This document shows, piece after piece, positions 1-57,112 of a stretch of 57,112 nucleotides of DNA. The notes below the pieces were generated by a model. That model was not told the origin of the DNA. It saw only the letters and a list, made by a program, of their open reading frames with translations, and ran no database searches. Both the position numbers and the translations under genes were made by a program. The DNA comes from an uncultured Lachnospiraceae bacterium (GTDB lineage Bacteria; Bacillota; Clostridia; Lachnospirales; Lachnospiraceae): NCBI GenBank assembly GCA_944384125.1, contig CALWSF010000022.1, forward strand, positions 1-57,112, given 5' to 3'. The first letter of the stretch is position 1. The number at the start of each line of letters is the position of its first letter.

Positions 1-1
1 T

Positions 2-70
2 AAATACCACCGTTTTCTGCACGAAGAAATCCAAAAATATGAAGGGAAAAAGGAGCAGAAGATGGCTTAG
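2..70 (+). CDS. C-terminal fragment of an unidentified protein
   Basis: An open frame runs in from the left edge and stops at TAG (68-70), giving 22 charged residues (KYHRFLHEEIQKYEGKK then EQKMA). It is lysine- and glutamate-rich, as expected for the tail of a cytoplasmic protein, but too short to assign. It could be chance, because only 69 bases are visible and no start or ribosome site can be judged. Confidence 0.35.
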   Translation, partial: KYHRFLHEEIQKYEGKKEQKMA

Positions 71-134
71 ACAGAAGCGTGGAATGAAAAATCAGGACAA
101 GGGGTAACTGCGCCCTAAAATAGGAAACATTGGA

Positions 135-203
135 AAGAGGAGACGTTCTTGTTTTAATTCAAGGCTTTAAAAAAGCCTGAATCTTACAGTAACGTCTCCT
201 CTT
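135..203. repeat. nested inverted repeat in intergenic DNA
   Basis: A perfect 13-bp inverted repeat (AAGAGGAGACGTT at 135-147, AACGTCTCCTCTT at 191-203) encloses a second hairpin (AGGCTT at 162-167, AAGCCT at 173-178). No T-run follows on either strand, so it is not a standard intrinsic terminator. It lies between the tail fragment and the convergent thioesterase gene. It could be a transcript-end structure or the remains of a small repeat element. Confidence 0.5.
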
Positions 204-273
204 GAAGTATCAGGGGTTAAAAATAGGATTTATCCGACAACCCCTTTTTTACGGAAATCAAAATATGGCAGCT

Positions 274-672
274 TCATGCCTTGACAAAGCCGCTTGTGGT
301 TATGTGGGCCACTGCATTGCCAAGTTCGTCTGTCACATCCGTTACGTAGAAGCAGGTGCTGCGGCCCTCCCTGACCATGCGGGCCTGGGCAATCAGTTTC
401 TTCCCTCTGGCTCCTGACAGATAGGTAATCTGGGATGTGAGGGAGACACGAAGCGACTGATTCCAGTTGGCAGCTACAGCAAAAGCGAAGTCCGCAAGTG
501 TAAAGATGGCTCCGCCCATTACCGCTCCGGCGGCATTCAGATGAAGAGGGGTAATCTCCATGCTGCAGCGGGCATATCCCTCTTTTATTTCTTCAATTAC
601 AGCTCCGTTTTCCGTGGCGAAACGGTCACCGGTAAAGCGGGCACGGACTTCCTCCAGCGTCGGGTAATCCAT
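274..672 (-). CDS. PaaI-family hotdog-fold thioesterase
   Basis: A protein of about 132 residues with the single hotdog domain of the PaaI/YbgC thioesterase group, which hydrolyses acyl-CoA thioesters in the cytoplasm. The central helix is recognisable (NAAGAVMGGAIFTLADFAFA) and is followed by the strands SLTSQITYLSGAR and VREGRSTCFYVTDV that are typical of PaaI. The start is placed at the second ATG (672): the first ATG (681) lies only about 2 bases after AAGGAG, whereas the second has proper spacing. It is a single gene transcribed away from the endolysin gene. The natural substrate cannot be told from sequence. Confidence 0.85.
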   Translation of the reverse strand: MDYPTLEEVRARFTGDRFATENGAVIEEIKEGYARCSMEITPLHLNAAGAVMGGAIFTLADFAFAVAANWNQSLRVSLTSQITYLSGARGKKLIAQARMVREGRSTCFYVTDVTDELGNAVAHITTSGFVKA

Positions 673-904
673 AATGAACATTCTCCTTTCATCGTTCGGG
701 TATCTTTGGTTCTATCTTATCACAGAATTATTTTTGCGCATAGATTTGTAAAGAAAATCGGGAAGGCAAGATCGCCGCAGATATTTTCTGTGTGGATAAG
801 CGGGGGGGCCTTAATTGCAGTCATTCAGACGGGAGGAGGGGTGTCCTCACCAGGTATGTCCTTCCGGAATATAATAGAGAGAATACAGTTTAAGGAGGAA
901 TAAT

Positions 905-1729
905 ATGGGAACCCTCAAAGGTCTTCTTCAGAGAGGAGAGGCGGAGGAAGGGTATGTGGAGAAAGCTTCAGATGCGTCTCTTGATTCAAAAACCGATAAC
1001 AAAGGAAACGGAAATTTTACAAAATATTCCCGTGATGTGAACAGCTGGGGGCTTAATGGCTGTCAGGGGCAGGCCTGGTGCTGTACATTTCAGTTCTGGC
1101 TTGAGGGAAAGGAGTATGGCGCTGAGGAAGCGCTGAAACACTGGAATATGACAAGAAGCTCATATGCGGGATACAACTGCTTTGCCACCTATGCCGCGTT
1201 TAAAAAGGCGGGGAAGGTGGGAATGACTCCCGAGCCGGGAGCCGTTGTCATATTTAACTTTTCCCATGCAGGAAGGGTGCTGCGGGTTTATTCCGAAAAC
1301 GGACAGAAGTGGTGGGACTGCCTGGAGGGCAATACTTCCGCAAATCTGTCTGATCGAAACGGCGGACAGGTAAAGATAAAGAAACGTCCCTGGAGAGATA
1401 CAAGTGTAAAGGGATTCTGTTATGTGGATTATGCGGTGTCTGAACCTGCCGGCTGGGTAAAGGATGAGAAAGGGTACTGGTATCGTCTGGATGACGGCAC
1501 CTATCCTGTCAATAAATGGATGCTGATTGATCATTACTGGTATCTGTTTGGAAAAGATGGGTATATGAAAACAGGATGGGTAAAATGGAACGGAAATTCA
1601 GTTGTGGAACCGGAAGAACCCGGACACTGGTATTTCCTGGACAATACAGAAAACGGGCCGTTAAAAGGCGCATGCTGGCATGAAGTGCCGGGAAGCTTCG
1701 GGGGCCTGGAGCCCTGGTACGTGGAGTAA
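905..1729 (+). CDS. phage-type CHAP-like endolysin with cell-wall-binding repeats
   Basis: A 274-residue protein without a signal peptide. The N-terminal half resembles CHAP/NlpC-like phage amidases. A Cys sits in GQAWCCTFQFW (about residues 54-64), a His in FNFSHAGRV (about 117-125), and CLEGNTS follows, the usual three-part active-site signature. From about residue 183 there are aromatic repeats (GWVKDEKGYWYRLDDG, HYWYLFGKDGYMKTGW) of the choline-binding/cell-wall-binding type. A strong AAGGAGGA lies 5-6 bases before the ATG, with TATAAT at 870-875. Lacking a signal peptide, it would need a holin or lysis for export, yet no phage genes are nearby. It may be a prophage relic or a domesticated lysin. 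It ends at a bidirectional terminator. Confidence 0.75.
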   Translation: MGTLKGLLQRGEAEEGYVEKASDASLDSKTDNKGNGNFTKYSRDVNSWGLNGCQGQAWCCTFQFWLEGKEYGAEEALKHWNMTRSSYAGYNCFATYAAFKKAGKVGMTPEPGAVVIFNFSHAGRVLRVYSENGQKWWDCLEGNTSANLSDRNGGQVKIKKRPWRDTSVKGFCYVDYAVSEPAGWVKDEKGYWYRLDDGTYPVNKWMLIDHYWYLFGKDGYMKTGWVKWNGNSVVEPEEPGHWYFLDNTENGPLKGACWHEVPGSFGGLEPWYVE

Positions 1730-1796
1730 AAGAAATACGTCGTCTTTCAGATAATATCTGGACGAAAAGCAGATAAGGAAATAAACTGAATCAGAA

Positions 1797-1855
1797 AAAT
1801 AACCGGCAGGACGATGGGGATCTGAAAATCTCTGTCGTTTCTGCCGGTTATTTTA
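1797..1855. terminator. bidirectional intrinsic terminator
   Basis: AAATAACCGGCAG (1797-1809) pairs perfectly with CTGCCGGTTATTT (1841-1853), with further pairing inside and T/A-rich flanks on both sides. It separates the convergent endolysin and DUF4340 genes and can serve both. Confidence 0.85.
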
Positions 1856-1868
1856 ATACTAATTATAT

Positions 1869-3299
1869 TTACAGAATAATAGCATTCAGTGCTTCTATCA
1901 GTTCAACAACATCGGAGCGGGGGACAAGGGAGCATATTTTTCCGTCAATTGCCGCAAGACAGTGTTCGCCGTCATACCGGTAAAAATCCAGCTGAACCTG
2001 GGGAAAAGCCTTATTGTTCAGATATACGGTAAGGCTGAGTTCCTCTTTCTGGTCAGGAGTCTCCTCAGTGAAGCTGTCTGCACGGATATTTTCCAGGGCG
2101 GATTTAAGTGCTGAAACCTCCAGTTCCTCTTCATTGTAGTAAAAAATCTTACTGTCGCCTTTTCCCTCTGATGTGATGCTGTACACGGCGCCATCCAGAG
2201 AGGCGCCCATGCCGGTTACATCTTCAAAGTCCGCTGTAAAAACTTCGCGGTGTCTCAGATCGTCATATCCGGATGCCATCAGAGTGCGGTAAGTATCAGC
2301 CGTTATATTGTAGACAATTTTTGAATCGCCTGCCCGGATATAGGCAGTAATGTCTTCTTCATCTGTGTTAGTCTCATCAGTCTCTTCTTTGTCTGTATTG
2401 TCGGCTGTTTCATCAGCTTCACGCTCTTCGGGATCACGGCTTATACTGAGTGAGAAGGTCTGTACGTTTTCTTCAGACTCTCCTTCCGGAGTGTACTGGA
2501 TTTCAACTGTCAGTTCCGGATCATCAAGCCCGTAAGCGGACAGCTCATCATCCTGAACATCATAAGCTGCATAGTCAGTCAGAAAAAGGCCTGAAACCGT
2601 GTTCAGATAGCTTTCCACGCGGGAGGTATCCAGAGGAAGCAGTTCCTCCCCCTCCTGTTTGAAGTAAATATCTTCGCTGCAGCAGGTGAAGGTACTGTCT
2701 TTTGTGTATTCCCTGTAAACTATCTGGTAAGATTCGGAACCGCTGAAAGTAATGGAAGAGGTATTGTCAAATTCGGGAACCTCATCATTATCTATCATAT
2801 CACTTAAAGGCACATCAAAAGAATCCAGCGGGTCATTATTTACGAGATATACATTGCCGTCTCCGATGGAAACATATCGCTGTGAATCCATGGGGCTGAA
2901 ATCCCCCAGCGTAACCTTATAGTCGTTTTCGCCATCAGAAAAATTGATGGTGCACAGGGGACTGTCAAGCCCATACTGCCCGTAATCTGTTACATTTTCA
3001 ATGATGAACGCCGCACTGAATTCCCGGAAGTGTTCAAGAAGAGAATTTATTTTGTCTTCATCAACAGGAAAGGTTTCATCGTCATCATAGAGCCATATTT
3101 CGTCCTTGTGAAAAGCGAGAGATTCTCCATCGCAGGTCCAGGAGAGAGAATTAACAGATTCTGTGTCTACATTCATGATAACTTCTCCGCTGTTTTTAAT
3201 ATCTTCCTGTTTTTCATCGTATTTAATGACAGCGAATGCCGAAATGCAGACGACTGCCAGAATTCCGGACATTACATAAAGCCGTTTAGCACGCTTCAC
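1869..3299 (-). CDS. DUF4340 protein, accessory to a GldG-type ABC system
   Basis: A 476-residue protein with an N-terminal membrane anchor (about residues 7-25, LYVMSGILAVVCISAFAVI) and a large extracytoplasmic part rich in acidic residues. The pattern (WTCDGESLAFHKDEIWLY, GLDSPLCTINF, YVSIGDGNVYLV) fits DUF4340, a family encoded beside GldG-like proteins in ABC-transporter loci of unknown substrate. The start is GTG at 3299, 7 bases after AAGGAGG, and overlaps the 3' end of the GldG frame by 14 bases, so the two are translationally coupled. A Glu/Asp/Thr-rich stretch near residues 290-315 looks like a flexible insertion. It is the last gene of the minus-strand ABC operon. Confidence 0.8.
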   Translation of the reverse strand: MKRAKRLYVMSGILAVVCISAFAVIKYDEKQEDIKNSGEVIMNVDTESVNSLSWTCDGESLAFHKDEIWLYDDDETFPVDEDKINSLLEHFREFSAAFIIENVTDYGQYGLDSPLCTINFSDGENDYKVTLGDFSPMDSQRYVSIGDGNVYLVNNDPLDSFDVPLSDMIDNDEVPEFDNTSSITFSGSESYQIVYREYTKDSTFTCCSEDIYFKQEGEELLPLDTSRVESYLNTVSGLFLTDYAAYDVQDDELSAYGLDDPELTVEIQYTPEGESEENVQTFSLSISRDPEEREADETADNTDKEETDETNTDEEDITAYIRAGDSKIVYNITADTYRTLMASGYDDLRHREVFTADFEDVTGMGASLDGAVYSITSEGKGDSKIFYYNEEELEVSALKSALENIRADSFTEETPDQKEELSLTVYLNNKAFPQVQLDFYRYDGEHCLAAIDGKICSLVPRSDVVELIEALNAIIL

Positions 3300-4590
3300 T
3301 TTGTTTCCTCCTTCTCTTTAAAATAATACAGGTTCCAATGCCGAGATAGGCCAGAGGGAATATACCAATCATCAGGGCTTTCAGCAGTGAGGCTACGGAA
3401 TCGCTGATGGACAGGTAATTATAATTCAGAGATTTGCTCCGGATTGCCATCGCTTCATTTTCTCCAATAAGAGAGGAGAGTGCATTCATTGCCAGATCTG
3501 AGTTGGAACCGGAGGACAGCGCATTGTACATGTCATCCAGAAAAGCTGCAGAGGAGAACCAGACAATCTGTCCTTCATTGGCACAGTCAATGGAGACTGC
3601 CACGGCAAATGGTCCGTCTATATCGCCTTCTTCTTTTTCATATGTGGACAGCGAATATCCTGAAATTTTGCTGAAGGAAGCCGGGGATGTAGTCAGAAGT
3701 TCTGTGACAGCTCTGCCCGCCTTTTCTTCGTTTACGATAAGGCCCTGTGATATGGGCATATTGGGGTAGTAATGTTCTTCAATGAGAGAGCTGGTAATTT
3801 CATGCTCGTTCATCTCAGGAAGCAGAACATGGGGCTGCAGTGTATAGCGTTCCCGGTCTCCCTCCACAACAATACCTTCACACGTTTCAATTCCGTATTC
3901 AGCCAGAATTCCGGACAGATTTTCCAGGTTTTCATCCTGTGTGGGTCCCGCAATAACAAGCAGTTTTCCACCGTTTTCAGCATACTCGGACAGCATCTGT
4001 GCTTCTTCGGAGGAAAGATCAGATGCAGGTTCATAAATGAGAACAGCGTCGGCATCTTCCGGGACAGCGTCAACAGTAAGAAGGGAGAGTGTATTTGTTT
4101 CAATATTTTCCTTCTCAATCTGTTCTGAAAAGTTTGCGGGTAATTCCTGTTCGCCATGACCTTCCAGAATGTACAGCTGAGGCAGATCCTCGGTTACTAC
4201 ATAATCAATGGCGGAGGTAATGGCGCCTTCCCCGTCAAAGGAGGTGTTGTACGAATAGGAGTAGATGTCCGCTTCCTGGATATAAATATCGTCATACCCG
4301 ATAAAACGGCTCCGATCCCCGCATTCCACAACCAGGCTGTTGTTCTGAACTGCTTCGTCCGTATACTGCTCGGCAAAAGCCGGATAGACATCAGGGTTCT
4401 TTTTGACAACGGTAATATGGTCAGAGAGACTTTCATACTTGCTTAAAAGGGTTTCGATAATATTATCCTCTTTTCCCGACTGGACGATCCAGTATATGGT
4501 AACATCGTCTTTAAGGGAGTTGACTACTACCTTTGTATTGCTTGTAATGGAGTAGAGCTTGGCGGAGCTGATGTCATATTTTTTTTGAAG
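3286..4590 (-). pseudogene. GldG-family ABC auxiliary protein, 5'-truncated
   Basis: The frame matches the GldG/IFT52-like auxiliary subunits of gliding-type ABC exporters (DISSAKLYSITSNTKVVV, then VTIYWIVQSGKED, LYILEGHGEQELP, LLVIAGPTQDENLE) and ends in one membrane helix followed by KRRRKQ. The family normally begins with about 50 residues carrying a membrane helix, missing here. The readable frame starts right after a TGA (4591-4593), inside the end of the ABC ATPase gene, with no ATG, GTG or TTG until the GTG at 4329. An 8-A tract (minus strand, 4579-4586) lies at the junction. A transcript with seven As would fuse the ATPase in frame to this protein. A 347-residue product from the GTG at 4329 is possible but would lack the start of the domain. 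Confidence 0.7.
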
Positions 4591-5473
4591 TCAGTTCCAG
4601 AAGTGCATGCCCCTGTTTTGCAAAATCAAAAAACAACCGGCGGGAAACAGGGTGTATATTGTCACTGCTGACTTTTATGCGGGCGGAGACGGCATTGTTT
4701 TCTTTTTCTTCCAGTGCGATATCTGTAATGCTGTCTATGCCGGAGAGAACAGCTCTGACTTCACCTGCACCGGCTTCGGCGGTAAAAAATATTTCGCCGG
4801 ATGAAAGAAGTTTCTGTTCCAGTTTATCGGGCTCATCAAAGGCTGCCAGCGTTCCATGTGAAATGATAAGTATTTTTTCGCAGATCGCCTGAACCTCTGA
4901 AAGAATGTGGGAGCTTAAAATTACCGTGTGTTCTTCGCCAAGCTGGCGGATCAGGTCCCGGATTTCGATGATCTGGATGGGATCCAGGCCTACTGTGGGC
5001 TCATCCAGAATAATAACCTTTGGATTTCCCAGAAGTGCCTGTGCAATCCCTACACGTTGTCTGTAGCCTTTGGAAAGCGCAGAAATCCTCCGGTTTGCCA
5101 CATCCTGAATCCGGACTTTTTCCATTACCTCGTTTATCTGTTTTTTTAACTCTGCTTTTCGCAGCCCCTTGGCTTCCCCCACAAAACGCAGGTATTCCTC
5201 CGGGGATTCATTTACGTAGAGAGGCGGCTGTTCAGGCAGATAACCGATTAAGCGTTTCGCCTGGCCCGCATCCTCAAAAATGTCGAAACCGTCTATTTCG
5301 ACGCGGCCGGATGTGGCGGACAGACAGCCGGTCATAATATTCATGGTTGTTGTTTTTCCGGCCCCATTGGGCCCCAGAAAACCGTAGACATGACCGTCTT
5401 CAATGTCAAAAGACAGATCGTTGACCGCCAGAAAATCTCCGTAATATTTGGTAAGGTGAGAAACTCTGATCAT
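4574..5473 (-). CDS. ABC transporter ATP-binding protein, C-terminus truncated
   Basis: A 299-residue ABC ATPase of the ABC-2 (NatA/CcmA) type. Visible are Walker A GPNGAGKTTT (about 34-43), the signature LSKGYRQRVGIAQALLG (about 134-150), Walker B VIILDEPTVGLDP and the H-loop ILSSHIL. The last residues (LLELTSKKI then stop) break off where relatives continue with a short SLEDIF-like tail, and the reading runs straight into GldG sequence in another frame. The expected ABC-2 permease gene between ATPase and GldG is absent. A promoter with response-regulator-like direct repeats lies at 5532-5563, and the two-component genes are immediately upstream. Confidence 0.9.
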   Translation of the reverse strand: MIRVSHLTKYYGDFLAVNDLSFDIEDGHVYGFLGPNGAGKTTTMNIMTGCLSATSGRVEIDGFDIFEDAGQAKRLIGYLPEQPPLYVNESPEEYLRFVGEAKGLRKAELKKQINEVMEKVRIQDVANRRISALSKGYRQRVGIAQALLGNPKVIILDEPTVGLDPIQIIEIRDLIRQLGEEHTVILSSHILSEVQAICEKILIISHGTLAAFDEPDKLEQKLLSSGEIFFTAEAGAGEVRAVLSGIDSITDIALEEKENNAVSARIKVSSDNIHPVSRRLFFDFAKQGHALLELTSKKI

Positions 5474-5531
5474 GCAGATACCTCCTGTTGATGTGGCTGC
5501 TTTAACAGCAGCCGCTGTTCATATGCTGCCC

Positions 5532-5563
5532 AGTATAAGCTTTCAGCCTAAACTGACACTAAA
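5532..5563 (-). promoter_or_regulatory. ABC-operon promoter with 11-bp-period direct repeats
   Basis: On the minus strand TTTAG (5559-5563) and TTTAG (5548-5552) are 11 bases apart. After a further 10 bases comes the -10-like TATACT (5532-5537). The same layout precedes the response regulator gene (7539-7570). Paired repeats one helical turn apart, near the -35 position, are typical of OmpR-family binding sites, so regulation by the neighbouring regulator is inferred. Confidence 0.6.
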
Positions 5564-5611
5564 GACAGAATTGTAAAGCAGGATGGGAGAGGGATTTTGC
5601 AGAGTTAAATT

Positions 5612-6838
5612 TTATTTAAGCTCTGCCCTGAAACCGATTATTCCGTCTTTTTTGTACACACTGATGCAGCCGCGATGTTTTTTTACAATTGACTGGGCGA
5701 TAGACAGGCCTATTCCGAAGCTTCCGGAAAAGGTTCTGGCTTTGTCAGCACGGTAAAAGCGATCAAACAATCTGCCCAGTTCCAGATTATTTACGTCCGC
5801 ATATGTGTTTTCAATCACGATTACAGGGTTGTGACGCTGGCTGGCGCTTATCCGGATATTTCCGTCCGGATCACAATATTTTACTGCATTGTCCAGAAGG
5901 ATATACATAAGCTGTCGGATCAGTGTTTCATCGCCCCGGTAAATTATGCCGGGGGCAACAGAGGAAGAAATTATTTTGTTTCGCTCCGCCGCTGCCGGAA
6001 GAAATTCTGAGATGATATCCGAGAGGGCATCACTGAGGCTGAAAGAGGACAGAGCAATGTGTGAGTTCCCTTCGTCCATCCGGGACAGCGTGACCATCTG
6101 ATTGATAAGAAGTCCCATCCTTTCTCCCTCACTTCGTATATCATCCAGCCATTCGCTTTTTCCCAGCTCTGATTCGACAATATCCAGATTCGAGAGAATC
6201 AGAGTAAGAGGAGTTTTAAGTTCATGATTGGCATCTGTGATAAACTGTTTCTGCTTTTCGTACGTTTCCGCTATGGGGCGCACAGCATATTTTGAGAGGA
6301 AGACTGTCAGCATCAGAATCAGTCCGGCGCTGCCGATCAGGATCAGAAATGCCGTTGTGATGAGCTGATTCATAAAAGCTTTGTGCAGGCTGCCGTTGAC
6401 AAATACAATGGTTTTTCCGTCTGTATTTTCAGTTGTTTTATACCGGTAGCCGGATATCCATCCGCGCTCATTGTTTTCTTTCAGCGCCTGCTTTACACAG
6501 TTTTCCACATCTTCTTTTGCAATGGATGCCATATAGTCCGTGTTTATACCGGAAATCTGATTTTTTTTATCCAGCCATACGGTAAAGAAGCGGATACTGA
6601 ACTGTGTTTCCTCCGTAATTACATCGGAGGAGGGAAAGAACTGCGAGGAGGAGTGCTCGGATGCATCAATGTCGGGGAGAGAGCCGCCATTCATTGAAAT
6701 GGTATCTGTCAGAGAATCCATTGAGCGGTTCAGCTGTATTTTACTGAAGATCAGCAGCAGGAGAAATATGCCTGAAAAGACCAGAAAGACAGAAGCTGCG
6801 CTGATCATGACAAATTTTTTCCGGATACTGGTAATCAT
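5612..6838 (-). CDS. sensor histidine kinase
   Basis: A 408-residue membrane kinase. A TM helix near residues 11-31 and a second near 160-185 enclose an extracytoplasmic sensor region of about 130 residues. Then come the H-box FITDANHELKTPLTL (His near 215), the N-box LMYILLDNAVKYCD, the F-box LFDRFYRADKARTF and the G-box GSFGIGLSIAQSIV, so the transmitter is complete. The longer upstream frame is not used: ATG at 6838 overlaps the regulator's stop in ATGA, showing translational coupling. With its partner it probably controls the adjacent ABC-GldG-DUF4340 genes; the signal is unknown. Confidence 0.92.
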   Translation of the reverse strand: MITSIRKKFVMISAASVFLVFSGIFLLLLIFSKIQLNRSMDSLTDTISMNGGSLPDIDASEHSSSQFFPSSDVITEETQFSIRFFTVWLDKKNQISGINTDYMASIAKEDVENCVKQALKENNERGWISGYRYKTTENTDGKTIVFVNGSLHKAFMNQLITTAFLILIGSAGLILMLTVFLSKYAVRPIAETYEKQKQFITDANHELKTPLTLILSNLDIVESELGKSEWLDDIRSEGERMGLLINQMVTLSRMDEGNSHIALSSFSLSDALSDIISEFLPAAAERNKIISSSVAPGIIYRGDETLIRQLMYILLDNAVKYCDPDGNIRISASQRHNPVIVIENTYADVNNLELGRLFDRFYRADKARTFSGSFGIGLSIAQSIVKKHRGCISVYKKDGIIGFRAELK

Positions 6839-7509
6839 GATACACCTTCCAATACATAACCGGTATTGCGTATAAAGTGGATTTCCAGGGGGGCATGGAT
6901 AAGATTGATTTTTTTCCGAAGATTGGAAATATGAACCCACACAACACTTGTATCTACATTTGTGTCCCAGCCCCACAGGTGTGTGATGAAACGATCCGTG
7001 GAAATAATCGTACCGGGAGCCTGCATCATCATTTCAAGAATCTGAAATTCTTTTCCGCTCAGAGCCTGTATTTTATCCCCAAAACTCAGCTGATAGGTGG
7101 CTCTGTTCAGAATGACAGATCCCACTGTGAGCAGATCCGGCAGGTATGTGTCTTTTCTCCTCAGCATGGCTCTCACACGGGCCAGGAGTTCAGCGGTGGA
7201 AAAAGGCTTGGGCAGATAGTCGTCAGCGCCGGCGTCCAGTCCCTCCACTCTCTGGGATATCTCTGTCCGCGCTGTCAGAAAGAGAGCCGGTGTTGTGACA
7301 CCGGACTGCCGCAGGGTCTGCAGTACTTTTATTCCGTCCATTCCGGGCATCATGATATCCAGTACGAGTCCGTCATATTCCACCGACTGACCGTATAAAA
7401 GTGCATCCTCGCCGGTGGAAACCCTGTCGGCACTGAATTTATTTGTCTCAAATATGTGGATCAGCGATTTGAGCAGTTTCGGATCATCTTCGGCAATAAG
7501 AATTCTCAT
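6835..7509 (-). CDS. OmpR-family response regulator
   Basis: A 224-residue two-domain regulator. The receiver domain shows EDD at 7-9, the phosphorylation site Asp51 in LVLDIMMPGMDG, FLTART and KPF. The C-terminal winged helix contains LSGKEFQILEMMMQAPG and DTSVVWVHISNLRKKI. The start is ATG at 7509, preceded by CGGAGGTAATTAC; a longer upstream frame has no ribosome site. Its own promoter region carries two TTTAG repeats 11 bases apart, matched in front of the ABC ATPase, so autoregulation and control of the ABC genes are likely. Confidence 0.93.
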   Translation of the reverse strand: MRILIAEDDPKLLKSLIHIFETNKFSADRVSTGEDALLYGQSVEYDGLVLDIMMPGMDGIKVLQTLRQSGVTTPALFLTARTEISQRVEGLDAGADDYLPKPFSTAELLARVRAMLRRKDTYLPDLLTVGSVILNRATYQLSFGDKIQALSGKEFQILEMMMQAPGTIISTDRFITHLWGWDTNVDTSVVWVHISNLRKKINLIHAPLEIHFIRNTGYVLEGVS

Positions 7510-7538
7510 GTAATTACCTCCGTACTTGACTGAAAGAT

Positions 7539-7570
7539 AAAATAGCATACCGGACTAAAGGCAGCCTAAA
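7539..7570 (-). promoter_or_regulatory. regulator promoter with 11-bp-period direct repeats
   Basis: On the minus strand TTTAG (7566-7570) and TTTAG (7555-7559) are 11 bases apart, followed after 10 bases by TATTTT (7539-7544) as -10. The geometry is identical to the ABC-operon promoter, which suggests a shared binding site for the encoded OmpR-type regulator. Confidence 0.6.
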
Positions 7571-7655
7571 GGACTGCCGTCTGAATCTTGCGTGTATCCT
7601 GGTGTGGGATTACATGATAACATGTATTTATGTGGAAAATGTGAAAAGCAGCCGG

Positions 7656-8843
7656 TCAGAATATCGGGGAAAAAGAAATCCGGGCGAAAAAATGGCGTGA
7701 AAAAAGGAAGCATCCGGCATATGCCGAAAGCTTCCTTATATCTGGAATCGGGGAGAGACAGGCGGTGCTTTCTTTTTCGGGAAGTATCTGAAAACTTTCT
7801 GCCGTACCTTCCACTGTAATAGTTCCGTTTTCGTCTGTTCGGAAGATTTGTATGTTCCGGCTGGAGAGACGTTCCAGAACAGATGCGGCAGGATGGCCGT
7901 AGGAGTTGTTTTTTCCGCAGCTTATCACGGCAAAGGAAGGGGAAACGCGATCCAGGAACTCATCAGATGATGAAGTTGGAGAACCGTGGTGCCCCACACA
8001 CAGGATATCGCTCTGTAACGCGGGCCATTTTTCCAGCATTTCAAGTTCACTTTCCGCTTCAGCGTCTCCTGTGAGAAGAACAGAAGTTTCTCCGTATACA
8101 AAGCGGAGAACTACTGAATAGTCGTTTGCGTCAGAATAGCTGTCTGACAGGGGCGCAAGCACATCAAAATATCCTTCTCCAAGGAGATACCGATCGCCGG
8201 GAACGGGAGTCACAATGCTTTTCCCCTGCTCCGAGACAGCAGTAACAAAAGACTGGTACACCTTGGACTGTGCAGTGTAGTCAGGGCCGATGACAGTATC
8301 TGCTGTGACCGTTTTCAGGGCACCTACAAGTCCGTTGATGTGATCGGCATCGTAGTGGGATGCAATCAGATAATCAAGATGTTCGATTCCCTTCTGCTTC
8401 AGCCATGCGACAACGAAAGATGATGCATCGCGATCGCCGCCGTCATAAAGAAGATACTGTCCGTCTGCTTCAATCAGGATACTGAGTCCCTGACCGACAT
8501 CAAGAAAGTAAATCCGGAAATATCCGTTTTCATCAGGCGGGGCCGGTGTTTCTTTCGGAGAAGAGGAGGCGCTTTCCAGAAAACTGCCGGCAGTATCTCT
8601 GATTTCCTGAATATATGGAGATATGTTATCAAGGAAACTTCCGGCGCTGTCTGCCAGCTTTTCAGACAGTTCTGTGCGGGAGGAAATATCTGCAAGCCAG
8701 TCGGGAACGGTGTGTTCTGAAATTGCCTTAAGCCCTGCAAGGCTCAGTATCAGAAAAAAGAGAAATATGACGAGGGACAGGCCTTTTTTCTTTTTTCTCC
8801 GTTTTTTTCTTCCTCTTGATTTTCTGCTTGTATTGTATGTCAT
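7656..8843 (-). CDS. ComEC-like metallo-beta-lactamase-fold hydrolase, membrane-anchored
   Basis: A 395-residue protein. A very basic start (KKRRKKKK) is followed by one TM helix (about 23-43), a linker, and a metallo-beta-lactamase domain from about residue 107. Its motifs are FLDVGQGLSI, the metal-binding ASHYDADHINGL, VLLTGDAEAE, GHHGS and SYGHPA. These match the nuclease-like domain of the competence protein ComEC, here as a separate anchored hydrolase facing outward. No ComEC channel gene is nearby. The last 25 or so residues are translated from DNA that forms an intrinsic terminator, so the present stop may lie beyond the original one. Substrate unknown; extracellular nucleic acid or phosphodiester hydrolysis is an inference. 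Confidence 0.8.
   Translation of the reverse strand: MTYNTSRKSRGRKKRRKKKKGLSLVIFLFFLILSLAGLKAISEHTVPDWLADISSRTELSEKLADSAGSFLDNISPYIQEIRDTAGSFLESASSSPKETPAPPDENGYFRIYFLDVGQGLSILIEADGQYLLYDGGDRDASSFVVAWLKQKGIEHLDYLIASHYDADHINGLVGALKTVTADTVIGPDYTAQSKVYQSFVTAVSEQGKSIVTPVPGDRYLLGEGYFDVLAPLSDSYSDANDYSVVLRFVYGETSVLLTGDAEAESELEMLEKWPALQSDILCVGHHGSPTSSSDEFLDRVSPSFAVISCGKNNSYGHPAASVLERLSSRNIQIFRTDENGTITVEGTAESFQILPEKESTACLSPIPDIRKLSAYAGCFLFSRHFFARISFSPIF
7700..7735 (-). terminator. intrinsic terminator inside the 3' end of the hydrolase frame
   Basis: On the minus strand GGAAGC (7730-7735) pairs with GCTTCC (7706-7711) around an inner GGCATATGCC, followed by TTTTTT (7700-7705). It is a good intrinsic terminator, yet the upstream frame stays open through it to 7656. 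Confidence 0.7.
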
Positions 8844-8866
8844 AAATTTTCCTCCGTCATAATATC

Positions 8867-8904
8867 AAAACCCCTGTAAATACGCCAACCGGTATCTACA
8901 GGGG
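8867..8904 (-). terminator. terminator of tRNA-Gly
   Basis: On the minus strand a stem TACAGGGG/CCCCTGTA (arms 8897-8904 and 8871-8878) is followed by TTTT (8867-8870), immediately after the tRNA. Confidence 0.7.
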
Positions 8905-8913
8905 TACAAAAAA

Positions 8914-8984
8914 AGCAGATAACGGGAGTCGAACCCGCCTTTCCAGCTTGGGAAGCTAGCGTTCTACCGATGAACCATATCTGC
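8914..8984 (-). tRNA. tRNA-Gly (CCC anticodon)
   Basis: The cloverleaf folds by eye: acceptor GCAGATA/TATCTGC, D-stem GTTC/GAAC, anticodon stem CTAGC/GCTGG around the loop TTCCCAA (anticodon CCC), and T-arm GCGGG-TTCGACT-CCCGT. The discriminator is U, as usual for glycine. CCA is not encoded; a T-run follows directly. Confidence 0.93.
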
Positions 8985-8994
8985 ATGCTGTTAT

Positions 8995-9022
8995 ATTATA
9001 GCATTATATGCAAAATTGTCAA
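8995..9022 (-). promoter_or_regulatory. tRNA-Gly promoter
   Basis: On the minus strand a perfect TTGACA (9017-9022), a 16-base spacer and a perfect TATAAT (8995-9000) lie just upstream of the tRNA. Confidence 0.85.
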
Positions 9023-9104
9023 CCACAAATTTTGCTCCTGCAGATAAAGTGACTAATTCTGTACATAATTTACAGATAGTTAACAGGTATCTGCTTTTTT
9101 GTGT

Positions 9105-9132
9105 TTGAAAAAAAAGTATATAGTGGTATAAT
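9105..9132 (+). promoter_or_regulatory. trkA promoter
   Basis: TTGAAA (9105-9110), a 16-base spacer ending in the extended -10 TG, and TATAAT (9127-9132) lie about 65 bases before trkA. Confidence 0.65.
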
Positions 9133-9198
9133 AAGAGCACTTATCTTTGTGAGATAATGCAGGCCATGCGGAACATTATAATGCAAACGGAGGAAAGT

Positions 9199-10557
9199 AT
9201 GGACATAATTATTATCGGCTGTGGAAAGGTCGGCACTACTCTGGCGGATCAGCTGGTGCGGGAGGATCACAATGTAGTCATGATAGACACCTCGGCAGAG
9301 AGGATGCACGCTGTCTCGGAGGATATTGATGCCATAAAGATGGTTGGAAATGGGGCCAGTATCGCCATGCAGATGGAGGCGGGGGTACAGACCGCGGATA
9401 TTCTTATTGCGGTTACCGGATCGGACGAGCTGAATCTTTTATGCTGTCTGATAGCCAGAAAGGCAGGAAACTGCCATACAATAGCCCGGGTAAGAAATCC
9501 GGTTTACAGTAATGAAATCAATTTCATAAAGGAAAAACTGGGCATTTCCATGATTATAAATCCGGAACTGGCGGCCGCGACAGAGATTTCGCGAATACTT
9601 CGTTTTCCGTCAGCTATTAAAATTGATCCGTTTGCCAAGGGCAAAGTGGAACTTCTGAAATTTAAAGTAAGACCGGAATTTAAGCTGGATGGCCTTTCTG
9701 TCATGGACGTTGACAGCCAGTTCCGGTGTGATGTGCTGATCGGAGGAGTGGAGCGGGAGGATTCTGTTACCATTCCGGATGGAAAGTTTGTGATTCGCAA
9801 CGGGGATATGGTTTCCATTATAGCATCGCCGCAGAATTCAGCAGAATTTTTCCGCAAAATCGGAATACAGACCAATCAGGTAAAAAGTACACTGATTGTA
9901 GGCGGAGGAACCATCGCATATTATCTGGCCAGACAGCTTTCATCCATGCGTATCAAGGTTAAGATTGTGGAGAAGGATCGGAAGCGCTGCGAGGTTTTGA
10001 ATGAGCTTCTTCAGAATACACTTATTATCAACGGAGACGGAACAGACAGAAAGCTTCTGATGGAGGAGGGGCTTACGACAACGGAGTCCTTTGTAACTCT
10101 CACAAACATGGATGAGGAGAATGTTTTTCTGGCCCTTTTTGCGAAGGAAAAATCCAATGCGAAGCTTATAACAAAGGTAAACAGAATTGCATTCGATGAG
10201 CTCATCAGCAAGCTGGATCTGGGAAGCCTTATATATCCGAAATATATCACAGCTGATTATATTCTGCAGTATGTGAGAGCGATGCAGAATACCATCGGAA
10301 GCAATGTGGAGACGCTGTATCATATTCTGGACAGCCGTGCGGAGGCTCTGGAATTTGTGATTCGGGAGGAATCCGAGGTAACGGGAATTCCTCTGATGAA
10401 TATTAATCTGAAGAAAAATCTTCTGATTGGATGTATCAACCGGGGCGGTAAGATACATATCCCCAGAGGACAGGATTGTATTCAGAAGGGGGATACGGTT
10501 ATTGTTGTCACGAGCCAGAAGGGGCTGCACGATATCCGCGACATCTTGAGGAAATAA
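9199..10557 (+). CDS. trkA: Trk potassium uptake regulatory subunit TrkA
   Basis: A 452-residue cytoplasmic protein with two RCK modules. Each has an NAD-binding Rossmann fold (IIIIGCGKVGTTLADQL at residues 3-19; STLIVGGGTIAYYLARQL near 230) followed by a TrkA-C domain (FKLDGLSVMDV; ITGIPLMNI-like near 400). It gates the TrkH channel in response to nucleotides. The start is ATG at 9199 after GGAGGAAAGT; the longer upstream frame lacks a ribosome site. trkH follows 11 bases downstream, giving the usual trkAH operon. Confidence 0.95.
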   Translation: MDIIIIGCGKVGTTLADQLVREDHNVVMIDTSAERMHAVSEDIDAIKMVGNGASIAMQMEAGVQTADILIAVTGSDELNLLCCLIARKAGNCHTIARVRNPVYSNEINFIKEKLGISMIINPELAAATEISRILRFPSAIKIDPFAKGKVELLKFKVRPEFKLDGLSVMDVDSQFRCDVLIGGVEREDSVTIPDGKFVIRNGDMVSIIASPQNSAEFFRKIGIQTNQVKSTLIVGGGTIAYYLARQLSSMRIKVKIVEKDRKRCEVLNELLQNTLIINGDGTDRKLLMEEGLTTTESFVTLTNMDEENVFLALFAKEKSNAKLITKVNRIAFDELISKLDLGSLIYPKYITADYILQYVRAMQNTIGSNVETLYHILDSRAEALEFVIREESEVTGIPLMNINLKKNLLIGCINRGGKIHIPRGQDCIQKGDTVIVVTSQKGLHDIRDILRK

Positions 10558-10568
10558 GGGGTAAGACG

Positions 10569-12008
10569 ATGAATTATTCCATTATATTTTACATCCTGGG
10601 CTGGATTTTGAATTTTGAGGCGGCTTTTATGGTGCTTCCCTGTATAGTGGCTCTGATCTACGGAGAGCCGTCAGGATGGTCGTTTGTGATTACGATGATT
10701 CTGTGTCTGGCAATCGGTCTTCCCGTTTCCCTGAAAAAGCCCAGAAATCAGATTTTTTATACTGCCGAGGGTTTCGTGACCGTTTCGCTCAGCTGGATTC
10801 TTTTAAGCGTGATGGGGGCTCTTCCTTTTTTGTTCAGCGGTTATATCACAAACCCTGTTGACGCTCTGTTTGAGACTGTGTCGGGGTTTACAACTACGGG
10901 AGCCAGTATTCTGAGTGATGTGGAGGCACTGCCGAGATGCCTTCTGTTCTGGAGAAGCTTTACTCACTGGATCGGCGGAATGGGAGTGCTGGTGTTTATT
11001 CTGAGTCTGCTGCCTCTGACAGGCGGTTCCCATATGAACCTGATGAAGGCGGAGAGTCCGGGTCCCAGTGTCAGCCGCCTTGTACCCAAGGTGCAGACAA
11101 CAGCGAAGCTTCTGTACCAGATTTATTTTACCATGACGGTTGTGGAGGTAGTTATTCTTTTATTTGGTGGGATGCCGCTTTTTGATTCGCTCACAGTGGC
11201 ATTCGGAACGGCCGGAACAGGAGGATTTGCGATTAAAAACAGCAGCATGGGGGGATATTCTCCGTTTCTGCAGAATGTTGTTACTGTTTTCATGATCCTT
11301 TTCGGTATCAATTTTAATATTTATTTTCTGATTCTGATACGAAAGTTTGATCAGGCCTTTAAAAGTGAGGAACTGCGCTGTTATCTTCTGATTATCGCGG
11401 CCGCAACCGGAATCATCACACTGAATACGCTTTATATGTATGATAGTGTTCTGGAGACATTTCGCCATGCGGCATTCCAGGTTGCGTCCATTATCACGAC
11501 TACGGGATTTGCGACGACAAACTTTGATATCTGGCCGCAGGCATCCCGGACGGTTCTGGTTCTTTTGATGTTTGTGGGAGCCTGTGCCGGAAGTACAGGA
11601 GGAGGAATCAAGGTTTCACGTTTTGTGATTCTGATAAAGACGATCCGCAAAGAAATGGTTCAGTTTCTGCATCCCCAGTCCCTGGGAAAAATAAAAATGG
11701 ACGGAAAGATTGTAGAGCATGAGGTTGTGCGCTCCGTCAATGTGTTTCTGATTGCGTATGTACTCCTGTTCGCACTGTCGGTTCTTCTCATTGCTGTGGA
11801 CAACCAGGATCTGATAACGAATTTTACAGCAGTTGCCGCTACGTTTAATAATGTTGGGCCGGGGCTTGAACTGGTCGGCCCGACCAGCAATTTCGGGCTG
11901 TTCAGCAATTTTTCCAAGCTGGTTCTGACATTTGACATGCTGGTGGGAAGGCTGGAGATATTCCCGGTACTGATTCTGTTCTCAAGAGATACATGGAAAA
12001 GATTTTAA
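10569..12008 (+). CDS. trkH: Trk potassium channel subunit TrkH
   Basis: A 479-residue membrane protein with the four MPM repeats of TrkH/KtrB. Selectivity-loop segments can be read in order: SGFTTTGAS, FGTAGTGGFAI, ITTTGFATTNFD and FNNVGPGLELVG. The start is ATG at 10569 after AAGGGGTAAG; the longer frame overlapping trkA is not used. With TrkA it forms a K+ uptake system. A small membrane protein follows 18 bases later. Confidence 0.95.
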   Translation: MNYSIIFYILGWILNFEAAFMVLPCIVALIYGEPSGWSFVITMILCLAIGLPVSLKKPRNQIFYTAEGFVTVSLSWILLSVMGALPFLFSGYITNPVDALFETVSGFTTTGASILSDVEALPRCLLFWRSFTHWIGGMGVLVFILSLLPLTGGSHMNLMKAESPGPSVSRLVPKVQTTAKLLYQIYFTMTVVEVVILLFGGMPLFDSLTVAFGTAGTGGFAIKNSSMGGYSPFLQNVVTVFMILFGINFNIYFLILIRKFDQAFKSEELRCYLLIIAAATGIITLNTLYMYDSVLETFRHAAFQVASIITTTGFATTNFDIWPQASRTVLVLLMFVGACAGSTGGGIKVSRFVILIKTIRKEMVQFLHPQSLGKIKMDGKIVEHEVVRSVNVFLIAYVLLFALSVLLIAVDNQDLITNFTAVAATFNNVGPGLELVGPTSNFGLFSNFSKLVLTFDMLVGRLEIFPVLILFSRDTWKRF

Positions 12009-12026
12009 TGAAAGACAGGAGCAGAG

Positions 12027-12374
12027 ATGGATTTAATTTTTTTTATAACCGGTTGTCTTGGACTGGCGGAGACAATAGATCTGTTTAACAAAAAAGATTT
12101 TCTTATTTTTCTGTCGGATTCTGTCAACCCGGACGATTATGATTTGGAGAAAGTGTACGGAGTGGAAAAATGGCTGTTTGCTCTGGACACCCTGGCGCTT
12201 TTTGGAATTTCATTCCATGTGGGCGGCTTTTACGGAGAGATTGCCCTGATGGTTCTCATTTTCCTGACGCTCATTCTCCATTATATGGTATTTAAAAGCC
12301 CGGAATTCAGGAAGGATAAAAGTTCAAAAAACGGAGGGAAAGGAAAAAAGACCAGGGGAGGACGCTCAAAATAG
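12027..12374 (+). CDS. small membrane protein linked to trkAH, unknown
   Basis: A 115-residue protein I do not recognise. It starts with a hydrophobic segment (residues 2-14), has two further likely TM helices (about 50-66 and 70-88), and ends in a basic, glycine-rich tail (KSSKNGGKGKKTRGGRSK). A good AGGAG lies 5 bases before the ATG. The 18-base gap to trkH suggests co-transcription, so a role in potassium transport is possible but only positional. The conserved-looking middle (NPDDYDLEKVYGVEKW) should lie outside the membrane. Confidence 0.7.
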   Translation: MDLIFFITGCLGLAETIDLFNKKDFLIFLSDSVNPDDYDLEKVYGVEKWLFALDTLALFGISFHVGGFYGEIALMVLIFLTLILHYMVFKSPEFRKDKSSKNGGKGKKTRGGRSK

Positions 12375-12473
12375 TCAAGGCGTTCTCTGCTGCCGGAACC
12401 GGCCTGTCACCTATTGTCCTGATCCACATACTATAAACTATAAAATCAAAATAAAAAAGGAGTTTTACAGTAT

Positions 12474-12716
12474 ATGTGTTGTTTAATTAATAGATGTGGA
12501 TGCAGATGTAATTGTGGTTGTTCAGGAAGATGGAACTGCTGCGGATGCGGAGGAAACAATAACTGGAATGATGCCAGCTACCGGAGAGGTTTTAATGACG
12601 GCTATGCAGTTGGGTACCAGAATGGTTTTGATGCCGGCGTAAATTCAGTTAATACAAATACGCAGTCCCGCACCTGCGGCTGCACTACGACGACAACCTG
12701 CGGCTGCTCTAACTGA
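12474..12716 (+). CDS. Cys-rich small protein with GX3 repeat
   Basis: An 80-residue protein. Fourteen of its residues are Cys: ten in the first 25 (RCGCRCNCGCSGRWNCCGCG) and four near the end (CGC and CGC around TTTTT). The middle has five glycines at exact four-residue spacing (residues 39, 43, 47, 51 and 55, in GFNDGYAVGYQNGFDAG), as in deca-GX3 proteins such as Yae1. It has its own AAGGAG and a strong terminator behind. No signal peptide. Possible roles are metal or Fe-S handling or a spore-coat component; nothing in the neighbourhood decides. Confidence 0.75.
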   Translation: MCCLINRCGCRCNCGCSGRWNCCGCGGNNNWNDASYRRGFNDGYAVGYQNGFDAGVNSVNTNTQSRTCGCTTTTTCGCSN

Positions 12717-12746
12717 CAGACTTTCCCGAAGCGGAGATGATAATCC

Positions 12747-12789
12747 GGCGGGCTGTCCGATATTTCGGGCAGCCCGCCAGTTCTCTTTT
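12747..12789 (+). terminator. intrinsic terminator after the Cys-rich gene
   Basis: GGCGGGCTG (12747-12755) pairs with CAGCCCGCC (12770-12778), with extra pairing inward, followed by TTCTCTTTT. Confidence 0.85.
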
Positions 12790-13003
12790 AAGATTCAGGA
12801 GGATTTACATAAGCTTTACCAGATGTTCAAAATATGTTAACAATTTCTACAAAATAAGGTCATAATTTATATATATACTAAAGTCACAATCACAGAGAAA
12901 CAAAAAACATTGTTTCAGTGAATTCTGGATGTGACATTCAGAAAATATTAATTTTTTTTCATAATAAGCCGGATGATCAGGATCATCCGGCCCCTCCTTT
13001 TTT
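12790..13003 (+). ncRNA. gene-free AT-rich stretch ending in an intrinsic terminator
   Basis: No coding frame is convincing between 12790 and 13173. A near-perfect hairpin (GCCGGATGATC at 12968-12978, GATCATCCGGC at 12981-12991) followed by CCCTCC and TTTTTT (12998-13003) looks like a terminator, although the preceding gene already has one. The AT-rich segment before it (12820-12960) could be a small RNA, but I see no clear promoter. Low confidence. Confidence 0.3.
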
Positions 13004-13173
13004 ATCCGGTTTTATATTTCGTTTCTGATCTTCTGAGCTATCTTCTGAGTTGGCTTTCAGAGTGTTCCTGAAAAATTTCCCTGAAATACATATTTTTTTC
13101 ATATTTTAAAAATGCATGCATATATTTTACTGATCCGGGAAAAACTGGTGGGAAGAAAGGAGTCAGATAGAGT

Positions 13174-13437
13174 ATGCCGAGAGGAAGAAGAAAAACCAGC
13201 AGCGAAAAACTGAGTGAAATAAGAGAAGCGATAGAGGGGCTTGAGAAACAGCTGCAGGAACTGAAAATGAGGGAAAAGGAGCTTTTGCGTGAAAAGCGTG
13301 AGGAGGAACTGGGACAGCTGGCAGAAATTCTGGAAGCCAGAAATCTTACACCGGGAGATCTGGCCGGGATTCTGGATCAGATAAATATGGTACAGTACCG
13401 CACAGAGCTTTCTCCGTATCAGGAGGAGAGTGCCTGA
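13174..13437 (+). CDS. small coiled-coil protein, DUF4315-like
   Basis: An 87-residue hydrophilic protein: a basic start (MPRGRRKTSSEK), a long heptad coiled coil (about residues 10-50, IREAIEGLEKQLQELKM), then a short helical end (AEILEARNLTPGDLAGIL). The coiled coil followed by an LTPxDLA motif resembles DUF4315 proteins found in Firmicutes accessory DNA; this is recognition only. AAAGGAG precedes the ATG by about 13 bases. It has its own terminator and appears to be a single gene. Confidence 0.65.
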   Translation: MPRGRRKTSSEKLSEIREAIEGLEKQLQELKMREKELLREKREEELGQLAEILEARNLTPGDLAGILDQINMVQYRTELSPYQEESA

Positions 13438-13445
13438 GCGGGACG

Positions 13446-13468
13446 GGCCCCTTTCGGGGCCTTTTTTT
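13446..13468 (+). terminator. intrinsic terminator
   Basis: GGCCCC (13446-13451) and GGGGCC (13456-13461) enclose TTTC, followed by seven Ts (13462-13468). Confidence 0.9.
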
Positions 13469-13487
13469 ACGGGTGGAATTATCGGTA

Positions 13488-14270
13488 TTATTCTGAAAAA
13501 AGTCCAAGATGCAGGCATGCCCGGTAAATTCCATCTTCTTCAATGGAAGAGGTAATGTAGTCGGCAGCAGCCTTTAATTCCGGAACAGCATTTCCCATGG
13601 CAACACCAATTCCGGCTTCACGGATAATTTCCAGGTCGTTCATGCTGTCTCCAAAAGCAACCGTTTCCGAAAGATCGGTCTTCTCTCCAAACCAGGCGGC
13701 CAGACGCCGAAGTCCGTCTGCCTTTGAAAAACCGCGTTCCACGACATCTGCTCCGTGACCACTGGAAAACATGGGGAGGCGCAGAGAGGGGAATGTCTGT
13801 TCAATTTCAAGGGCCTGTTCTCTGTTCCCGACAAAAGCCAGTGTGCGAACCGGCATTTCGAGCATCTGCCAGGGATCTCTGAACCGGCGCCCGCAGTCGC
13901 CCCAGAACCGCACATCATTTGCCGCTATTATTTCAGGGTGAATGTAGTAGTCGTCATCGCCCACCGTCATGCCGATTCCGTATCCTTTTCTGTCACAGAA
14001 TCTCAGAATTTCCTCAACGAGTTCTCTTTTAAATACATGTTCATAGATAAGGCGGCTGCCCACGGTAATTTTTGTTCCGTTCATATGTACGATTGCATCA
14101 GGCCTGACAATATCTCTGTAGGCAGAACTGTAGTAATTGTCCATATCACGTCCTGTTGCAAGGACGATTTTATGTTTTTTTCTCAGAAATTCGATGGCCC
14201 GAAGAGCACTGGAAGGAATCTGATTTGTACGGTGGTCAAGAAGCGTCATATCCAGATCGAAGCTTATCAT
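13488..14270 (-). CDS. HAD-superfamily hydrolase, Cof type
   Basis: A 260-residue Cof/YkrA-like phosphatase with a type II cap. Motif I is SFDLDMTLLDH (the usual Gly is Met), motif II is VLATGRD, and motif IV is VAFGDSMNDLEIIREAG followed by GVAMGNAVPELKAAADYIT. Such enzymes dephosphorylate small sugar phosphates or nucleotides in the cytoplasm; the substrate cannot be read from sequence. It is a single gene, convergent with the coiled-coil gene and upstream of tRNA-Pro on the other side. Confidence 0.9.
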   Translation of the reverse strand: MISFDLDMTLLDHRTNQIPSSALRAIEFLRKKHKIVLATGRDMDNYYSSAYRDIVRPDAIVHMNGTKITVGSRLIYEHVFKRELVEEILRFCDRKGYGIGMTVGDDDYYIHPEIIAANDVRFWGDCGRRFRDPWQMLEMPVRTLAFVGNREQALEIEQTFPSLRLPMFSSGHGADVVERGFSKADGLRRLAAWFGEKTDLSETVAFGDSMNDLEIIREAGIGVAMGNAVPELKAAADYITSSIEEDGIYRACLHLGLFSE

Positions 14271-14313
14271 AGTTGATCTCCTTAATTTCTGGTGTAAAAC
14301 ATTCAGTCATTCC

Positions 14314-14370
14314 AAAAAAGGCCTCAGAACCGTCTGCAGGAGTAACTGCAGATATAAGGATTCTGAGACC
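14314..14370 (-). terminator. terminator of tRNA-Pro
   Basis: On the minus strand GGTCTCAGAA (14361-14370) pairs with TTCTGAGGCC (14320-14329), with an inner CTGCAG/CTGCAG stem, then TTTTTT (14314-14319). Confidence 0.85.
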
Positions 14371-14379
14371 TCTCATTCA

Positions 14380-14453
14380 TCGGGGCAACAGGATTTGAAC
14401 CTGCGACCTCTCGGCCCCCAGCCGAGCGCGCTACCAAGCTACGCCATACCCCG
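14380..14453 (-). tRNA. tRNA-Pro (GGG anticodon)
   Basis: The cloverleaf reads CGGGGTA acceptor, CTCGG/CCGAG anticodon stem with loop CTGGGGG (anticodon GGG), T-arm GCAGG-TTCAAAT-CCTGT, and 3' acceptor with discriminator A. CCA is not encoded. Confidence 0.93.
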
Positions 14454-14468
14454 AACTCACGTTTATTT

Positions 14469-14496
14469 ATTATACCAGAAAAATCTAAAAAATCAA
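14469..14496 (-). promoter_or_regulatory. tRNA-Pro promoter
   Basis: On the minus strand TTGATT (14491-14496), a 16-base spacer ending in TGG, and TATAAT (14469-14474). Confidence 0.75.
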
Positions 14497-14670
14497 CTGT
14501 TTTTTTAAAAATTATAATATATTGCTGCCGGGGCTGAATTAAAGCAAATCCGGCAATACTGATATGACAGATAAGAGGAAAGAAAAGGCGAATGAAAGAC
14601 AGGATTTCTGTTATTTTCAGGCGGACAGGATACCCTTATATGCTTTCATCCGGGCAGTAAAATAATTTGA

Positions 14671-14699
14671 TTCCCATTTTATCAGAGAAATGGTATAAT
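14671..14699 (+). promoter_or_regulatory. asnA promoter
   Basis: TTCCCA (14671-14676), a 17-base spacer, and an extended -10 TGGTATAAT ending at 14699. The predicted start of transcription falls right at the leader structure that follows. Confidence 0.7.
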
Positions 14700-14701
14700 G
14701 T

Positions 14702-14794
14702 TCACGTCAGCGAAGGCATTATGGAATAATGCAGAAAAAAGGCGGACCGGACCGTTTGGCAGGAAGGTCCGATTGCTTGATTTTGCTGCCGTGA
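14702..14794 (+). ncRNA. structured leader RNA of asnA (three-way junction)
   Basis: The untranslated leader folds by eye into a closing stem P1 (TCACGTCAGC at 14702-14711 with GCTGCCGTGA at 14785-14794, one mismatch), a hairpin P2 (GCATTAT at 14716-14722, ATAATGC at 14726-14732) and a hairpin P3 (CGGACC at 14743-14748, GGTCCG at 14766-14771). It begins at the expected transcription start and ends about 12 bases before the ribosome site. No T-box signature (AGGGTGGNACCGCG-like) and no terminator are present. I do not recognise it as a known riboswitch; a cis-regulatory role is inferred. Confidence 0.5.
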
Positions 14795-14821
14795 CAGAGA
14801 CAGAAAGGAAAGGAAAACCAG

Positions 14822-15832
14822 ATGGAACATTTAATTATACCGGAGTCTTATGAGCCGGCTATTGATCTCAGGGAAACACAGATTGCAATAAAGACGATTA
14901 AAGATTTTTTCCAGCGGGAGCTGGCGAGACAGCTGAACCTGACACGTGTGTCAGCGCCTCTGTTCGTCCTTCCGGAATCAGGATTAAATGATAATTTGAA
15001 CGGCGTGGAGCGTCCGGTCAAGTTTGGCATAAAGGAGCAGGGAGACAGAGAGGCAGAGATTGTTCATTCTCTGGCAAAATGGAAAAGAATGGCTCTGAAG
15101 GATTATGGATTTCTTCCGGGGGAGGGACTCTATACAGATATGAGCGCCATCCGGAGAGATGAAGATACGGACAATATTCACTCGATCTATGTGGATCAGT
15201 GGGACTGGGAGAAGATTATTACAAAAGAAGAGCGTACGCGGGAAACTCTGGAAGTAATTGTCAAATCCGTATACCGCGCCCTGAAAGTTACAGAGGACTA
15301 TATGGCATATGAATATGAATATATAGGACGTGTACTTCCGGATCATATTGAGTTTATTACCACCCAGGAGCTGGAGGATCGCTATCCTGACTGCACTCCC
15401 AAGGAAAGAGAATATAAAATTGCAAAGCTTCACGGAGCCGTGTTTATCGAGCAGATAGGAGATATGCTTAAATCAGGAGAAAAGCACGACGGCCGTGCGC
15501 CGGATTATGATGACTGGACGTTGAACGGCGATATTATCGTATACTATCCGGTTCTGGATATCGCTCTGGAGCTTTCTTCCATGGGAATCAGGGTGGATGA
15601 GACAGCACTGGCTCAGCAGCTTAAAAAAGCCGGATGTGAGGAGAGAGCCGAGCTTCCGTTCCAGAAAGCGCTTTTAAACGGAGAGCTGCCTTACACGGTA
15701 GGCGGCGGTATCGGACAGTCACGTATCTGTATGTTTTTCCTTCGCAAGGCTCATATCGGAGAAGTCCAGGTATCTGTTTGGCCGGACGGAATACGTGCTG
15801 AAGCAGAGGCACATCGGATTCATCTGCTGTAA
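14822..15832 (+). CDS. asnA: aspartate-ammonia ligase (asparagine synthetase A)
   Basis: A 336-residue protein, the full length of AsnA, which makes asparagine from aspartate, ammonia and ATP. It is related to class II aminoacyl-tRNA synthetases. The family pattern is clear: [55 protein letters not shown] and the C-terminal [14 protein letters not shown]. The start follows GAAAGGAAAGGA. It has a structured leader and its own promoter; lpd lies 108 bases downstream on the same strand. Confidence 0.96.
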
Positions 15833-15940
15833 AGAGGTTTAATACCGGGAAATATACAATAACAGGAAAACTGTTCTCTCTGCGGGAGGCTGAGCAGATT
15901 AAAACGGTCTGTCGGGGGATCGGTACAGGGGGAAATCACA

Positions 15941-17356
15941 ATGGAACAGTATGATTTAATTATTATAGGCGCCGGGCCGGGCGGATATACGGCGGCTGCC
16001 CGGGCCGCCGGTTTTGGAATGAAGACAGCTCTGATCGAAAAAGGGGAACTGGGAGGAGCCTGCGTCAACACGGGATGTGTTCCGGCAAAGGCACTGCTGC
16101 AGGCGACAGCAGTGTACCGTGATATGCTTCAGGCTTCCAGATTCGGTATTATTGCGGATAATGTGCGTTTTGACTGGAAGAAGATGCAGGGCTATAAGGA
16201 GGATTCGGTTAAACGTTTCCGTTCCATGATTCGGAGACTTCTGACAAAATATGAGGTGGATCTGATTCATGGAGAGGCGACGCTCCACAGGGAAAACCGG
16301 GTGGAGGTAAAGACGGCCGATGGCATCACGGAACTGCATGGCAGGAATATTATCCTTGCAACAGGAGCCAGACAGGTTATACCGGATATTCCGGGGGTTG
16401 ATTTGCCGCAGGTAATGACAAGCCGACAGATTATGCAGGTGGATGACTGGAACTTTGACTGCCTTACGGTAATCGGAGGCGGTGTCATCGGTGTGGAGAT
16501 ATCCACTATATTTGCGGCTCTGGGTTCCAGAGTGACTCTTCTCGAAAAGAGCAGCCGTCTTCTGGAAAATATGGATCCCGTAATTTCGGAACAGATGGAG
16601 GAAAATCTTCGTTCCAAAGGAATAGAAGTTCATTGCGGCGTTACGGTTATGGAAATAAAAAAGAGGGGAGAGGATACCGTATTCGTCAATTACCGGGAGC
16701 AGGGAGAATGGAAATCTGAGGCGGCGGATCGTGTTCTCATTGCCGTGGGAAGAAAACCTGACATGAAAGGCGTTCTGGCTGACGACTGCGAGGTTGCGCT
16801 TCAGGACGGGGTTCCCATAATTAAAGGTACATATAAGACAACGCAGGAGAATGTGTATGCGATAGGGGATACCGTAGCGAGAAAGCGCCTGGCCCACGTG
16901 GCAGCGTCCCATGCGGCGTATCTGATAGAGAACCTGGCAGGACGGGGACATCGCATGCAGCTCACGGTCGTTCCCAATGGAATGTATGTGGTGCTTCCGG
17001 TTGTTCCGACCTGCATTTATACAGATCCGGAGATTGCAGCCGTCGGATTTACAGAGGAAGATGCAAGGGTCTATAATATGAAAATCAAGACCGGCTGTGC
17101 CCATATGTCGGAAAACGGAAAAGCGATACTTGCGAGAGCGGAGACAGGGTTTGTCCGTCTTATTTTTGAGGCGTATACAGATACCCTTGTCGGTGCCCAG
17201 ATCATGTGTGCACGGGCTACGGATATGATAGGAGAGATGGCCACTGCAATTGCCAACGGCCTTACGGCATATCAGCTTTCAACTGCTATGCGGGCTCACC
17301 CTACTTACAGTGAGGCAATTTCCATGGCCATAGAGGATGCACTGAAAAACGGCTGA
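15941..17356 (+). CDS. lpdA: dihydrolipoamide dehydrogenase
   Basis: A 471-residue FAD-dependent disulfide oxidoreductase. Visible are the FAD site IIGAGPGGYTAAARA (7-21), the redox-active pair in GGACVNTGCVPAKALL (about 38-53), the NAD site TVIGGGVIGVEI, the second FAD motif VYAIGDTV and the C-terminal catalytic His in MRAHPTYSEAI. It oxidises the lipoyl group of 2-oxoacid dehydrogenase or glycine-cleavage complexes. No E1, E2 or gcv genes are nearby, so its partner complex is elsewhere. The aminopeptidase gene starts 12 bases after its stop, suggesting co-transcription. Confidence 0.93.
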   Translation: MEQYDLIIIGAGPGGYTAAARAAGFGMKTALIEKGELGGACVNTGCVPAKALLQATAVYRDMLQASRFGIIADNVRFDWKKMQGYKEDSVKRFRSMIRRLLTKYEVDLIHGEATLHRENRVEVKTADGITELHGRNIILATGARQVIPDIPGVDLPQVMTSRQIMQVDDWNFDCLTVIGGGVIGVEISTIFAALGSRVTLLEKSSRLLENMDPVISEQMEENLRSKGIEVHCGVTVMEIKKRGEDTVFVNYREQGEWKSEAADRVLIAVGRKPDMKGVLADDCEVALQDGVPIIKGTYKTTQENVYAIGDTVARKRLAHVAASHAAYLIENLAGRGHRMQLTVVPNGMYVVLPVVPTCIYTDPEIAAVGFTEEDARVYNMKIKTGCAHMSENGKAILARAETGFVRLIFEAYTDTLVGAQIMCARATDMIGEMATAIANGLTAYQLSTAMRAHPTYSEAISMAIEDALKNG

Positions 17357-17368
17357 CAGGAGGAAAAA

Positions 17369-19171
17369 ATGAAAGAGGATATCCGAAAAAGAATAGATCT
17401 CCTGAGAGAAAAAATGGCGGAGCGGGGGATGGATGCATATCTCATTCCCACAGATGATTTTCATGGTTCTGAGTATGTCGGAGATTATTTTAAGTGCCGG
17501 GAATACATGACAGGATTTACTGGCTCTGCCGGAACAGCGGTTGTTACGATGGAGGAAGCGGGCCTGTGGACGGACGGACGTTATTTTGTGCAGGCGAGGC
17601 GCGAGCTTGCCGGAAGCGGTGTGCGCCTGTTTGAGATGGGGCAGGAAGGTGTGCCTACCGTATCCCATTATCTGGCTAAAAATATGCCTTCAGGGGGAGT
17701 GCTGGGCTTTGACGGGCGTGTGGTAGACGGCAGGACAGGAGAAGAACTTGGCCATCTTCTGGAGGAAAAGAAGATTAAGCTGTCGGTTAATCAGGATCTG
17801 GTAGGGCAGATCTGGGAGAACCGCCCCTCGCTTTCATCTGAGCCGGTGTGGATACTTCCGGAAAAATATGCAGGCAGGTCATCAGCCGAGAAGGTGGCGG
17901 ATATACGTCTTGCCATGAAAAAAAGGCGTGCGACCATACATATACTGACCAACCTGGAGGATATTGTCTGGCTTCTGAATATTCGCGGGGGAGATGTGTC
18001 CTGCACGCCGGTTGTGCTTTCCTATCTGATTGTGACACGCACGGATCTCATGTTTTTTGTAAACAAAAATGTTCTTTCTTTGGAGGTATCGGATTATCTC
18101 ACAAAAATGGGAGTCAGAATTTTTCCGTATACAGACGTGTACGGCATTGTAAAAACCTTTAAATATGAGACCGTCCTTCTGGAAAAATCCCGTGTCAATT
18201 ATCTTATTCTGAGCAGTCTTGACTCTACGGTGAATGTTCTGGATACGGTTAATCCGACTGCGCTTGCAAAGGCGGTAAAAAATCCGGCAGAGAGAGAAAA
18301 TATGAGAATGGCACACATAAAAGACGGGGTTGCCATGGCCAAGTTTATTTTCTGGTTAAAAAACAGTGTGAAGTGCGAAAAGCTTGATGAGAGTACGGCG
18401 GCAGAATATCTTGACGAACTCAGAAAAAAACAGGAGGGAAGCCTGGGGCTGAGCTTTGAGACTATATCTGCATATGGTCCGAATGCGGCTATGTGTCATT
18501 ATAAAGCTTCAAAGGAGACTGCCAGTTTGCTCAGACCGGAGGGCCTTTATCTGGTGGATTCGGGCGGACAGTACCTTGAAGGTACCACGGATGTGACACG
18601 TACCATTGCACTCGGTCCCGTGGGAGAGCAGGAAAAGGAGTACTGTACACTTGTTGCCGCCGGTATGCTGCGCCTGCTGAATGTGAAATTTCCGTACGGA
18701 TGTCACGGGTTTAATCTGGATTACGCGGCGAGGGAGCTGTTCTGGAGCCGTGGTCTGGACTTTAATCACGGAACCGGACACGGTGTCGGGTATCTCGGAT
18801 CGGTTCATGAGCGCCCATGCGGAATAAGGTGGCGTGTTGCGCCGGAAAAGCTTGAGAGTGAGAATGCAGTTCTGGAAGAGGGAATGATAATGTCTGATGA
18901 GCCGGGATTATATCTGGAAGGAAAATTCGGTGTCAGGACAGAAAATATGATGCTCTGTATAAAAGACACAAAAAATGATTTCGGTCAGTTTATGAGATTT
19001 GAAAATCTCACATGGGTTCCCATTGATCTGGATACAATAGATCCGTCTATTCTGGAGGAGAGAGACAAAAAGCTTCTGAATGAATACCACAGACAGGTAT
19101 ATGAAAAGATAAGCCCGTATCTGAATGATGAAGAGTCAGCGTGGCTGAAACAGGCCACACGGGCAATATAG
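17369..19171 (+). CDS. pepP: Xaa-Pro aminopeptidase (peptidase M24B)
   Basis: A 600-residue enzyme of the long aminopeptidase P type. It has two creatinase-like N-terminal domains (GFTGSAGTAVVT, LWTDGRYFVQARREL) and a C-terminal M24 metallopeptidase. The metal ligands are in place: Asp in LYLVDSGGQYLEG, Asp in TTDVTRTIALG, His in HGTGHGVGYLG, and Glu in MSDEPGLYLEGKFG and VRTENMM. It removes an N-terminal residue before proline from peptides in the cytoplasm. AGGAGG lies 7 bases before the ATG. Confidence 0.94.
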   Translation: MKEDIRKRIDLLREKMAERGMDAYLIPTDDFHGSEYVGDYFKCREYMTGFTGSAGTAVVTMEEAGLWTDGRYFVQARRELAGSGVRLFEMGQEGVPTVSHYLAKNMPSGGVLGFDGRVVDGRTGEELGHLLEEKKIKLSVNQDLVGQIWENRPSLSSEPVWILPEKYAGRSSAEKVADIRLAMKKRRATIHILTNLEDIVWLLNIRGGDVSCTPVVLSYLIVTRTDLMFFVNKNVLSLEVSDYLTKMGVRIFPYTDVYGIVKTFKYETVLLEKSRVNYLILSSLDSTVNVLDTVNPTALAKAVKNPAERENMRMAHIKDGVAMAKFIFWLKNSVKCEKLDESTAAEYLDELRKKQEGSLGLSFETISAYGPNAAMCHYKASKETASLLRPEGLYLVDSGGQYLEGTTDVTRTIALGPVGEQEKEYCTLVAAGMLRLLNVKFPYGCHGFNLDYAARELFWSRGLDFNHGTGHGVGYLGSVHERPCGIRWRVAPEKLESENAVLEEGMIMSDEPGLYLEGKFGVRTENMMLCIKDTKNDFGQFMRFENLTWVPIDLDTIDPSILEERDKKLLNEYHRQVYEKISPYLNDEESAWLKQATRAI

Positions 19172-19308
19172 GGCTTTGGAGAGAGACAGTCGGAGCGGGA
19201 TGCAGACGCTTTGATTGTTTCTTTCCTTTTTTTTCGGACAGTCATATCCTGCACATCGCTCTTATATGATATAATAACCATCTGGAGAATGAGAGGTTAC
19301 ATAAAAAT

Positions 19309-20586
19309 ATGTATCGAGAGCGTTTGGAGCGGGTACGGATCTGTGAGACATCAGAGATGCAGAACGGTTACCTTCGTGTGGATGTAGTAAACAGTGAGAA
19401 CAATTTTCCCATAACGGATGCACAGGTTTCTATTTTTTATCCGGGAGATGAGAAACCCAAGGAGGTTCAGAAGACGGATCGCTCCGGTCAGACGGAGGAA
19501 ATTGCTGTAAGTGCGCCGCCGGCTGCGCTGAGTCTGGAGAAACAGAATACCATTCGTCCGTATGCGGAATATACAGTGCAGGTTCAGGCTCCCGGATTTG
19601 AGACAGCGACTGTAAAAGGCGCAGAGGTTCTTGCGGGCGTTACTGCTATTCAGCCCATCCGACTGATTCCCCTGAGCGAGGATCAGGGAAGAAGAGATGT
19701 TATTACAATTCCGGAGCATACACTGTATGGTTCTTATCCTCCGAAAATTGCGGAAGATGAGGTAAAGCCTGTAAATGAAAGCGGGGAGATTGTTTTAAGC
19801 AGAGTGGTTGTTCCGCAGACAATCATAGTGCATGACGGTGTCCCGACAGACGCATCGGCCAAGGATTACTATGTTCCGTACCGGGATTATATTAAAAATG
19901 TAGCATCCAGTGAGATCTATGCCACGTGGCCTCAGGCAACAATTGTGGCGAATGTTCTGGCCATTATGTCATTTACTCTCAATCGCGTCTATACAGAATG
20001 GTACCGCAATCAGGGGTATGATTTTACAATCACATCGTCCACTGCCTTTGATCACAAATGGATTTACGGACGTGATATTTTCGAACCCATCTCTGCTGTT
20101 GTGGATGATATTTTTGACAGTTATCTTTCAAGACCGGGAGTGCGCCAGCCGATTCTGACGCAGTACTGTGACGGAAAAAGGGTAAGCTGTCCGGGGTGGA
20201 TGACTCAGTGGGGATCCTGTGAGCTGGGAGAGCAGGGTTACAGTCCCTTAGAAATTCTCCGTGATTTTTACGGGAGCAGTATTTATGTCAATACAGCCGA
20301 AATGATATCAGGGATTCCCATCTCTTTCCCGGGGGAACCGCTCACAAAGGGGATGAGCGGGGAGAAGGTTCTCCATATGCAGGAACAGCTGAATGCCATT
20401 GCATCAGTATATTCGGCGATTCCCGAGATTGTCCCGGACGGAATCTACGGGCCTGCCACAGCCGAGGCTGTGCGGGTTTTTCAGTCTGTATTCGGTCTGC
20501 CGCAGACGGGTGTGACAGATTTTGCAACATGGTATAAAATTTCTCATGTTTATGTGGGAATTTCAAGGATTGCAGAACTCGTATAA
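19309..20586 (+). CDS. peptidoglycan-binding protein with SpoIID-like middle domain
   Basis: A 425-residue protein in three parts. Residues about 18-125 look like a carboxypeptidase-regulatory-like beta-sandwich (LRVDVVNSENNFPITDAQV). Residues about 185-330 resemble SpoIID/LytB (YVPYRDYIKNVASSEIYATWP, then AFDHKWIYGRDIFEPI). The C-terminus is a PG_binding_1 domain (LTKGMSGEKVLHMQEQLN, PDGIYGPATAEAVRVFQ). No signal peptide is evident, so it may act inside the developing spore or leave by another route. A spore-cortex or wall-remodelling role is inferred. A -10-like TATAAT lies near 19268. It is a single gene followed by a MATE gene. Confidence 0.75.
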   Translation: MYRERLERVRICETSEMQNGYLRVDVVNSENNFPITDAQVSIFYPGDEKPKEVQKTDRSGQTEEIAVSAPPAALSLEKQNTIRPYAEYTVQVQAPGFETATVKGAEVLAGVTAIQPIRLIPLSEDQGRRDVITIPEHTLYGSYPPKIAEDEVKPVNESGEIVLSRVVVPQTIIVHDGVPTDASAKDYYVPYRDYIKNVASSEIYATWPQATIVANVLAIMSFTLNRVYTEWYRNQGYDFTITSSTAFDHKWIYGRDIFEPISAVVDDIFDSYLSRPGVRQPILTQYCDGKRVSCPGWMTQWGSCELGEQGYSPLEILRDFYGSSIYVNTAEMISGIPISFPGEPLTKGMSGEKVLHMQEQLNAIASVYSAIPEIVPDGIYGPATAEAVRVFQSVFGLPQTGVTDFATWYKISHVYVGISRIAELV

Positions 20587-20652
20587 ATATGATATAAAGA
20601 AGCAGGAAGGACGCTGTCCTGAAATACAATTTTAGAAAAAAGGGGATGCACT

Positions 20653-22104
20653 ATGAGCATGAGCAGTTCATCAGCCGGAGCTCCGAACAGGGAGAAAAAG
20701 ACGGCGGTCAGTGTGAATGCGATTACGGAAGGTGTTATCTGGAAACAGCTTCTGTTGTTTTTTTTCCCGATTTTATTCGGAACATTTTTTCAGCAGTTAT
20801 ATAACACGGCGGATGCGATCGTCGTAGGGCGTTTTGTCGGAAAAGAGGCTCTGGCGTCGGTAGGAGGAAGCACGGCAATTTTAATCAACCTGCTGGTTGG
20901 TTTTTTTGTCGGCCTTTCTTCCGGCGCTACTGTAATTATTTCCCAGTTTTATGGAGCGCAGAGGGAAAAAAGGGTCAGCGAGGCAGTACATACAGCCATT
21001 GCTTTTTCACTTGTCTGCGGACTTATCATGACGGTAATTGGTCTTGTGTTCTCTAAACCTGCGCTCCGGGCCATGGGAACGCCGGATGATATCATGGGAA
21101 ATTCGCTGTCCTATCTGCGAATCTATTTTCTCGGAATTACGGCTAATCTTATTTACAATATGGGCGCCGGCATTCTCAGGGCAGTTGGGGACTCCAAGCG
21201 CCCGCTCTATTTTCTGATGGCGAGCTGTCTGACCAATATTGTACTGGATATCGTGCTGGTTGTCATAGTAGGGCTGGGGGTCAGAGGTGCCGCGATTGCG
21301 ACTGTCGCTTCGCAGGTAGTCAGTGCGGTCCTTGTTTTTCTGACACTGACCGGCACGGACAAGTCTTTTAAATTATATTTCCGCAGGATTCATCTGAATC
21401 CGTTTATGGTTATGCGGATTGTCCGGATTGGTTTTCCGGCAGGACTTCAGTCGGTCATGTACTCGGCTTCCAATATTATTATTCAGAGCAGTGTAAACTC
21501 TCTTGGAACCGATACGGTGGCTGCCTGGACTGCATACAGTAAGATTGACAGCATGTACTGGATGATTATAAGTGCGCTGGGAATTTCCATTACGACGTTT
21601 GTGGGACAGAATTACGGAGCCGGAAAGATTGACAGGGTCAAGAGGGGCGTTTATGTATGCCTGGGAATTTCAGTGCTTATAACGGTGGGGCTCAGCACGA
21701 CTCTTTATGTGGCCGGAAGCTATATTTTCCTGCTTTTTACCACAGATGCGGCTGTTCTGGAGATAGGAATGAGAATTTTGCATTTCCTTGTCCCCACATT
21801 TATCTGCTACATCTGTATTGAGATATATTCCGGTGCGCTGCGCGGAACAGGGGACTGCTGGGTACCGATGATCATGACAGCTGTCGGCGTGTGTGTACTG
21901 CGTGTTGTATGGGTTGTGGTTGCAGTTCCGCTTCGCCCTGATATTCTCACAGTTGTATTCAGTTATCCGCTGACATGGTCGCTTACTTCCGTGTTGTTTA
22001 ATATTTATTTCTTCTGTTTCAGTTCACTCAAAAAGTTTAATGTGCCTCTGCCGCATATGGGAAAAAGGCGGAGAAAGCCGGGAAGAACAGGCCGGCAGGA
22101 ATGA
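20653..22104 (+). CDS. MATE-family multidrug/Na+ antiporter
   Basis: A 483-residue membrane protein with about 12 helices in two related halves, as in MATE exporters of the DinF/NorM type. Typical stretches are LYNTADAIVVGRFVGKEALASVG in the first half (about 52-74) and GLQSVMYSASNIIIQSSVNSLG and ALGISITTFVGQNYGAGK in the second. It exports cationic compounds in exchange for Na+ or H+. The substrate is unknown, and no regulator gene is adjacent. The N-terminal 25 residues are polar and probably cytoplasmic. Confidence 0.9.
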   Translation: MSMSSSSAGAPNREKKTAVSVNAITEGVIWKQLLLFFFPILFGTFFQQLYNTADAIVVGRFVGKEALASVGGSTAILINLLVGFFVGLSSGATVIISQFYGAQREKRVSEAVHTAIAFSLVCGLIMTVIGLVFSKPALRAMGTPDDIMGNSLSYLRIYFLGITANLIYNMGAGILRAVGDSKRPLYFLMASCLTNIVLDIVLVVIVGLGVRGAAIATVASQVVSAVLVFLTLTGTDKSFKLYFRRIHLNPFMVMRIVRIGFPAGLQSVMYSASNIIIQSSVNSLGTDTVAAWTAYSKIDSMYWMIISALGISITTFVGQNYGAGKIDRVKRGVYVCLGISVLITVGLSTTLYVAGSYIFLLFTTDAAVLEIGMRILHFLVPTFICYICIEIYSGALRGTGDCWVPMIMTAVGVCVLRVVWVVVAVPLRPDILTVVFSYPLTWSLTSVLFNIYFFCFSSLKKFNVPLPHMGKRRRKPGRTGRQE

Positions 22105-22171
22105 GAATGCAGAAAACGGCATGAAAAAACTGGACTTTTTTTTACAATTATGATACGCTCAAGGATATACA

Positions 22172-22223
22172 GGCAGCTGTAAACCGGCAGTGAGATTCAA
22201 AGCCGGGGGTAAGGACGGCTGCC
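22172..22223 (+). ncRNA. possible hairpin leader of the Bax-inhibitor-1 gene
   Basis: GGCAGC (22172-22177) can pair with GCTGCC (22218-22223), enclosing CCGG (22184-22187) and CCGG (22203-22206). It sits just before the ribosome site of the next gene. No promoter or terminator was recognised, so this is only a possible 5'-UTR structure. Confidence 0.25.
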
Positions 22224-22242
22224 GGAAAGAGAGGAAATGCTT

Positions 22243-22953
22243 ATGGATTATCAACCGACGGATCAGCTTTATCAGGCTGAAGGGTATCAACAGGAGACGC
22301 TTGGACAGTATGTGGCAAAGACATATCTGTGGATGTTTTTCGGACTTCTTCTTACGGCTGTGATTTCGATTGCCGGATACATTACGGGAGCCATTTATTA
22401 TGTTTTTGCGGTGCGCTGGGGAATACTGGTGGTAACAGGGCTGGAACTTGTAACCGTCATATGGCTGAGTGCCCGGATTAACAAAATGTCTGTCGGAGCA
22501 GCCCGGGGAATGTTTCTTTTTTATGCAGCGCTCAACGGAATTGTGTTTTCTGCCTATTTCCTGATTTTCGGCGTTGCTGAGATGGTAATTGTTTTTGCGG
22601 CTACCGCACTGTTTTTCGGTATTATGGCGGGCGTGAGCCTGATTTTCAAGCTGGATGTAAGTGGAATCAGACCTATCCTGACAGGCGGACTTTTCATGAT
22701 GATTATTTTTGGTATTCTGTCATGGTTTATTAACCTGGGGGCGTTTGAGACACTCCTGTGCTATGCGGGAATTGCGCTGTTTCTGGGATTTACGGCTTAT
22801 GATACCGGCAAGATCAGAGATAATTATGTACTCTATTCTTCCAGTCCGGAAATGCTTGCCAAAGCATCTGTATTTTCAGCACTTGCGCTGTACCTTGATT
22901 TTATAAATCTGTTCCTTTATATTCTCCGCCTTTTAAACAGGAGCCGCAACTGA
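22243..22953 (+). CDS. Bax inhibitor-1 (YccA/YetJ) family membrane protein
   Basis: A protein of about 236 residues with seven hydrophobic helices and the family's features: a polar N-terminus (TLGQYVAKTYLWMFFGLLLT), GIVFSAYFLIF, and a C-terminal GFTAYDTGKIR followed by LYLDFINLFLYILRLL with its acidic pair. The bacterial homologue YetJ is a pH-sensitive calcium leak channel. The start is placed at the second ATG (22243), which has better spacing from GAGAGG than the ATG at 22237. A terminator follows. Confidence 0.9.
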   Translation: MDYQPTDQLYQAEGYQQETLGQYVAKTYLWMFFGLLLTAVISIAGYITGAIYYVFAVRWGILVVTGLELVTVIWLSARINKMSVGAARGMFLFYAALNGIVFSAYFLIFGVAEMVIVFAATALFFGIMAGVSLIFKLDVSGIRPILTGGLFMMIIFGILSWFINLGAFETLLCYAGIALFLGFTAYDTGKIRDNYVLYSSSPEMLAKASVFSALALYLDFINLFLYILRLLNRSRN

Positions 22954-23002
22954 TACGGAATCTGTTTCCGGGCGTTGTGAGATGAGGACAGGTAAATTTT
23001 TT

Positions 23003-23048
23003 AAATACCGACTGGTATGCATGGAGTATACCGGCCGGTATTTTTTTG
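23003..23048 (+). terminator. intrinsic terminator
   Basis: AAATACCG (from 23003) pairs with CGGTATTT (to about 23043), followed by a T-run to 23047. It ends the Bax-inhibitor-1 transcript. Confidence 0.75.
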
Positions 23049-23130
23049 CGCTGTGACGGACTGTTTTCAAACGGTTTATTAATAAAAGCGTCAGAGAAAT
23101 TTTAGTTTTTTTATATTGTTCTGTGGATTT

Positions 23131-23158
23131 TTGTCTGTTAAAATTAAGAAGATATTAT
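23131..23158 (+). promoter_or_regulatory. possible promoter of the GH25 lysozyme gene
   Basis: TTGTCT (23131-23136), a 16-base spacer and TATTAT (23153-23158) lie about 48 bases before the start codon. Confidence 0.45.
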
Positions 23159-23205
23159 GCAAAAAATAATGAATATGTCAGATAAACCAGGAGGCAGGAT
23201 AAAGG

Positions 23206-25095
23206 ATGATAGAACACAATAAAGAACTGTATAAAAAAGGCGGGTGCGGCCATGAGAAAAGACGTGCCCGGTTTGCGGGAATGACAGGACGTGCGGCTGC
23301 GGGACTTCTGACGATGTCTCTTTTCTTCCAGCCGGTTTCTGTCCTGGCAGGTCCGGCTTCTGATACATCCGGAGCAGGCAGCACCACATCCGGGCCGGGA
23401 GGCTCAGGCACCGTTTCCACAGGCAGTCCCTCCGGCGGCAGCACTGCAGCTGGAAGCAGTGTGAGCGGCGTGACATCAGGGCTTGGCACATACACTCCTA
23501 CTGAGGAGGCCGGGATCGGTGCGATTGCCAGAGGAATAGACGTTTCCTACTGGCAGCAGAGCATTGACTGGAACCAGGTGGCTTCGGATAATGTCCAGTT
23601 TGTTATGCTTGCCACCCGTTTCCGCGGGAATGTGGATCCCTATTTTTCTGCAAACGCAAATGGTGCCAGCCAGATGGGGCTCCGTCTGGGAGCGTATATA
23701 TACTCTTATGCCACGTCTGTGGAAATGGTGCAGCAGGAAGCTGATTTTGTGCTGAATCTGATAAAGGATTACCCGATTTCTTTTCCGGTGGTTTTTGATG
23801 CGGAGGATGCAAATTCTCTTGGAACCCTGTCTCCGTCAGAGGTCAGCGATGTTATCAATGCGTTCTGCCAGAGAATACAGGAGGCGGGATATTATCCCAT
23901 GGTTTATGCCAATGAGTATTGGCTCAGCAATAAAATTGACATGTCAAAGATCAATTATGACATATGGGTGGCACGTTATGGAGAAAAATATACATATTCC
24001 AATCCGGCCATGTGGCAGGCGAGCAATACGGGCTCTGTAAAGGGAATAAGCGGAAATGTGGATATTGATTATCTGTACAGAGACTTTACACAGATTATAC
24101 CCGGAAATGTCTGGAGGACAATAGGAGGAAACCGCTACTATTATCAGAATCATGTTATGCAGAAATCCACCTGGATAAATGACGGACAGAACTGGTATTA
24201 CATGAACAGTGCAGGCAATCCGTCAATCGGCTGGCTTGATATGAACGGTTTCCGTTATTACCTGGATTCAGACGGAAAGATGGTAACCGGATGGAAGGAG
24301 CTGGATGGAAGCTGGAGATACTTTGATCCCACAGGAGAGATGGCAACCGGCTGGAGGGCTGTTGGCGGTATCTGGTATTATATGAATGAAAGCGGCCAGA
24401 TGCAGACGGGCTGGCTCGATGCAGGCGGGAAAAAATATTATCTGGCGGGCGATGGAGCCATGCAGACAGGTTTTCAGGATCTGGGTGGAAGCAGGTATTA
24501 TTTTGATGCTTCAGGCGCCATGGCGACGGGCTGGCAGGCAATAAACGGCGTGTGGTATTATATGAATGAGAGTGGCCAGATGCAGACGGGCTGGCTTGAA
24601 GCGGGAGGAAAGAAATATTATCTTGCAAGTGACGGGGTAATGCAGACCGGACTTCAGGATCTGAGCGGAAGCAAATATTATTTTGACGCTTCAGGCGCCA
24701 TGACAACAGGGTGGCAGGCAATAAACGGCGCCTGGTGCTATATGAATGAAAGCGGCCAGATGCAGACAGGGTGGCAGGCAGTAAATGGTGTCTGGTATTA
24801 TATGAATGAAAATGGCCAGATGCAGACGGGCTGGCAGAATATCGGAGGAAACTGGTATTATCTCGGAAGCGACGGCGCCATGCAGACAGGTTTAAGGGAG
24901 ATAAATGGTGTGAACTATTATCTGGATCCGTCAAGTGGAGTTATGGCGGCGGGGACGCAGATCCTTGTGGACGGCGTGCTTTATCAGGCAGGAGCAGACG
25001 GAAGCTGCATACCTGTGACAGCTGATGCCCAGCCTCAGTCAGAAGGCGCGCAGGAGACAGAATCCGTTGGGCCTTCCGGTCCTGCCGGTGTGTAA
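23206..25095 (+). CDS. secreted GH25 lysozyme with cell-wall-binding repeats
   Basis: A 629-residue secreted muramidase. A long signal peptide with a basic start and hydrophobic core ends near AGPAS (about residue 49). A Ser/Gly/Thr linker follows, then a GH25 domain (about 105-300): GIDVSYWQ, FPVVFDAEDANSLG with the catalytic Asp/Glu pair, YANEYWL, and DIDYLYRDF. From about residue 305 there are some fifteen 20-residue aromatic repeats (GWQAINGVWYYMNESGQMQT type) that bind choline or wall polymers. It cleaves peptidoglycan outside the cell. AGGAGG precedes the ATG. The short C-terminal tail after the repeats is Pro/Gly-rich. Confidence 0.93.
   Translation: MIEHNKELYKKGGCGHEKRRARFAGMTGRAAAGLLTMSLFFQPVSVLAGPASDTSGAGSTTSGPGGSGTVSTGSPSGGSTAAGSSVSGVTSGLGTYTPTEEAGIGAIARGIDVSYWQQSIDWNQVASDNVQFVMLATRFRGNVDPYFSANANGASQMGLRLGAYIYSYATSVEMVQQEADFVLNLIKDYPISFPVVFDAEDANSLGTLSPSEVSDVINAFCQRIQEAGYYPMVYANEYWLSNKIDMSKINYDIWVARYGEKYTYSNPAMWQASNTGSVKGISGNVDIDYLYRDFTQIIPGNVWRTIGGNRYYYQNHVMQKSTWINDGQNWYYMNSAGNPSIGWLDMNGFRYYLDSDGKMVTGWKELDGSWRYFDPTGEMATGWRAVGGIWYYMNESGQMQTGWLDAGGKKYYLAGDGAMQTGFQDLGGSRYYFDASGAMATGWQAINGVWYYMNESGQMQTGWLEAGGKKYYLASDGVMQTGLQDLSGSKYYFDASGAMTTGWQAINGAWCYMNESGQMQTGWQAVNGVWYYMNENGQMQTGWQNIGGNWYYLGSDGAMQTGLREINGVNYYLDPSSGVMAAGTQILVDGVLYQAGADGSCIPVTADAQPQSEGAQETESVGPSGPAGV
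24361..24900 (+). repeat. tandem repeats encoding cell-wall-binding modules
   Basis: Units of about 60 bp form higher-order units of 180 bp. The block beginning at about 24370 and the block at about 24550 encode nearly the same 60 residues (YYMNESGQMQTGWL, KYYLA, DASGAM), with few changes. Further copies of GGCCAGATGCAGAC recur downstream. This suggests recent duplication or gene conversion within the lysozyme gene. Confidence 0.85.
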
Positions 25096-25179
25096 CGGCT
25101 CTGCCTGCAGTTTCATGAGTTACCATCGGATACAAAACAGATGCGGAAATATATGGTGTTTTAGCCGGAATATGAAAAT

Positions 25180-25214
25180 GGCGCAGGAGATGAGATATTC
25201 CTGCGCCGTTTTTT
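25180..25214 (+). terminator. intrinsic terminator
   Basis: GGCGCAGGA (25180-25188) pairs with TCCTGCGCC (25199-25207), followed by GTTTTTT. Confidence 0.9.
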
Positions 25215-25235
25215 CAGCCGGCGGAAAGGAGAAAT

Positions 25236-25760
25236 ATGGAATTACTGGAAGTAATGAGATGCAGAAGAAGTGTAAGGACGTATACGGGAGAAAAAATTCC
25301 GGAAGACAAGCTTAATGCTGTATTGCAGGCAGGACTTCTGTCGGCATCCAGTCGGAGCATACGGCCATGGGAGTTTATTGTGGTCCGGGAACAGAAAACT
25401 CTGAAACTGATGGCAGACTGCCGGGCGGGGGCCGCCAGGATGCTTGAGGGAGCAGATGCGGCTATTGTTGTGATTGGCGATGAGACGAAATCAGATGTGT
25501 GGATCGAGGACTGTTCCATTGCCATGGCCAATATGCATCTGATGGCAGACAGTCTCGGTCTGGGAAGCTGCTGGATTCAGGGACGCCTGCGGGCAGCAGA
25601 AAATGGAGAATCTGCGGAAGGATACCTGCGCAGGCTTCTGGGATATCCTGACAGTTTGCGCCTTGAAGCTGTTCTTTCGCTTGGCATTCCGTATTCCCAT
25701 CCTGACGGATATGACCTGGAAAAACTTCCGATGGGGAAAATTCACAGGGAAAAATATTGA
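25236..25760 (+). CDS. nitroreductase-family FMN oxidoreductase
   Basis: A 174-residue compact nitroreductase. The FMN-binding start MRCRRSVRTYTGEKIPED (about 7-24), SSRSIRPWEFIVV and the C-terminal LSLGIPY are typical. It also has the helix DCSIAMANMHLMADSLGLGSCWIQ that forms the dimer interface. Such enzymes reduce nitro compounds, quinones or flavins with NAD(P)H. AAAGGAG lies before the ATG. It is a single gene between two terminator or promoter regions; the physiological substrate is unknown. Confidence 0.88.
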   Translation: MELLEVMRCRRSVRTYTGEKIPEDKLNAVLQAGLLSASSRSIRPWEFIVVREQKTLKLMADCRAGAARMLEGADAAIVVIGDETKSDVWIEDCSIAMANMHLMADSLGLGSCWIQGRLRAAENGESAEGYLRRLLGYPDSLRLEAVLSLGIPYSHPDGYDLEKLPMGKIHREKY

Positions 25761-25898
25761 AAATTGTCGGGAAAGTCCGGCAAATCGCAAAAAAGCAGGA
25801 GAAAATAATAGATATAATTACATATTTCGGTGCAAATATAAGAAGAAAATATGGTGTTATGATTTTGAAAAGAGCAGACAAAAACCTTTTGAAAGAAC

Positions 25899-25927
25899 TT
25901 GCATTTTCATAAAAGCCATTATACAAT
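25899..25927 (+). promoter_or_regulatory. promoter of the decarboxylase operon
   Basis: TTGCAT (25899-25904), a 17-base spacer and TACAAT (25922-25927). The leader to the first gene is about 80 bases long. The rest of the gap from 25761 holds nothing else I can recognise. Confidence 0.75.
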
Positions 25928-26016
25928 TATCATAGGCAAAAATTGAGCTCGCTGGGAGATGTTTTTTTCTCACAGACAGTGAGTCTTGTCGAAAAATTTG
26001 AATGGAGGACAGCAAC

Positions 26017-27468
26017 ATGGGTAGTACAGCTCAGGTGTCATCCCGCAGGCGGATAGAAGCATTGCTGGATGACAACAGTTTTGTTGAGATTGGTTCCCGC
26101 ATAACGGCGAGAAACACGGATTTCAACATGACGGCACAGGCAACGCCCGGAGATGGTATCGTGACAGGCTACGGTACGATTGAAGGCAGTCTTGTGTATG
26201 TGTACAGCCAGGATTCCGCGGTTTTAGGCGGATCTGTCGGCGAGATGCACGCGAAGAAAATCTCAAATGTCTATAAGATGGCGATGAAAATGGGAGCACC
26301 GGTAATTGGTCTTCTGGACTGTTCCGGGCTGCGTCTTCAGGAGGCAACAGATGCGCTGGATGCGTTCGGTCAGATGTATCTGAACCAGACGCTGGCATCC
26401 GGTGTGGTTCCGCAGATAGCAGCGGTATTTGGAAGCTGCGGCGGCGGAATGGCCGTAGCTTCTGCAATTGCGGATTTCGTTTTCATGGAAAAAGACGGAA
26501 AGCTTTTCGTCAATTCTCCCAATGCTCTGGCGGGAAATGATGAGGACAAATGCGATACGGCATCATCACAGTTCCAGAGTGAGGAATCCGGAGTTGTGGA
26601 TATGGTGGGAAGTGAGGAGGAGATTCTTTCCCAGATTCGTTCTCTCGTATCTGTTCTGCCGGCCAACAATGAGGATGATATGTCCTATGACGAGTGTACG
26701 GACGACCTGAACCGTATTTGTGAAAATCTGGACGGATGGGGCGGCGATACGGCCCGGATTCTTGCGGATATTTCCGATGACGGATTTTTCATGGAATTTA
26801 AAAAGGAATACGATCCGTCTATGGTTACAGCGTTTATCCGTCTCAACGGAACAACAGTGGGCTGTGTGGCCAACCGGACGGAGACACTGGACGCGGACGG
26901 CGAAAAGACAGATGTCTGTGATGCTGCTCTGAGCACCAGAGGCTGTGAGAAGGCTGCGGATTTTGTTGCATTCTGCGACGCATTCAGCATTCCGCTGCTC
27001 ACACTCGTCAATGTGATGGGATATAAGCAGTCCAAATGTACGGAGAAAAAGATTGCCAGGGCGGCGGGACGCATGACATATGCATTTGCCAATGCAGACG
27101 TTCCCAAGGTAACGGTAATTATCGGAGAGGCATTCGGAAGTGCTTACGTGGCAATGAACAGCAAGTCAATCGGATCGGATATCGTATATGCGTGGCCGCA
27201 GGCCAGGATCGGCATGATGGATGCTGAAAATGCAGTAAAAATCATGTATGCGGAGGAGATCGGGAAGTCCTCAGATTCAGCTGCCCTTATCCGTGAGAAA
27301 GCAGCAGAATATGAAAAGCTTCAGGCGTCTGCAGAGGCAGCGGCAGGAAGAGGATATGTGGATGATATTATTGAGGCAAACGAGACGAGAAAGCGTGTCA
27401 TTGCCGCATTTGAGATGTTATTCACAAAGAGAGAGGGACGTCCGTCTAAAAAGCATGGAACGATCTAA
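26017..27468 (+). CDS. mmdA: acyl-CoA carboxyltransferase (methylmalonyl-CoA decarboxylase alpha type)
   Basis: A 483-residue biotin-dependent carboxyltransferase with two crotonase-like halves. Oxyanion-hole glycines are visible in SCGGGMAVASAIADFVFM in the first half and GEAFGSAYVAMNSKSIGSD in the second. In an operon with a biotin carrier and Na+-pump subunits, it should transfer CO2 from an acyl-CoA (methylmalonyl-, malonyl- or glutaconyl-CoA) to carrier biotin. The start ATG at 26017 lies 8 bases after GGAGG; an in-frame ATG at 26002 precedes the ribosome site. It is somewhat shorter than classical MmdA. The acyl-CoA specificity cannot be told by eye. Confidence 0.85.
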   Translation: MGSTAQVSSRRRIEALLDDNSFVEIGSRITARNTDFNMTAQATPGDGIVTGYGTIEGSLVYVYSQDSAVLGGSVGEMHAKKISNVYKMAMKMGAPVIGLLDCSGLRLQEATDALDAFGQMYLNQTLASGVVPQIAAVFGSCGGGMAVASAIADFVFMEKDGKLFVNSPNALAGNDEDKCDTASSQFQSEESGVVDMVGSEEEILSQIRSLVSVLPANNEDDMSYDECTDDLNRICENLDGWGGDTARILADISDDGFFMEFKKEYDPSMVTAFIRLNGTTVGCVANRTETLDADGEKTDVCDAALSTRGCEKAADFVAFCDAFSIPLLTLVNVMGYKQSKCTEKKIARAAGRMTYAFANADVPKVTVIIGEAFGSAYVAMNSKSIGSDIVYAWPQARIGMMDAENAVKIMYAEEIGKSSDSAALIREKAAEYEKLQASAEAAAGRGYVDDIIEANETRKRVIAAFEMLFTKREGRPSKKHGTI

Positions 27469-27486
27469 TAATGAGGTGACACGTAT

Positions 27487-28341
27487 ATGAAACAGAATAT
27501 AAAGAGAATACTGCTTGTGCTGTGTATGGCGGCCTGCTTTTTTGCACTTTCTGCCTGCAGCAGCGCTGACAGCGAGACATCGGAACCGATTCCGCAGGAG
27601 ATTGAAGAGACGATGCGCTCAGGAGCAGAGAGCTATCTGGAGCAGTTTGCGGGCTTTGACGATGCCGCACTGGCGGAGGAGTTAAAAACAGCACAGAAGC
27701 AGAAAAATACAGTCATGGAATCGGCAATTTCATCCTGGATCAGCTCAAAAGACGATCTTGGCGCAATGAAAGAGATAGTTTCTGTGACCGTGGAGCGCGA
27801 TGATGAAGAAAGCTACACGGCTACGGTAGTGGCAGATTTTGAAAAGAGAGGCCTTACGTTCACTCTTTCTGCTGAAGAGACACTCAGCAGTTACGGAACG
27901 GGAACGGCGCTTGTTCCCACAGAGCTGGTATTTGTTCCCTCTTATACGACGGGAGAAAAGCTGCAGAAGGCAGCTTTAAATACTCTGTTGGGTATGGGAA
28001 CGGTATTTCTGGTTCTGATTTTTATCAGCATCATTATTGCCAGTCTGAAAAATGTGAATAAACTGGAAGCCAGTCTGAAAGCAAAAAAAGCAGCGAAAGA
28101 GACTGCTTCAGCGCCTGCGCCTGCAGCAGCACCGGCCCCTGCGCCTGCACCGGCACCTGCAGCAGCACCGGCCCCCGCCCCTGTGGAAGTTCCGGTTGCG
28201 GTTGAGGAAGATGTGACAGACGATCTTGAACTCGTGGCGGTTATTACAGCGGCAATTGCCGCATCTGCCGATACTCCGGTAGAAGGACTTGTTGTACGTT
28301 CTATCAAGCGCAAATCCGCGTCAAATTGGAAAAATGCATAG
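27487..28341 (+). CDS. OadG/MmdD-like decarboxylase subunit with lipoprotein-type N-terminal domain
   Basis: A 284-residue protein. An N-terminal lipoprotein signal (LLVLCMAACFFALSACSS, lipobox Cys near residue 24) is followed by an extracytoplasmic domain of about 130 residues, resembling small DUF3887-like domains. Then comes a TM helix (LGMGTVFLVLIFISIIIASL, about 168-187), an Ala/Pro-rich linker and a short cytoplasmic end. The TM plus linker is the OadG-type assembly subunit of Na+ decarboxylases; ordinary OadG lacks the outer domain. It follows mmdA by 18 bases. The final YxxxK-type motif of OadG is not obvious; the tail reads VVRSIKRKSASNW. Confidence 0.8.
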   Translation: MKQNIKRILLVLCMAACFFALSACSSADSETSEPIPQEIEETMRSGAESYLEQFAGFDDAALAEELKTAQKQKNTVMESAISSWISSKDDLGAMKEIVSVTVERDDEESYTATVVADFEKRGLTFTLSAEETLSSYGTGTALVPTELVFVPSYTTGEKLQKAALNTLLGMGTVFLVLIFISIIIASLKNVNKLEASLKAKKAAKETASAPAPAAAPAPAPAPAPAAAPAPAPVEVPVAVEEDVTDDLELVAVITAAIAASADTPVEGLVVRSIKRKSASNWKNA

Positions 28342-28364
28342 ATGATTTCAGGAGGAAAAACGAA

Positions 28365-28772
28365 ATGAAAAATTATACAATTACAGTAAATGGTACTGCA
28401 TATGAGGTAACAGTAGAAGAGGGATTCACAGGCGCCGCATCCGCTCCCAAGGCGGCTCCGGCTCCGAAGGCAGCACCGGCTCCGGCTCCCAGAGCGGCAG
28501 CACCGGCTCCCGCGCCTGCACCGGCTCCGGCTCCGGCACCGGCTGCACCTGCAGCAGGAGCTGTATCAATTACGGCCCCCATGCCCGGAAAAATCCTCGG
28601 CATTAAAGCTACGGCCGGAACGGCTGTAAGACGCGGCCAGGTTGTACTGATTCTGGAAGCAATGAAAATGGAAAATGAGATTGTGGCACCTCAGGACGGA
28701 ACCATTGCAAGCATTAATGTAGCAGTGGGCGATATGGTAGAGCCAGGCGCAACACTTGCAACGTTAAACTAA
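28365..28772 (+). CDS. biotin carrier protein of the decarboxylase
   Basis: A 135-residue protein. A short N-terminal part (MKNYTITVNGTAYEVTVEEG) is followed by a long Ala/Pro linker (about 30-65) and a C-terminal biotinyl domain with EAMKMENEI, whose Lys carries biotin. It shuttles carboxyl groups between the carboxyltransferases and the membrane beta subunit. The start is ATG at 28365 after GGAGGAAAAACGA; a longer upstream frame is not used. No biotin carboxylase is encoded here, as expected for decarboxylases. Confidence 0.93.
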   Translation: MKNYTITVNGTAYEVTVEEGFTGAASAPKAAPAPKAAPAPAPRAAAPAPAPAPAPAPAPAAPAAGAVSITAPMPGKILGIKATAGTAVRRGQVVLILEAMKMENEIVAPQDGTIASINVAVGDMVEPGATLATLN

Positions 28773-28822
28773 TAACTGGCTGAATACACGGGATATCAAA
28801 TATTCCGTTTGGAGGAATAACT

Positions 28823-29974
28823 ATGGAATATATAACAACTACATTGTCCAATCTTCTTCAGCAGACAGCGTTCCTGAACCTCACTTTCGGAAATATGGTT
28901 ATGATTTTTGTGGCCTTCATTTTCCTTTATCTGGCGATTCAGAAAGGATTTGAGCCGCTGCTTCTTCTTCCGATCTCTTTCGGAATGCTGCTGGTAAATA
29001 TCTATCCGGATATCATGAAGTCGATTGAGGATTCTTCAAATGGGGTTGGAGGACTCCTTCACTATTTCTATCTGCTTGATGAGTGGAGTATTCTTCCCTC
29101 ACTGATTTTCATGGGCGTTGGTGCGATGACAGACTTCGGTCCGCTGATTGCGAACCCGAAGAGTTTCCTGTTGGGTGCGGCTGCTCAGTTCGGTATTTAC
29201 GGCGCTTATTTTATGGCGATTTTCATGGGCTTCAATGACAAGGCTGCCGCTGCTATCTCCATTATCGGAGGAGCTGACGGCCCGACTTCCATTTTCCTGG
29301 CAGGAAAGCTGGGCCAGACAGGCCTTATGGGACCGATTGCCGTTGCGGCATATTCTTACATGGCACTGGTTCCGATTATTCAGCCCCCGATTATGAAACT
29401 TCTCACAACGGAGGAGGAGAGAAAGATTAAGATGGAGCAGCTTCGTCCTGTTTCCCGTCTGGAAAAAATTCTGTTCCCCATCGTTGTTACGGTTGTTGTC
29501 TGCCTGATTCTTCCGACAACAGCTCCGCTGGTTGGTATGCTGATGCTTGGAAACCTGTTCCGTGAGTCCGGTGTTGTAAAACAGCTGACAGAGACGGCAT
29601 CCAATGCTCTTATGTACATTGTCGTAATTTTCCTCGGAACATCCGTAGGTGCGACGACGAGTGCGGAAGCATTCCTGAATCTTGACACAATCAAGATCGT
29701 AATTCTTGGCCTTGTAGCATTTGCACTGGGTACGGCTGCCGGAGTAATCTTCGGAAAGGTAATGTGCAAGGTAACCCATGGAAAGGTAAATCCGCTGATT
29801 GGTTCGGCGGGTGTATCGGCAGTTCCCATGGCTGCACGTGTATCTCAGAAAGTCGGAGCGGAAGCGGATCCGACCAACTTCCTGCTGATGCATGCAATGG
29901 GTCCGAACGTTGCAGGTGTTATCGGTACGGCTGTAGCAGCCGGAACCTTCATGGCAATTTTCGGTGTTAAATAG
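28823..29974 (+). CDS. oadB: Na+-translocating decarboxylase beta subunit
   Basis: A 383-residue membrane protein with about ten helices. It contains the conserved GGADGPTSIF segment (about residues 151-160), whose Asp is essential for Na+ transport and carboxybiotin decarboxylation in the family. A second conserved region, GSAGVSAVPMAARVSQKVG, precedes NFLLMHAMGPNVAGVIG near the end. It decarboxylates carboxybiotin and exports Na+. The family members OadB, MmdB and GcdB cannot be separated by eye. The ribosome site is GGAGGAA. Confidence 0.93.
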   Translation: MEYITTTLSNLLQQTAFLNLTFGNMVMIFVAFIFLYLAIQKGFEPLLLLPISFGMLLVNIYPDIMKSIEDSSNGVGGLLHYFYLLDEWSILPSLIFMGVGAMTDFGPLIANPKSFLLGAAAQFGIYGAYFMAIFMGFNDKAAAAISIIGGADGPTSIFLAGKLGQTGLMGPIAVAAYSYMALVPIIQPPIMKLLTTEEERKIKMEQLRPVSRLEKILFPIVVTVVVCLILPTTAPLVGMLMLGNLFRESGVVKQLTETASNALMYIVVIFLGTSVGATTSAEAFLNLDTIKIVILGLVAFALGTAAGVIFGKVMCKVTHGKVNPLIGSAGVSAVPMAARVSQKVGAEADPTNFLLMHAMGPNVAGVIGTAVAAGTFMAIFGVK

Positions 29975-29996
29975 TCCGGTATTATAAATGGGATCT

Positions 29997-30050
29997 GATT
30001 GCTGCTGTCCGACTGCAGGGAAAGCCGGGCGGCGGCAATCGCTTTATTTT
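29997..30050 (+). terminator. intercistronic terminator-like hairpin
   Basis: A 15-bp stem with G-U pairs (29997-30011 with 30026-30040) is followed by GCTTTATTTT, between the beta subunit and the OadA-type gene. The T-run is interrupted, so partial termination or RNA processing is likely. Confidence 0.6.
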
Positions 30051-30070
30051 AATTCAGGAGGTAACTTAGA

Positions 30071-31483
30071 ATGGCAAATATAGAAAAAAAGCCGGTTAAG
30101 ATTGTGGAGACAGTTCTCCGTGATGCCCATCAGTCCTTAATCGCAACGAGAATGACGACGGAACAGATGCTGCCGATTATCGATAAGATGGATAAGGTTG
30201 GCTATCATGCCGTAGAGTGCTGGGGCGGCGCAACATTTGATTCCTGCCTGCGCTTTTTGAAAGAAGATCCGTGGGAAAGACTGAGAAAGCTCAGAAAGGG
30301 ATTCAAAAATACAAAGCTTCAGATGCTGTTCCGCGGACAGAATATTCTGGGCTACAACCACTATGCTGATGATGTTGTCGAGTATTTCGTTCAGAAATCC
30401 ATTGCCAACGGAATTGACATTATCCGTATTTTTGACTGCCTCAATGATATCCGTAATCTGGAGACGGCAGTGAAAGCAACAAAAAAAGAAAAGGGAGAGG
30501 TTCAGGTAGCGCTCAGCTATACGCTGGGGGATGCCTATACACTTGACTACTGGACGAATATCGCAAAGGAAATCGAGGCGATGGGTGCAGATTCTCTGTG
30601 CATCAAGGATATGGCGGGTCTTCTGACTCCTTATCACGCACAGGAGCTGGTAAGTGCGCTGAAAGATGCGGTTAAGCTGCCCATTGATATTCATACGCAT
30701 TATACCTCCGGTGTCGCTTCCATGACATATCTGAAAGCAGTGGAGGCAGGGTGTGATATCATTGATACGGCTATGTCTCCCTTTGCTCTGGGAACAAGCC
30801 AGCCGGCAACAGAGGTTATGGTAGAGACTTTCAGAGGAACGAAGTACGACACAGGACTGAACAAAGATCTTCTGGCGGAGATTGCCGAGTATTTCCGTCC
30901 GCTTCGTGAGGAAGCGCTGAAGAGCGGTCTGATGAATACGAAGGTTCTGGGTGTCGATATTAATACTCTCCGCTATCAGGTTCCCGGAGGAATGCTTTCC
31001 AATCTTGTTTCACAGCTGAAGGAGGCCCATGCCGAGGATAAATATTACGAGGTTCTTCAGGAAATCCCGAGAGTGCGCAAGGATTTCGGCGAGCCTCCTC
31101 TGGTTACACCTTCTTCCCAGATTGTGGGAACCCAGGCCGTTTTGAATGTACTGATGGGACAGCGGTACAAGATGTTTACAAAAGAGTCCAAGAAACTTCT
31201 GATGGGAGAATTCGGACAGACGGTTAAACCGTTTAACCCGGAGGTTCAGAAGAAAGCAATCGGCAATGCAACACCGATTACCTGCCGCCCGGCAGATCTG
31301 ATTGAGCCGCAGCTTAAGAAGCTGGAGTCTGAGATGGCACAGTGGAAGATGCAGGATGAGGATGTATTATCTTATGCACTGTTCCCACAGGTTGCGAAAG
31401 AGTTTTTTGAATATCGTCAGGCTCAGAAAACGGGAGTGGATCCCCGCAAGGCAGACAATAAAAACGGGGCATACCCGGTATAA
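30071..31483 (+). CDS. oadA: oxaloacetate decarboxylase alpha / pyruvate carboxylase B-type carboxyltransferase
   Basis: A 470-residue TIM-barrel carboxyltransferase without the C-terminal biotin domain found in fused OadA. Motifs: VLRDAHQSLIATRM with the metal-binding Asp (about 16-29), ECWGGATFDSC, LFRGQNILGY, LCIKDMAGLL with the catalytic Lys, and DIHTHYTSG with the metal-binding His residues. It exchanges CO2 between oxaloacetate/pyruvate and biotin, and must use the carrier encoded three genes upstream or one elsewhere. AGGAGG precedes the ATG. It is the last gene of the operon, ending in a strong terminator. Confidence 0.92.
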   Translation: MANIEKKPVKIVETVLRDAHQSLIATRMTTEQMLPIIDKMDKVGYHAVECWGGATFDSCLRFLKEDPWERLRKLRKGFKNTKLQMLFRGQNILGYNHYADDVVEYFVQKSIANGIDIIRIFDCLNDIRNLETAVKATKKEKGEVQVALSYTLGDAYTLDYWTNIAKEIEAMGADSLCIKDMAGLLTPYHAQELVSALKDAVKLPIDIHTHYTSGVASMTYLKAVEAGCDIIDTAMSPFALGTSQPATEVMVETFRGTKYDTGLNKDLLAEIAEYFRPLREEALKSGLMNTKVLGVDINTLRYQVPGGMLSNLVSQLKEAHAEDKYYEVLQEIPRVRKDFGEPPLVTPSSQIVGTQAVLNVLMGQRYKMFTKESKKLLMGEFGQTVKPFNPEVQKKAIGNATPITCRPADLIEPQLKKLESEMAQWKMQDEDVLSYALFPQVAKEFFEYRQAQKTGVDPRKADNKNGAYPV

Positions 31484-31523
31484 TTTTAGAAAAAATTATA
31501 TATTTCTGTGTAGGACAGACAGG

Positions 31524-31578
31524 ACTGAGGGCATTATCCATCTGCGAAGTATCAGATGGGTAATGTCCTCAGTTTTTT
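31524..31578 (+). terminator. strong terminator of the decarboxylase operon
   Basis: A 21-bp stem with two G-U pairs (31524-31544 with 31553-31573) and an 8-base loop, followed by Ts to 31578. Confidence 0.92.
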
Positions 31579-31650
31579 CTGAACGCATTATACAGGAGTT
31601 TTGTGTCAACATTGCCCGGCATCTGCATATAATAGTATAGATAATGGGGG

Positions 31651-31674
31651 TGTCCGCCCTGTACGGGCGGAACA
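31651..31674 (+). promoter_or_regulatory. GC-rich hairpin before a small membrane ORF
   Basis: CCGCCC (31654-31659) pairs with GGGCGG (31665-31670) around TGTAC, with outer pairs extending to 31651 and 31674. It sits about 8 bases before the AGGAGGG of the following short frame and after a TATAAT at 31629-31634. It could control translation of that frame. Confidence 0.45.
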
Positions 31675-31695
31675 TCACGGATTCAGGAGGGATGT

Positions 31696-31797
31696 ATGAC
31701 ACAGAAGGTGCTTCACTGGTGCCGGAGCGATACAGTAAAACGTGCTGTTTTGTTTTTCCTTATGATTCTCACAATATGGATGGGCAGAATTCATTAA
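31696..31797 (+). CDS. possible 33-residue single-span membrane peptide
   Basis: An ATG 6 bases after AGGAGGG opens a 33-codon frame: a basic amphipathic start (MTQKVLHWCRSDTVKR), then a hydrophobic span (AVLFFLMILTIWMG), ending RIH. It lies alone between a strong terminator and a strong promoter, preceded by a TATAAT box and a GC hairpin. An overlapping ATG at 31692 in another frame gives a 42-residue hydrophilic alternative. The size and shape fit small membrane toxins or regulators, but nothing proves expression. Confidence 0.4.
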   Translation: MTQKVLHWCRSDTVKRAVLFFLMILTIWMGRIH

Positions 31798-31854
31798 GGT
31801 TTTCTTACAAATTCTGTTAATTACTGGATATTCTGTGAACTTTTTTCTGTAAGG

Positions 31855-31884
31855 TTGACATATAATGGTAGTTTTCATTATAAT
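31855..31884 (+). promoter_or_regulatory. promoter of the glucosaminidase-cohesin operon
   Basis: A perfect TTGACA (31855-31860), an 18-base spacer and a perfect TATAAT (31879-31884), with a leader of about 43 bases to the start codon. Confidence 0.88.
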
Positions 31885-31933
31885 ATACATATTATTTCGT
31901 GGATAAAAGGAACTTTGGATCAGGGAGAGACAA

Positions 31934-34249
31934 ATGAAAAAGAAATATGGAATGAGAGTGATGGCACTGCTGCTTGGCTGTATTCTGGCGGTCAGTCCGT
32001 GTATGGCGGGCGGCCGTCCTCTTTTTGGTATAATCAGCCAGGCTGAGGAGCGTACTGCGTATGTAAATGCCACCAGTCTGAATGTGAGAAGCGGACCGGG
32101 GACATCTTATCAGGCGATAGCAAAACTGTCTCAGGGTACGTCTGTCACAATAATCGGCGAGCAGACGGGGACAGACGGAGTTCTGTGGTATCAGATTCGT
32201 TTTACCGGGAGCGGAGAACTGACCGGGTATGTGTCAAGTCAGTATATTAAGTTCCCGTCAGCCACAGTATCGGACAGTGATTTTGAAGCATATATGAACA
32301 GTCAGGGATTTCCGGAGAGCTACAAGCAGAGCCTCCGCGAGTTGCATGCCCAGTACCCCAACTGGACATTTACAGCTTTTCATACCAATCTGGACTGGAA
32401 TACGGCTGTGCAGAATGAGAGTGTGATTGGCCGGAATCTTGTCAGCCGTGACAGCATCTCGTCCTGGAAATCCACAGCAGACGGTGCATATGACTGGGAT
32501 ACGGGAGTGTGGCCGGGATTTGACGGAAATTCATGGGTTCAGGCTTCGGAAGATATCATCCGTTACTATATGGATCCGCGGAATTTCCTGAATGACAGTT
32601 ACATATATCAGTTTATGAAACAGTCCTACAACAGCTCCATTCATACGCGGGAAGGGCTGGAGAGCATGGTCAGCGGGACTTTTCTTGCCGGTACGGCATC
32701 TGCAGGCAGTTCATCCGGTGCATCAGGTTCCGGCGGTACATCGTCGCCTTCCGGTTCATCGGGCGGTGCTACGGGTCCCGGTGCGGAGATCAGTTCGGGA
32801 GGAGATACATCCGGCATTATTTCTCCAATTGCATCGATCAGTGATCACGAGACGGACAGAGTTGCGACAGCATATGGCCCGGGGATGAGCGGCGATGGCT
32901 TTTCTTCAGGAGGCAGCAGCCAGAATTCAGGCAGTAGCACAACAACGGCTCCCCTGTCCGGCAGTACTTCCTATGTGGATATAATAATGAATGCAGCGGA
33001 GCAGTCCGGTGTAAATCCCTATATTCTTGCATCCATGATCCTGCAGGAGCAGGGAAGCCAGGGAACGGGCAGAAGTATTTCCGGAACTGTTTCCGGATAC
33101 CAGGGGTATTATAACTTCTTTAATATTGAAGCATATCAGTCCGGCTCCATGGGAGCGGTGGAGAGGGGGTTATGGTGGGCTTCACAGTCCGGCAGCTATC
33201 TCCGTCCGTGGAACAGTGTGGAGAAATCCATTACAGGCGGCGCCATGTATTATGGCGACAATTATGTAAAAAAAGGACAGGATACACTTTATCTGAAAAA
33301 ATTCAATGTGCAGGGAGATAATCTTTATAAACATCAGTATATGACAAATGTCCTTGCAGCGGCAGCAGAGGGCTTGTCCCTGGCAAAGATTACAGCTCTG
33401 AAGACTGCAGCTCTTGAGTTTTCAATTCCTGTATACCTGAATATGCCGGAGACTGCATGTGCAAAACCGACACTGGATGGAAGCCCCAATAACAAGCTTT
33501 CCAGTCTGGGAGTGGATGGATTTGCTCTTACACCTACATTTAACCGGGATACAGAGTCTTACGATCTTATTGTGGATCCGTCTGTGACGAGTGTGACAGT
33601 GGCGGCATCCGCTATTGATTCAAAGGCGGCTGTAAGCGGAACCGGCACAGTAGATCTGCAGAGCGGCATTAATGATATTACAATATCTGTAAAAGCCGAG
33701 AATGGAACAGTTCGAAATTATGTTCTGCATGTGGTTCGCCAGGCGGGAGGACCTGTATATTCGTCTGGTATTACAAGCGGCGTTTCTTCCGGTTCTTCCT
33801 CAGGCCCGGGCTCAGATGTTGAAATTATCGGACCGTCTTCCTCATCGGGATCATCTTCGGGTTCTTCCGGAACGGGCAGCAGCGGAAGCGGATCAGGGCA
33901 GTCAGCTCCCGGAGTGGGAGTCAGCGGATTTGGAAATGAGAGCAGCGGGGGCCTGGTTGGGCCCGGGGCATCAGGAGTGGTGCAGGGGCCCACATCTTCC
34001 GATACGCCCGGTTCGGATGTGAATGCAGCGCAGACGGGAACACCTCCTTCTTCCGTCAGAGGAGACACTAACGGAGATGGCCGTTTGAATATAATGGATG
34101 TTCTTAATGCCCAGCGCTATATTCTGGGGCTGGGAGAACTGAATGCGGCGGGGGTATCTGCTGCAGACGTGAACGGAAACGGCAAGGTTGACATCATGGA
34201 TATTCTTATGATGCAGAAGGATATTCTGGGAATTGAAAAATTGAATTAG
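31934..34249 (+). CDS. secreted glucosaminidase with SH3b, cadherin-like and dockerin domains
   Basis: A 771-residue secreted wall hydrolase. The signal peptide (about 1-36) is followed by a bacterial SH3 domain (about 40-107, NATSLNVRSGPGTSYQAIAK) and an endo-beta-N-acetylglucosaminidase region (about 115-510). Its catalytic Glu lies in ILASMILQEQGSQG (about 365-378), and a Ser/Gly-rich insertion (about 252-342) splits it. A cadherin-like beta-sandwich follows (about 521-610, LSSLGVDGFALTPTF), then a Ser/Gly/Pro linker and a type I dockerin (about 708-771) with two calcium loops, DTNGDGRLNIMD and DVNGNGKVDIMD. It should cut peptidoglycan glycan strands. The dockerin predicts docking onto a cohesin, and the next gene, 12 bases downstream, encodes one. 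Confidence 0.9.
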   Translation: MKKKYGMRVMALLLGCILAVSPCMAGGRPLFGIISQAEERTAYVNATSLNVRSGPGTSYQAIAKLSQGTSVTIIGEQTGTDGVLWYQIRFTGSGELTGYVSSQYIKFPSATVSDSDFEAYMNSQGFPESYKQSLRELHAQYPNWTFTAFHTNLDWNTAVQNESVIGRNLVSRDSISSWKSTADGAYDWDTGVWPGFDGNSWVQASEDIIRYYMDPRNFLNDSYIYQFMKQSYNSSIHTREGLESMVSGTFLAGTASAGSSSGASGSGGTSSPSGSSGGATGPGAEISSGGDTSGIISPIASISDHETDRVATAYGPGMSGDGFSSGGSSQNSGSSTTTAPLSGSTSYVDIIMNAAEQSGVNPYILASMILQEQGSQGTGRSISGTVSGYQGYYNFFNIEAYQSGSMGAVERGLWWASQSGSYLRPWNSVEKSITGGAMYYGDNYVKKGQDTLYLKKFNVQGDNLYKHQYMTNVLAAAAEGLSLAKITALKTAALEFSIPVYLNMPETACAKPTLDGSPNNKLSSLGVDGFALTPTFNRDTESYDLIVDPSVTSVTVAASAIDSKAAVSGTGTVDLQSGINDITISVKAENGTVRNYVLHVVRQAGGPVYSSGITSGVSSGSSSGPGSDVEIIGPSSSSGSSSGSSGTGSSGSGSGQSAPGVGVSGFGNESSGGLVGPGASGVVQGPTSSDTPGSDVNAAQTGTPPSSVRGDTNGDGRLNIMDVLNAQRYILGLGELNAAGVSAADVNGNGKVDIMDILMMQKDILGIEKLN

Positions 34250-34261
34250 GCGGGGAAAGGT

Positions 34262-36442
34262 ATGAACAGAAAAATAAAAATGGCGGCGGCAGCCTTTTTT
34301 GCCGCTCTGGCGCTGTCAGCAGTATCGCCTGTCGGGGTTATCAAAGCTTTTGCGGCAAGTGCAAGAATTGCTTTTTCTGATCCAAGTGCGACAGTGGGGC
34401 AGGAGTTTAATGTCACAGTAAAGATCTCGTCCCAGGACGGGAATCTGGGTGCATCTGATGTAATGCTGTCGTATGATCCGTCAGTCATAGAGTTTGTCAG
34501 CGGGAATAATGCCAGCGGCGGCGCGGGGGCAGTTCGTCTTGTGGGAACCATGGATTCCAGTACTACAAAGGAATTTTCCTACACTTTGAAATTTAAGGCG
34601 CTCCAGGCCGGCAATACGGCAATCTCAGTGGGCAGCTATGAGGTGTATGATGTGGATGCTCAGGCGGTTGACGTGTCAAAAGTCGGTTCATCTGCAGTAA
34701 AAGTCAATGCGCCTGCAACATATTCCAGTGATGCATCGCTTTCGTCGCTGAAGGTTTCACCCGGTCAGCTGTCTCCGGCATTTTCATCAGGTGTGACATC
34801 TTATACAGTTCAGGTGGGGGCTGATGTGGACAAGCTTGCTGTCAGCGCAAACGCAAGTGACAGTAAGGCCAAGGTTGTGGTCAGCGGAAACTCCGATCTG
34901 AAAACAGGCTCAAACACAGTTGTGTGTAAAGTGACAGCCGAGGACGGGCAGACAACAAAAAGCTACACGATAACGGTAACCAAGCTGGAAGCGGGAGAGA
35001 CTGCGGCTGAGTCTGATGCTTCTCCGGAGAGCATGCAGGAGGCTGTTTTGGGGGATCAGACCGTTGATGTGGACGGGGTAACCTATACTGTTGCCGCTTC
35101 TTTTGATCCGGCGCTGCTTCCAGAAGGATATACATCATCGACCTGTACCTATGGCGGATCAGAGGTCATGTGCGGTACAGGGAATGATCTGACACTTCTG
35201 TATCTTCAGAGCGGGGATGGGACAGGTTCATTTTTCATTTATGTTCCCTCATCAGGAGCACTGTCTCCTTATGTTACGATTGACGTGACAGCAAAATCTA
35301 TCCTGGTTCTTCCTCCCGATGACAGTGTGGAGATACCGGAAGGATTTGCTGCAACTACCATACAGCTCAATGGAAATTATAAAGTTCAGGGATGGGTATG
35401 GCAGAGTGATGAAGAGCAGAGATACTGCATTGTATACGGAATGAATGAAAATGGCGAGAAAGGACTGTACCGGTATGATATCGGCGAAAAAACTTTCCAG
35501 CGCTATTTTGAGGATCCGGCACTGCAGAGCAAATATGATGATGCAAAAGTGGAGGAGCTGTATAATACATACAACGAACTGTGCAGAGATTACAATATCC
35601 GTCTCATCATCATCATAGCTCTGGTGGTAGTATGCCTTCTTCTGTTCTTTATTGTGCTCAATCTGCTGCTTCGCCGCCGTGAGATAAGAGAAAACAGAAG
35701 TATGTCCTCACAGAACAGAGAGGCGATGACGCCGGTTAAACGCCGGGAGATGGAGCAGAAAAAGAAGTCAGAAGCTCCCGTCAGAGTGGCTGACACATAC
35801 CGTGATTCAGAACGGCATAAGGAGGCGGTTCAGACTTCTCCTGCCAGAAGAGCGGCGCAGGAGTCGAGGCCGCGGCAGCAGGAGGCCGCGCGCAGAAATA
35901 TGCCGGCGCGAAGAGAAGATACGATGCGGGAACGCGGATATGAGAGACGCCAGCCTTCGGCCCGTTCGCAGAAGGACTTGAGGCGTCGGGATGCGGCACC
36001 GCATAACAGGTCAGAAGTTTCGCCAAGAACGCAGGATAGAGCATATCATACGCCCGGTTACGGAGAGGCTGTAAGAACTGAGACGGAATATCGCCGTCCA
36101 TCCGAATATGGCAATACCCGGGAATATGAATACAGAACCGGGGGACGTGCAAATGCACAGACAGACAAGGCTTACAAAAAGCCGGGAAGCAGTCGATATG
36201 AATACGGTTCCGGATCCGACAGTTATACGGAACGCGAGTACCGCAGAGCCTATGATGCAGGAATGGAAGAGGCAATCAGACAGCGGGAGATGGAGCGGGC
36301 TCATCGTGCCAGAATGGCAAGAGAGCGTCTGGAGCGGGAGCGCAGAGAAGATGAGCGGCGGGCCCGGATGGAATCGGCAGCCGGTGTAAGCCGCCGGAAC
36401 ACGGATGCTGATGATGATTTTGAGGTTCTGGATTTAAACTGA
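34262..36442 (+). CDS. membrane-anchored cohesin-domain protein
   Basis: A 726-residue protein. The signal peptide (about 1-31) is followed by a cohesin-like domain (about 33-150: ARIAFSDPSATVGQEFNVTV, DVMLSYDPSVIEFVS, FKALQAGNTAISV) and a cadherin-like domain (about 159-240) like that of the preceding protein. Next come an unassigned extracellular region, one TM helix (about 446-468) and a 258-residue cytoplasmic tail that is very rich in Arg, Glu and Tyr and probably disordered, ending DDDFEVLDLN. It is read as a surface receptor displaying a cohesin for the dockerin of the upstream hydrolase, with the tail linking to something inside the cell. The partner and function are inferred from domains and adjacency. 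Confidence 0.85.
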   Translation: MNRKIKMAAAAFFAALALSAVSPVGVIKAFAASARIAFSDPSATVGQEFNVTVKISSQDGNLGASDVMLSYDPSVIEFVSGNNASGGAGAVRLVGTMDSSTTKEFSYTLKFKALQAGNTAISVGSYEVYDVDAQAVDVSKVGSSAVKVNAPATYSSDASLSSLKVSPGQLSPAFSSGVTSYTVQVGADVDKLAVSANASDSKAKVVVSGNSDLKTGSNTVVCKVTAEDGQTTKSYTITVTKLEAGETAAESDASPESMQEAVLGDQTVDVDGVTYTVAASFDPALLPEGYTSSTCTYGGSEVMCGTGNDLTLLYLQSGDGTGSFFIYVPSSGALSPYVTIDVTAKSILVLPPDDSVEIPEGFAATTIQLNGNYKVQGWVWQSDEEQRYCIVYGMNENGEKGLYRYDIGEKTFQRYFEDPALQSKYDDAKVEELYNTYNELCRDYNIRLIIIIALVVVCLLLFFIVLNLLLRRREIRENRSMSSQNREAMTPVKRREMEQKKKSEAPVRVADTYRDSERHKEAVQTSPARRAAQESRPRQQEAARRNMPARREDTMRERGYERRQPSARSQKDLRRRDAAPHNRSEVSPRTQDRAYHTPGYGEAVRTETEYRRPSEYGNTREYEYRTGGRANAQTDKAYKKPGSSRYEYGSGSDSYTEREYRRAYDAGMEEAIRQREMERAHRARMARERLERERREDERRARMESAAGVSRRNTDADDDFEVLDLN

Positions 36443-36461
36443 AAAATGTGAGATAAAAATG

Positions 36462-36549
36462 AAAAAGGAGGAGTATTCTGGTCAGAACAGCGCGGCCGGG
36501 GAGCATTTACCGGCAGCTGCGGTTTGTCTGATTGGAGTTTCCTCCTTTT
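36462..36549 (+). terminator. large terminator hairpin
   Basis: AAAAGGAGGA (36462-36471) pairs with TCCTCCTTTT (36540-36549), with shorter stems inside (a CCGG pair, TCAGA/TCTGA). It ends the cohesin transcript and is followed by the promoter of the next operon. Confidence 0.7.
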
Positions 36550-36562
36550 CCGATGTTTTCTA

Positions 36563-36602
36563 TTGACGAATTGTTCACTTTGTTATACAATTGCTATAAC
36601 AA
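36563..36602 (+). promoter_or_regulatory. promoter with palindromic operator of the GntR-mcsAB-clpC operon
   Basis: TTGACG (36563-36568), a 17-base spacer and TACAAT (36586-36591). A perfect inverted repeat TTGTTATA-N7-TATAACAA (36580-36602) covers the -10 box. This is the type of site bound by YtrA-like GntR repressors, so autorepression by the first gene is likely. No CtsR box (GGTCAAA repeats) and no CIRCE element are present. Confidence 0.8.
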
Positions 36603-36622
36603 AAAACGAAAGATGGTGAAGT

Positions 36623-36994
36623 ATGATTGTAGAGATTGATTTTAACAGTGATGAGGCACTCTATATTCAGCTCAGGAACCAGATTATTATCGGGATAGCC
36701 ACAGAGCGTATCAGGGAAGGGGATACCCTGCCCTCTGTACGGCAGCTGGCGGACCACATTGGAATAAACATGCATACTGTAAATAAAGCATATTCTGTAT
36801 TAAAGCAGGAGGGGTTTGTCAGGCTGGATCGCCGGAGAGGAGCAGTAATAGCTCTGGATACCGATAAGCTTCAGACTCTTGAGGATATGCGGCGGGATAT
36901 GAGTGTAATTCTGGCCAGGGGTGTGTGCAAAAATGTGAGCCGCAAGGAAGTACACGATCTGGTGGACTCAATTTATGATGCTTTTTCCCGCTGA
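36623..36994 (+). CDS. GntR-family repressor, YtrA type, heading the clpC operon
   Basis: A 123-residue regulator. The winged helix-turn-helix (about 8-76) shows IYIQLRNQIIIGIATERI, LPSVRQLADHIGINMHTVNKAYSVLKQEG and a wing VRLDRRRGAVI. Only about 45 residues follow, so it is the short YtrA subfamily without a large ligand domain. The promoter operator TTGTTATA-N7-TATAACAA is its probable target. It stands where ctsR normally starts the mcsA-mcsB-clpC operon, with 20 bases to mcsA, so it probably controls protein quality control here. Confidence 0.9.
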   Translation: MIVEIDFNSDEALYIQLRNQIIIGIATERIREGDTLPSVRQLADHIGINMHTVNKAYSVLKQEGFVRLDRRRGAVIALDTDKLQTLEDMRRDMSVILARGVCKNVSRKEVHDLVDSIYDAFSR

Positions 36995-37014
36995 TGCAGG
37001 ATGGAGGAAAATAT

Positions 37015-37566
37015 ATGTTGTGTGAGAAATGTGGAATTCGCGAAGCGAATATTAAATATACAGAGGTGTACGGCGGGGTAAAGACGGAGCACAATCTCTG
37101 TGCGCAGTGTGCCAAGGAGATGGATCTGGGGGCATATTCAGCTCTTCTGGAAGGAGAGTTTCCGCTGGGCAAGTTTTTGTCAAGTCTTCTGGGACTGACG
37201 GATACGGCGGCAAGTCCCACCCCCGCGCAGGAGGTAATCTGTCCCACCTGCAGGACAACCTACGAGGAATTTATAAAAAACAGCCGTTTTGGCTGTGCAG
37301 ACTGCTATCATGTATTTGATCCGCTGATTCGGGGAAAGATTCGGAAACTGCAGGAGAATTCTGCGCATACAGGAAAGCAGCCGAGGATGCGCTCTCAGAG
37401 ACAGGCGGAAGCAGCGGTCAGCAGCCGGGGTGAGCTGGAATTTACTCCCAAGGAGCAGCTCCGTCAGCTGGATCGCAGGCTGAAAGCGGCTCTGGAAGCT
37501 GAAGATTATGAGGAGGCAGCTCTCTGCCGTGATAAGATCAGGGCTTTGAAGGAGGAACAGAAATGA
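37015..37566 (+). CDS. mcsA: McsA, activator of protein arginine kinase
   Basis: A 183-residue protein with paired zinc-binding CXXC motifs (CEKCGIREANIKY, HNLCAQCAKEMD; then CPTCRTTYEEFI, FGCADCYHVF) and a C-terminal UVR domain (LDRRLKAALEAEDYEEAA). McsA activates McsB and links arginine phosphorylation to ClpC. The start is ATG at 37015 after GGAGGAAAATAT. Its stop overlaps the start of mcsB (ATGA), showing translational coupling. Confidence 0.95.
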   Translation: MLCEKCGIREANIKYTEVYGGVKTEHNLCAQCAKEMDLGAYSALLEGEFPLGKFLSSLLGLTDTAASPTPAQEVICPTCRTTYEEFIKNSRFGCADCYHVFDPLIRGKIRKLQENSAHTGKQPRMRSQRQAEAAVSSRGELEFTPKEQLRQLDRRLKAALEAEDYEEAALCRDKIRALKEEQK

Positions 37567-38597
37567 CAAAATGGTTTGAGGAGGTAGAAAACGATCCTTC
37601 CAATATTGTGTCCAGCCGTGTTCGTCTTTCGCGGAACTGGGAGGCCTATAAATTCCCGTCAAAGCTTGGAGACGAAGAAGCAAAGGTTATGATAGAAAGG
37701 CTCAGAGAAGCATTTCGGGATCTGCCGGAGCGGGACGGACGTGATTTTGTGTATGAGGATCTTGTTTCCATGGAGGAACTGGATCGGGTGGCATACCGGG
37801 AAAGAAGGATTCTGAACCGGACTCTGGCTGAAAAGAAAACCCCCGGAGGGATTATCTGTTCACAAGATGAAACGGTAAGCATGGTACTGAATGCGGACGA
37901 TCACATCAGGATGCAGATTCTTGCGCCGGGTTTTCACCTGAGAGAGTGTTATGAACATGCAGACATACTTGATGATTATATAAATGAAAAAATTGCGTAT
38001 GCTTTCAGTGAAAAGTATGGATATTTGACATCCTATCCCACAAATGTGGGAACCGGTATGAAGGCTTCGGTAGTCGTTCACCTTCCGTCCCTCTCTACCA
38101 GCCGCCGCTTTCAGGATCTTCTGGGAGATATGGGAAGGTTTGGCACGACTGTCCGCGGTGTATACGGCAGAGGAAATGAAAATCCCGGGGATCTTTATGA
38201 AGTGGTAAACCAGAAAACGCTGGGTGTTACAGAGCAGGAGATTCTTGATCTTGTATCAAATGTGGCGGAGCAGCTCTCGGCCCAGGAAAAACAGGTACGG
38301 CAGGCATCTATGGAGAAGCATCGTCTTCTGCGGGAAGATGAAGCGTATAAATCCTATGGCGTTCTGAGGTATGCCAGGAAGCTTTCCATTAAAGAGGCAA
38401 TGACGTTTCTGTCTCATGTATGGGCAGGGATTGCTGACGGACTTCTGGAACCGACAGAGTCAGTCAGCATTTACAGACTTATGATAGGAATTCAGCCGGC
38501 AAATCTGCAGAAGCTTTCCAGAAGACCTCTTGGAAGGGAGGAGCTGGAGGTGGAGAGAGGGAGATATCTCAGAGAAAATCTGCCGGAATTAAAGTAA
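37563..38597 (+). CDS. mcsB: protein arginine kinase McsB
   Basis: A 344-residue kinase of the guanido (phosphagen) family. Visible are SSRVRLSRNW (17-26), the catalytic NVGTGMKASVVVHLPSL, RGVYGRGNENPGDLYEVVNQ with nucleotide-binding Arg and Asn residues, and the C-terminal helices that receive McsA. It phosphorylates arginines on damaged proteins, tagging them for ClpCP. It overlaps mcsA by four bases and is followed by clpC after 27 bases. Confidence 0.96.
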   Translation: MTKWFEEVENDPSNIVSSRVRLSRNWEAYKFPSKLGDEEAKVMIERLREAFRDLPERDGRDFVYEDLVSMEELDRVAYRERRILNRTLAEKKTPGGIICSQDETVSMVLNADDHIRMQILAPGFHLRECYEHADILDDYINEKIAYAFSEKYGYLTSYPTNVGTGMKASVVVHLPSLSTSRRFQDLLGDMGRFGTTVRGVYGRGNENPGDLYEVVNQKTLGVTEQEILDLVSNVAEQLSAQEKQVRQASMEKHRLLREDEAYKSYGVLRYARKLSIKEAMTFLSHVWAGIADGLLEPTESVSIYRLMIGIQPANLQKLSRRPLGREELEVERGRYLRENLPELK

Positions 38598-38624
38598 TTT
38601 CAAAACAGGAGGAACACAGGATTC

Positions 38625-41129
38625 ATGATTGATCGTTTTACACAGAAGGCCAGAGAGGCTATTCGTCTGGCTGTGGAATCGGCGCAGGAGCTTGAACACG
38701 GCTATGTGGGGACGGAACATCTTCTTCTGGGTCTTATAAAGGAGGGCACAGGTGTTGCAGCAGCCGTATTGTCCCGTCATGAGGTTACAGAGGAGCGTGT
38801 GATAGATCTGATGAGGCGTCTCATAGCGCCGGCCGTGCCTACACAGCTCGATGGACAGATTGAATATACGCCCGGAGCCAGGGAGGTTCTACAGAGCAGC
38901 TACGAGGAGGCCGTATTTTTTAAGGCATCCCTGATTGGGACGGAACATATTCTGATTGCCATTATAAAAGATGGAAAGTCCACTGCATGCCGCCTGCTTA
39001 ATACAATGAATGTGAACATCCAGAGGCTCTATATGGATTTGATGGGAGCAATGGGCGACGATGCACCATCAGGCCAGGAGGAGGCGGCCGGAAGAATCCG
39101 TCGTGAGAAAGGAAATACTCCGAATCTGGACAGTTTCAGCCGTGATCTGACGCAGATGGCCAGAGAGGGAAAGCTGGATCCGGTTATAGGCCGTGAGACG
39201 GAGATGAAGAGGGTAATCCAGATTTTAAGCAGGAGGACAAAAAACAACCCCTGTCTGATAGGCGAGCCGGGAGTAGGAAAAACCGCCGTCGTGGAAGGGC
39301 TTGCTCAGCTTATTGTTTCCGGCAATGTCCCGGAGACGATTGCTAAAAAGCGTGTGGTTTCCCTGGATTTGTCCGGTATGGTAGCCGGATCGAAATACAG
39401 GGGAGAGTTTGAGGAAAGGATTAAAAAGGTCATCTCTGAGGTCAGAGAGGACGGGGAGATTCTGCTTTTCATTGATGAAATTCATACGCTGATTGGTGCC
39501 GGAGGAGCGGAAGGGGCCATAGATGCTTCCAATATTCTCAAGCCGTCTCTTGCCCGTGGGGAAGTTCAGCTTATCGGGGCTACTACGGTTGAGGAGTACA
39601 GGAAATATATTGAGAAGGATGCGGCTCTGGAGAGAAGGTTTCAGCCGGTAATGGTGGATGAACCTACGGAAGAGGAGTCCATTGAGATATTGAAGGGATT
39701 AAAGAACCGTTATGAGGAGCACCATCATGTAATAATTACAGAAGGGGCACTGGAAGCGGCGGTGCGTCTTTCTGCCCGGTATATTAACGATCGTTTTCTC
39801 CCTGACAAGGCAATCGATCTGATTGACGAGGCATCTTCCAAGCTCCGCCTGACTGTGTATACGGAGCCGGAGGAGATAAAGAAACTGGAAGAAGACATCC
39901 GCAGACTTGACAGTCAGAAGGAAGAAGCCATTAAGACAGAGGCCTATGAGAAGGCGGGGGAGATAAAGAAGAAACAGGAGAAGAAGCGGGAACGGATTGA
40001 AAAGATCCGGGAGCGCTGGCAGAAGGAAAAGAACTCCCGGAAACTTGTGGTGGGAGAAAATGAAATTGCTGATATCGTATCAGACTGGACAAAAATACCG
40101 GTACGTAAACTTGCGGAAGAAGAATCAGAACGCCTTTTAAAGCTGGAGTCTATTCTGCATGAAAGAGTTGTAGGACAGGAGGAGGCGGTGTCCGCGGTTG
40201 CCCGTGCTATCCGGAGAGGCAGAGTTGGCCTGAAGGATCCGAAGCGCCCGATAGGTTCATTTCTGTTCCTGGGTCCGACGGGTGTGGGTAAGACCGAACT
40301 GTCCAAGGCGCTGTCTGAAGCGATGTTCGGGACGGAAAGTGCCATGATCCGCGTTGATATGTCTGAATATATGGAAAAGCACAGCGTTTCCAAAATGATC
40401 GGCTCTCCGCCCGGATATGTGGGGTATGAAGAGGGGGGACAGCTGAGCGAGAAAGTACGCCGGAGCCCCTACTCTGTCATTCTGTTTGATGAGATAGAGA
40501 AGGCTCATCCTGATGTGTTCAATATTCTGCTTCAGATTCTGGATGACGGACATATTACGGATGCACAGGGCAGAAAGATAGATTTTAAAAATACGATCCT
40601 GATTATGACATCTAACGCGGGAGCGGAGAATATCATATCTCCCAAGAGGCTGGGATTTGCGTCCCAGTCGGATGATAAAGCAGAATACAGCTTTATGAAG
40701 GAAAGAGTAATGGATGAGGTAAGAAGAATATTCAAACCCGAATTCCTGAACAGAATAGACGATACAATAGTATTTCATCCTCTTACAAAGGATAATATCA
40801 AAGAAATTGCGGGCATTATGCTCTGCAGCATTGAAAAACGCACAAAGACCCAGCTTGGCATAAGCCTGACAGTGGATGAAGGGGCCGTAGAGTATCTGGC
40901 TGAGAAGGGGTATGATCCCAAATACGGGGCGCGTCCGCTTCGCAGAACGATACAGAATCTGGTTGAAGACCGGCTTTCTGAGGAACTTCTGGAGGGACGG
41001 ATTTCCGGACAGGCGAATGTTCTCATCACGCGGGGAGAAGACGGACTGCTGTTTGAAGGAGTCTCCTGTGACGGGAAAAAGGACAGTGCAAAAGGCAGCA
41101 GAAAAGACGATAAAGTGCTGGCAAAGTAA
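38625..41129 (+). CDS. clpC: ATP-dependent Clp protease ATP-binding subunit ClpC
   Basis: An 834-residue Hsp100 unfoldase. It has a double Clp-N domain ([36 protein letters not shown]), a first AAA+ module with Walker [10 protein letters not shown], a middle coiled-coil region with a UVR-like segment (about 415-460), and a second AAA+ module with GPTGVGKTE and Walker [15 protein letters not shown] ClpP-binding loop motif of the LGF type is present in KRLGFASQ. It unfolds arginine-phosphorylated and other substrates for ClpP. ClpP is not in this window. Confidence 0.96.
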
Positions 41130-41194
41130 AAAAAACTATGGTAGAATGAGGGTACATTTATACAGACAAGAGGATGCCAGGAGGATAGAATGAT

Positions 41195-41608
41195 ATGCCG
41201 GTAGTAAGCGAATTAATCCGTATCGAAGAGGATGGGACGATCAGTTTTGGAAATTATTTATTAGCAGCAAAATCCAAGCTGCAGGATTTCGAGTATAGAG
41301 GAGATCTTTATAAGGTAAAAACATATAATGAGATCACGAAGCTGGAGCGCAACGGGATGTTTGTCTACGAGTCGGTTCCGGGTACTGCTGTAAATCATTT
41401 TAATGCCGGGGATTCGTCTGTGACATTCACAGTTGAGGGTGCTCAGGATGCCCAGATCACAATCCAGATGGAGAATGACAGGGAGTATGAGGTTTTTGTG
41501 GACGGAGTATCAATTGGAGGAATGACGACGAATGTGAGCGGTAAACTGATTTTGAGTGTTGAGCTCAACCAGGGCCGTTCAACGGAAATCCGGATTGAAG
41601 GTCGATGA
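41195..41608 (+). CDS. uncharacterised small beta-rich protein (often labelled endosialidase)
   Basis: A 137-residue protein. The pattern ELIRIEEDGTISFGNYLLAAKSKLQDFEYRGDLYKVKTYNEITKLERNGMFVYESVPGTAV matches a conserved Lachnospiraceae protein that databases have often named endosialidase. I see no catalytic signature supporting that name. It is acidic and beta-rich with no signal peptide or membrane helix, so cytoplasmic. GGAGG is 8 bases before the ATG. It lies between clpC and radA with its own gaps; a hairpin (41624-41643) follows. Function unknown. Confidence 0.75.
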   Translation: MPVVSELIRIEEDGTISFGNYLLAAKSKLQDFEYRGDLYKVKTYNEITKLERNGMFVYESVPGTAVNHFNAGDSSVTFTVEGAQDAQITIQMENDREYEVFVDGVSIGGMTTNVSGKLILSVELNQGRSTEIRIEGR

Positions 41609-41810
41609 GATCTGTGAAGAAAGTGGAAGTGTAATTATACTTCCATCAGGATATTTTACAGGACACTGGCCAGAGTAGAAGAGCTGCTGTGTTCAGCAAG
41701 GAGGCATGCGGGGCTGCGCTTTGCTTCCGGGCTGTACGGCAGCTTTTCTTTATCCGGAACCGTTTAAAGAACAGGAAAATACGAGGGAGAAGGGGAGGAA
41801 TATTTAATAT

Positions 41811-43175
41811 ATGGCAAAGGCGAAATCAACACTTTTTTTCTGCAGAGAGTGTGGTTATGAATCGGCAAAATGGATGGGACAGTGCCCGGCCTGCGGTTCA
41901 TGGAATACGCTGGAGGAGGCACCGTCTGCCGGTCCTTCCCGTACAGCAGGCACAGGCCGCAGCAGGGTTTCGGTGGCCAGACCGGTTTCGCTGAGTGAGA
42001 TTACACTGGAGGAGGAGGAAAGAATTTCCACCGGGTTTGCCGAACTTGATCGTGTACTTGGATCAGGAATTGTCCGCGGTTCGCTTGTGCTGGTGGGCGG
42101 TGATCCGGGAATCGGGAAATCGACTCTTCTTCTTCAGGTGTGCCGCAGTCTGTCGGCAGGAGGAAAAAAGGTTCTGTATGTTTCGGGAGAGGAATCTTTA
42201 AAGCAGATAAAGATGCGTGCCGGCCGGATTGGGGATATTACGGGGACACTGGGATTTTTAAGTGAAACAAATCTGGACGGGATCGCAGAGGTTATCAGGA
42301 ATAACAAGCTGGATGTGGCTGTTATCGATTCGATTCAGACGATGTATGCGGAAAATGTGGCTTCTGCTCCGGGAAGTGTGAGCCAGGTACGGGAATGCAC
42401 CGGGCTTTTGATGCAGCTTGCAAAGGGACTCGGGGTAGCGGTTCTGATAGTGGGGCATGTGACAAAGGAAGGCGTTGTGGCGGGACCGCGTGTTCTGGAG
42501 CATATGGTAGATACAGTCCTTTATTTTGAGGGCGATCGTCACGCTTCCTACCGCGTGCTGCGGGGAGTGAAAAACCGTTTTGGCTCAACCAATGAGATAG
42601 GTGTTTTTGAGATGAGGGAAGAGGGGCTTGCAGAGGTAAAAAACCCTTCTGAGTTTATGCTGGAGGGGCGTCCAAAGCAGGCATCCGGAGCGGTGGTGGC
42701 ATGCTCCCTTGAGGGAACACGCCCGATTCTTCTGGAGGTTCAGGCGCTCGTGACGCGGACGAACTTCGGGATGCCAAGACGTACGGCAGCCGGAACGGAT
42801 TATAACAGGGTCAATCTTCTCATGGCCGTTCTGGAAAAAAGATGCCGGTATGAACTGTCCGGTTTTGATGCTTACGTAAATATAGCGGGGGGAATAAGAA
42901 TGAATGAGCCTGCCCTGGATCTTGCGATTGTAATGGCTCTGATTTCCAGCTATAAGGATCGCCCTGTGGATGAGAAAACGGTAATTTTCGGCGAGGTAGG
43001 ACTGTCCGGTGAGGTCAGGGCGGTTTCCATGGCGGAGCAGAGAGTAAGAGAAGCAGTAAAAATGGGATTTACCCGGTGTATTCTTCCTGCGGTTCATCTG
43101 AAAAAGATAAATCTCAGGGATGAGATTGAACTTATGGGGGTAAGCAGTGTCAAAGAGGCCGTTGCCGTTCTTTAA
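41811..43175 (+). CDS. radA: DNA repair protein RadA/Sms
   Basis: A 454-residue RadA. The N-terminal zinc finger (CRECGYESAKWMGQCPACGSW, about 11-31) is followed by a RecA-like core with Walker A GGDPGIGKSTLLLQ (about 94-107), the family motif VKNRFGSTNEIG, and a C-terminal Lon-like domain (AYVNIAGGIRMNEPALDLAI). It promotes branch migration in homologous recombination. The start follows GGGGAGG. radA downstream of clpC is a common Firmicutes order. Confidence 0.96.
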   Translation: MAKAKSTLFFCRECGYESAKWMGQCPACGSWNTLEEAPSAGPSRTAGTGRSRVSVARPVSLSEITLEEEERISTGFAELDRVLGSGIVRGSLVLVGGDPGIGKSTLLLQVCRSLSAGGKKVLYVSGEESLKQIKMRAGRIGDITGTLGFLSETNLDGIAEVIRNNKLDVAVIDSIQTMYAENVASAPGSVSQVRECTGLLMQLAKGLGVAVLIVGHVTKEGVVAGPRVLEHMVDTVLYFEGDRHASYRVLRGVKNRFGSTNEIGVFEMREEGLAEVKNPSEFMLEGRPKQASGAVVACSLEGTRPILLEVQALVTRTNFGMPRRTAAGTDYNRVNLLMAVLEKRCRYELSGFDAYVNIAGGIRMNEPALDLAIVMALISSYKDRPVDEKTVIFGEVGLSGEVRAVSMAEQRVREAVKMGFTRCILPAVHLKKINLRDEIELMGVSSVKEAVAVL

Positions 43176-43199
43176 ATTTGGGGGAGGCGGTATAGTAAG

Positions 43200-43898
43200 A
43201 TGAAAGATATCATTTGCAGTATAGATTATTCTTATGATCTGCTTGTAGCAGTCCGTCTGGCAGCGGCCGGTCTCTGCGGTGCCGCAATCGGTTATGAGAG
43301 AGAAAACCGTCAGAAGCCGGCGGGAATTAAAACTCATATTCTGGTAGGAGTTGCGTCTGCACTGATGATGATTATATCCAAATATGGTTTTTATGACGTT
43401 CTGGGGGAGCATGTAAATCTGGATCCCTCCAGAATAGCTGCGGGTATTGTCACTGCAGTGGGATTTCTCGGAACAGGCGTTATTTTTGCTCATCATCAGA
43501 TAATAAGCGGAGTTACCACATCAGCCGGAATCTGGGCTACGGTCGGTGTGGGGATGGCGGTTGGTGCAGGACAGTATTTTGCAGGTATCATTACTACCAT
43601 ATTTGTGCTGGTGGTAGAGCTGTTTCTGGGAAATGGCTCCCGTTTTTCATGGGGAAGTCTGAATATAAACAGAATTCATGCAGAGCTTTCGGGCGGTCCC
43701 GAAGAAATGGAGGCGTTCAGGCGTAAACTGGAATCTATGGGATTTAAAATAAAACGTTTTGAGTTTTCACAGAGGGAAAGGGGAAAAACAAAGGTAACAG
43801 TAATTGTGAGCGTGCCCAAAGGAAAAAGCAGCGCAATGCTTCTGGAGATAAAGGAGCCATGGCTGTGTGAGCTGGAGGTAAACGGCAGGCTGGTATAG
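43200..43898 (+). CDS. MgtC/SapB-family membrane protein
   Basis: A 232-residue protein. The membrane part (residues 15-145) has the MgtC signature: RLAAAGLCGAAIGYERENRQKPAGIKTHILVGVASALMMI, then RIAAGIVTAVGFLGTGVIF and ITSAGIWATVGVGMAVGAGQY-like helices. A soluble ACT-like domain follows (from about 160, INRIHAELSGGPEEMEAFRRKL). MgtC proteins affect Mg2+ homeostasis and ATP synthase activity in pathogens; SapB-type members in Firmicutes are uncharacterised. It starts 24 bases after radA. Confidence 0.88.
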   Translation: MKDIICSIDYSYDLLVAVRLAAAGLCGAAIGYERENRQKPAGIKTHILVGVASALMMIISKYGFYDVLGEHVNLDPSRIAAGIVTAVGFLGTGVIFAHHQIISGVTTSAGIWATVGVGMAVGAGQYFAGIITTIFVLVVELFLGNGSRFSWGSLNINRIHAELSGGPEEMEAFRRKLESMGFKIKRFEFSQRERGKTKVTVIVSVPKGKSSAMLLEIKEPWLCELEVNGRLV

Positions 43899-43922
43899 AA
43901 AAGTATGACTGAGTATTCTGCA

Positions 43923-43958
43923 GGCGGGAAATAAAAAAAAGCCCGCCTTTTGGCGAAC
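43923..43958. terminator. overlapping terminators on both strands
   Basis: For the plus strand GGCGGG (43923-43928) pairs with CCCGCC (43942-43947), followed by TTTT. For the minus strand GTTCGCC (43952-43958) pairs with GGCGGGC (41-47 of the same block, 43941-43947) around AAAA, followed by TTTTTTTT. The CCCGCC arm is shared. It ends the MgtC gene and the tRNA-Trp transcript. Confidence 0.75.
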
Positions 43959-43995
43959 CCTCTGTAAATATCTCACATATATTTAAAAAAAACAG

Positions 43996-44066
43996 CAGGG
44001 GAAGAGGGATTCGAACCCCCATTAACGGTTTTGGAGACCGTTGCTCTGCCATTGAACTATTCCCCT
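43996..44066 (-). tRNA. tRNA-Trp (CCA anticodon)
   Basis: Acceptor AGGGGAA with its partner at the 3' end, D-arm GTTC/GAGC, anticodon stem ACGGT/ACCGT around CTCCAAA (anticodon CCA), T-arm with GGTTCGAATCC, discriminator G. CCA is not encoded; a run of eight Ts follows shortly after. Confidence 0.93.
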
Positions 44067-44083
44067 GAATTGCCTGCCTGAGT

Positions 44084-44112
44084 ATATTATCACAGAGGGA
44101 GGAAAAAGTCAA
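44084..44112 (-). promoter_or_regulatory. tRNA-Trp promoter
   Basis: On the minus strand TTGACT (44107-44112), a 17-base spacer and TAATAT (44084-44089). Confidence 0.75.
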
Positions 44113-44205
44113 TTCTTTTTTAAAAAAGATTTTTAAAAAAAGCGAAACAAAAATGGCAAAGTAAAGAAAATGAAAATTTTATGTAATCCTTTCAGAATTT
44201 ACCAA

Positions 44206-44243
44206 ATAATGGAACAGTGAAAAAGCACCATTATACTATTTTT
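44206..44243 (+). other. AT-rich hairpin with T-run in a gene-free stretch
   Basis: ATAATGG (44206-44212) pairs with CCATTAT (44228-44234), followed by ACTATTTTTTG. The stretch 44113-44363 has no coding frame I can support; it is very AT-rich. The hairpin may end a short transcript or be incidental. Confidence 0.35.
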
Positions 44244-44363
44244 TGTTTCAGAGAATTGTATATATCTGGCAAAAAACAAAAATTAACAATTTTATAACGT
44301 ATAAATTTGCTGCGTATGGGCAGAATGAATAAAGAAGTTTTGCGCCAAACCAGTAAATGGAGT

Positions 44364-44392
44364 TTGACAACAGGGAAGATTCGTGATATAAA
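44364..44392 (+). promoter_or_regulatory. promoter of the HPr-like gene
   Basis: A perfect TTGACA (44364-44369), a 17-base spacer and TATAAA (44387-44392), about 48 bases before the start codon. Confidence 0.85.
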
Positions 44393-44440
44393 ATCGGATG
44401 AATCTTTTTAAAGCTTCAATTTATAAAAGGAGTTTTGATT

Positions 44441-44680
44441 ATGAAACAGAGAAAAATTATGTTGAAAACGGTAGAGGATGCCAAAAATTTTGTCGCCGCT
44501 TCCATGAAATGCGATTTCGATGTCGATGTATATTACAACAGTGTTGTTATTGATGCGAAATCTATTCTCGGGGTAATGAGCCTTGATTTGACAAAAATTT
44601 TAACTGTTGAATATATCGGAGAGAATAAAGAGTTTGAGGCATTTCTGGATAAAATGGCAGCCAGTGCGACAGCTGCATAG
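44441..44680 (+). CDS. HPr-like protein lacking the phosphorylatable histidine
   Basis: A 79-residue protein with the HPr fold pattern. The regulatory-serine region is kept (DAKSILGVMSL), and the preceding CDFDVDVYYNSVVI aligns well with HPr. In the active-site loop, where HPr has HARPA, this protein reads TVEDAKNF, so His15 and Arg17 are missing and it cannot act as a normal PTS phosphocarrier. In Firmicutes the HPr paralogue Crh also lacks this His and acts through the phosphorylated serine, so a regulatory role is inferred. The start is ATG at 44441, 8 bases after AAGGAG. It has a strong promoter and its own terminator. Confidence 0.85.
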   Translation: MKQRKIMLKTVEDAKNFVAASMKCDFDVDVYYNSVVIDAKSILGVMSLDLTKILTVEYIGENKEFEAFLDKMAASATAA

Positions 44681-44744
44681 GATGCTGAGAATTATGATTA
44701 AAAAATGATTCCGGTTCGGGACACGGAAATGTTCCGGCCGGCCG

Positions 44745-44782
44745 GAGAGGGGAACTGCATCAGAAGAGCGGTTCCTCTTTTT
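44745..44782 (+). terminator. intrinsic terminator
   Basis: GAGAGGGGAACTGC (44745-44758) pairs, with one bulge, to GCGGTTCCTCTTTTT (44768-44782). Confidence 0.75.
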
Positions 44783-44812
44783 GGTATTTCTGTCAGAGAC
44801 GGGGGAAGTTAA

Positions 44813-47182
44813 GTGGAACTTAGGGGAAGGGAGATTCGGGTATCTGTCAGGAATCTGGTGGAATTTGTACTGCGATCGGGAGATATTGATAACAGGAGAA
44901 CCGCAGGTGCACAGAAGGATGCCATGCTGGAAGGAAGCCGTCTTCATCGAAAACTTCAGCGGCGGATGGGACCAGGGTATCAGGCGGAGGTAACACTGCG
45001 TCATCAGGTTGAGCTCAACGGCTTTACAATTCTGGTGGAGGGACGGGCGGACGGAATTATCCGGAGCGAAGAAGGAACTGTTATTGATGAAATCAAAGGG
45101 GTTTATGCCGATGTGGATCGGTTTGAAGAGGCGGATCAGGTTCACATGGCACAGGCAATGTGTTACGGATATTTTGTCTGTATAAAGGAGTCACTGCCGG
45201 AAATTGCGGTTCAGGTAACATATTGTAATATTGAGACGGAAAATATCAGGCGTTTTCAGCAGAAAAAAACAAAAGATGAGCTGGAAGAATGGTTTTCCGG
45301 TATTATGCGAGAATATGTAAAATGGGCGGATTATCTCTGCAAAAATGCAGAGGAGAGAGATTCATCTATCCGAACCCTGTCATTTCCTTTTCCTTACCGT
45401 GAAGGACAGCGCCGTCTGGCAGCCTGTGTCTACAGGGCTCAGGAGAGGGAAAGACGGCTTTTTATTCAGGCTCCGACCGGAATAGGAAAGACTCTCTCCA
45501 CTGTTTTTCCCAGTCTCAAGTCGATAGGCGAGGGGTATGGAGAAAAGCTTTTTTACCTGACAGCTAAAACGGTTACCAGGACAGTGGCAGAGGAGGCGCT
45601 GAGCATTCTCAGAAATCAGGGGCTTCATTTCCGCTCTGTGACCATAACGGCCAAGGAGAAGCTCTGCGTGCTTGAAAAGCCCGAATGCAATCCGGAGGCG
45701 TGTGCCAGGGCCAGAGGGCATTTTGACAGAGTAAATGATGCGGTGTATGAGATTATCAACCGGGAGTATGGCATTACGAGGGAAATCATTCTTTCATATG
45801 CAGAAAAGTATTCTGTGTGTCCGTTTGAGTTCTGCCTTGACATTTCAGGTTTTGCAGATGGTATCATCTGTGATTACAATTACGTTTTTGATCCGGATGT
45901 AAGGCTTAAAAGGTATTTTGCGGACGGTGCCCGGGGAAAGTATCTGTTCCTTATAGATGAAGCTCACAATCTGGTATCGAGGGCCCGGGAGATGTACAGC
46001 GCCAGGCTGATGAAAGAAGATGTACTGGAAGTGAAAAAGCTGATAAAGGAAAATTCTCCCCGTCTGGCGCGCCAGCTGGAACGGGCAAACAGGAGTCTTC
46101 TGGAGCTTAAAAGAGAATGTTCCGGTTATCAGATTCTTCCGGATGTAGTACATATTGTATCAGTGCTTCAGGGCGTATATTCGGAGCTTGAGCGGTATCT
46201 TGAAAACTGCCGTGAAGGGGCTGACAGGGAAAGAGTTCTTGAATTCTATTTCGCGGTCCGTCATTTTCTTGATATTTACGATCGGACAGATGAGAATTAC
46301 CGGATTTATACCGAGCTTACAGAGAATGGAGAATTCATGCTCCGGCTTTTCTGCATTAATCCCATCCGTAACATAGGGGAATGCCTGGAACAGGGGAGCA
46401 GCACTGTGTTTTTTTCGGCAACCCTCCTTCCGCTTCCATACTACCGGAAGCTTCTGAGCAATAATGCAGAAGATTATACTGTCTATGTGAATTCTCCTTT
46501 TCTGCAGGAAAACAGGCTCATACTGGCGGCAGGAGATGTGACAAGCCGATACAAAAAGAGAAATGAGGATGAATACAGAAAGATTCTGGCGTATATCCGT
46601 ATAGCCGCACATGCAAAAAAAGGGAATTATATTGTTTTTTTCCCTTCTTACCAGTATATGAATACAGTATATGATCTTTTTGAGCGTGAATATCAGGACG
46701 GGAAACTTACTGTAATTGTGCAGAAAAATGGAATGACGGAAGAAGACAGGGATAATTTTCTGCGGGAATTTGAAAAGAGCAGAGAAGAATCTCTGGCTGC
46801 ATTCTGCGTGATGGGCGGTCTGTTTTCGGAAGGGATTGATCTGAAGGAGGAGAGACTTATCGGGGCTGTTCTGGTAGGCACCGGTCTTCCCATGGTATGT
46901 ACGGAGCAGGAGATACTGAGGCAGTATTTTGAGGAAACGGATCAGGCCGGCTTTGCATATGCGTATCAGTATCCTGGAATGAATAAAGTTCTGCAGGCAG
47001 CCGGCCGCGTGATCCGAACGGCTTTCGACCGCGGCATTATTCTGCTTCTGGATAACCGCTTTCTTTTCAGTGATTACCGTCAGCTTTTTCCGCGGGAGTG
47101 GAACGATGTGAAGCGGGTTACAATGGGGACTCTGGAGCAGGAACTGTCCCGTTTCTGGTCCCGTTTTCCAGCAGATCAATAA
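44813..47182 (+). CDS. XPD/DinG-type Fe-S helicase with Cas4-like N-terminal nuclease domain
   Basis: A 789-residue protein starting at GTG after GGGGGAAG. The first 190 or so residues look like a PD-(D/E)XK/Cas4-like nuclease: LEGSRLHRKLQRRM, VEGRADGII and TVIDEIKGVYA with the Asp, Glu and Lys of such sites. The rest is a superfamily 2 XPD-like helicase: Walker A IQAPTGIGKTLS, DEAH in LFLIDEAHNLV, motif VI VLQAAGRVIRT. A group of Cys residues between motifs Ia and II (KLCVLEKPECNPEAC ... VCPFEFC) is suited to a 4Fe-4S cluster. It probably acts in DNA repair or replication-fork processing. Its last 65 bases overlap the convergent LysR gene. Confidence 0.88.
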   Translation: MELRGREIRVSVRNLVEFVLRSGDIDNRRTAGAQKDAMLEGSRLHRKLQRRMGPGYQAEVTLRHQVELNGFTILVEGRADGIIRSEEGTVIDEIKGVYADVDRFEEADQVHMAQAMCYGYFVCIKESLPEIAVQVTYCNIETENIRRFQQKKTKDELEEWFSGIMREYVKWADYLCKNAEERDSSIRTLSFPFPYREGQRRLAACVYRAQERERRLFIQAPTGIGKTLSTVFPSLKSIGEGYGEKLFYLTAKTVTRTVAEEALSILRNQGLHFRSVTITAKEKLCVLEKPECNPEACARARGHFDRVNDAVYEIINREYGITREIILSYAEKYSVCPFEFCLDISGFADGIICDYNYVFDPDVRLKRYFADGARGKYLFLIDEAHNLVSRAREMYSARLMKEDVLEVKKLIKENSPRLARQLERANRSLLELKRECSGYQILPDVVHIVSVLQGVYSELERYLENCREGADRERVLEFYFAVRHFLDIYDRTDENYRIYTELTENGEFMLRLFCINPIRNIGECLEQGSSTVFFSATLLPLPYYRKLLSNNAEDYTVYVNSPFLQENRLILAAGDVTSRYKKRNEDEYRKILAYIRIAAHAKKGNYIVFFPSYQYMNTVYDLFEREYQDGKLTVIVQKNGMTEEDRDNFLREFEKSREESLAAFCVMGGLFSEGIDLKEERLIGAVLVGTGLPMVCTEQEILRQYFEETDQAGFAYAYQYPGMNKVLQAAGRVIRTAFDRGIILLLDNRFLFSDYRQLFPREWNDVKRVTMGTLEQELSRFWSRFPADQ

Positions 47183-48041
47183 ACTGCCGTGCAGCCTGTG
47201 AAATTGGAAGAGATTCATTTAAAACAGCAACAAGCTGTCTGGATGGAAGCTCTTCGGCCAGTCTGAGGGAGAACAGCTCATTTTCTCCGGACGGAATGCA
47301 GAAATCCGGAACAAAGGCAATTCCCAGCCCGATTCGCGCCAGATCGATAAGGAGATCATTGCTGCTCAGCTCAATTTCGGGGACGAGATCAAGCTGATAT
47401 TTCTGAAAAAGATTGTGGAGAAATTCACTGGTTGTGCTTTTCCGATCCAGCATAAGGATTGGGAGTGACTGGAGTTCACGAAGGGACAGTGTACGGTCTG
47501 TAAGAGGAAAGTATGCCTCATTGGCCACAAAGACATCGGAAAAGTTCCGTATGGGACGGATTGTCTGTGTGCCTCCCAGCCCCGAATTAGGGTAATTGGT
47601 CACAATGAAATCCACCTGTCCGTTTTCCAGCAGGCGGGCGCATTCAATAGAAGTCCGGTTTGTGACTTTAATGTGGATGTTTGGATATTTTTCATGGAAA
47701 TCCCTCAGAAAAGGCACAAGAAAATAGCGGCATATCGTATCGCTTGCGCCGAGTCTCAGCTGTCCTCCGCCCAGAGAGTTGGCCTCAAGAAGCTGATTTT
47801 CTCCTTTCCGGATAAGATTCATAGCCGGTTCTACATGCTTTAAGAGGATTTCCCCCTCCGGAGTCAGCTGAACCTTTTTTGTGCTTCTTATAAAGAGGGG
47901 CTGATTCAGCTTCTTTTCCAGAACCTTGATGGACTGGCTGACAGCCGACTGGGAGATAAATAACTGCTTGGAAGCCTCGGAAAAACTGAGGGTTGACGCA
48001 ACGTGATAAAAAACTTTATATAATTCATAATTTATATCCAT
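47118..48041 (-). CDS. LysR-family transcriptional regulator
   Basis: A 307-residue regulator. The N-terminal winged helix (2-63: YKVFYHVASTLSFSEASKQLFISQSAVSQSIKVLEKKL) is followed by a substrate-binding-protein-like effector domain (about 90-295: GQLRLGASDTICRYFLVPFLRDFHEKYP). GGGAGG lies 7 bases before the ATG. No divergent gene is next to it, so the target is not obvious. Its 3' end overlaps the helicase gene on the other strand by 65 bases. Confidence 0.92.
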   Translation of the reverse strand: MDINYELYKVFYHVASTLSFSEASKQLFISQSAVSQSIKVLEKKLNQPLFIRSTKKVQLTPEGEILLKHVEPAMNLIRKGENQLLEANSLGGGQLRLGASDTICRYFLVPFLRDFHEKYPNIHIKVTNRTSIECARLLENGQVDFIVTNYPNSGLGGTQTIRPIRNFSDVFVANEAYFPLTDRTLSLRELQSLPILMLDRKSTTSEFLHNLFQKYQLDLVPEIELSSNDLLIDLARIGLGIAFVPDFCIPSGENELFSLRLAEELPSRQLVAVLNESLPISQAARQFIDLLENGTRNGTVPAPESPL

Positions 48042-48140
48042 TTAGAAGCCTCCCTTATAAATCTGTAACCAGTGTAGCACAAGTGTGGGGGGAGGCGCAA
48101 GCGGGCTTCGGGCATAAAGAAAACTTTACTTTACAGGAAT

Positions 48141-48719
48141 TTAGTATAAGAGCCGCAGGATCTCTGCACACCGCTCAATACCAATTTTTCCGCTGTCCAG
48201 CGATATGTGGTAGTTTTCTGCATATCCCCAGTTTGTGTCCGTGTAAAATCTGTAATAGGCAGAACGTCTTTTGTCTTTTTTCCGGATACGCTGGCCGGGT
48301 GTTTCTGTTCGTTCACCGTATACACTTACAATTCGTTTTTCACGGAATTCCAGGTCAGCATGAATAAACGCAGTCAGGCAGTCAGCTGTATCTTTCAGGA
48401 TATAGTCAGCGCATCTTCCCACAATGACACAGGATTCCTTTTGAGCCAGATCCAGTATGACTTTTCGCTGAATTTCCCAGATATAGTCCTCATTGGTAGG
48501 CCCAAAAGTGCGGGAAGCAAATGCAGAACCCAGAAAGCCGGCCGGAGAAATCTCATCGGCATCTTTTATATAGTTTTCTGTAAATCCGCTTTCTCTGGCA
48601 ATCTCCTGGATGAGTTCGCTGTCGTAGCAGGGGATAGACAGCATCTGAGCTGTCATTTTTCCTATAGTCCGTCCTCCGCTTCCAAATTCGCGGCTGATTG
48701 TAATAATTCGATTTTTCAT
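48141..48719 (-). CDS. cytidylate-kinase-like family protein
   Basis: A protein of about 192 residues of the cytidylate-kinase-like group. The P-loop region reads ITISREFGSGGRTIGKMTAQ (about 5-24), followed by YDSELIQEIARESG, VIVGRCADYIL, and the lid-type RIRKKDKRRSAYYRFYTD. The nucleotide or other substrate is unknown; many family members sit beside transporters. The first ATG (48728) is only a base or two from GGAG, so the second ATG (48719) is preferred. It is coupled to the MATE gene just upstream, whose end supplies the ribosome site. Confidence 0.85.
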   Translation of the reverse strand: MKNRIITISREFGSGGRTIGKMTAQMLSIPCYDSELIQEIARESGFTENYIKDADEISPAGFLGSAFASRTFGPTNEDYIWEIQRKVILDLAQKESCVIVGRCADYILKDTADCLTAFIHADLEFREKRIVSVYGERTETPGQRIRKKDKRRSAYYRFYTDTNWGYAENYHISLDSGKIGIERCAEILRLLY

Positions 48720-48724
48720 ATCGG

Positions 48725-50125
48725 TCATGCTCCTTCCTTGTTAAGATTTTTGTATGTTTTGCAGATCAATACCGCAGCGGCAATAAACGTAAGAATATCT
48801 GATACCGGCATGGACAAAAGGACTCCGTCAAGTCCCATAAATACAGGAAGCAGAATGGCAAAACCCACACCAAAAACGACTTCGCGTATCATGGAAAGAG
48901 CAGTGGATTCTGCGGCCTTTCCCATTGCCTGAAGGAAAATGAAACATGCTTTATTGATGCAGGCAAGGATAATCATGCACAGATAGATTCGGAATGCTTT
49001 TATGGCAAAATCCGTGTAATATGAACTTTCATTGGCGGCGCCAAAAATGGAGATCAGCTGATTTGGGAAAAATTCCGCCAGAATGAAGCCGATAAGACCG
49101 ACAAGTGTTTCCGAAACAAGCAGTTTTGTAAACAGTTCCCGGACACGGCTTCGCTTTTCTGCTCTCATGTTGAAACCAACAATGGGGATGCAGCCTGCGG
49201 CCGTTCCGACTACAACAGAAATGACAATCTGGAAGAATTTCATGACAATTCCTACTACAGCCATGGGGATCTGTGCATATTGCGGCTGGGAAAAGACGGT
49301 GTCAATGGAACCATATTTTCTGAGCATATTGTTTATGGCAGCCATTGCCGCAACAAGAGATATCTGAGAGAGAAAACTGGTTATACCCAGAAGAAGTGTT
49401 CTGCCGCAAATCTGTGTGTTTATGCGGAAGTCGTCTGCTGACGGCCGGATGACTTTCATATGGAATATATAGAGTACAGACAGAACTGCTGTGATGATCT
49501 GCCCGAACACTGTGGCAACGGCCGCCCCCATCATTCCCCATTTGAATATAAAAATAAATACAGGATCCAGAATAATATTGGCGGCCGCGCCGGCAAGCGT
49601 GAAGGCCATGGCAAATCTGGGGGCACCGTCAGCTCTTATAATGGGATTCATTGCCTGACCAAACATGTAGAAAGGGATTCCGAGGCTTATGTAGAAAAAG
49701 TATTCTCTGGAACAGGCAAAAGTCTCCTCATTGACTGTACCGCCGAACATTGCGATAATCTGTACCTGAAAAATAAGATAGACAGCAGTTAGAAAAAGGC
49801 TGGAGATTATACTCATGATAATGGCATTTCCCACGCTTTTTTTGGCGCTTTTTTCTGTTCCTTTGCCCAGGCTGATACTGACAAAAGCGCAGCATCCGTC
49901 CCCAATCATAACAGCGATTGCCAGTGCAACTACAGTAAGAGGAAACACAACAGTGTTGGCTGCGTTTCCGTACGACCCCAGATAGCTGGCATTTGCTATA
50001 AAAATCTGGTCAACAATGTTATAGAGTGCTCCCACAAGAAGAGAGATAATGCAGGGTACAGCATATTGCCGCATCAGCCTGCCTACAGGTTCTGTTCCGA
50101 GATATTGATTTGAATTGTTTTCCAT
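48725..50125 (-). CDS. MATE-family exporter with an attenuated leader
   Basis: A 466-residue exporter with about 12 helices. MATE patterns: VGRLMRQYAVPCIISLLVGALYNIVDQIFI at the start, GDGCCAFVSISLGKG, AMNPIIRADGAPRFAM, and GTAAGCIPIVGFNMRAEKRSRV in the second half. It pumps out drugs or metabolites using an ion gradient; the substrate is unknown. The GGAGG before its ATG is inside a short upstream reading frame. A promoter, an intrinsic terminator and that leader peptide (50130-50296) suggest induced expression by antitermination or stalled translation. A kinase-like gene is co-transcribed. Confidence 0.9.
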   Translation of the reverse strand: MENNSNQYLGTEPVGRLMRQYAVPCIISLLVGALYNIVDQIFIANASYLGSYGNAANTVVFPLTVVALAIAVMIGDGCCAFVSISLGKGTEKSAKKSVGNAIIMSIISSLFLTAVYLIFQVQIIAMFGGTVNEETFACSREYFFYISLGIPFYMFGQAMNPIIRADGAPRFAMAFTLAGAAANIILDPVFIFIFKWGMMGAAVATVFGQIITAVLSVLYIFHMKVIRPSADDFRINTQICGRTLLLGITSFLSQISLVAAMAAINNMLRKYGSIDTVFSQPQYAQIPMAVVGIVMKFFQIVISVVVGTAAGCIPIVGFNMRAEKRSRVRELFTKLLVSETLVGLIGFILAEFFPNQLISIFGAANESSYYTDFAIKAFRIYLCMIILACINKACFIFLQAMGKAAESTALSMIREVVFGVGFAILLPVFMGLDGVLLSMPVSDILTFIAAAVLICKTYKNLNKEGA

Positions 50126-50129
50126 TGGT

Positions 50130-50186
50130 TTATTTTCCTCCTGAAAAAATGTGTCTGTCGGATATGGCAGCTTTAATATGTTTCAT
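50130..50186 (-). CDS. possible 18-residue leader peptide upstream of the MATE gene
   Basis: An ATG at 50186, preceded by AAAGGAAGG, opens an 18-codon frame (MKHIKAAISDRHIFSGGK) that stops at TAA 4 bases before the MATE start codon. Its last codons are the GGAGG of the MATE ribosome site, so ribosomes on this peptide would affect MATE translation. Expression is not proven. Confidence 0.45.
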   Translation of the reverse strand: MKHIKAAISDRHIFSGGK

Positions 50187-50204
50187 TTTGCTGCCTTCCT
50201 TTCA

Positions 50205-50258
50205 GAAAAAAAACGTGCAGCTTTAACGCAACCGGAATTACGCACATAAGCTACACGT
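50205..50258 (-). terminator. attenuator-like terminator in the MATE leader
   Basis: On the minus strand ACGTGTAGCTT (50248-50258) pairs with AAGCTGCACGT (50213-50223, one mismatch), with further pairing of GCGTAA and TTGCGT inside, followed by at least seven Ts (50206-50212). It begins just after the predicted transcription start and ends before the leader peptide. Readthrough would be needed to express the exporter. Confidence 0.7.
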
Positions 50259-50267
50259 TGTAAATTA

Positions 50268-50296
50268 ATTATATTTATTTAAATAATTTTTTTCAA
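50268..50296 (-). promoter_or_regulatory. MATE operon promoter
   Basis: On the minus strand TTGAAA (50291-50296), a 17-base spacer and a perfect TATAAT (50268-50273). The transcript start falls at the foot of the terminator hairpin. Confidence 0.8.
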
Positions 50297-50417
50297 AGGG
50301 ATTTTTGCACAAAAAAACAGCAAAGCAGGGCGCAAAGAATACGATTATTGCCGCCTTGTTTTTCGTGTGGTAAAATTAAAAAAGAGTGACAATCTGAAAA
50401 CGGAGGTAGAGAGCATA

Positions 50418-50975
50418 ATGAAGGAACGGGATGATGCTGTGCAGCTTGGAGCATTTGAGAGGACGGATACAGACTATTATCAGATGTATCTGGAAGAACT
50501 TAAGGCGGTTACACCGTGTTCTGCAGAAGAGCAGGAGATGCTCCTGAAAGCGCTGGCAGAGGGAAAGAGAGAGGCAGAGGGACGTCTGACAGAGGGAAAG
50601 CTTTTGCAGGCAGTGCGGCTTGCAGAGAGATACAGGGATCGCGGCCTGCCTATGAGTGATCTGGTTCAGGAGGCCAATATGGCGCTTCTTCTGGCCGTTA
50701 AAGAATACGAGACGGGTGATTTTGATTCATTTATGGAACACAGAGTGTGTTCTGCCCTGGAACTTGCTCTGGAGGATCAGAACAGAGAGCTGCAGATAGA
50801 GGAAGAAATGACTGCACGCGTTAATGTACTGAATGATATTTCTGCGTCAATGGCCCGTGAACTGGGACGTGAGGCTACCGTGGAGGAGCTGTCGGAACGG
50901 ATGAAAATGAGTACGGAAGAGATAAAGGATATCATGAAACTGGCGCTGGATGCGGTAAATGTGAGCGGGCAGTAG
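50418..50975 (+). CDS. sigma-70-like protein with regions 2 and 3 only
   Basis: A 185-residue protein. TDYYQMYLEEL resembles region 1.2. The stretch LLQAVRLAERYRDRGLPMSDLVQEANMALLLAVKEYETG resembles the core-binding region 2.1-2.2, and VNVLNDISASMARELGREATVEELSERMKMSTEEIKDIMKLA resembles region 3. Region 4, which contacts the -35 box, is missing, and region 2.4 is weak. The start is ATG at 50418 after ACGGAGG; the longer frame from 50367 has no ribosome site. It may be a degenerate sigma factor, an anti-sigma-like competitor, or a core-binding regulator. The next gene follows after about 50 bases. Confidence 0.75.
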   Translation: MKERDDAVQLGAFERTDTDYYQMYLEELKAVTPCSAEEQEMLLKALAEGKREAEGRLTEGKLLQAVRLAERYRDRGLPMSDLVQEANMALLLAVKEYETGDFDSFMEHRVCSALELALEDQNRELQIEEEMTARVNVLNDISASMARELGREATVEELSERMKMSTEEIKDIMKLALDAVNVSGQ

Positions 50976-51023
50976 GCAGACAGCGGATGTGCCGGATAGA
51001 TGATGCCTTCAGGAGGGATAAAC

Positions 51024-51689
51024 GTGAAATTCTATTTAATACGGCATGGACAGACAGAATGGAATATAGAGGGGAAAATTCAGGGGAAAACGGATATTCC
51101 TTTGAATGAAACGGGAATCAGGCAGGCTCATCTTCTGGCAGAGGCCCTGCGCGCCATGGCATATACGCCAAAAAAACCGGTACCGGCTATTTACAGCAGT
51201 GTGCTTTGCAGGGCGGTACAGACGGCAGAGATAATAAAAACTGCATTTGAGGATGCGGGTGTTTTACCTGTGAGGACACTTTCGCAGCTTCGGGAGGTGG
51301 ATTTCGGTTTCTGGGAAGGACTTACCTGGTCGCAGGTGGAGGAGCGTTATCCGGAAGCTTTTCATTTCTGGGAAGAAAACCCGGCACAGGGAACGCCCAC
51401 AGGAGGAGAAAGCCGGGAGAGCTGCCGGGAACGCTGCCGGAGTGCAGTAGAGCAGATTCTGTCTGAGACAGAGACAGATGTTATTCTTGTGGCACATGGA
51501 GGTATACTTGCCTACGTGGCGGACTATCTGCTTCGAAGTCAGGCCGGAAGAAAGGAAATCATTGTAACGAATGCCAGCATTTCTGTTGTTGAATATGAGC
51601 GGAGCACAGGAGAGGGACATCTGCTGATTCTGAATGATAATTCTTTTCTGGATTCCCAGGGTGCTGGAAAAACAAATAAGTTTTGCTAA
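51024..51689 (+). CDS. histidine phosphatase family protein (phosphoglycerate-mutase-like)
   Basis: A 221-residue enzyme of the histidine phosphatase superfamily. The phospho-acceptor motif FYLIRHGQTEWN is at the very start, followed by IYSSVLCRAVQTAEII, LREVDFGFWEG with the acid/base Glu, and VILVAHGGILAYV with the second His. The set resembles alpha-ribazole or broad-specificity phosphatases (CobC/PhoE-like) rather than glycolytic mutases. The start is GTG at 51024, 7 bases after AGGAGG; upstream ATGs lack such a site. It may be co-transcribed with the sigma-like gene. Confidence 0.9.
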   Translation: MKFYLIRHGQTEWNIEGKIQGKTDIPLNETGIRQAHLLAEALRAMAYTPKKPVPAIYSSVLCRAVQTAEIIKTAFEDAGVLPVRTLSQLREVDFGFWEGLTWSQVEERYPEAFHFWEENPAQGTPTGGESRESCRERCRSAVEQILSETETDVILVAHGGILAYVADYLLRSQAGRKEIIVTNASISVVEYERSTGEGHLLILNDNSFLDSQGAGKTNKFC

Positions 51690-51764
51690 TGTAAAATATT
51701 AGATATATTAATTTTACTAATTTATTAAAGTTGTGTATGATGTGATTGGGTAAAAAGAGCAGCC

Positions 51765-51791
51765 CCGGCTCTGCGGGAAAAGCGGAGCTGG
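51765..51791 (+). terminator. hairpin, possible weak terminator
   Basis: CCGGCTCTGC (51765-51774) pairs, with G-U pairs, to GCGGAGCTGG (51782-51791). Only TTT follows, so termination is uncertain. It lies between the phosphatase gene and purL. I found no purine-riboswitch core here. Confidence 0.4.
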
Positions 51792-51845
51792 TTTCAGGAA
51801 TACCAAAAAAGATTAATTTACAGGAGAAAAACAGGAGGTAAAGGA

Positions 51846-54800
51846 ATGAGCGTAAGACGTATTTACGTGGAGAAAAAGCCGGAGTTTGCCGTTCGTGCAG
51901 GCGAGCTTAAGGAAGAGATCCAAAGCTATCTGGGAATAGACACGATCGGGGAGGTTCGTGTGCTGATCCGCTACGACATTGAGGATGTGTCAGAGGAAGC
52001 CTATCAGAAAGCACTTATTACCATTTTTTCCGAGCCGCCGGTGGATTTTGTCTATGAGGAGACATTTCCGTCAAAAGAGGGGGATACGATTTTTACGGTA
52101 GAGTATCTTCCGGGACAGTTCGATCAGAGAGCTGATTCTGCCGAGCAGTGTGTGAAGCTTTTAAGCGAGGAGGAAAATCCGGTAATCCGCTCTGCTACTA
52201 CTTACGTGATTTCCGGAACCCTCACAGAGGAACAGGTAAATGCTGTCAAATCACTCTGCATCAACCCGGTTGATTCCCGTGAGAACAATAATCCGAAGCC
52301 ACAGACACTCGTTACGGTTTTTGAGCAGCCGGAGGATGTAAAGACGTTTGACGGCTTCTGCAGCTTTGGAGAGGCTGATTTAAAGGCGCTTTATGATTCT
52401 CTGAATCTTGCAATGACCTTCAAGGATTTTCAGCATATTCAGAACTACTTTATAAATGAAGAAAAGAGAGATCCCTCCGTGACAGAAATTCGCGTTCTTG
52501 ACACATACTGGTCGGATCACTGCCGTCACACCACATTCCAGACGGAGCTTAAAGATGTGTCGTTTACGAAGGGAGATTACAATGAGCCTATGGAGGCCTC
52601 TTACCGCCAGTATCTGGCTGACCGGGAGGTAATTTACAAGGGGCGGGATGACAAATTTGTCTGCCTGATGGATCTGGCTCTTATGGCCATGAAAAAACTG
52701 CGCCGGGAAGGCAAGCTGGCGGATCTGGAAGAATCCGAGGAGATCAATGCCTGCAGTATCGTGGTTCCTGTGGAGATTGACGGAAAGGAAGAGGAGTGGC
52801 TCATCAATTTCAAAAATGAGACCCACAACCATCCGACGGAAATTGAGCCCTTCGGAGGTGCGGCTACCTGTCTGGGAGGTGCTATCCGCGATCCTCTTTC
52901 AGGCCGTACTTATGTATATCAGGCCATGCGTGTGACGGGAGCAGCTGATCCCACCCGCCCCATGTCAGAGACACTTCACGGAAAACTTCCTCAGAAGAGA
53001 ATTGTCCGTGATGCAGCGCATGGTTACAGTTCCTACGGTAATCAGATTGGACTTGCCACCGGTTTTGTAAAGGAGATTTATCATCCCAATTATGTGGCAA
53101 AGAGAATGGAGATCGGTGCTGTTATGGCAGCTGCTCCCCGCAAAAATGTAATTCGTGAGACGTCTGATCCGGGCGATGTGATCATTCTGATGGGAGGAAG
53201 AACAGGACGCGACGGAATCGGCGGTGCTACCGGTTCTTCAAAGGTGCACACAGAGGAATCCATTGAAGTCTGCGGTGCTGAAGTTCAGAAGGGAAATGCT
53301 CCCACTGAGAGAAAACTTCAGAGACTTTTCCGCCGTCCCGAGGTAAGCCGTCTCATTAAAAAGTGCAATGATTTCGGAGCAGGCGGTGTTTCAGTTGCCA
53401 TCGGAGAGCTGGCTGCCGGTCTTGAGATTGATCTGGACAAAGTTCCGAAAAAATATGCCGGTCTGGACGGAACAGAGATCGCAATATCCGAGTCTCAGGA
53501 GAGAATGGCTCTCGTTGTGGATCCGAAAAATGTGGATGCCATGCTTGCCTATGCGGCGGAGGAAAACCTTGAAGCCGTTCCGGTAGCGGTTGTTACCGAA
53601 TCTCCCAGACTGGTGCTCAACTGGAGAGGCAAGACGATCGTGGATCTGAGCCGTGCCTTCCTTGATACCAACGGTGCACATCAGGAGACAACTGTGACTG
53701 TGGAAGTTCCCGGACGGGAGGGAAATCTCTTTGAGCGCAGAGAAGTAGGAGATGTAAAGGAGAAATGGCTTACCATGCTGAGCTCCTTGAATGTGTGCTC
53801 TCAGAAGGGCCTTGTAGAGATGTTCGACAGCACGGTGGGAGCAGGAAGTGTGTTCCTTCCCTTCGGAGGCAGGTATCAGCTGACGGAGACACAGGCCATG
53901 CTGGCAAAACTGCCTATGAGCAGAGGCAAGTGCGACACAGTAACCATGATGAGCTATGGGTATGATCCGTATCTGTCCAGCTGGAGCCCTTATCACGGAG
54001 CCGTTTATGCGGTGCTTGATTCCGTTGCAAAGATTGTGGCAAACGGAGGCGATTTCAGAAAGATCCGCTTTACATTCCAGGAGTACTTTAAGCGCATGAC
54101 AGAGGATCCGAAGCGCTGGGGAACACCGTTCTCCGCCCTGCTTGGTGCATACAGCGCACAGCTTGGATTCGGTCTTCCGTCCATCGGCGGAAAAGACAGT
54201 ATGTCCGGAAGCTTTTATGATGAGGAACACGGAGAGATTGACGTTCCGCCGACACTCGTTTCCTTTGCGGTGGATGTATCTGACAGCCGTCATGTAGTGT
54301 CTCCTGAGCTTAAAAAGGCGGGAAGCAAGATTGTTGTGTTCTCTGTTGAGCGCGATGCTTATGATCTGCCTGTATATGAACAGATCATGGACGGATATGA
54401 GAAGCTTTACCGCGATATGGAAGCAGGAAAGATTATTTCTGCCTATGCGGTTGGCGCGAGCGGTATTGCGGAGGCGGTCAGCAAGATGGCTTTCGGAAAC
54501 CGTCTTGGTGTCAAGATTGAACACAATGTGGATCCGCGTGATTTCTTTGCGCCGGGCTGGGGCAATATCGTCTGCGAGGTTCCTGACGGAAAGGTGGGAG
54601 AGCTGTCCATTTCCTATACGGTTATCGGAGAGGTAACGAATCGTGATGCGTTTGAATACGGCAACACGGTAATTTCCATGGATGAAGCACTTAAAGCCTG
54701 GACAGGAACGCTTGAGAAGGTATTCCCGACTCATTCCGGAGCGAAAGTAAAAGAGGCTGAGACAAAGCTTTATCATACAGATTCTGTTTATATCTGCAAA

Positions 54801-55610
54801 CATAAGGTTGCAAAACCGACGGTATTTATCCCGGCAATGCCCGGAACCAACTGTGAGCTGGACAGTGCGAAGGCATTTGAGCATGCGGGAGCAGAGACAA
54901 TTGTCCGCGTGTTCCGCAATCAGAACGCATCCGACATCCGGGAATCCATTGCACAGTACCGCGAGGATATCCGCCGTTCCCAGATTATCATGTTCCCCGG
55001 CGGCTTCTCAGCCGGAGATGAGCCGGACGGATCAGCCAAATTCTTTGCAACTGTGTTCCGGAATGAGACAATGAAAGAAGAAATCGAGCGTCTTCTGCAG
55101 GAGCGGGACGGCTTGATTCTGGGAATCTGCAACGGTTTCCAGACGCTTATCAAGCTGGGACTTCTTCCGGGCGGCTCCATTGAACCGCAGAAGGATGACT
55201 CGCCCACACTGACAACCAATAATATCGGACGCCACATCTCCAGAATGGCATATCTGAAGGTTGTTTCCGATAAATCTCCGTGGCTGCGCGAGGCAGAACT
55301 GGGTGGCGTATATGCAAATCCCATGTCCCATGGCGAGGGACGTTTTGTGGCAAATGACGCATGGCTTGAGCGTCTTATGGCAAATGGCCAGATTGCTCTG
55401 CAGTATGTTGATCCCGAGGGCAATCCGTCTATGGACGAGGAGTGGAATCCCAACGGTTCTTATATGTGCATCGAGGGAATTACCAGCCCGGACGGCCGGA
55501 TCCTCGGAAAGATGGGACATAATGAGAGATGCTGGGAAGGCGTCGGCGTAAATATCTACGGCAATCAGGATATGAAACTTTTCGAGTCTGGAGTAAAATA
55601 TTTCCGTTAA
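51846..55610 (+). CDS. purL: phosphoribosylformylglycinamidine synthase, single-chain form
   Basis: A 1254-residue enzyme for the fourth step of purine synthesis, making FGAM from FGAR, glutamine and ATP. The N-terminal PurS-like part is followed by a linker (LDTYWSDHCRHTTFQTEL), the catalytic core (NFKNETHNHPTEIEPFGGAATCLGG; later GGKDSMSG), and a C-terminal class I glutamine amidotransferase with the nucleophile Cys in LGICNGFQTLIKLG and the His in ANPMSHGEGRF. This is the long form that carries its own glutaminase, so separate PurQ and PurS are not needed. No other pur gene is adjacent. AGGAGGTAAAGG precedes the ATG. Confidence 0.97.
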   Translation: MSVRRIYVEKKPEFAVRAGELKEEIQSYLGIDTIGEVRVLIRYDIEDVSEEAYQKALITIFSEPPVDFVYEETFPSKEGDTIFTVEYLPGQFDQRADSAEQCVKLLSEEENPVIRSATTYVISGTLTEEQVNAVKSLCINPVDSRENNNPKPQTLVTVFEQPEDVKTFDGFCSFGEADLKALYDSLNLAMTFKDFQHIQNYFINEEKRDPSVTEIRVLDTYWSDHCRHTTFQTELKDVSFTKGDYNEPMEASYRQYLADREVIYKGRDDKFVCLMDLALMAMKKLRREGKLADLEESEEINACSIVVPVEIDGKEEEWLINFKNETHNHPTEIEPFGGAATCLGGAIRDPLSGRTYVYQAMRVTGAADPTRPMSETLHGKLPQKRIVRDAAHGYSSYGNQIGLATGFVKEIYHPNYVAKRMEIGAVMAAAPRKNVIRETSDPGDVIILMGGRTGRDGIGGATGSSKVHTEESIEVCGAEVQKGNAPTERKLQRLFRRPEVSRLIKKCNDFGAGGVSVAIGELAAGLEIDLDKVPKKYAGLDGTEIAISESQERMALVVDPKNVDAMLAYAAEENLEAVPVAVVTESPRLVLNWRGKTIVDLSRAFLDTNGAHQETTVTVEVPGREGNLFERREVGDVKEKWLTMLSSLNVCSQKGLVEMFDSTVGAGSVFLPFGGRYQLTETQAMLAKLPMSRGKCDTVTMMSYGYDPYLSSWSPYHGAVYAVLDSVAKIVANGGDFRKIRFTFQEYFKRMTEDPKRWGTPFSALLGAYSAQLGFGLPSIGGKDSMSGSFYDEEHGEIDVPPTLVSFAVDVSDSRHVVSPELKKAGSKIVVFSVERDAYDLPVYEQIMDGYEKLYRDMEAGKIISAYAVGASGIAEAVSKMAFGNRLGVKIEHNVDPRDFFAPGWGNIVCEVPDGKVGELSISYTVIGEVTNRDAFEYGNTVISMDEALKAWTGTLEKVFPTHSGAKVKEAETKLYHTDSVYICKHKVAKPTVFIPAMPGTNCELDSAKAFEHAGAETIVRVFRNQNASDIRESIAQYREDIRRSQIIMFPGGFSAGDEPDGSAKFFATVFRNETMKEEIERLLQERDGLILGICNGFQTLIKLGLLPGGSIEPQKDDSPTLTTNNIGRHISRMAYLKVVSDKSPWLREAELGGVYANPMSHGEGRFVANDAWLERLMANGQIALQYVDPEGNPSMDEEWNPNGSYMCIEGITSPDGRILGKMGHNERCWEGVGVNIYGNQDMKLFESGVKYFR

Positions 55611-55637
55611 CAGGCAACAGATTCGGTATTGATTCGG

Positions 55638-55680
55638 GGGCTCCGCTTATCGGCTTTCAGGGCGATGGGCGGAGCCCTGC
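55638..55680 (+). terminator. terminator after purL
   Basis: GGGCTCCGC (55638-55646) pairs with GCGGAGCCC (55669-55677), followed by TGCTTTA. The stem is strong but the T-run short. Confidence 0.65.
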
Positions 55681-55767
55681 TTTATGTAATGCAATGTGCG
55701 TTATTTGTTAAGAAAATTTAAGCAAAATGTTATACATGGACGAAAAGTTTTTGTTATAATTACCATA

Positions 55768-55792
55768 TCAAAAACGAATACTCTGTTTTTGA
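55768..55792. promoter_or_regulatory. inverted repeat, possible operator
   Basis: A perfect repeat TCAAAAAC-N9-GTTTTTGA (55768-55775 and 55785-55792) lies between a first TATAAT-like box (near 55754-55760) and the main promoter of the next gene. It could bind a dimeric regulator. Confidence 0.4.
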
Positions 55793-55813
55793 AAATACAG
55801 GAGTGCTTTTTCT

Positions 55814-55842
55814 TTGACGTGTATGCACAATTTTGATATAAT
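55814..55842 (+). promoter_or_regulatory. promoter of the cell-wall-binding protein gene
   Basis: TTGACG (55814-55819), a 17-base spacer and a perfect TATAAT (55837-55842), about 45 bases before the start codon. Confidence 0.85.
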
Positions 55843-55887
55843 TAAAGGCGGAGAGAGGTATTCGAAATTAAAAAAGGAGGATGTGGT

Positions 55888-57009
55888 ATGAAGCGATTTT
55901 TGAAAAAGACTCTCGTCTCCATTCTGGTTGGTACCGCGCTTCTGGCGGTAAGCGTACCGGCGTATGCAGCGGATGATATTAAGATCAGCGAAGTGGAGTT
56001 CAGGGTGTCATGGCCTAACGGAAAGCCGGAGGCAGGAGAGAGCAGAGATTTTCCGACAATTCAGCTCTCTAAGGGAAGCGGAAAATGTTCGATTGATGAG
56101 AGCTCTATAGAGTGGGCCGACGGGGATGACGATGACTGGGTAAGAGGAGAAAAACCCACTATTTATCTGACAGTGGATGCAGATGAGAATTATTATTTTT
56201 CTTCTACCAAGGTTTCCATAACAAAGAGTTCCTTTAAGGTTTCAAGAAGATCTGGAAGTGACCGAGATGAGCTGAAAGTAAAGATTACTCTGGATCCTGT
56301 TGAGGGGGATTTGGATGTGATTGAAGATTGCTGGTGGGACGGCAGGACTGCTCACTGGGAGGAAATTGATGACGCGGATAAGTATGAAGTGAAACTTTAC
56401 CGCAACAGTTCCACGGTAACGACGGTTACCACTTCCGGCAGCAGCTATAATCTCTATCCGTATATGACGAGAAGCGGCGATTATACTTTTAAGGTGCGCG
56501 GCATCAGCAATTCTGACGGAGAGACGGGCGACTGGAGCGATGAGTCGGATGAGTACTATATGAATGCCAGTGATGTTTACACGGGCGCTCCGCCCACATC
56601 AGGCAGTTCCTCCGGAAGCGGCGGATGGCTGCAGGATGCGTACGGATGGACCTACTGGCAGAACGGAAAGATGGTAACCAACAGCTGGATTTACGTGGAC
56701 AATGACTGGTATTATATGGCAGCCAATGGCTACATGATGACGGGCTGGATTTTCGTAGATAACAACTGGTTCTATCTGAATCCGATTTCTGACGGAACCA
56801 AGGGTGCCATGAAGACCGGCTGGCAGGCAATAGACGGATACTGGTACTATCTGAATCCCGTATCTGACGGCACAAGAGGAGCCAGAAAGACCAGCTATCA
56901 GCTTATTGACGGAAAGTGGTATTTCCTCGATGTTACATCCGGCGCCCTGTGGGTCAACAGAGCTGCTCCCAATGGTATGGTTGCAGATTCCAATGGTGTG
57001 CTCCACTGA
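55888..57009 (+). CDS. secreted protein with cell-wall-binding repeats
   Basis: A 373-residue secreted protein. A clear signal peptide (MKRFLKKTLVSILVGTALLAVSVPAYA written in two parts: basic start 1-8, hydrophobic 9-22, cleavage after AYA near 27) is followed by an acidic beta-rich domain (about 30-145). Next is a fibronectin-III-like domain (about 146-225: TAHWEEIDDADKYEVKLYR, YTFKVRGISNSDG), a Ser/Gly linker, and about five aromatic wall-binding repeats (GWTYWQNGKMVTNSWIYVD, WYYMAANGYMMTGW). No catalytic domain is recognised, so it is a wall-attached binding or structural protein. AAGGAGG lies 7 bases before the ATG. Confidence 0.85.
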   Translation: MKRFLKKTLVSILVGTALLAVSVPAYAADDIKISEVEFRVSWPNGKPEAGESRDFPTIQLSKGSGKCSIDESSIEWADGDDDDWVRGEKPTIYLTVDADENYYFSSTKVSITKSSFKVSRRSGSDRDELKVKITLDPVEGDLDVIEDCWWDGRTAHWEEIDDADKYEVKLYRNSSTVTTVTTSGSSYNLYPYMTRSGDYTFKVRGISNSDGETGDWSDESDEYYMNASDVYTGAPPTSGSSSGSGGWLQDAYGWTYWQNGKMVTNSWIYVDNDWYYMAANGYMMTGWIFVDNNWFYLNPISDGTKGAMKTGWQAIDGYWYYLNPVSDGTRGARKTSYQLIDGKWYFLDVTSGALWVNRAAPNGMVADSNGVLH

Positions 57010-57042
57010 TAAAATTTAAGAAGATAAAGATAATTAAAGGGG

Positions 57043-57090
57043 GCTGTCGCATCAATGATTAGGAAATCATAGATGCGGCAGCATCTTTTT
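57043..57090 (+). terminator. long terminator hairpin
   Basis: An 18-bp stem with one mismatch and one G-U pair (57043-57060 with 57065-57082) around a 4-base loop, followed by ATCTTTTT. It ends the last gene; nothing coding is visible in the remaining bases. Confidence 0.8.
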
Positions 57091-57112
57091 GCCATTTTTA
57101 AGCCGAAATATT

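Follow-up and report, generated by a model that had tools for sequence, protein, structure and literature searches.

Introduction

Cohesin and dockerin modules are parts of cellulosomes. A survey from 2009 reportedly covered cohesins and dockerins located outside of these assemblies, and to our knowledge such non-cellulosomal modules have been catalogued mostly without an assigned function. For Staphylococcus aureus, the available part of one report describes SagB-SpdC (LyrA), a peptidoglycan release complex in which a glucosaminidase is combined with a membrane partner, the latter being an integral membrane protein of the CAAX-protease family (PMC12272431). In Christensenellales of the cockroach gut, the accessible part of another study places dockerin genes under K06381, an entry for a stage II sporulation protein (PMC10266427).

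Here we describe a two-gene locus in a stretch of 57,112 nucleotides from an uncultured Lachnospiraceae bacterium, which as a whole is referred to as the window. A glucosaminidase that ends in a dockerin is followed by a membrane protein carrying a cohesin, and the two probably form a dedicated pair, in which the membrane protein docks the wall hydrolase via a predicted cohesin-dockerin contact. No description of this pair was found in searches of the open PMC literature on cohesins, dockerins and SagB-SpdC.

Results

The pair and the elements preceding it are located on the forward strand. Gene 1 (P0001, 771 aa; 31934..34249) is separated by 12 bases from gene 2 (P0002, 726 aa; 34262..36442), which is found in the same frame, with both open reading frames and their spacing being exactly as claimed in a preliminary description of this DNA. 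An intrinsic terminator-like stem-loop (31525..31572), whose 20-pair stem is followed by TTTTTT, lies between the pair and the gene preceding it, with the region containing six terminator-like sites compared to a mean of 3.9 in shuffled sequence. A sigma-70-type promoter (31855..31884) with an 18-base spacer is the single site in the region that shows 12 of 12 consensus bases, the region also containing 14 promoter-like sites that do not exceed its score (shuffled mean 6.4), and the gene pair appears to have its own promoter. Regarding the earlier claim that carbohydrate-degradation genes are absent nearby, 10 of the 40 ORFs of at least 220 aa in the window were searched. They include no plant-polysaccharide enzyme but a GH25 lysozyme (23206-25095).

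Gene 1 encodes a SagB-like glucosaminidase with predicted export and a dockerin at its C-terminus. An SH3_3 domain (residues 48-106; 32075..32251; E 1.8e-15) precedes the glucosaminidase core (residues 347-484; 32972..33385), which matches the SagB model with an E-value of 2.5e-12 and two autolysins of known structure with values of 3.2e-9 and 3.1e-8. Assignment as SagB proper (NF052642) was rejected at 46.6 bits compared to a curated cut-off of 425. Within the core, E372 (33047-33049) aligns with a glutamate in 4pi7 that is replaced by alanine in 4pi8 and that we take to be the catalytic residue of the AtlE type, the enzyme family presumably being GH73. The position is occupied by glutamate in 72 of 74 aligned rows, with the remaining two, both SpoIID-type proteins, containing a gap. 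The core is followed by a cadherin-like domain (PF12733; residues 522-603; 33497..33742; E 3.9e-10) and by the short conserved linker motif GSDVEII (33809..33829), which is embedded in a variable Ser/Gly linker. The protein ends in a type I dockerin (PF00404; residues 710-765; 34061..34228) with two repeats of calcium loop and helix, whose loops DTNGDGRLNIMD and DVNGNGKVDIMD are both present in the translation, as had been noted before. It is detected above the curated cut-off in a Pfam search of the protein (Dockerin_1, E 4.4e-11, 43.3 bits compared to 22.9) and scores 48.2 bits in a search of its own genome. A late transmembrane helix was found in none of 75 enzymes and a lipobox pattern in two of the 75. 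The gene 1 enzyme has no recognisable anchor apart from its signal peptide, with signal peptides called from hydropathy and by eye.

The protein encoded by gene 2 is predicted to span the membrane once. Its cohesin (residues 30-152; 34349..34717) was not listed in an hmmscan of the full-length protein at E-values up to 1, but it was identified as PF00963 in a six-frame search of its own genome (E 6.4e-7, 30.9 bits compared to a cut-off of 24.1). A profile built from 38 homologous domains matched 32 PDB sequences at E-values up to 0.01, the best being 3l8q (E 4.3e-11), nearly all of which are named scaffoldin, cohesin, cellulosome or NagJ chains. In further agreement with the preliminary description, the cohesin is followed by a cadherin-like domain (residues 160-241; 34739..34984; E 9.3e-13 in Pfam) and, in a simple hydropathy scan, by one transmembrane helix (about residues 448-466; 35603..35659; mean hydropathy 3.8), which leads into a cytoplasmic tail. 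Between the two resides a conserved membrane-proximal domain, termed MPD (residues 262-431; 35045..35554), for which a convincing PDB match was found neither by sequence nor by fold, including a search with a weak model of the domain (pLDDT 55, pTM 0.47). The tail contains the C-terminal motif DDFEVLDL (36413..36435), which, as defined after inspection of the sequences, is found in 44 of 82 gene 2 homologues. A mechanical listing of the remaining ORFs with 250 aa or more in these loci gave 360, none of which contains the motif. In the comparison of homologues, minus-strand references entered without their first residue. The MPD, the C-terminal motif and the perfect -35/-10 promoter were absent from the earlier reading.

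Since both genes share one frame, the stop between them could be read as Q, which provided a single chain (P0003) of dockerin, linker and cohesin made from the window's own bases. Its template-free model (mean pLDDT 52, pTM 0.40, nine strands) contains no usable interface. The nine best Foldseek matches of this weak model are cohesin-bearing chains with E-values between 9.5e-4 and 4.3e-3 and low TM-scores. The preliminary description had envisaged that the N-terminal domain of gene 2 might not fold as a cohesin, or that other cohesins might bind the dockerin instead. The profile and the weak model both match cohesins, and a second cohesin was not found in a six-frame PF00963 search of the genome, which is 94% complete.

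The conservation of the pair was investigated in 82 loci containing a relative of gene 2, which comprise the window, L005 as the one relative in the named genome collection, and 80 loci picked mostly, although not strictly, in hit-list order from 138 family genomes that matched gene 2, some of them solely via the cadherin-like domain. The adjacency whose conservation in Lachnospiraceae had been put forward for examination is borne out in 59 of the 82 loci, where the next upstream gene encodes a glucosaminidase. A dockerin is found on 34 of these 59 enzymes, and all 34 have a neighbour that contains a cohesin. Draws from the class and the phylum were treated separately from the 82 loci and revealed the arrangement in six further families from the same class (L173-L177, L184, L185). 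Neighbours of other kinds occur as well: next to cohesin-MPD proteins we found SpoIID-type proteins with a dockerin (L168, L169, L171, L196) and a PF01832 glucosaminidase with a dockerin (L122), and since these loci were found via gene 2, the dockerin of the neighbour was not selected for. A sister branch of gene 2 relatives adjoins LCP ligases and shares the same C-terminal end. No clear pair of a wall enzyme and a cohesin-MPD protein was found in L167, L178, L188, L192, L194, L195, L198, L202 and L207, which belong to one set of 40 stretches, and relatives were not found in viral contigs. The profiles for dockerin, cohesin, LCP, cadherin-like and glucosaminidase domains were seeded partly from scored loci, and seed rows thus match by construction; L100, L109-L111, L116, L121, L124, L129 and L131-L133 are outside the cohesin seed.

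Despite this conservation, 25 of the 59 glucosaminidase pairs lack the dockerin and keep the cohesin, which illustrates that the cohesin-dockerin contact is not the sole link in the family. No dockerin match (E up to 0.001) was found in 17 of these 25 genomes and in any of 13 genomes with LCP pairs, and since the same search missed the dockerin of L088, these absences hold at that sensitivity. A table of 75 pairs, which leaves out L110 and L122, contains 46 with dockerin and cohesin, 24 with cohesin alone, 5 with neither and none with dockerin alone, although the zero is partly a consequence of selection, because the loci were found via gene 2 or its MPD. Two exceptions are located outside this table: in L190 the dockerin-bearing enzyme has a neighbour with a weak MPD match and without a cohesin match, and in L217, whose genome contains 19 dockerin matches, it has no cohesin neighbour. 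The latter stems from a sample of 20 further loci approached from the enzyme, where a cohesin gene is next downstream in 10 and is not in 9, the remaining locus being cut by a contig end, with L211 being the other locus with a dockerin-bearing enzyme, there with a cohesin neighbour.

These exceptions could indicate that gene 2 relatives are general partners of wall enzymes, which bind through the cadherin-like domains, the linker motif or the MPD, with the dockerin as optional reinforcement. In line with such a link, a cadherin-like domain is present in both partners of 53 of the 59 pairs and in neither partner of the 13 LCP pairs, the MPD and cadherin-like domain are retained in f45 (five fetched loci, with seven genomes matched), where cohesin and dockerin are both absent, and the linker motif, itself defined after inspection of the sequences, persists with or without a dockerin behind it in 12 of 18 tails. 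However, the presence of the cadherin-like domains tracks the tree and is hence not independent evidence, and the occurrence of a dockerin on three different enzyme types next to gene 2 relatives would be unexpected if this module was meaningless. We consider a link in which the dockerin is dispensable to be unlikely.

In a mirror-tree analysis of 45 pairs, the partial correlation between dockerin and cohesin is 0.174, with 6 of 1000 shuffles as high, compared to 0.273 between dockerin and MPD, 0.228 between the cadherin-like domain of the enzyme and the cohesin, and 0.288 between the two cadherin-like domains (4 of 1000 shuffles as high), the last of which would also fit a contact outside of the dockerin. 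The signal reaches significance, but it is weak and extends to domain pairs other than dockerin and cohesin. In a glucosaminidase tree of 72 rows, members with and without dockerin are intermixed with 9 changes, and L166 contains linker motif and dockerin while its close kin stop soon after the motif. A repeated gain of the dockerin, which would strongly favour the pairing, was not adopted, as the data for this clade do not reject a single origin (p-AU 0.84 with six rows and 0.896 with five).

The presence of two modules known from cellulosomes raises the question whether the pair might be a small extracellular digestion system directed against other bacteria, food or host glycans. Up to 29 dockerin matches in some family genomes and the dockerin-bearing glucosaminidase without cohesin neighbour in the dockerin-rich genome of L217 would be compatible with it. 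In contrast, a census of the 32 among 34 dockerin pairs that lie in sampled family genomes found exactly one dockerin match (E up to 0.001) in 29 of the 32, 23 of which are positioned in the pair and one (G125) elsewhere, with five lacking a printed position. Exactly one PF00963 match (E up to 0.01) was found in 26 of these genomes, in 25 cases within the pair and in G129 elsewhere, with none in four and more than one in two. The own genome contains two dockerin matches above the cut-off, the one in gene 1 and a second (L002) with 26.8 bits in the genome search, which on re-scoring decreased to 21.4 bits, below the cut-off. A cellulosome, defined by a scaffold with multiple cohesins and several polysaccharide enzymes with dockerins, was rejected for this genome with its one cohesin and two dockerins at 94% completeness. 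Moreover, the enzyme classes beside the cohesin-MPD protein target the glycan of peptidoglycan, and the cohesin is part of a transmembrane protein with a conserved cytoplasmic end, in which a Pfam search found no carbohydrate-binding module. A role in digestion is thus very improbable. That gene 2 would mainly act as a sensor, which relays dockerin occupancy or the state of the wall through the membrane to regulate wall growth, is scarcely credible: its long charged tail with an end that is conserved even in LCP-adjacent homologues would suit such a role, but Pfam detected no signalling domain, the homologues in L109-L111, L121, L131 and L132 are nearly tail-less and the tail motif was recognised only in hindsight.

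Discussion

Sequence comparison establishes the domains of both proteins, the adjacency and conservation of their genes, the aligned catalytic glutamate, the absence of a further recognisable anchor and how few dockerins and cohesins exist besides those of the pair. The proposal of the preliminary description, a dedicated pair that tethers a wall hydrolase at the membrane, has gained support from the conservation of the pair, from a dockerin that is usually the only one found and from its occurrence on three kinds of enzyme. In the mechanism that we favour, the gene 1 protein would be exported via the Sec route, and its dockerin would plug into the cohesin of gene 2 in a presumably calcium-dependent manner. 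Gene 2 would be exposed on the outside of the cytoplasmic membrane, supported by the MPD and its single transmembrane helix, and the cadherin-like domains of both partners probably form a second contact. Instead of diffusing off, the enzyme, kept near the membrane, might cut glycan strands in newly made or inner-wall peptidoglycan, and through its cytoplasmic tail, whose end is conserved, gene 2 probably links the complex to an intracellular factor. Since the pair is common to many related bacteria, cohesin-dockerin parts probably have a further role in maintaining a bacterium's own wall.

If this dedicated pairing is correct, it would provide a testable function for non-cellulosomal cohesins and dockerins, which is the positioning of peptidoglycan cutters at the membrane of Lachnospiraceae and other Clostridia. 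It would account for genomes that contain one cohesin and one dockerin without a scaffold, which would no longer be scored as carrying cellulosome parts, and offer an entry into how these bacteria control the site of glycan-strand cutting, with the uncharacterised MPD and the cytoplasmic end as new handles on wall growth. It is possible, although we hold this with less confidence than the pairing itself, that the proteins belong to a general clostridial family of adaptors combining cohesin, MPD, transmembrane helix and conserved cytoplasmic end, which station wall enzymes, in case of glucosaminidases and SpoIID-type proteins via a dockerin and in case of the LCP ligases of the sister branch via another contact. 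Recognition between cohesin and dockerin would then be core to the building of the bacterium's own envelope.

The relation to known systems illustrates what is shared and what is distinct. With cellulosomes, amylosomes and mucinolysomes the pair has type I-like cohesin and dockerin modules in common, but compared to these systems as described in the available parts of the reports (PMC5817068, PMC5814915, PMC12997984), it contains one cohesin and usually one dockerin, its client is a peptidoglycan enzyme and its anchor is a transmembrane protein with a cytoplasmic end. Cohesins outside of cellulosomes are found in Clostridium perfringens, with 2jh2, 2o4e and 2w1n being among the profile or fold matches, although, as judged by PDB titles, the cohesin is there part of a glycoside hydrolase, whereas here it resides on a membrane protein. 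The SpoIID-dockerin genes of Christensenellales fit the SpoIID-dockerin proteins that adjoin cohesin-MPD proteins in our loci, but the accessible part of that study groups them with cellulosome components and describes no neighbouring cohesin membrane protein (PMC10266427). Gene 2 most likely acts as an adaptor in the membrane onto which wall enzymes dock, in a role comparable to SagB-SpdC. The proteins themselves differ, as gene 1 fits the SagB model weakly (46.6 of 425 bits), and in contrast to SpdC, which the available part of the report places in the CAAX-protease family, gene 2 is a predicted single-pass protein with cohesin, cadherin-like domain and MPD, in which Pfam found no CAAX-protease-family domain and which contains one transmembrane helix besides its signal peptide. 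As far as this source describes its counterpart (PMC12272431), both systems nevertheless share a glucosaminidase that is related to SagB by sequence, that acts on wall glycan as substrate and that is probably held by a membrane protein.

Two adjacent genes and their domains

The two genes investigated here are complete open reading frames at positions 31934-34249 (gene 1, 771 aa) and 34262-36442 (gene 2, 726 aa), separated by 12 bases. Motif scans of the region returned 14 promoter-like sites (shuffled mean 6.4) and 6 terminator-like sites (shuffled mean 3.9), and the two genes look like a transcription unit of their own, since a promoter-like site with 12/12 consensus bases ahead of gene 1 (31855-31884) is preceded by a strong terminator-like hairpin (31525-31572). 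The preliminary description, a secreted glucosaminidase with a terminal dockerin followed by a protein with signal peptide, cohesin-like and cadherin-like domains, transmembrane (TM) helix and cytoplasmic tail, is confirmed. Gene 1 encodes, after its signal peptide, SH3_3 and a glucosaminidase region in two parts, followed by a cadherin-like domain (PF12733) and a linker rich in Ser and Gly, and ends in a type I dockerin; gene 2 encodes a signal peptide, a cohesin, a cadherin-like domain, a membrane-proximal domain (MPD), a single TM helix and a charged tail with DDDFEVLDLN at its end. The core of gene 1 is similar to two autolysins in the PDB and to the SagB model, the latter with a score far under the curated cut-off. 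Its Glu 372 aligns to the Autolysin E position where 4pi8 has alanine, and this column holds glutamate in 72 of 74 rows, the two gapped ones being SpoIID-type proteins. As to other anchors on the enzyme, a late TM helix was found in none of 75 sequences and a lipobox pattern in two. The domains, their adjacency, the promoter-like site, the conserved aligned glutamate and the lack of another recognisable anchor are established at the level of sequence.

The assignment of the N-terminal domain of gene 2 as a cohesin is regarded as safe. In a six-frame search of the genome the Pfam cohesin model scored 30.9 bits against a cut-off of 24.1 and detected no further cohesin; the domain was unlisted when the whole protein was run through hmmscan. 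With a profile from 38 homologous domains, 32 PDB sequences matched at E up to 0.01, and almost all of them are cohesins. Modelled without a template, dockerin plus cohesin gave a poor structure (pLDDT 52, pTM 0.40), and a Foldseek search with this poor model placed cohesin-bearing chains at the nine best matches and a dockerin at rank 23.

A GH25 lysozyme with choline-binding repeats (23206-25095), about 7 kb upstream, is a separate wall hydrolase, and a PG_binding_1 protein is located at 19309-20586. A second, borderline dockerin of the genome ends a partly assembled protein with no other Pfam match (L002, on G000:C120), which might dock on the same cohesin as a further client.

Conservation of the pair

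Among 200 genomes of the family, matches were found to gene 2 in 138, some via the cadherin-like domain alone, to gene 1 in 103 (E up to 1e-10), to a cohesin in 94 (E up to 0.01) and to a dockerin in 75 (E up to 0.001). We took a single locus apiece from 80 of the 138 gene 2-matching genomes, giving 82 with the window and one further locus (L005). The conserved adjacency in Lachnospiraceae that had been proposed as a check holds when approached via gene 2, the next upstream gene encoding a glucosaminidase in 59 of 82 loci (34 with dockerin, 25 without), an LCP (LytR-CpsA-Psr) protein in 13 and something else or nothing in 10, but it is incomplete among 20 additional loci picked by their match to gene 1. 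In these, the next downstream gene contains a cohesin in ten (L210, L211, L213-L215, L221, L222, L224, L226, L227), lacks one in nine (L208, L209, L212, L217-L220, L223, L225) and is truncated in L216. Among these 20, two carry a dockerin: L211, where the enzyme adjoins a cohesin-MPD gene, and L217 (G157:C33), where the genome has 19 dockerin matches and the enzyme, with its C-terminal dockerin, adjoins no cohesin gene. Because of these counts and L217, cohesin adjacency is common yet not universal for this type of enzyme, and the dockerin can occur without it.

Of the 34 dockerin pairs, 32 fall in sampled genomes, 29 of which contain exactly one dockerin match and three more than one (G130 3, G051 5, G015 2). 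The single match lies inside the pair's gene 1 in 23 and elsewhere in G125; for the other five its position was not given. The same 32 genomes contain one cohesin match in 26 cases (25 inside the pair, that of G129 elsewhere), none in four and more in two. Outside the family's own sample the MPD profile matched 25 of 291 genomes of the class; in the phylum sample it matched 6 of 398, four of them from the same family. A glucosaminidase-dockerin gene adjoining a cohesin-MPD gene was also found in six other families (L173-L177, L184, L185). A different arrangement is seen in two loci (L194, L195), where the cohesin-TM protein is short (about 250 aa) and adjoins a dockerin protein of 710-720 aa without recognised enzyme domain.

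Partners without a dockerin

The cohesin is present beside all 34 glucosaminidases with dockerin, all 25 without, all 13 LCP proteins and 8 of the 10 others. It is thus retained in 25 of 59 glucosaminidase pairs where the dockerin is missing, and in 17 of these 25 genomes no dockerin match was found anywhere at E up to 0.001. Dockerin absences hold at the sensitivity of this search, since it overlooked the dockerin of one locus (L088). A sister branch of 13 genes (L108, L112, L114, L118, L123, L125, L126, L130, L135, L138, L139, L141, L142) directly follows an LCP ligase gene and encodes cohesin, MPD, TM helix and an acidic tail with the same C-terminal end, with no cadherin-like domain; none of its 13 genomes gave a dockerin match. 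Compared with the PDB, 19 domains of this branch also match mostly cohesins, with lower significance (22 sequences at E up to 0.1). In five loci of the group labelled f45 (L179-L183; seven f45 genomes matched), the enzyme lacks the dockerin and the membrane protein the cohesin, and the cadherin-like domain and MPD are present. Since these loci come from one genus, the joint absence is perhaps a single event. In L190, a dockerin-bearing enzyme adjoins a protein with a weak MPD match and no cohesin match.

Of the 59 glucosaminidase pairs, 53 have a cadherin-like domain in both partners, four in one partner and two in neither; in all 13 LCP pairs both partners lack it. The divergence of the two domains is correlated (partial correlation 0.288; 4 of 1000 shuffles as high); co-occurrence and correlation follow the family tree to some degree. 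Both observations suggest that these domains may provide a dockerin-independent contact between the partners.

In the MPD tree, the 13-member clade that includes the window combines five dockerin with eight dockerin-less pairs (98% SH-aLRT), and presence or absence of the dockerin requires nine changes on the glucosaminidase tree; a single origin of the clade's dockerins was tested and not rejected. The variable linker of the enzyme contains a short motif (SNVTIVP, SDVEIIGP or similar; 33809-33829), also seen in L005, L069, L070, L072, L073, L078-L080, L092, L124 and L166, which lies near the extreme C-terminus where no dockerin follows. It is present in 12 of 18 tails (5000 shuffles: mean 0.14, maximum 3 of 18). 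In L166, the motif SNVTIA is followed by an extension with dockerin; its near kin L070 and L072 end shortly past the motif.

Other proposed clients of the membrane proteins

In L122, the neighbour with the dockerin is a glucosaminidase of PF01832 whose BLAST similarity to gene 1 is confined to the dockerin; in L168, L169 and L171, from one family, and L196, from another family of the phylum, the neighbour is a SpoIID-type protein with an SH3 domain. The latter four loci each contain two cohesin-MPD genes, the first adjoining the SpoIID-dockerin gene; the second of L196 continues past the contig end into L197. It was the membrane protein that led to these loci, so the dockerins on unlike neighbours were not selected for; they constitute the strongest argument for what would be a genuine docking function. 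Judged by family, all dockerin-bearing client types are enzymes of peptidoglycan glycan strands, SpoIID being a lytic transglycosylase. A study on cockroach Christensenellales groups dockerins on K06381 proteins with cellulosome components (PMC10266427).

Proposed mechanism

The cytoplasmic C-terminal end (36413-36435), of the type DDDFEFIDLD, is common to glucosaminidase- and LCP-paired homologues and occurs in 44 of 82, including 13 of 13 LCP-paired, 25 of 59 glucosaminidase-paired and 6 of 10 others. None of the 360 other ORFs of 250 aa or more that were listed mechanically in these loci has it; many of those ORFs are surely no real genes. The DNA pattern of this end occurs once in the window's genome, in gene 2. 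The end may be a peptide on which an inner partner docks.

Pairs of cohesin and dockerin that are not part of cellulosomes are a known kind. No description of the present pair was found among the papers listed for cohesin or dockerin in the open-access PMC library, and its breadth and client classes would surprise specialists in cellulosomes or wall growth.

We propose that the dockerin of gene 1 would bind the cohesin of gene 2, that the enzyme would thereby be kept near the membrane and that the tail of gene 2 may meet a partner inside the cell. The working analogue is SagB-SpdC, a glucosaminidase of S. aureus with its membrane partner, described as a factor by which new peptidoglycan is freed of its anchor in the membrane (PMC12272431); by comparison, the pair described here might likewise cut nascent glycan at the membrane.
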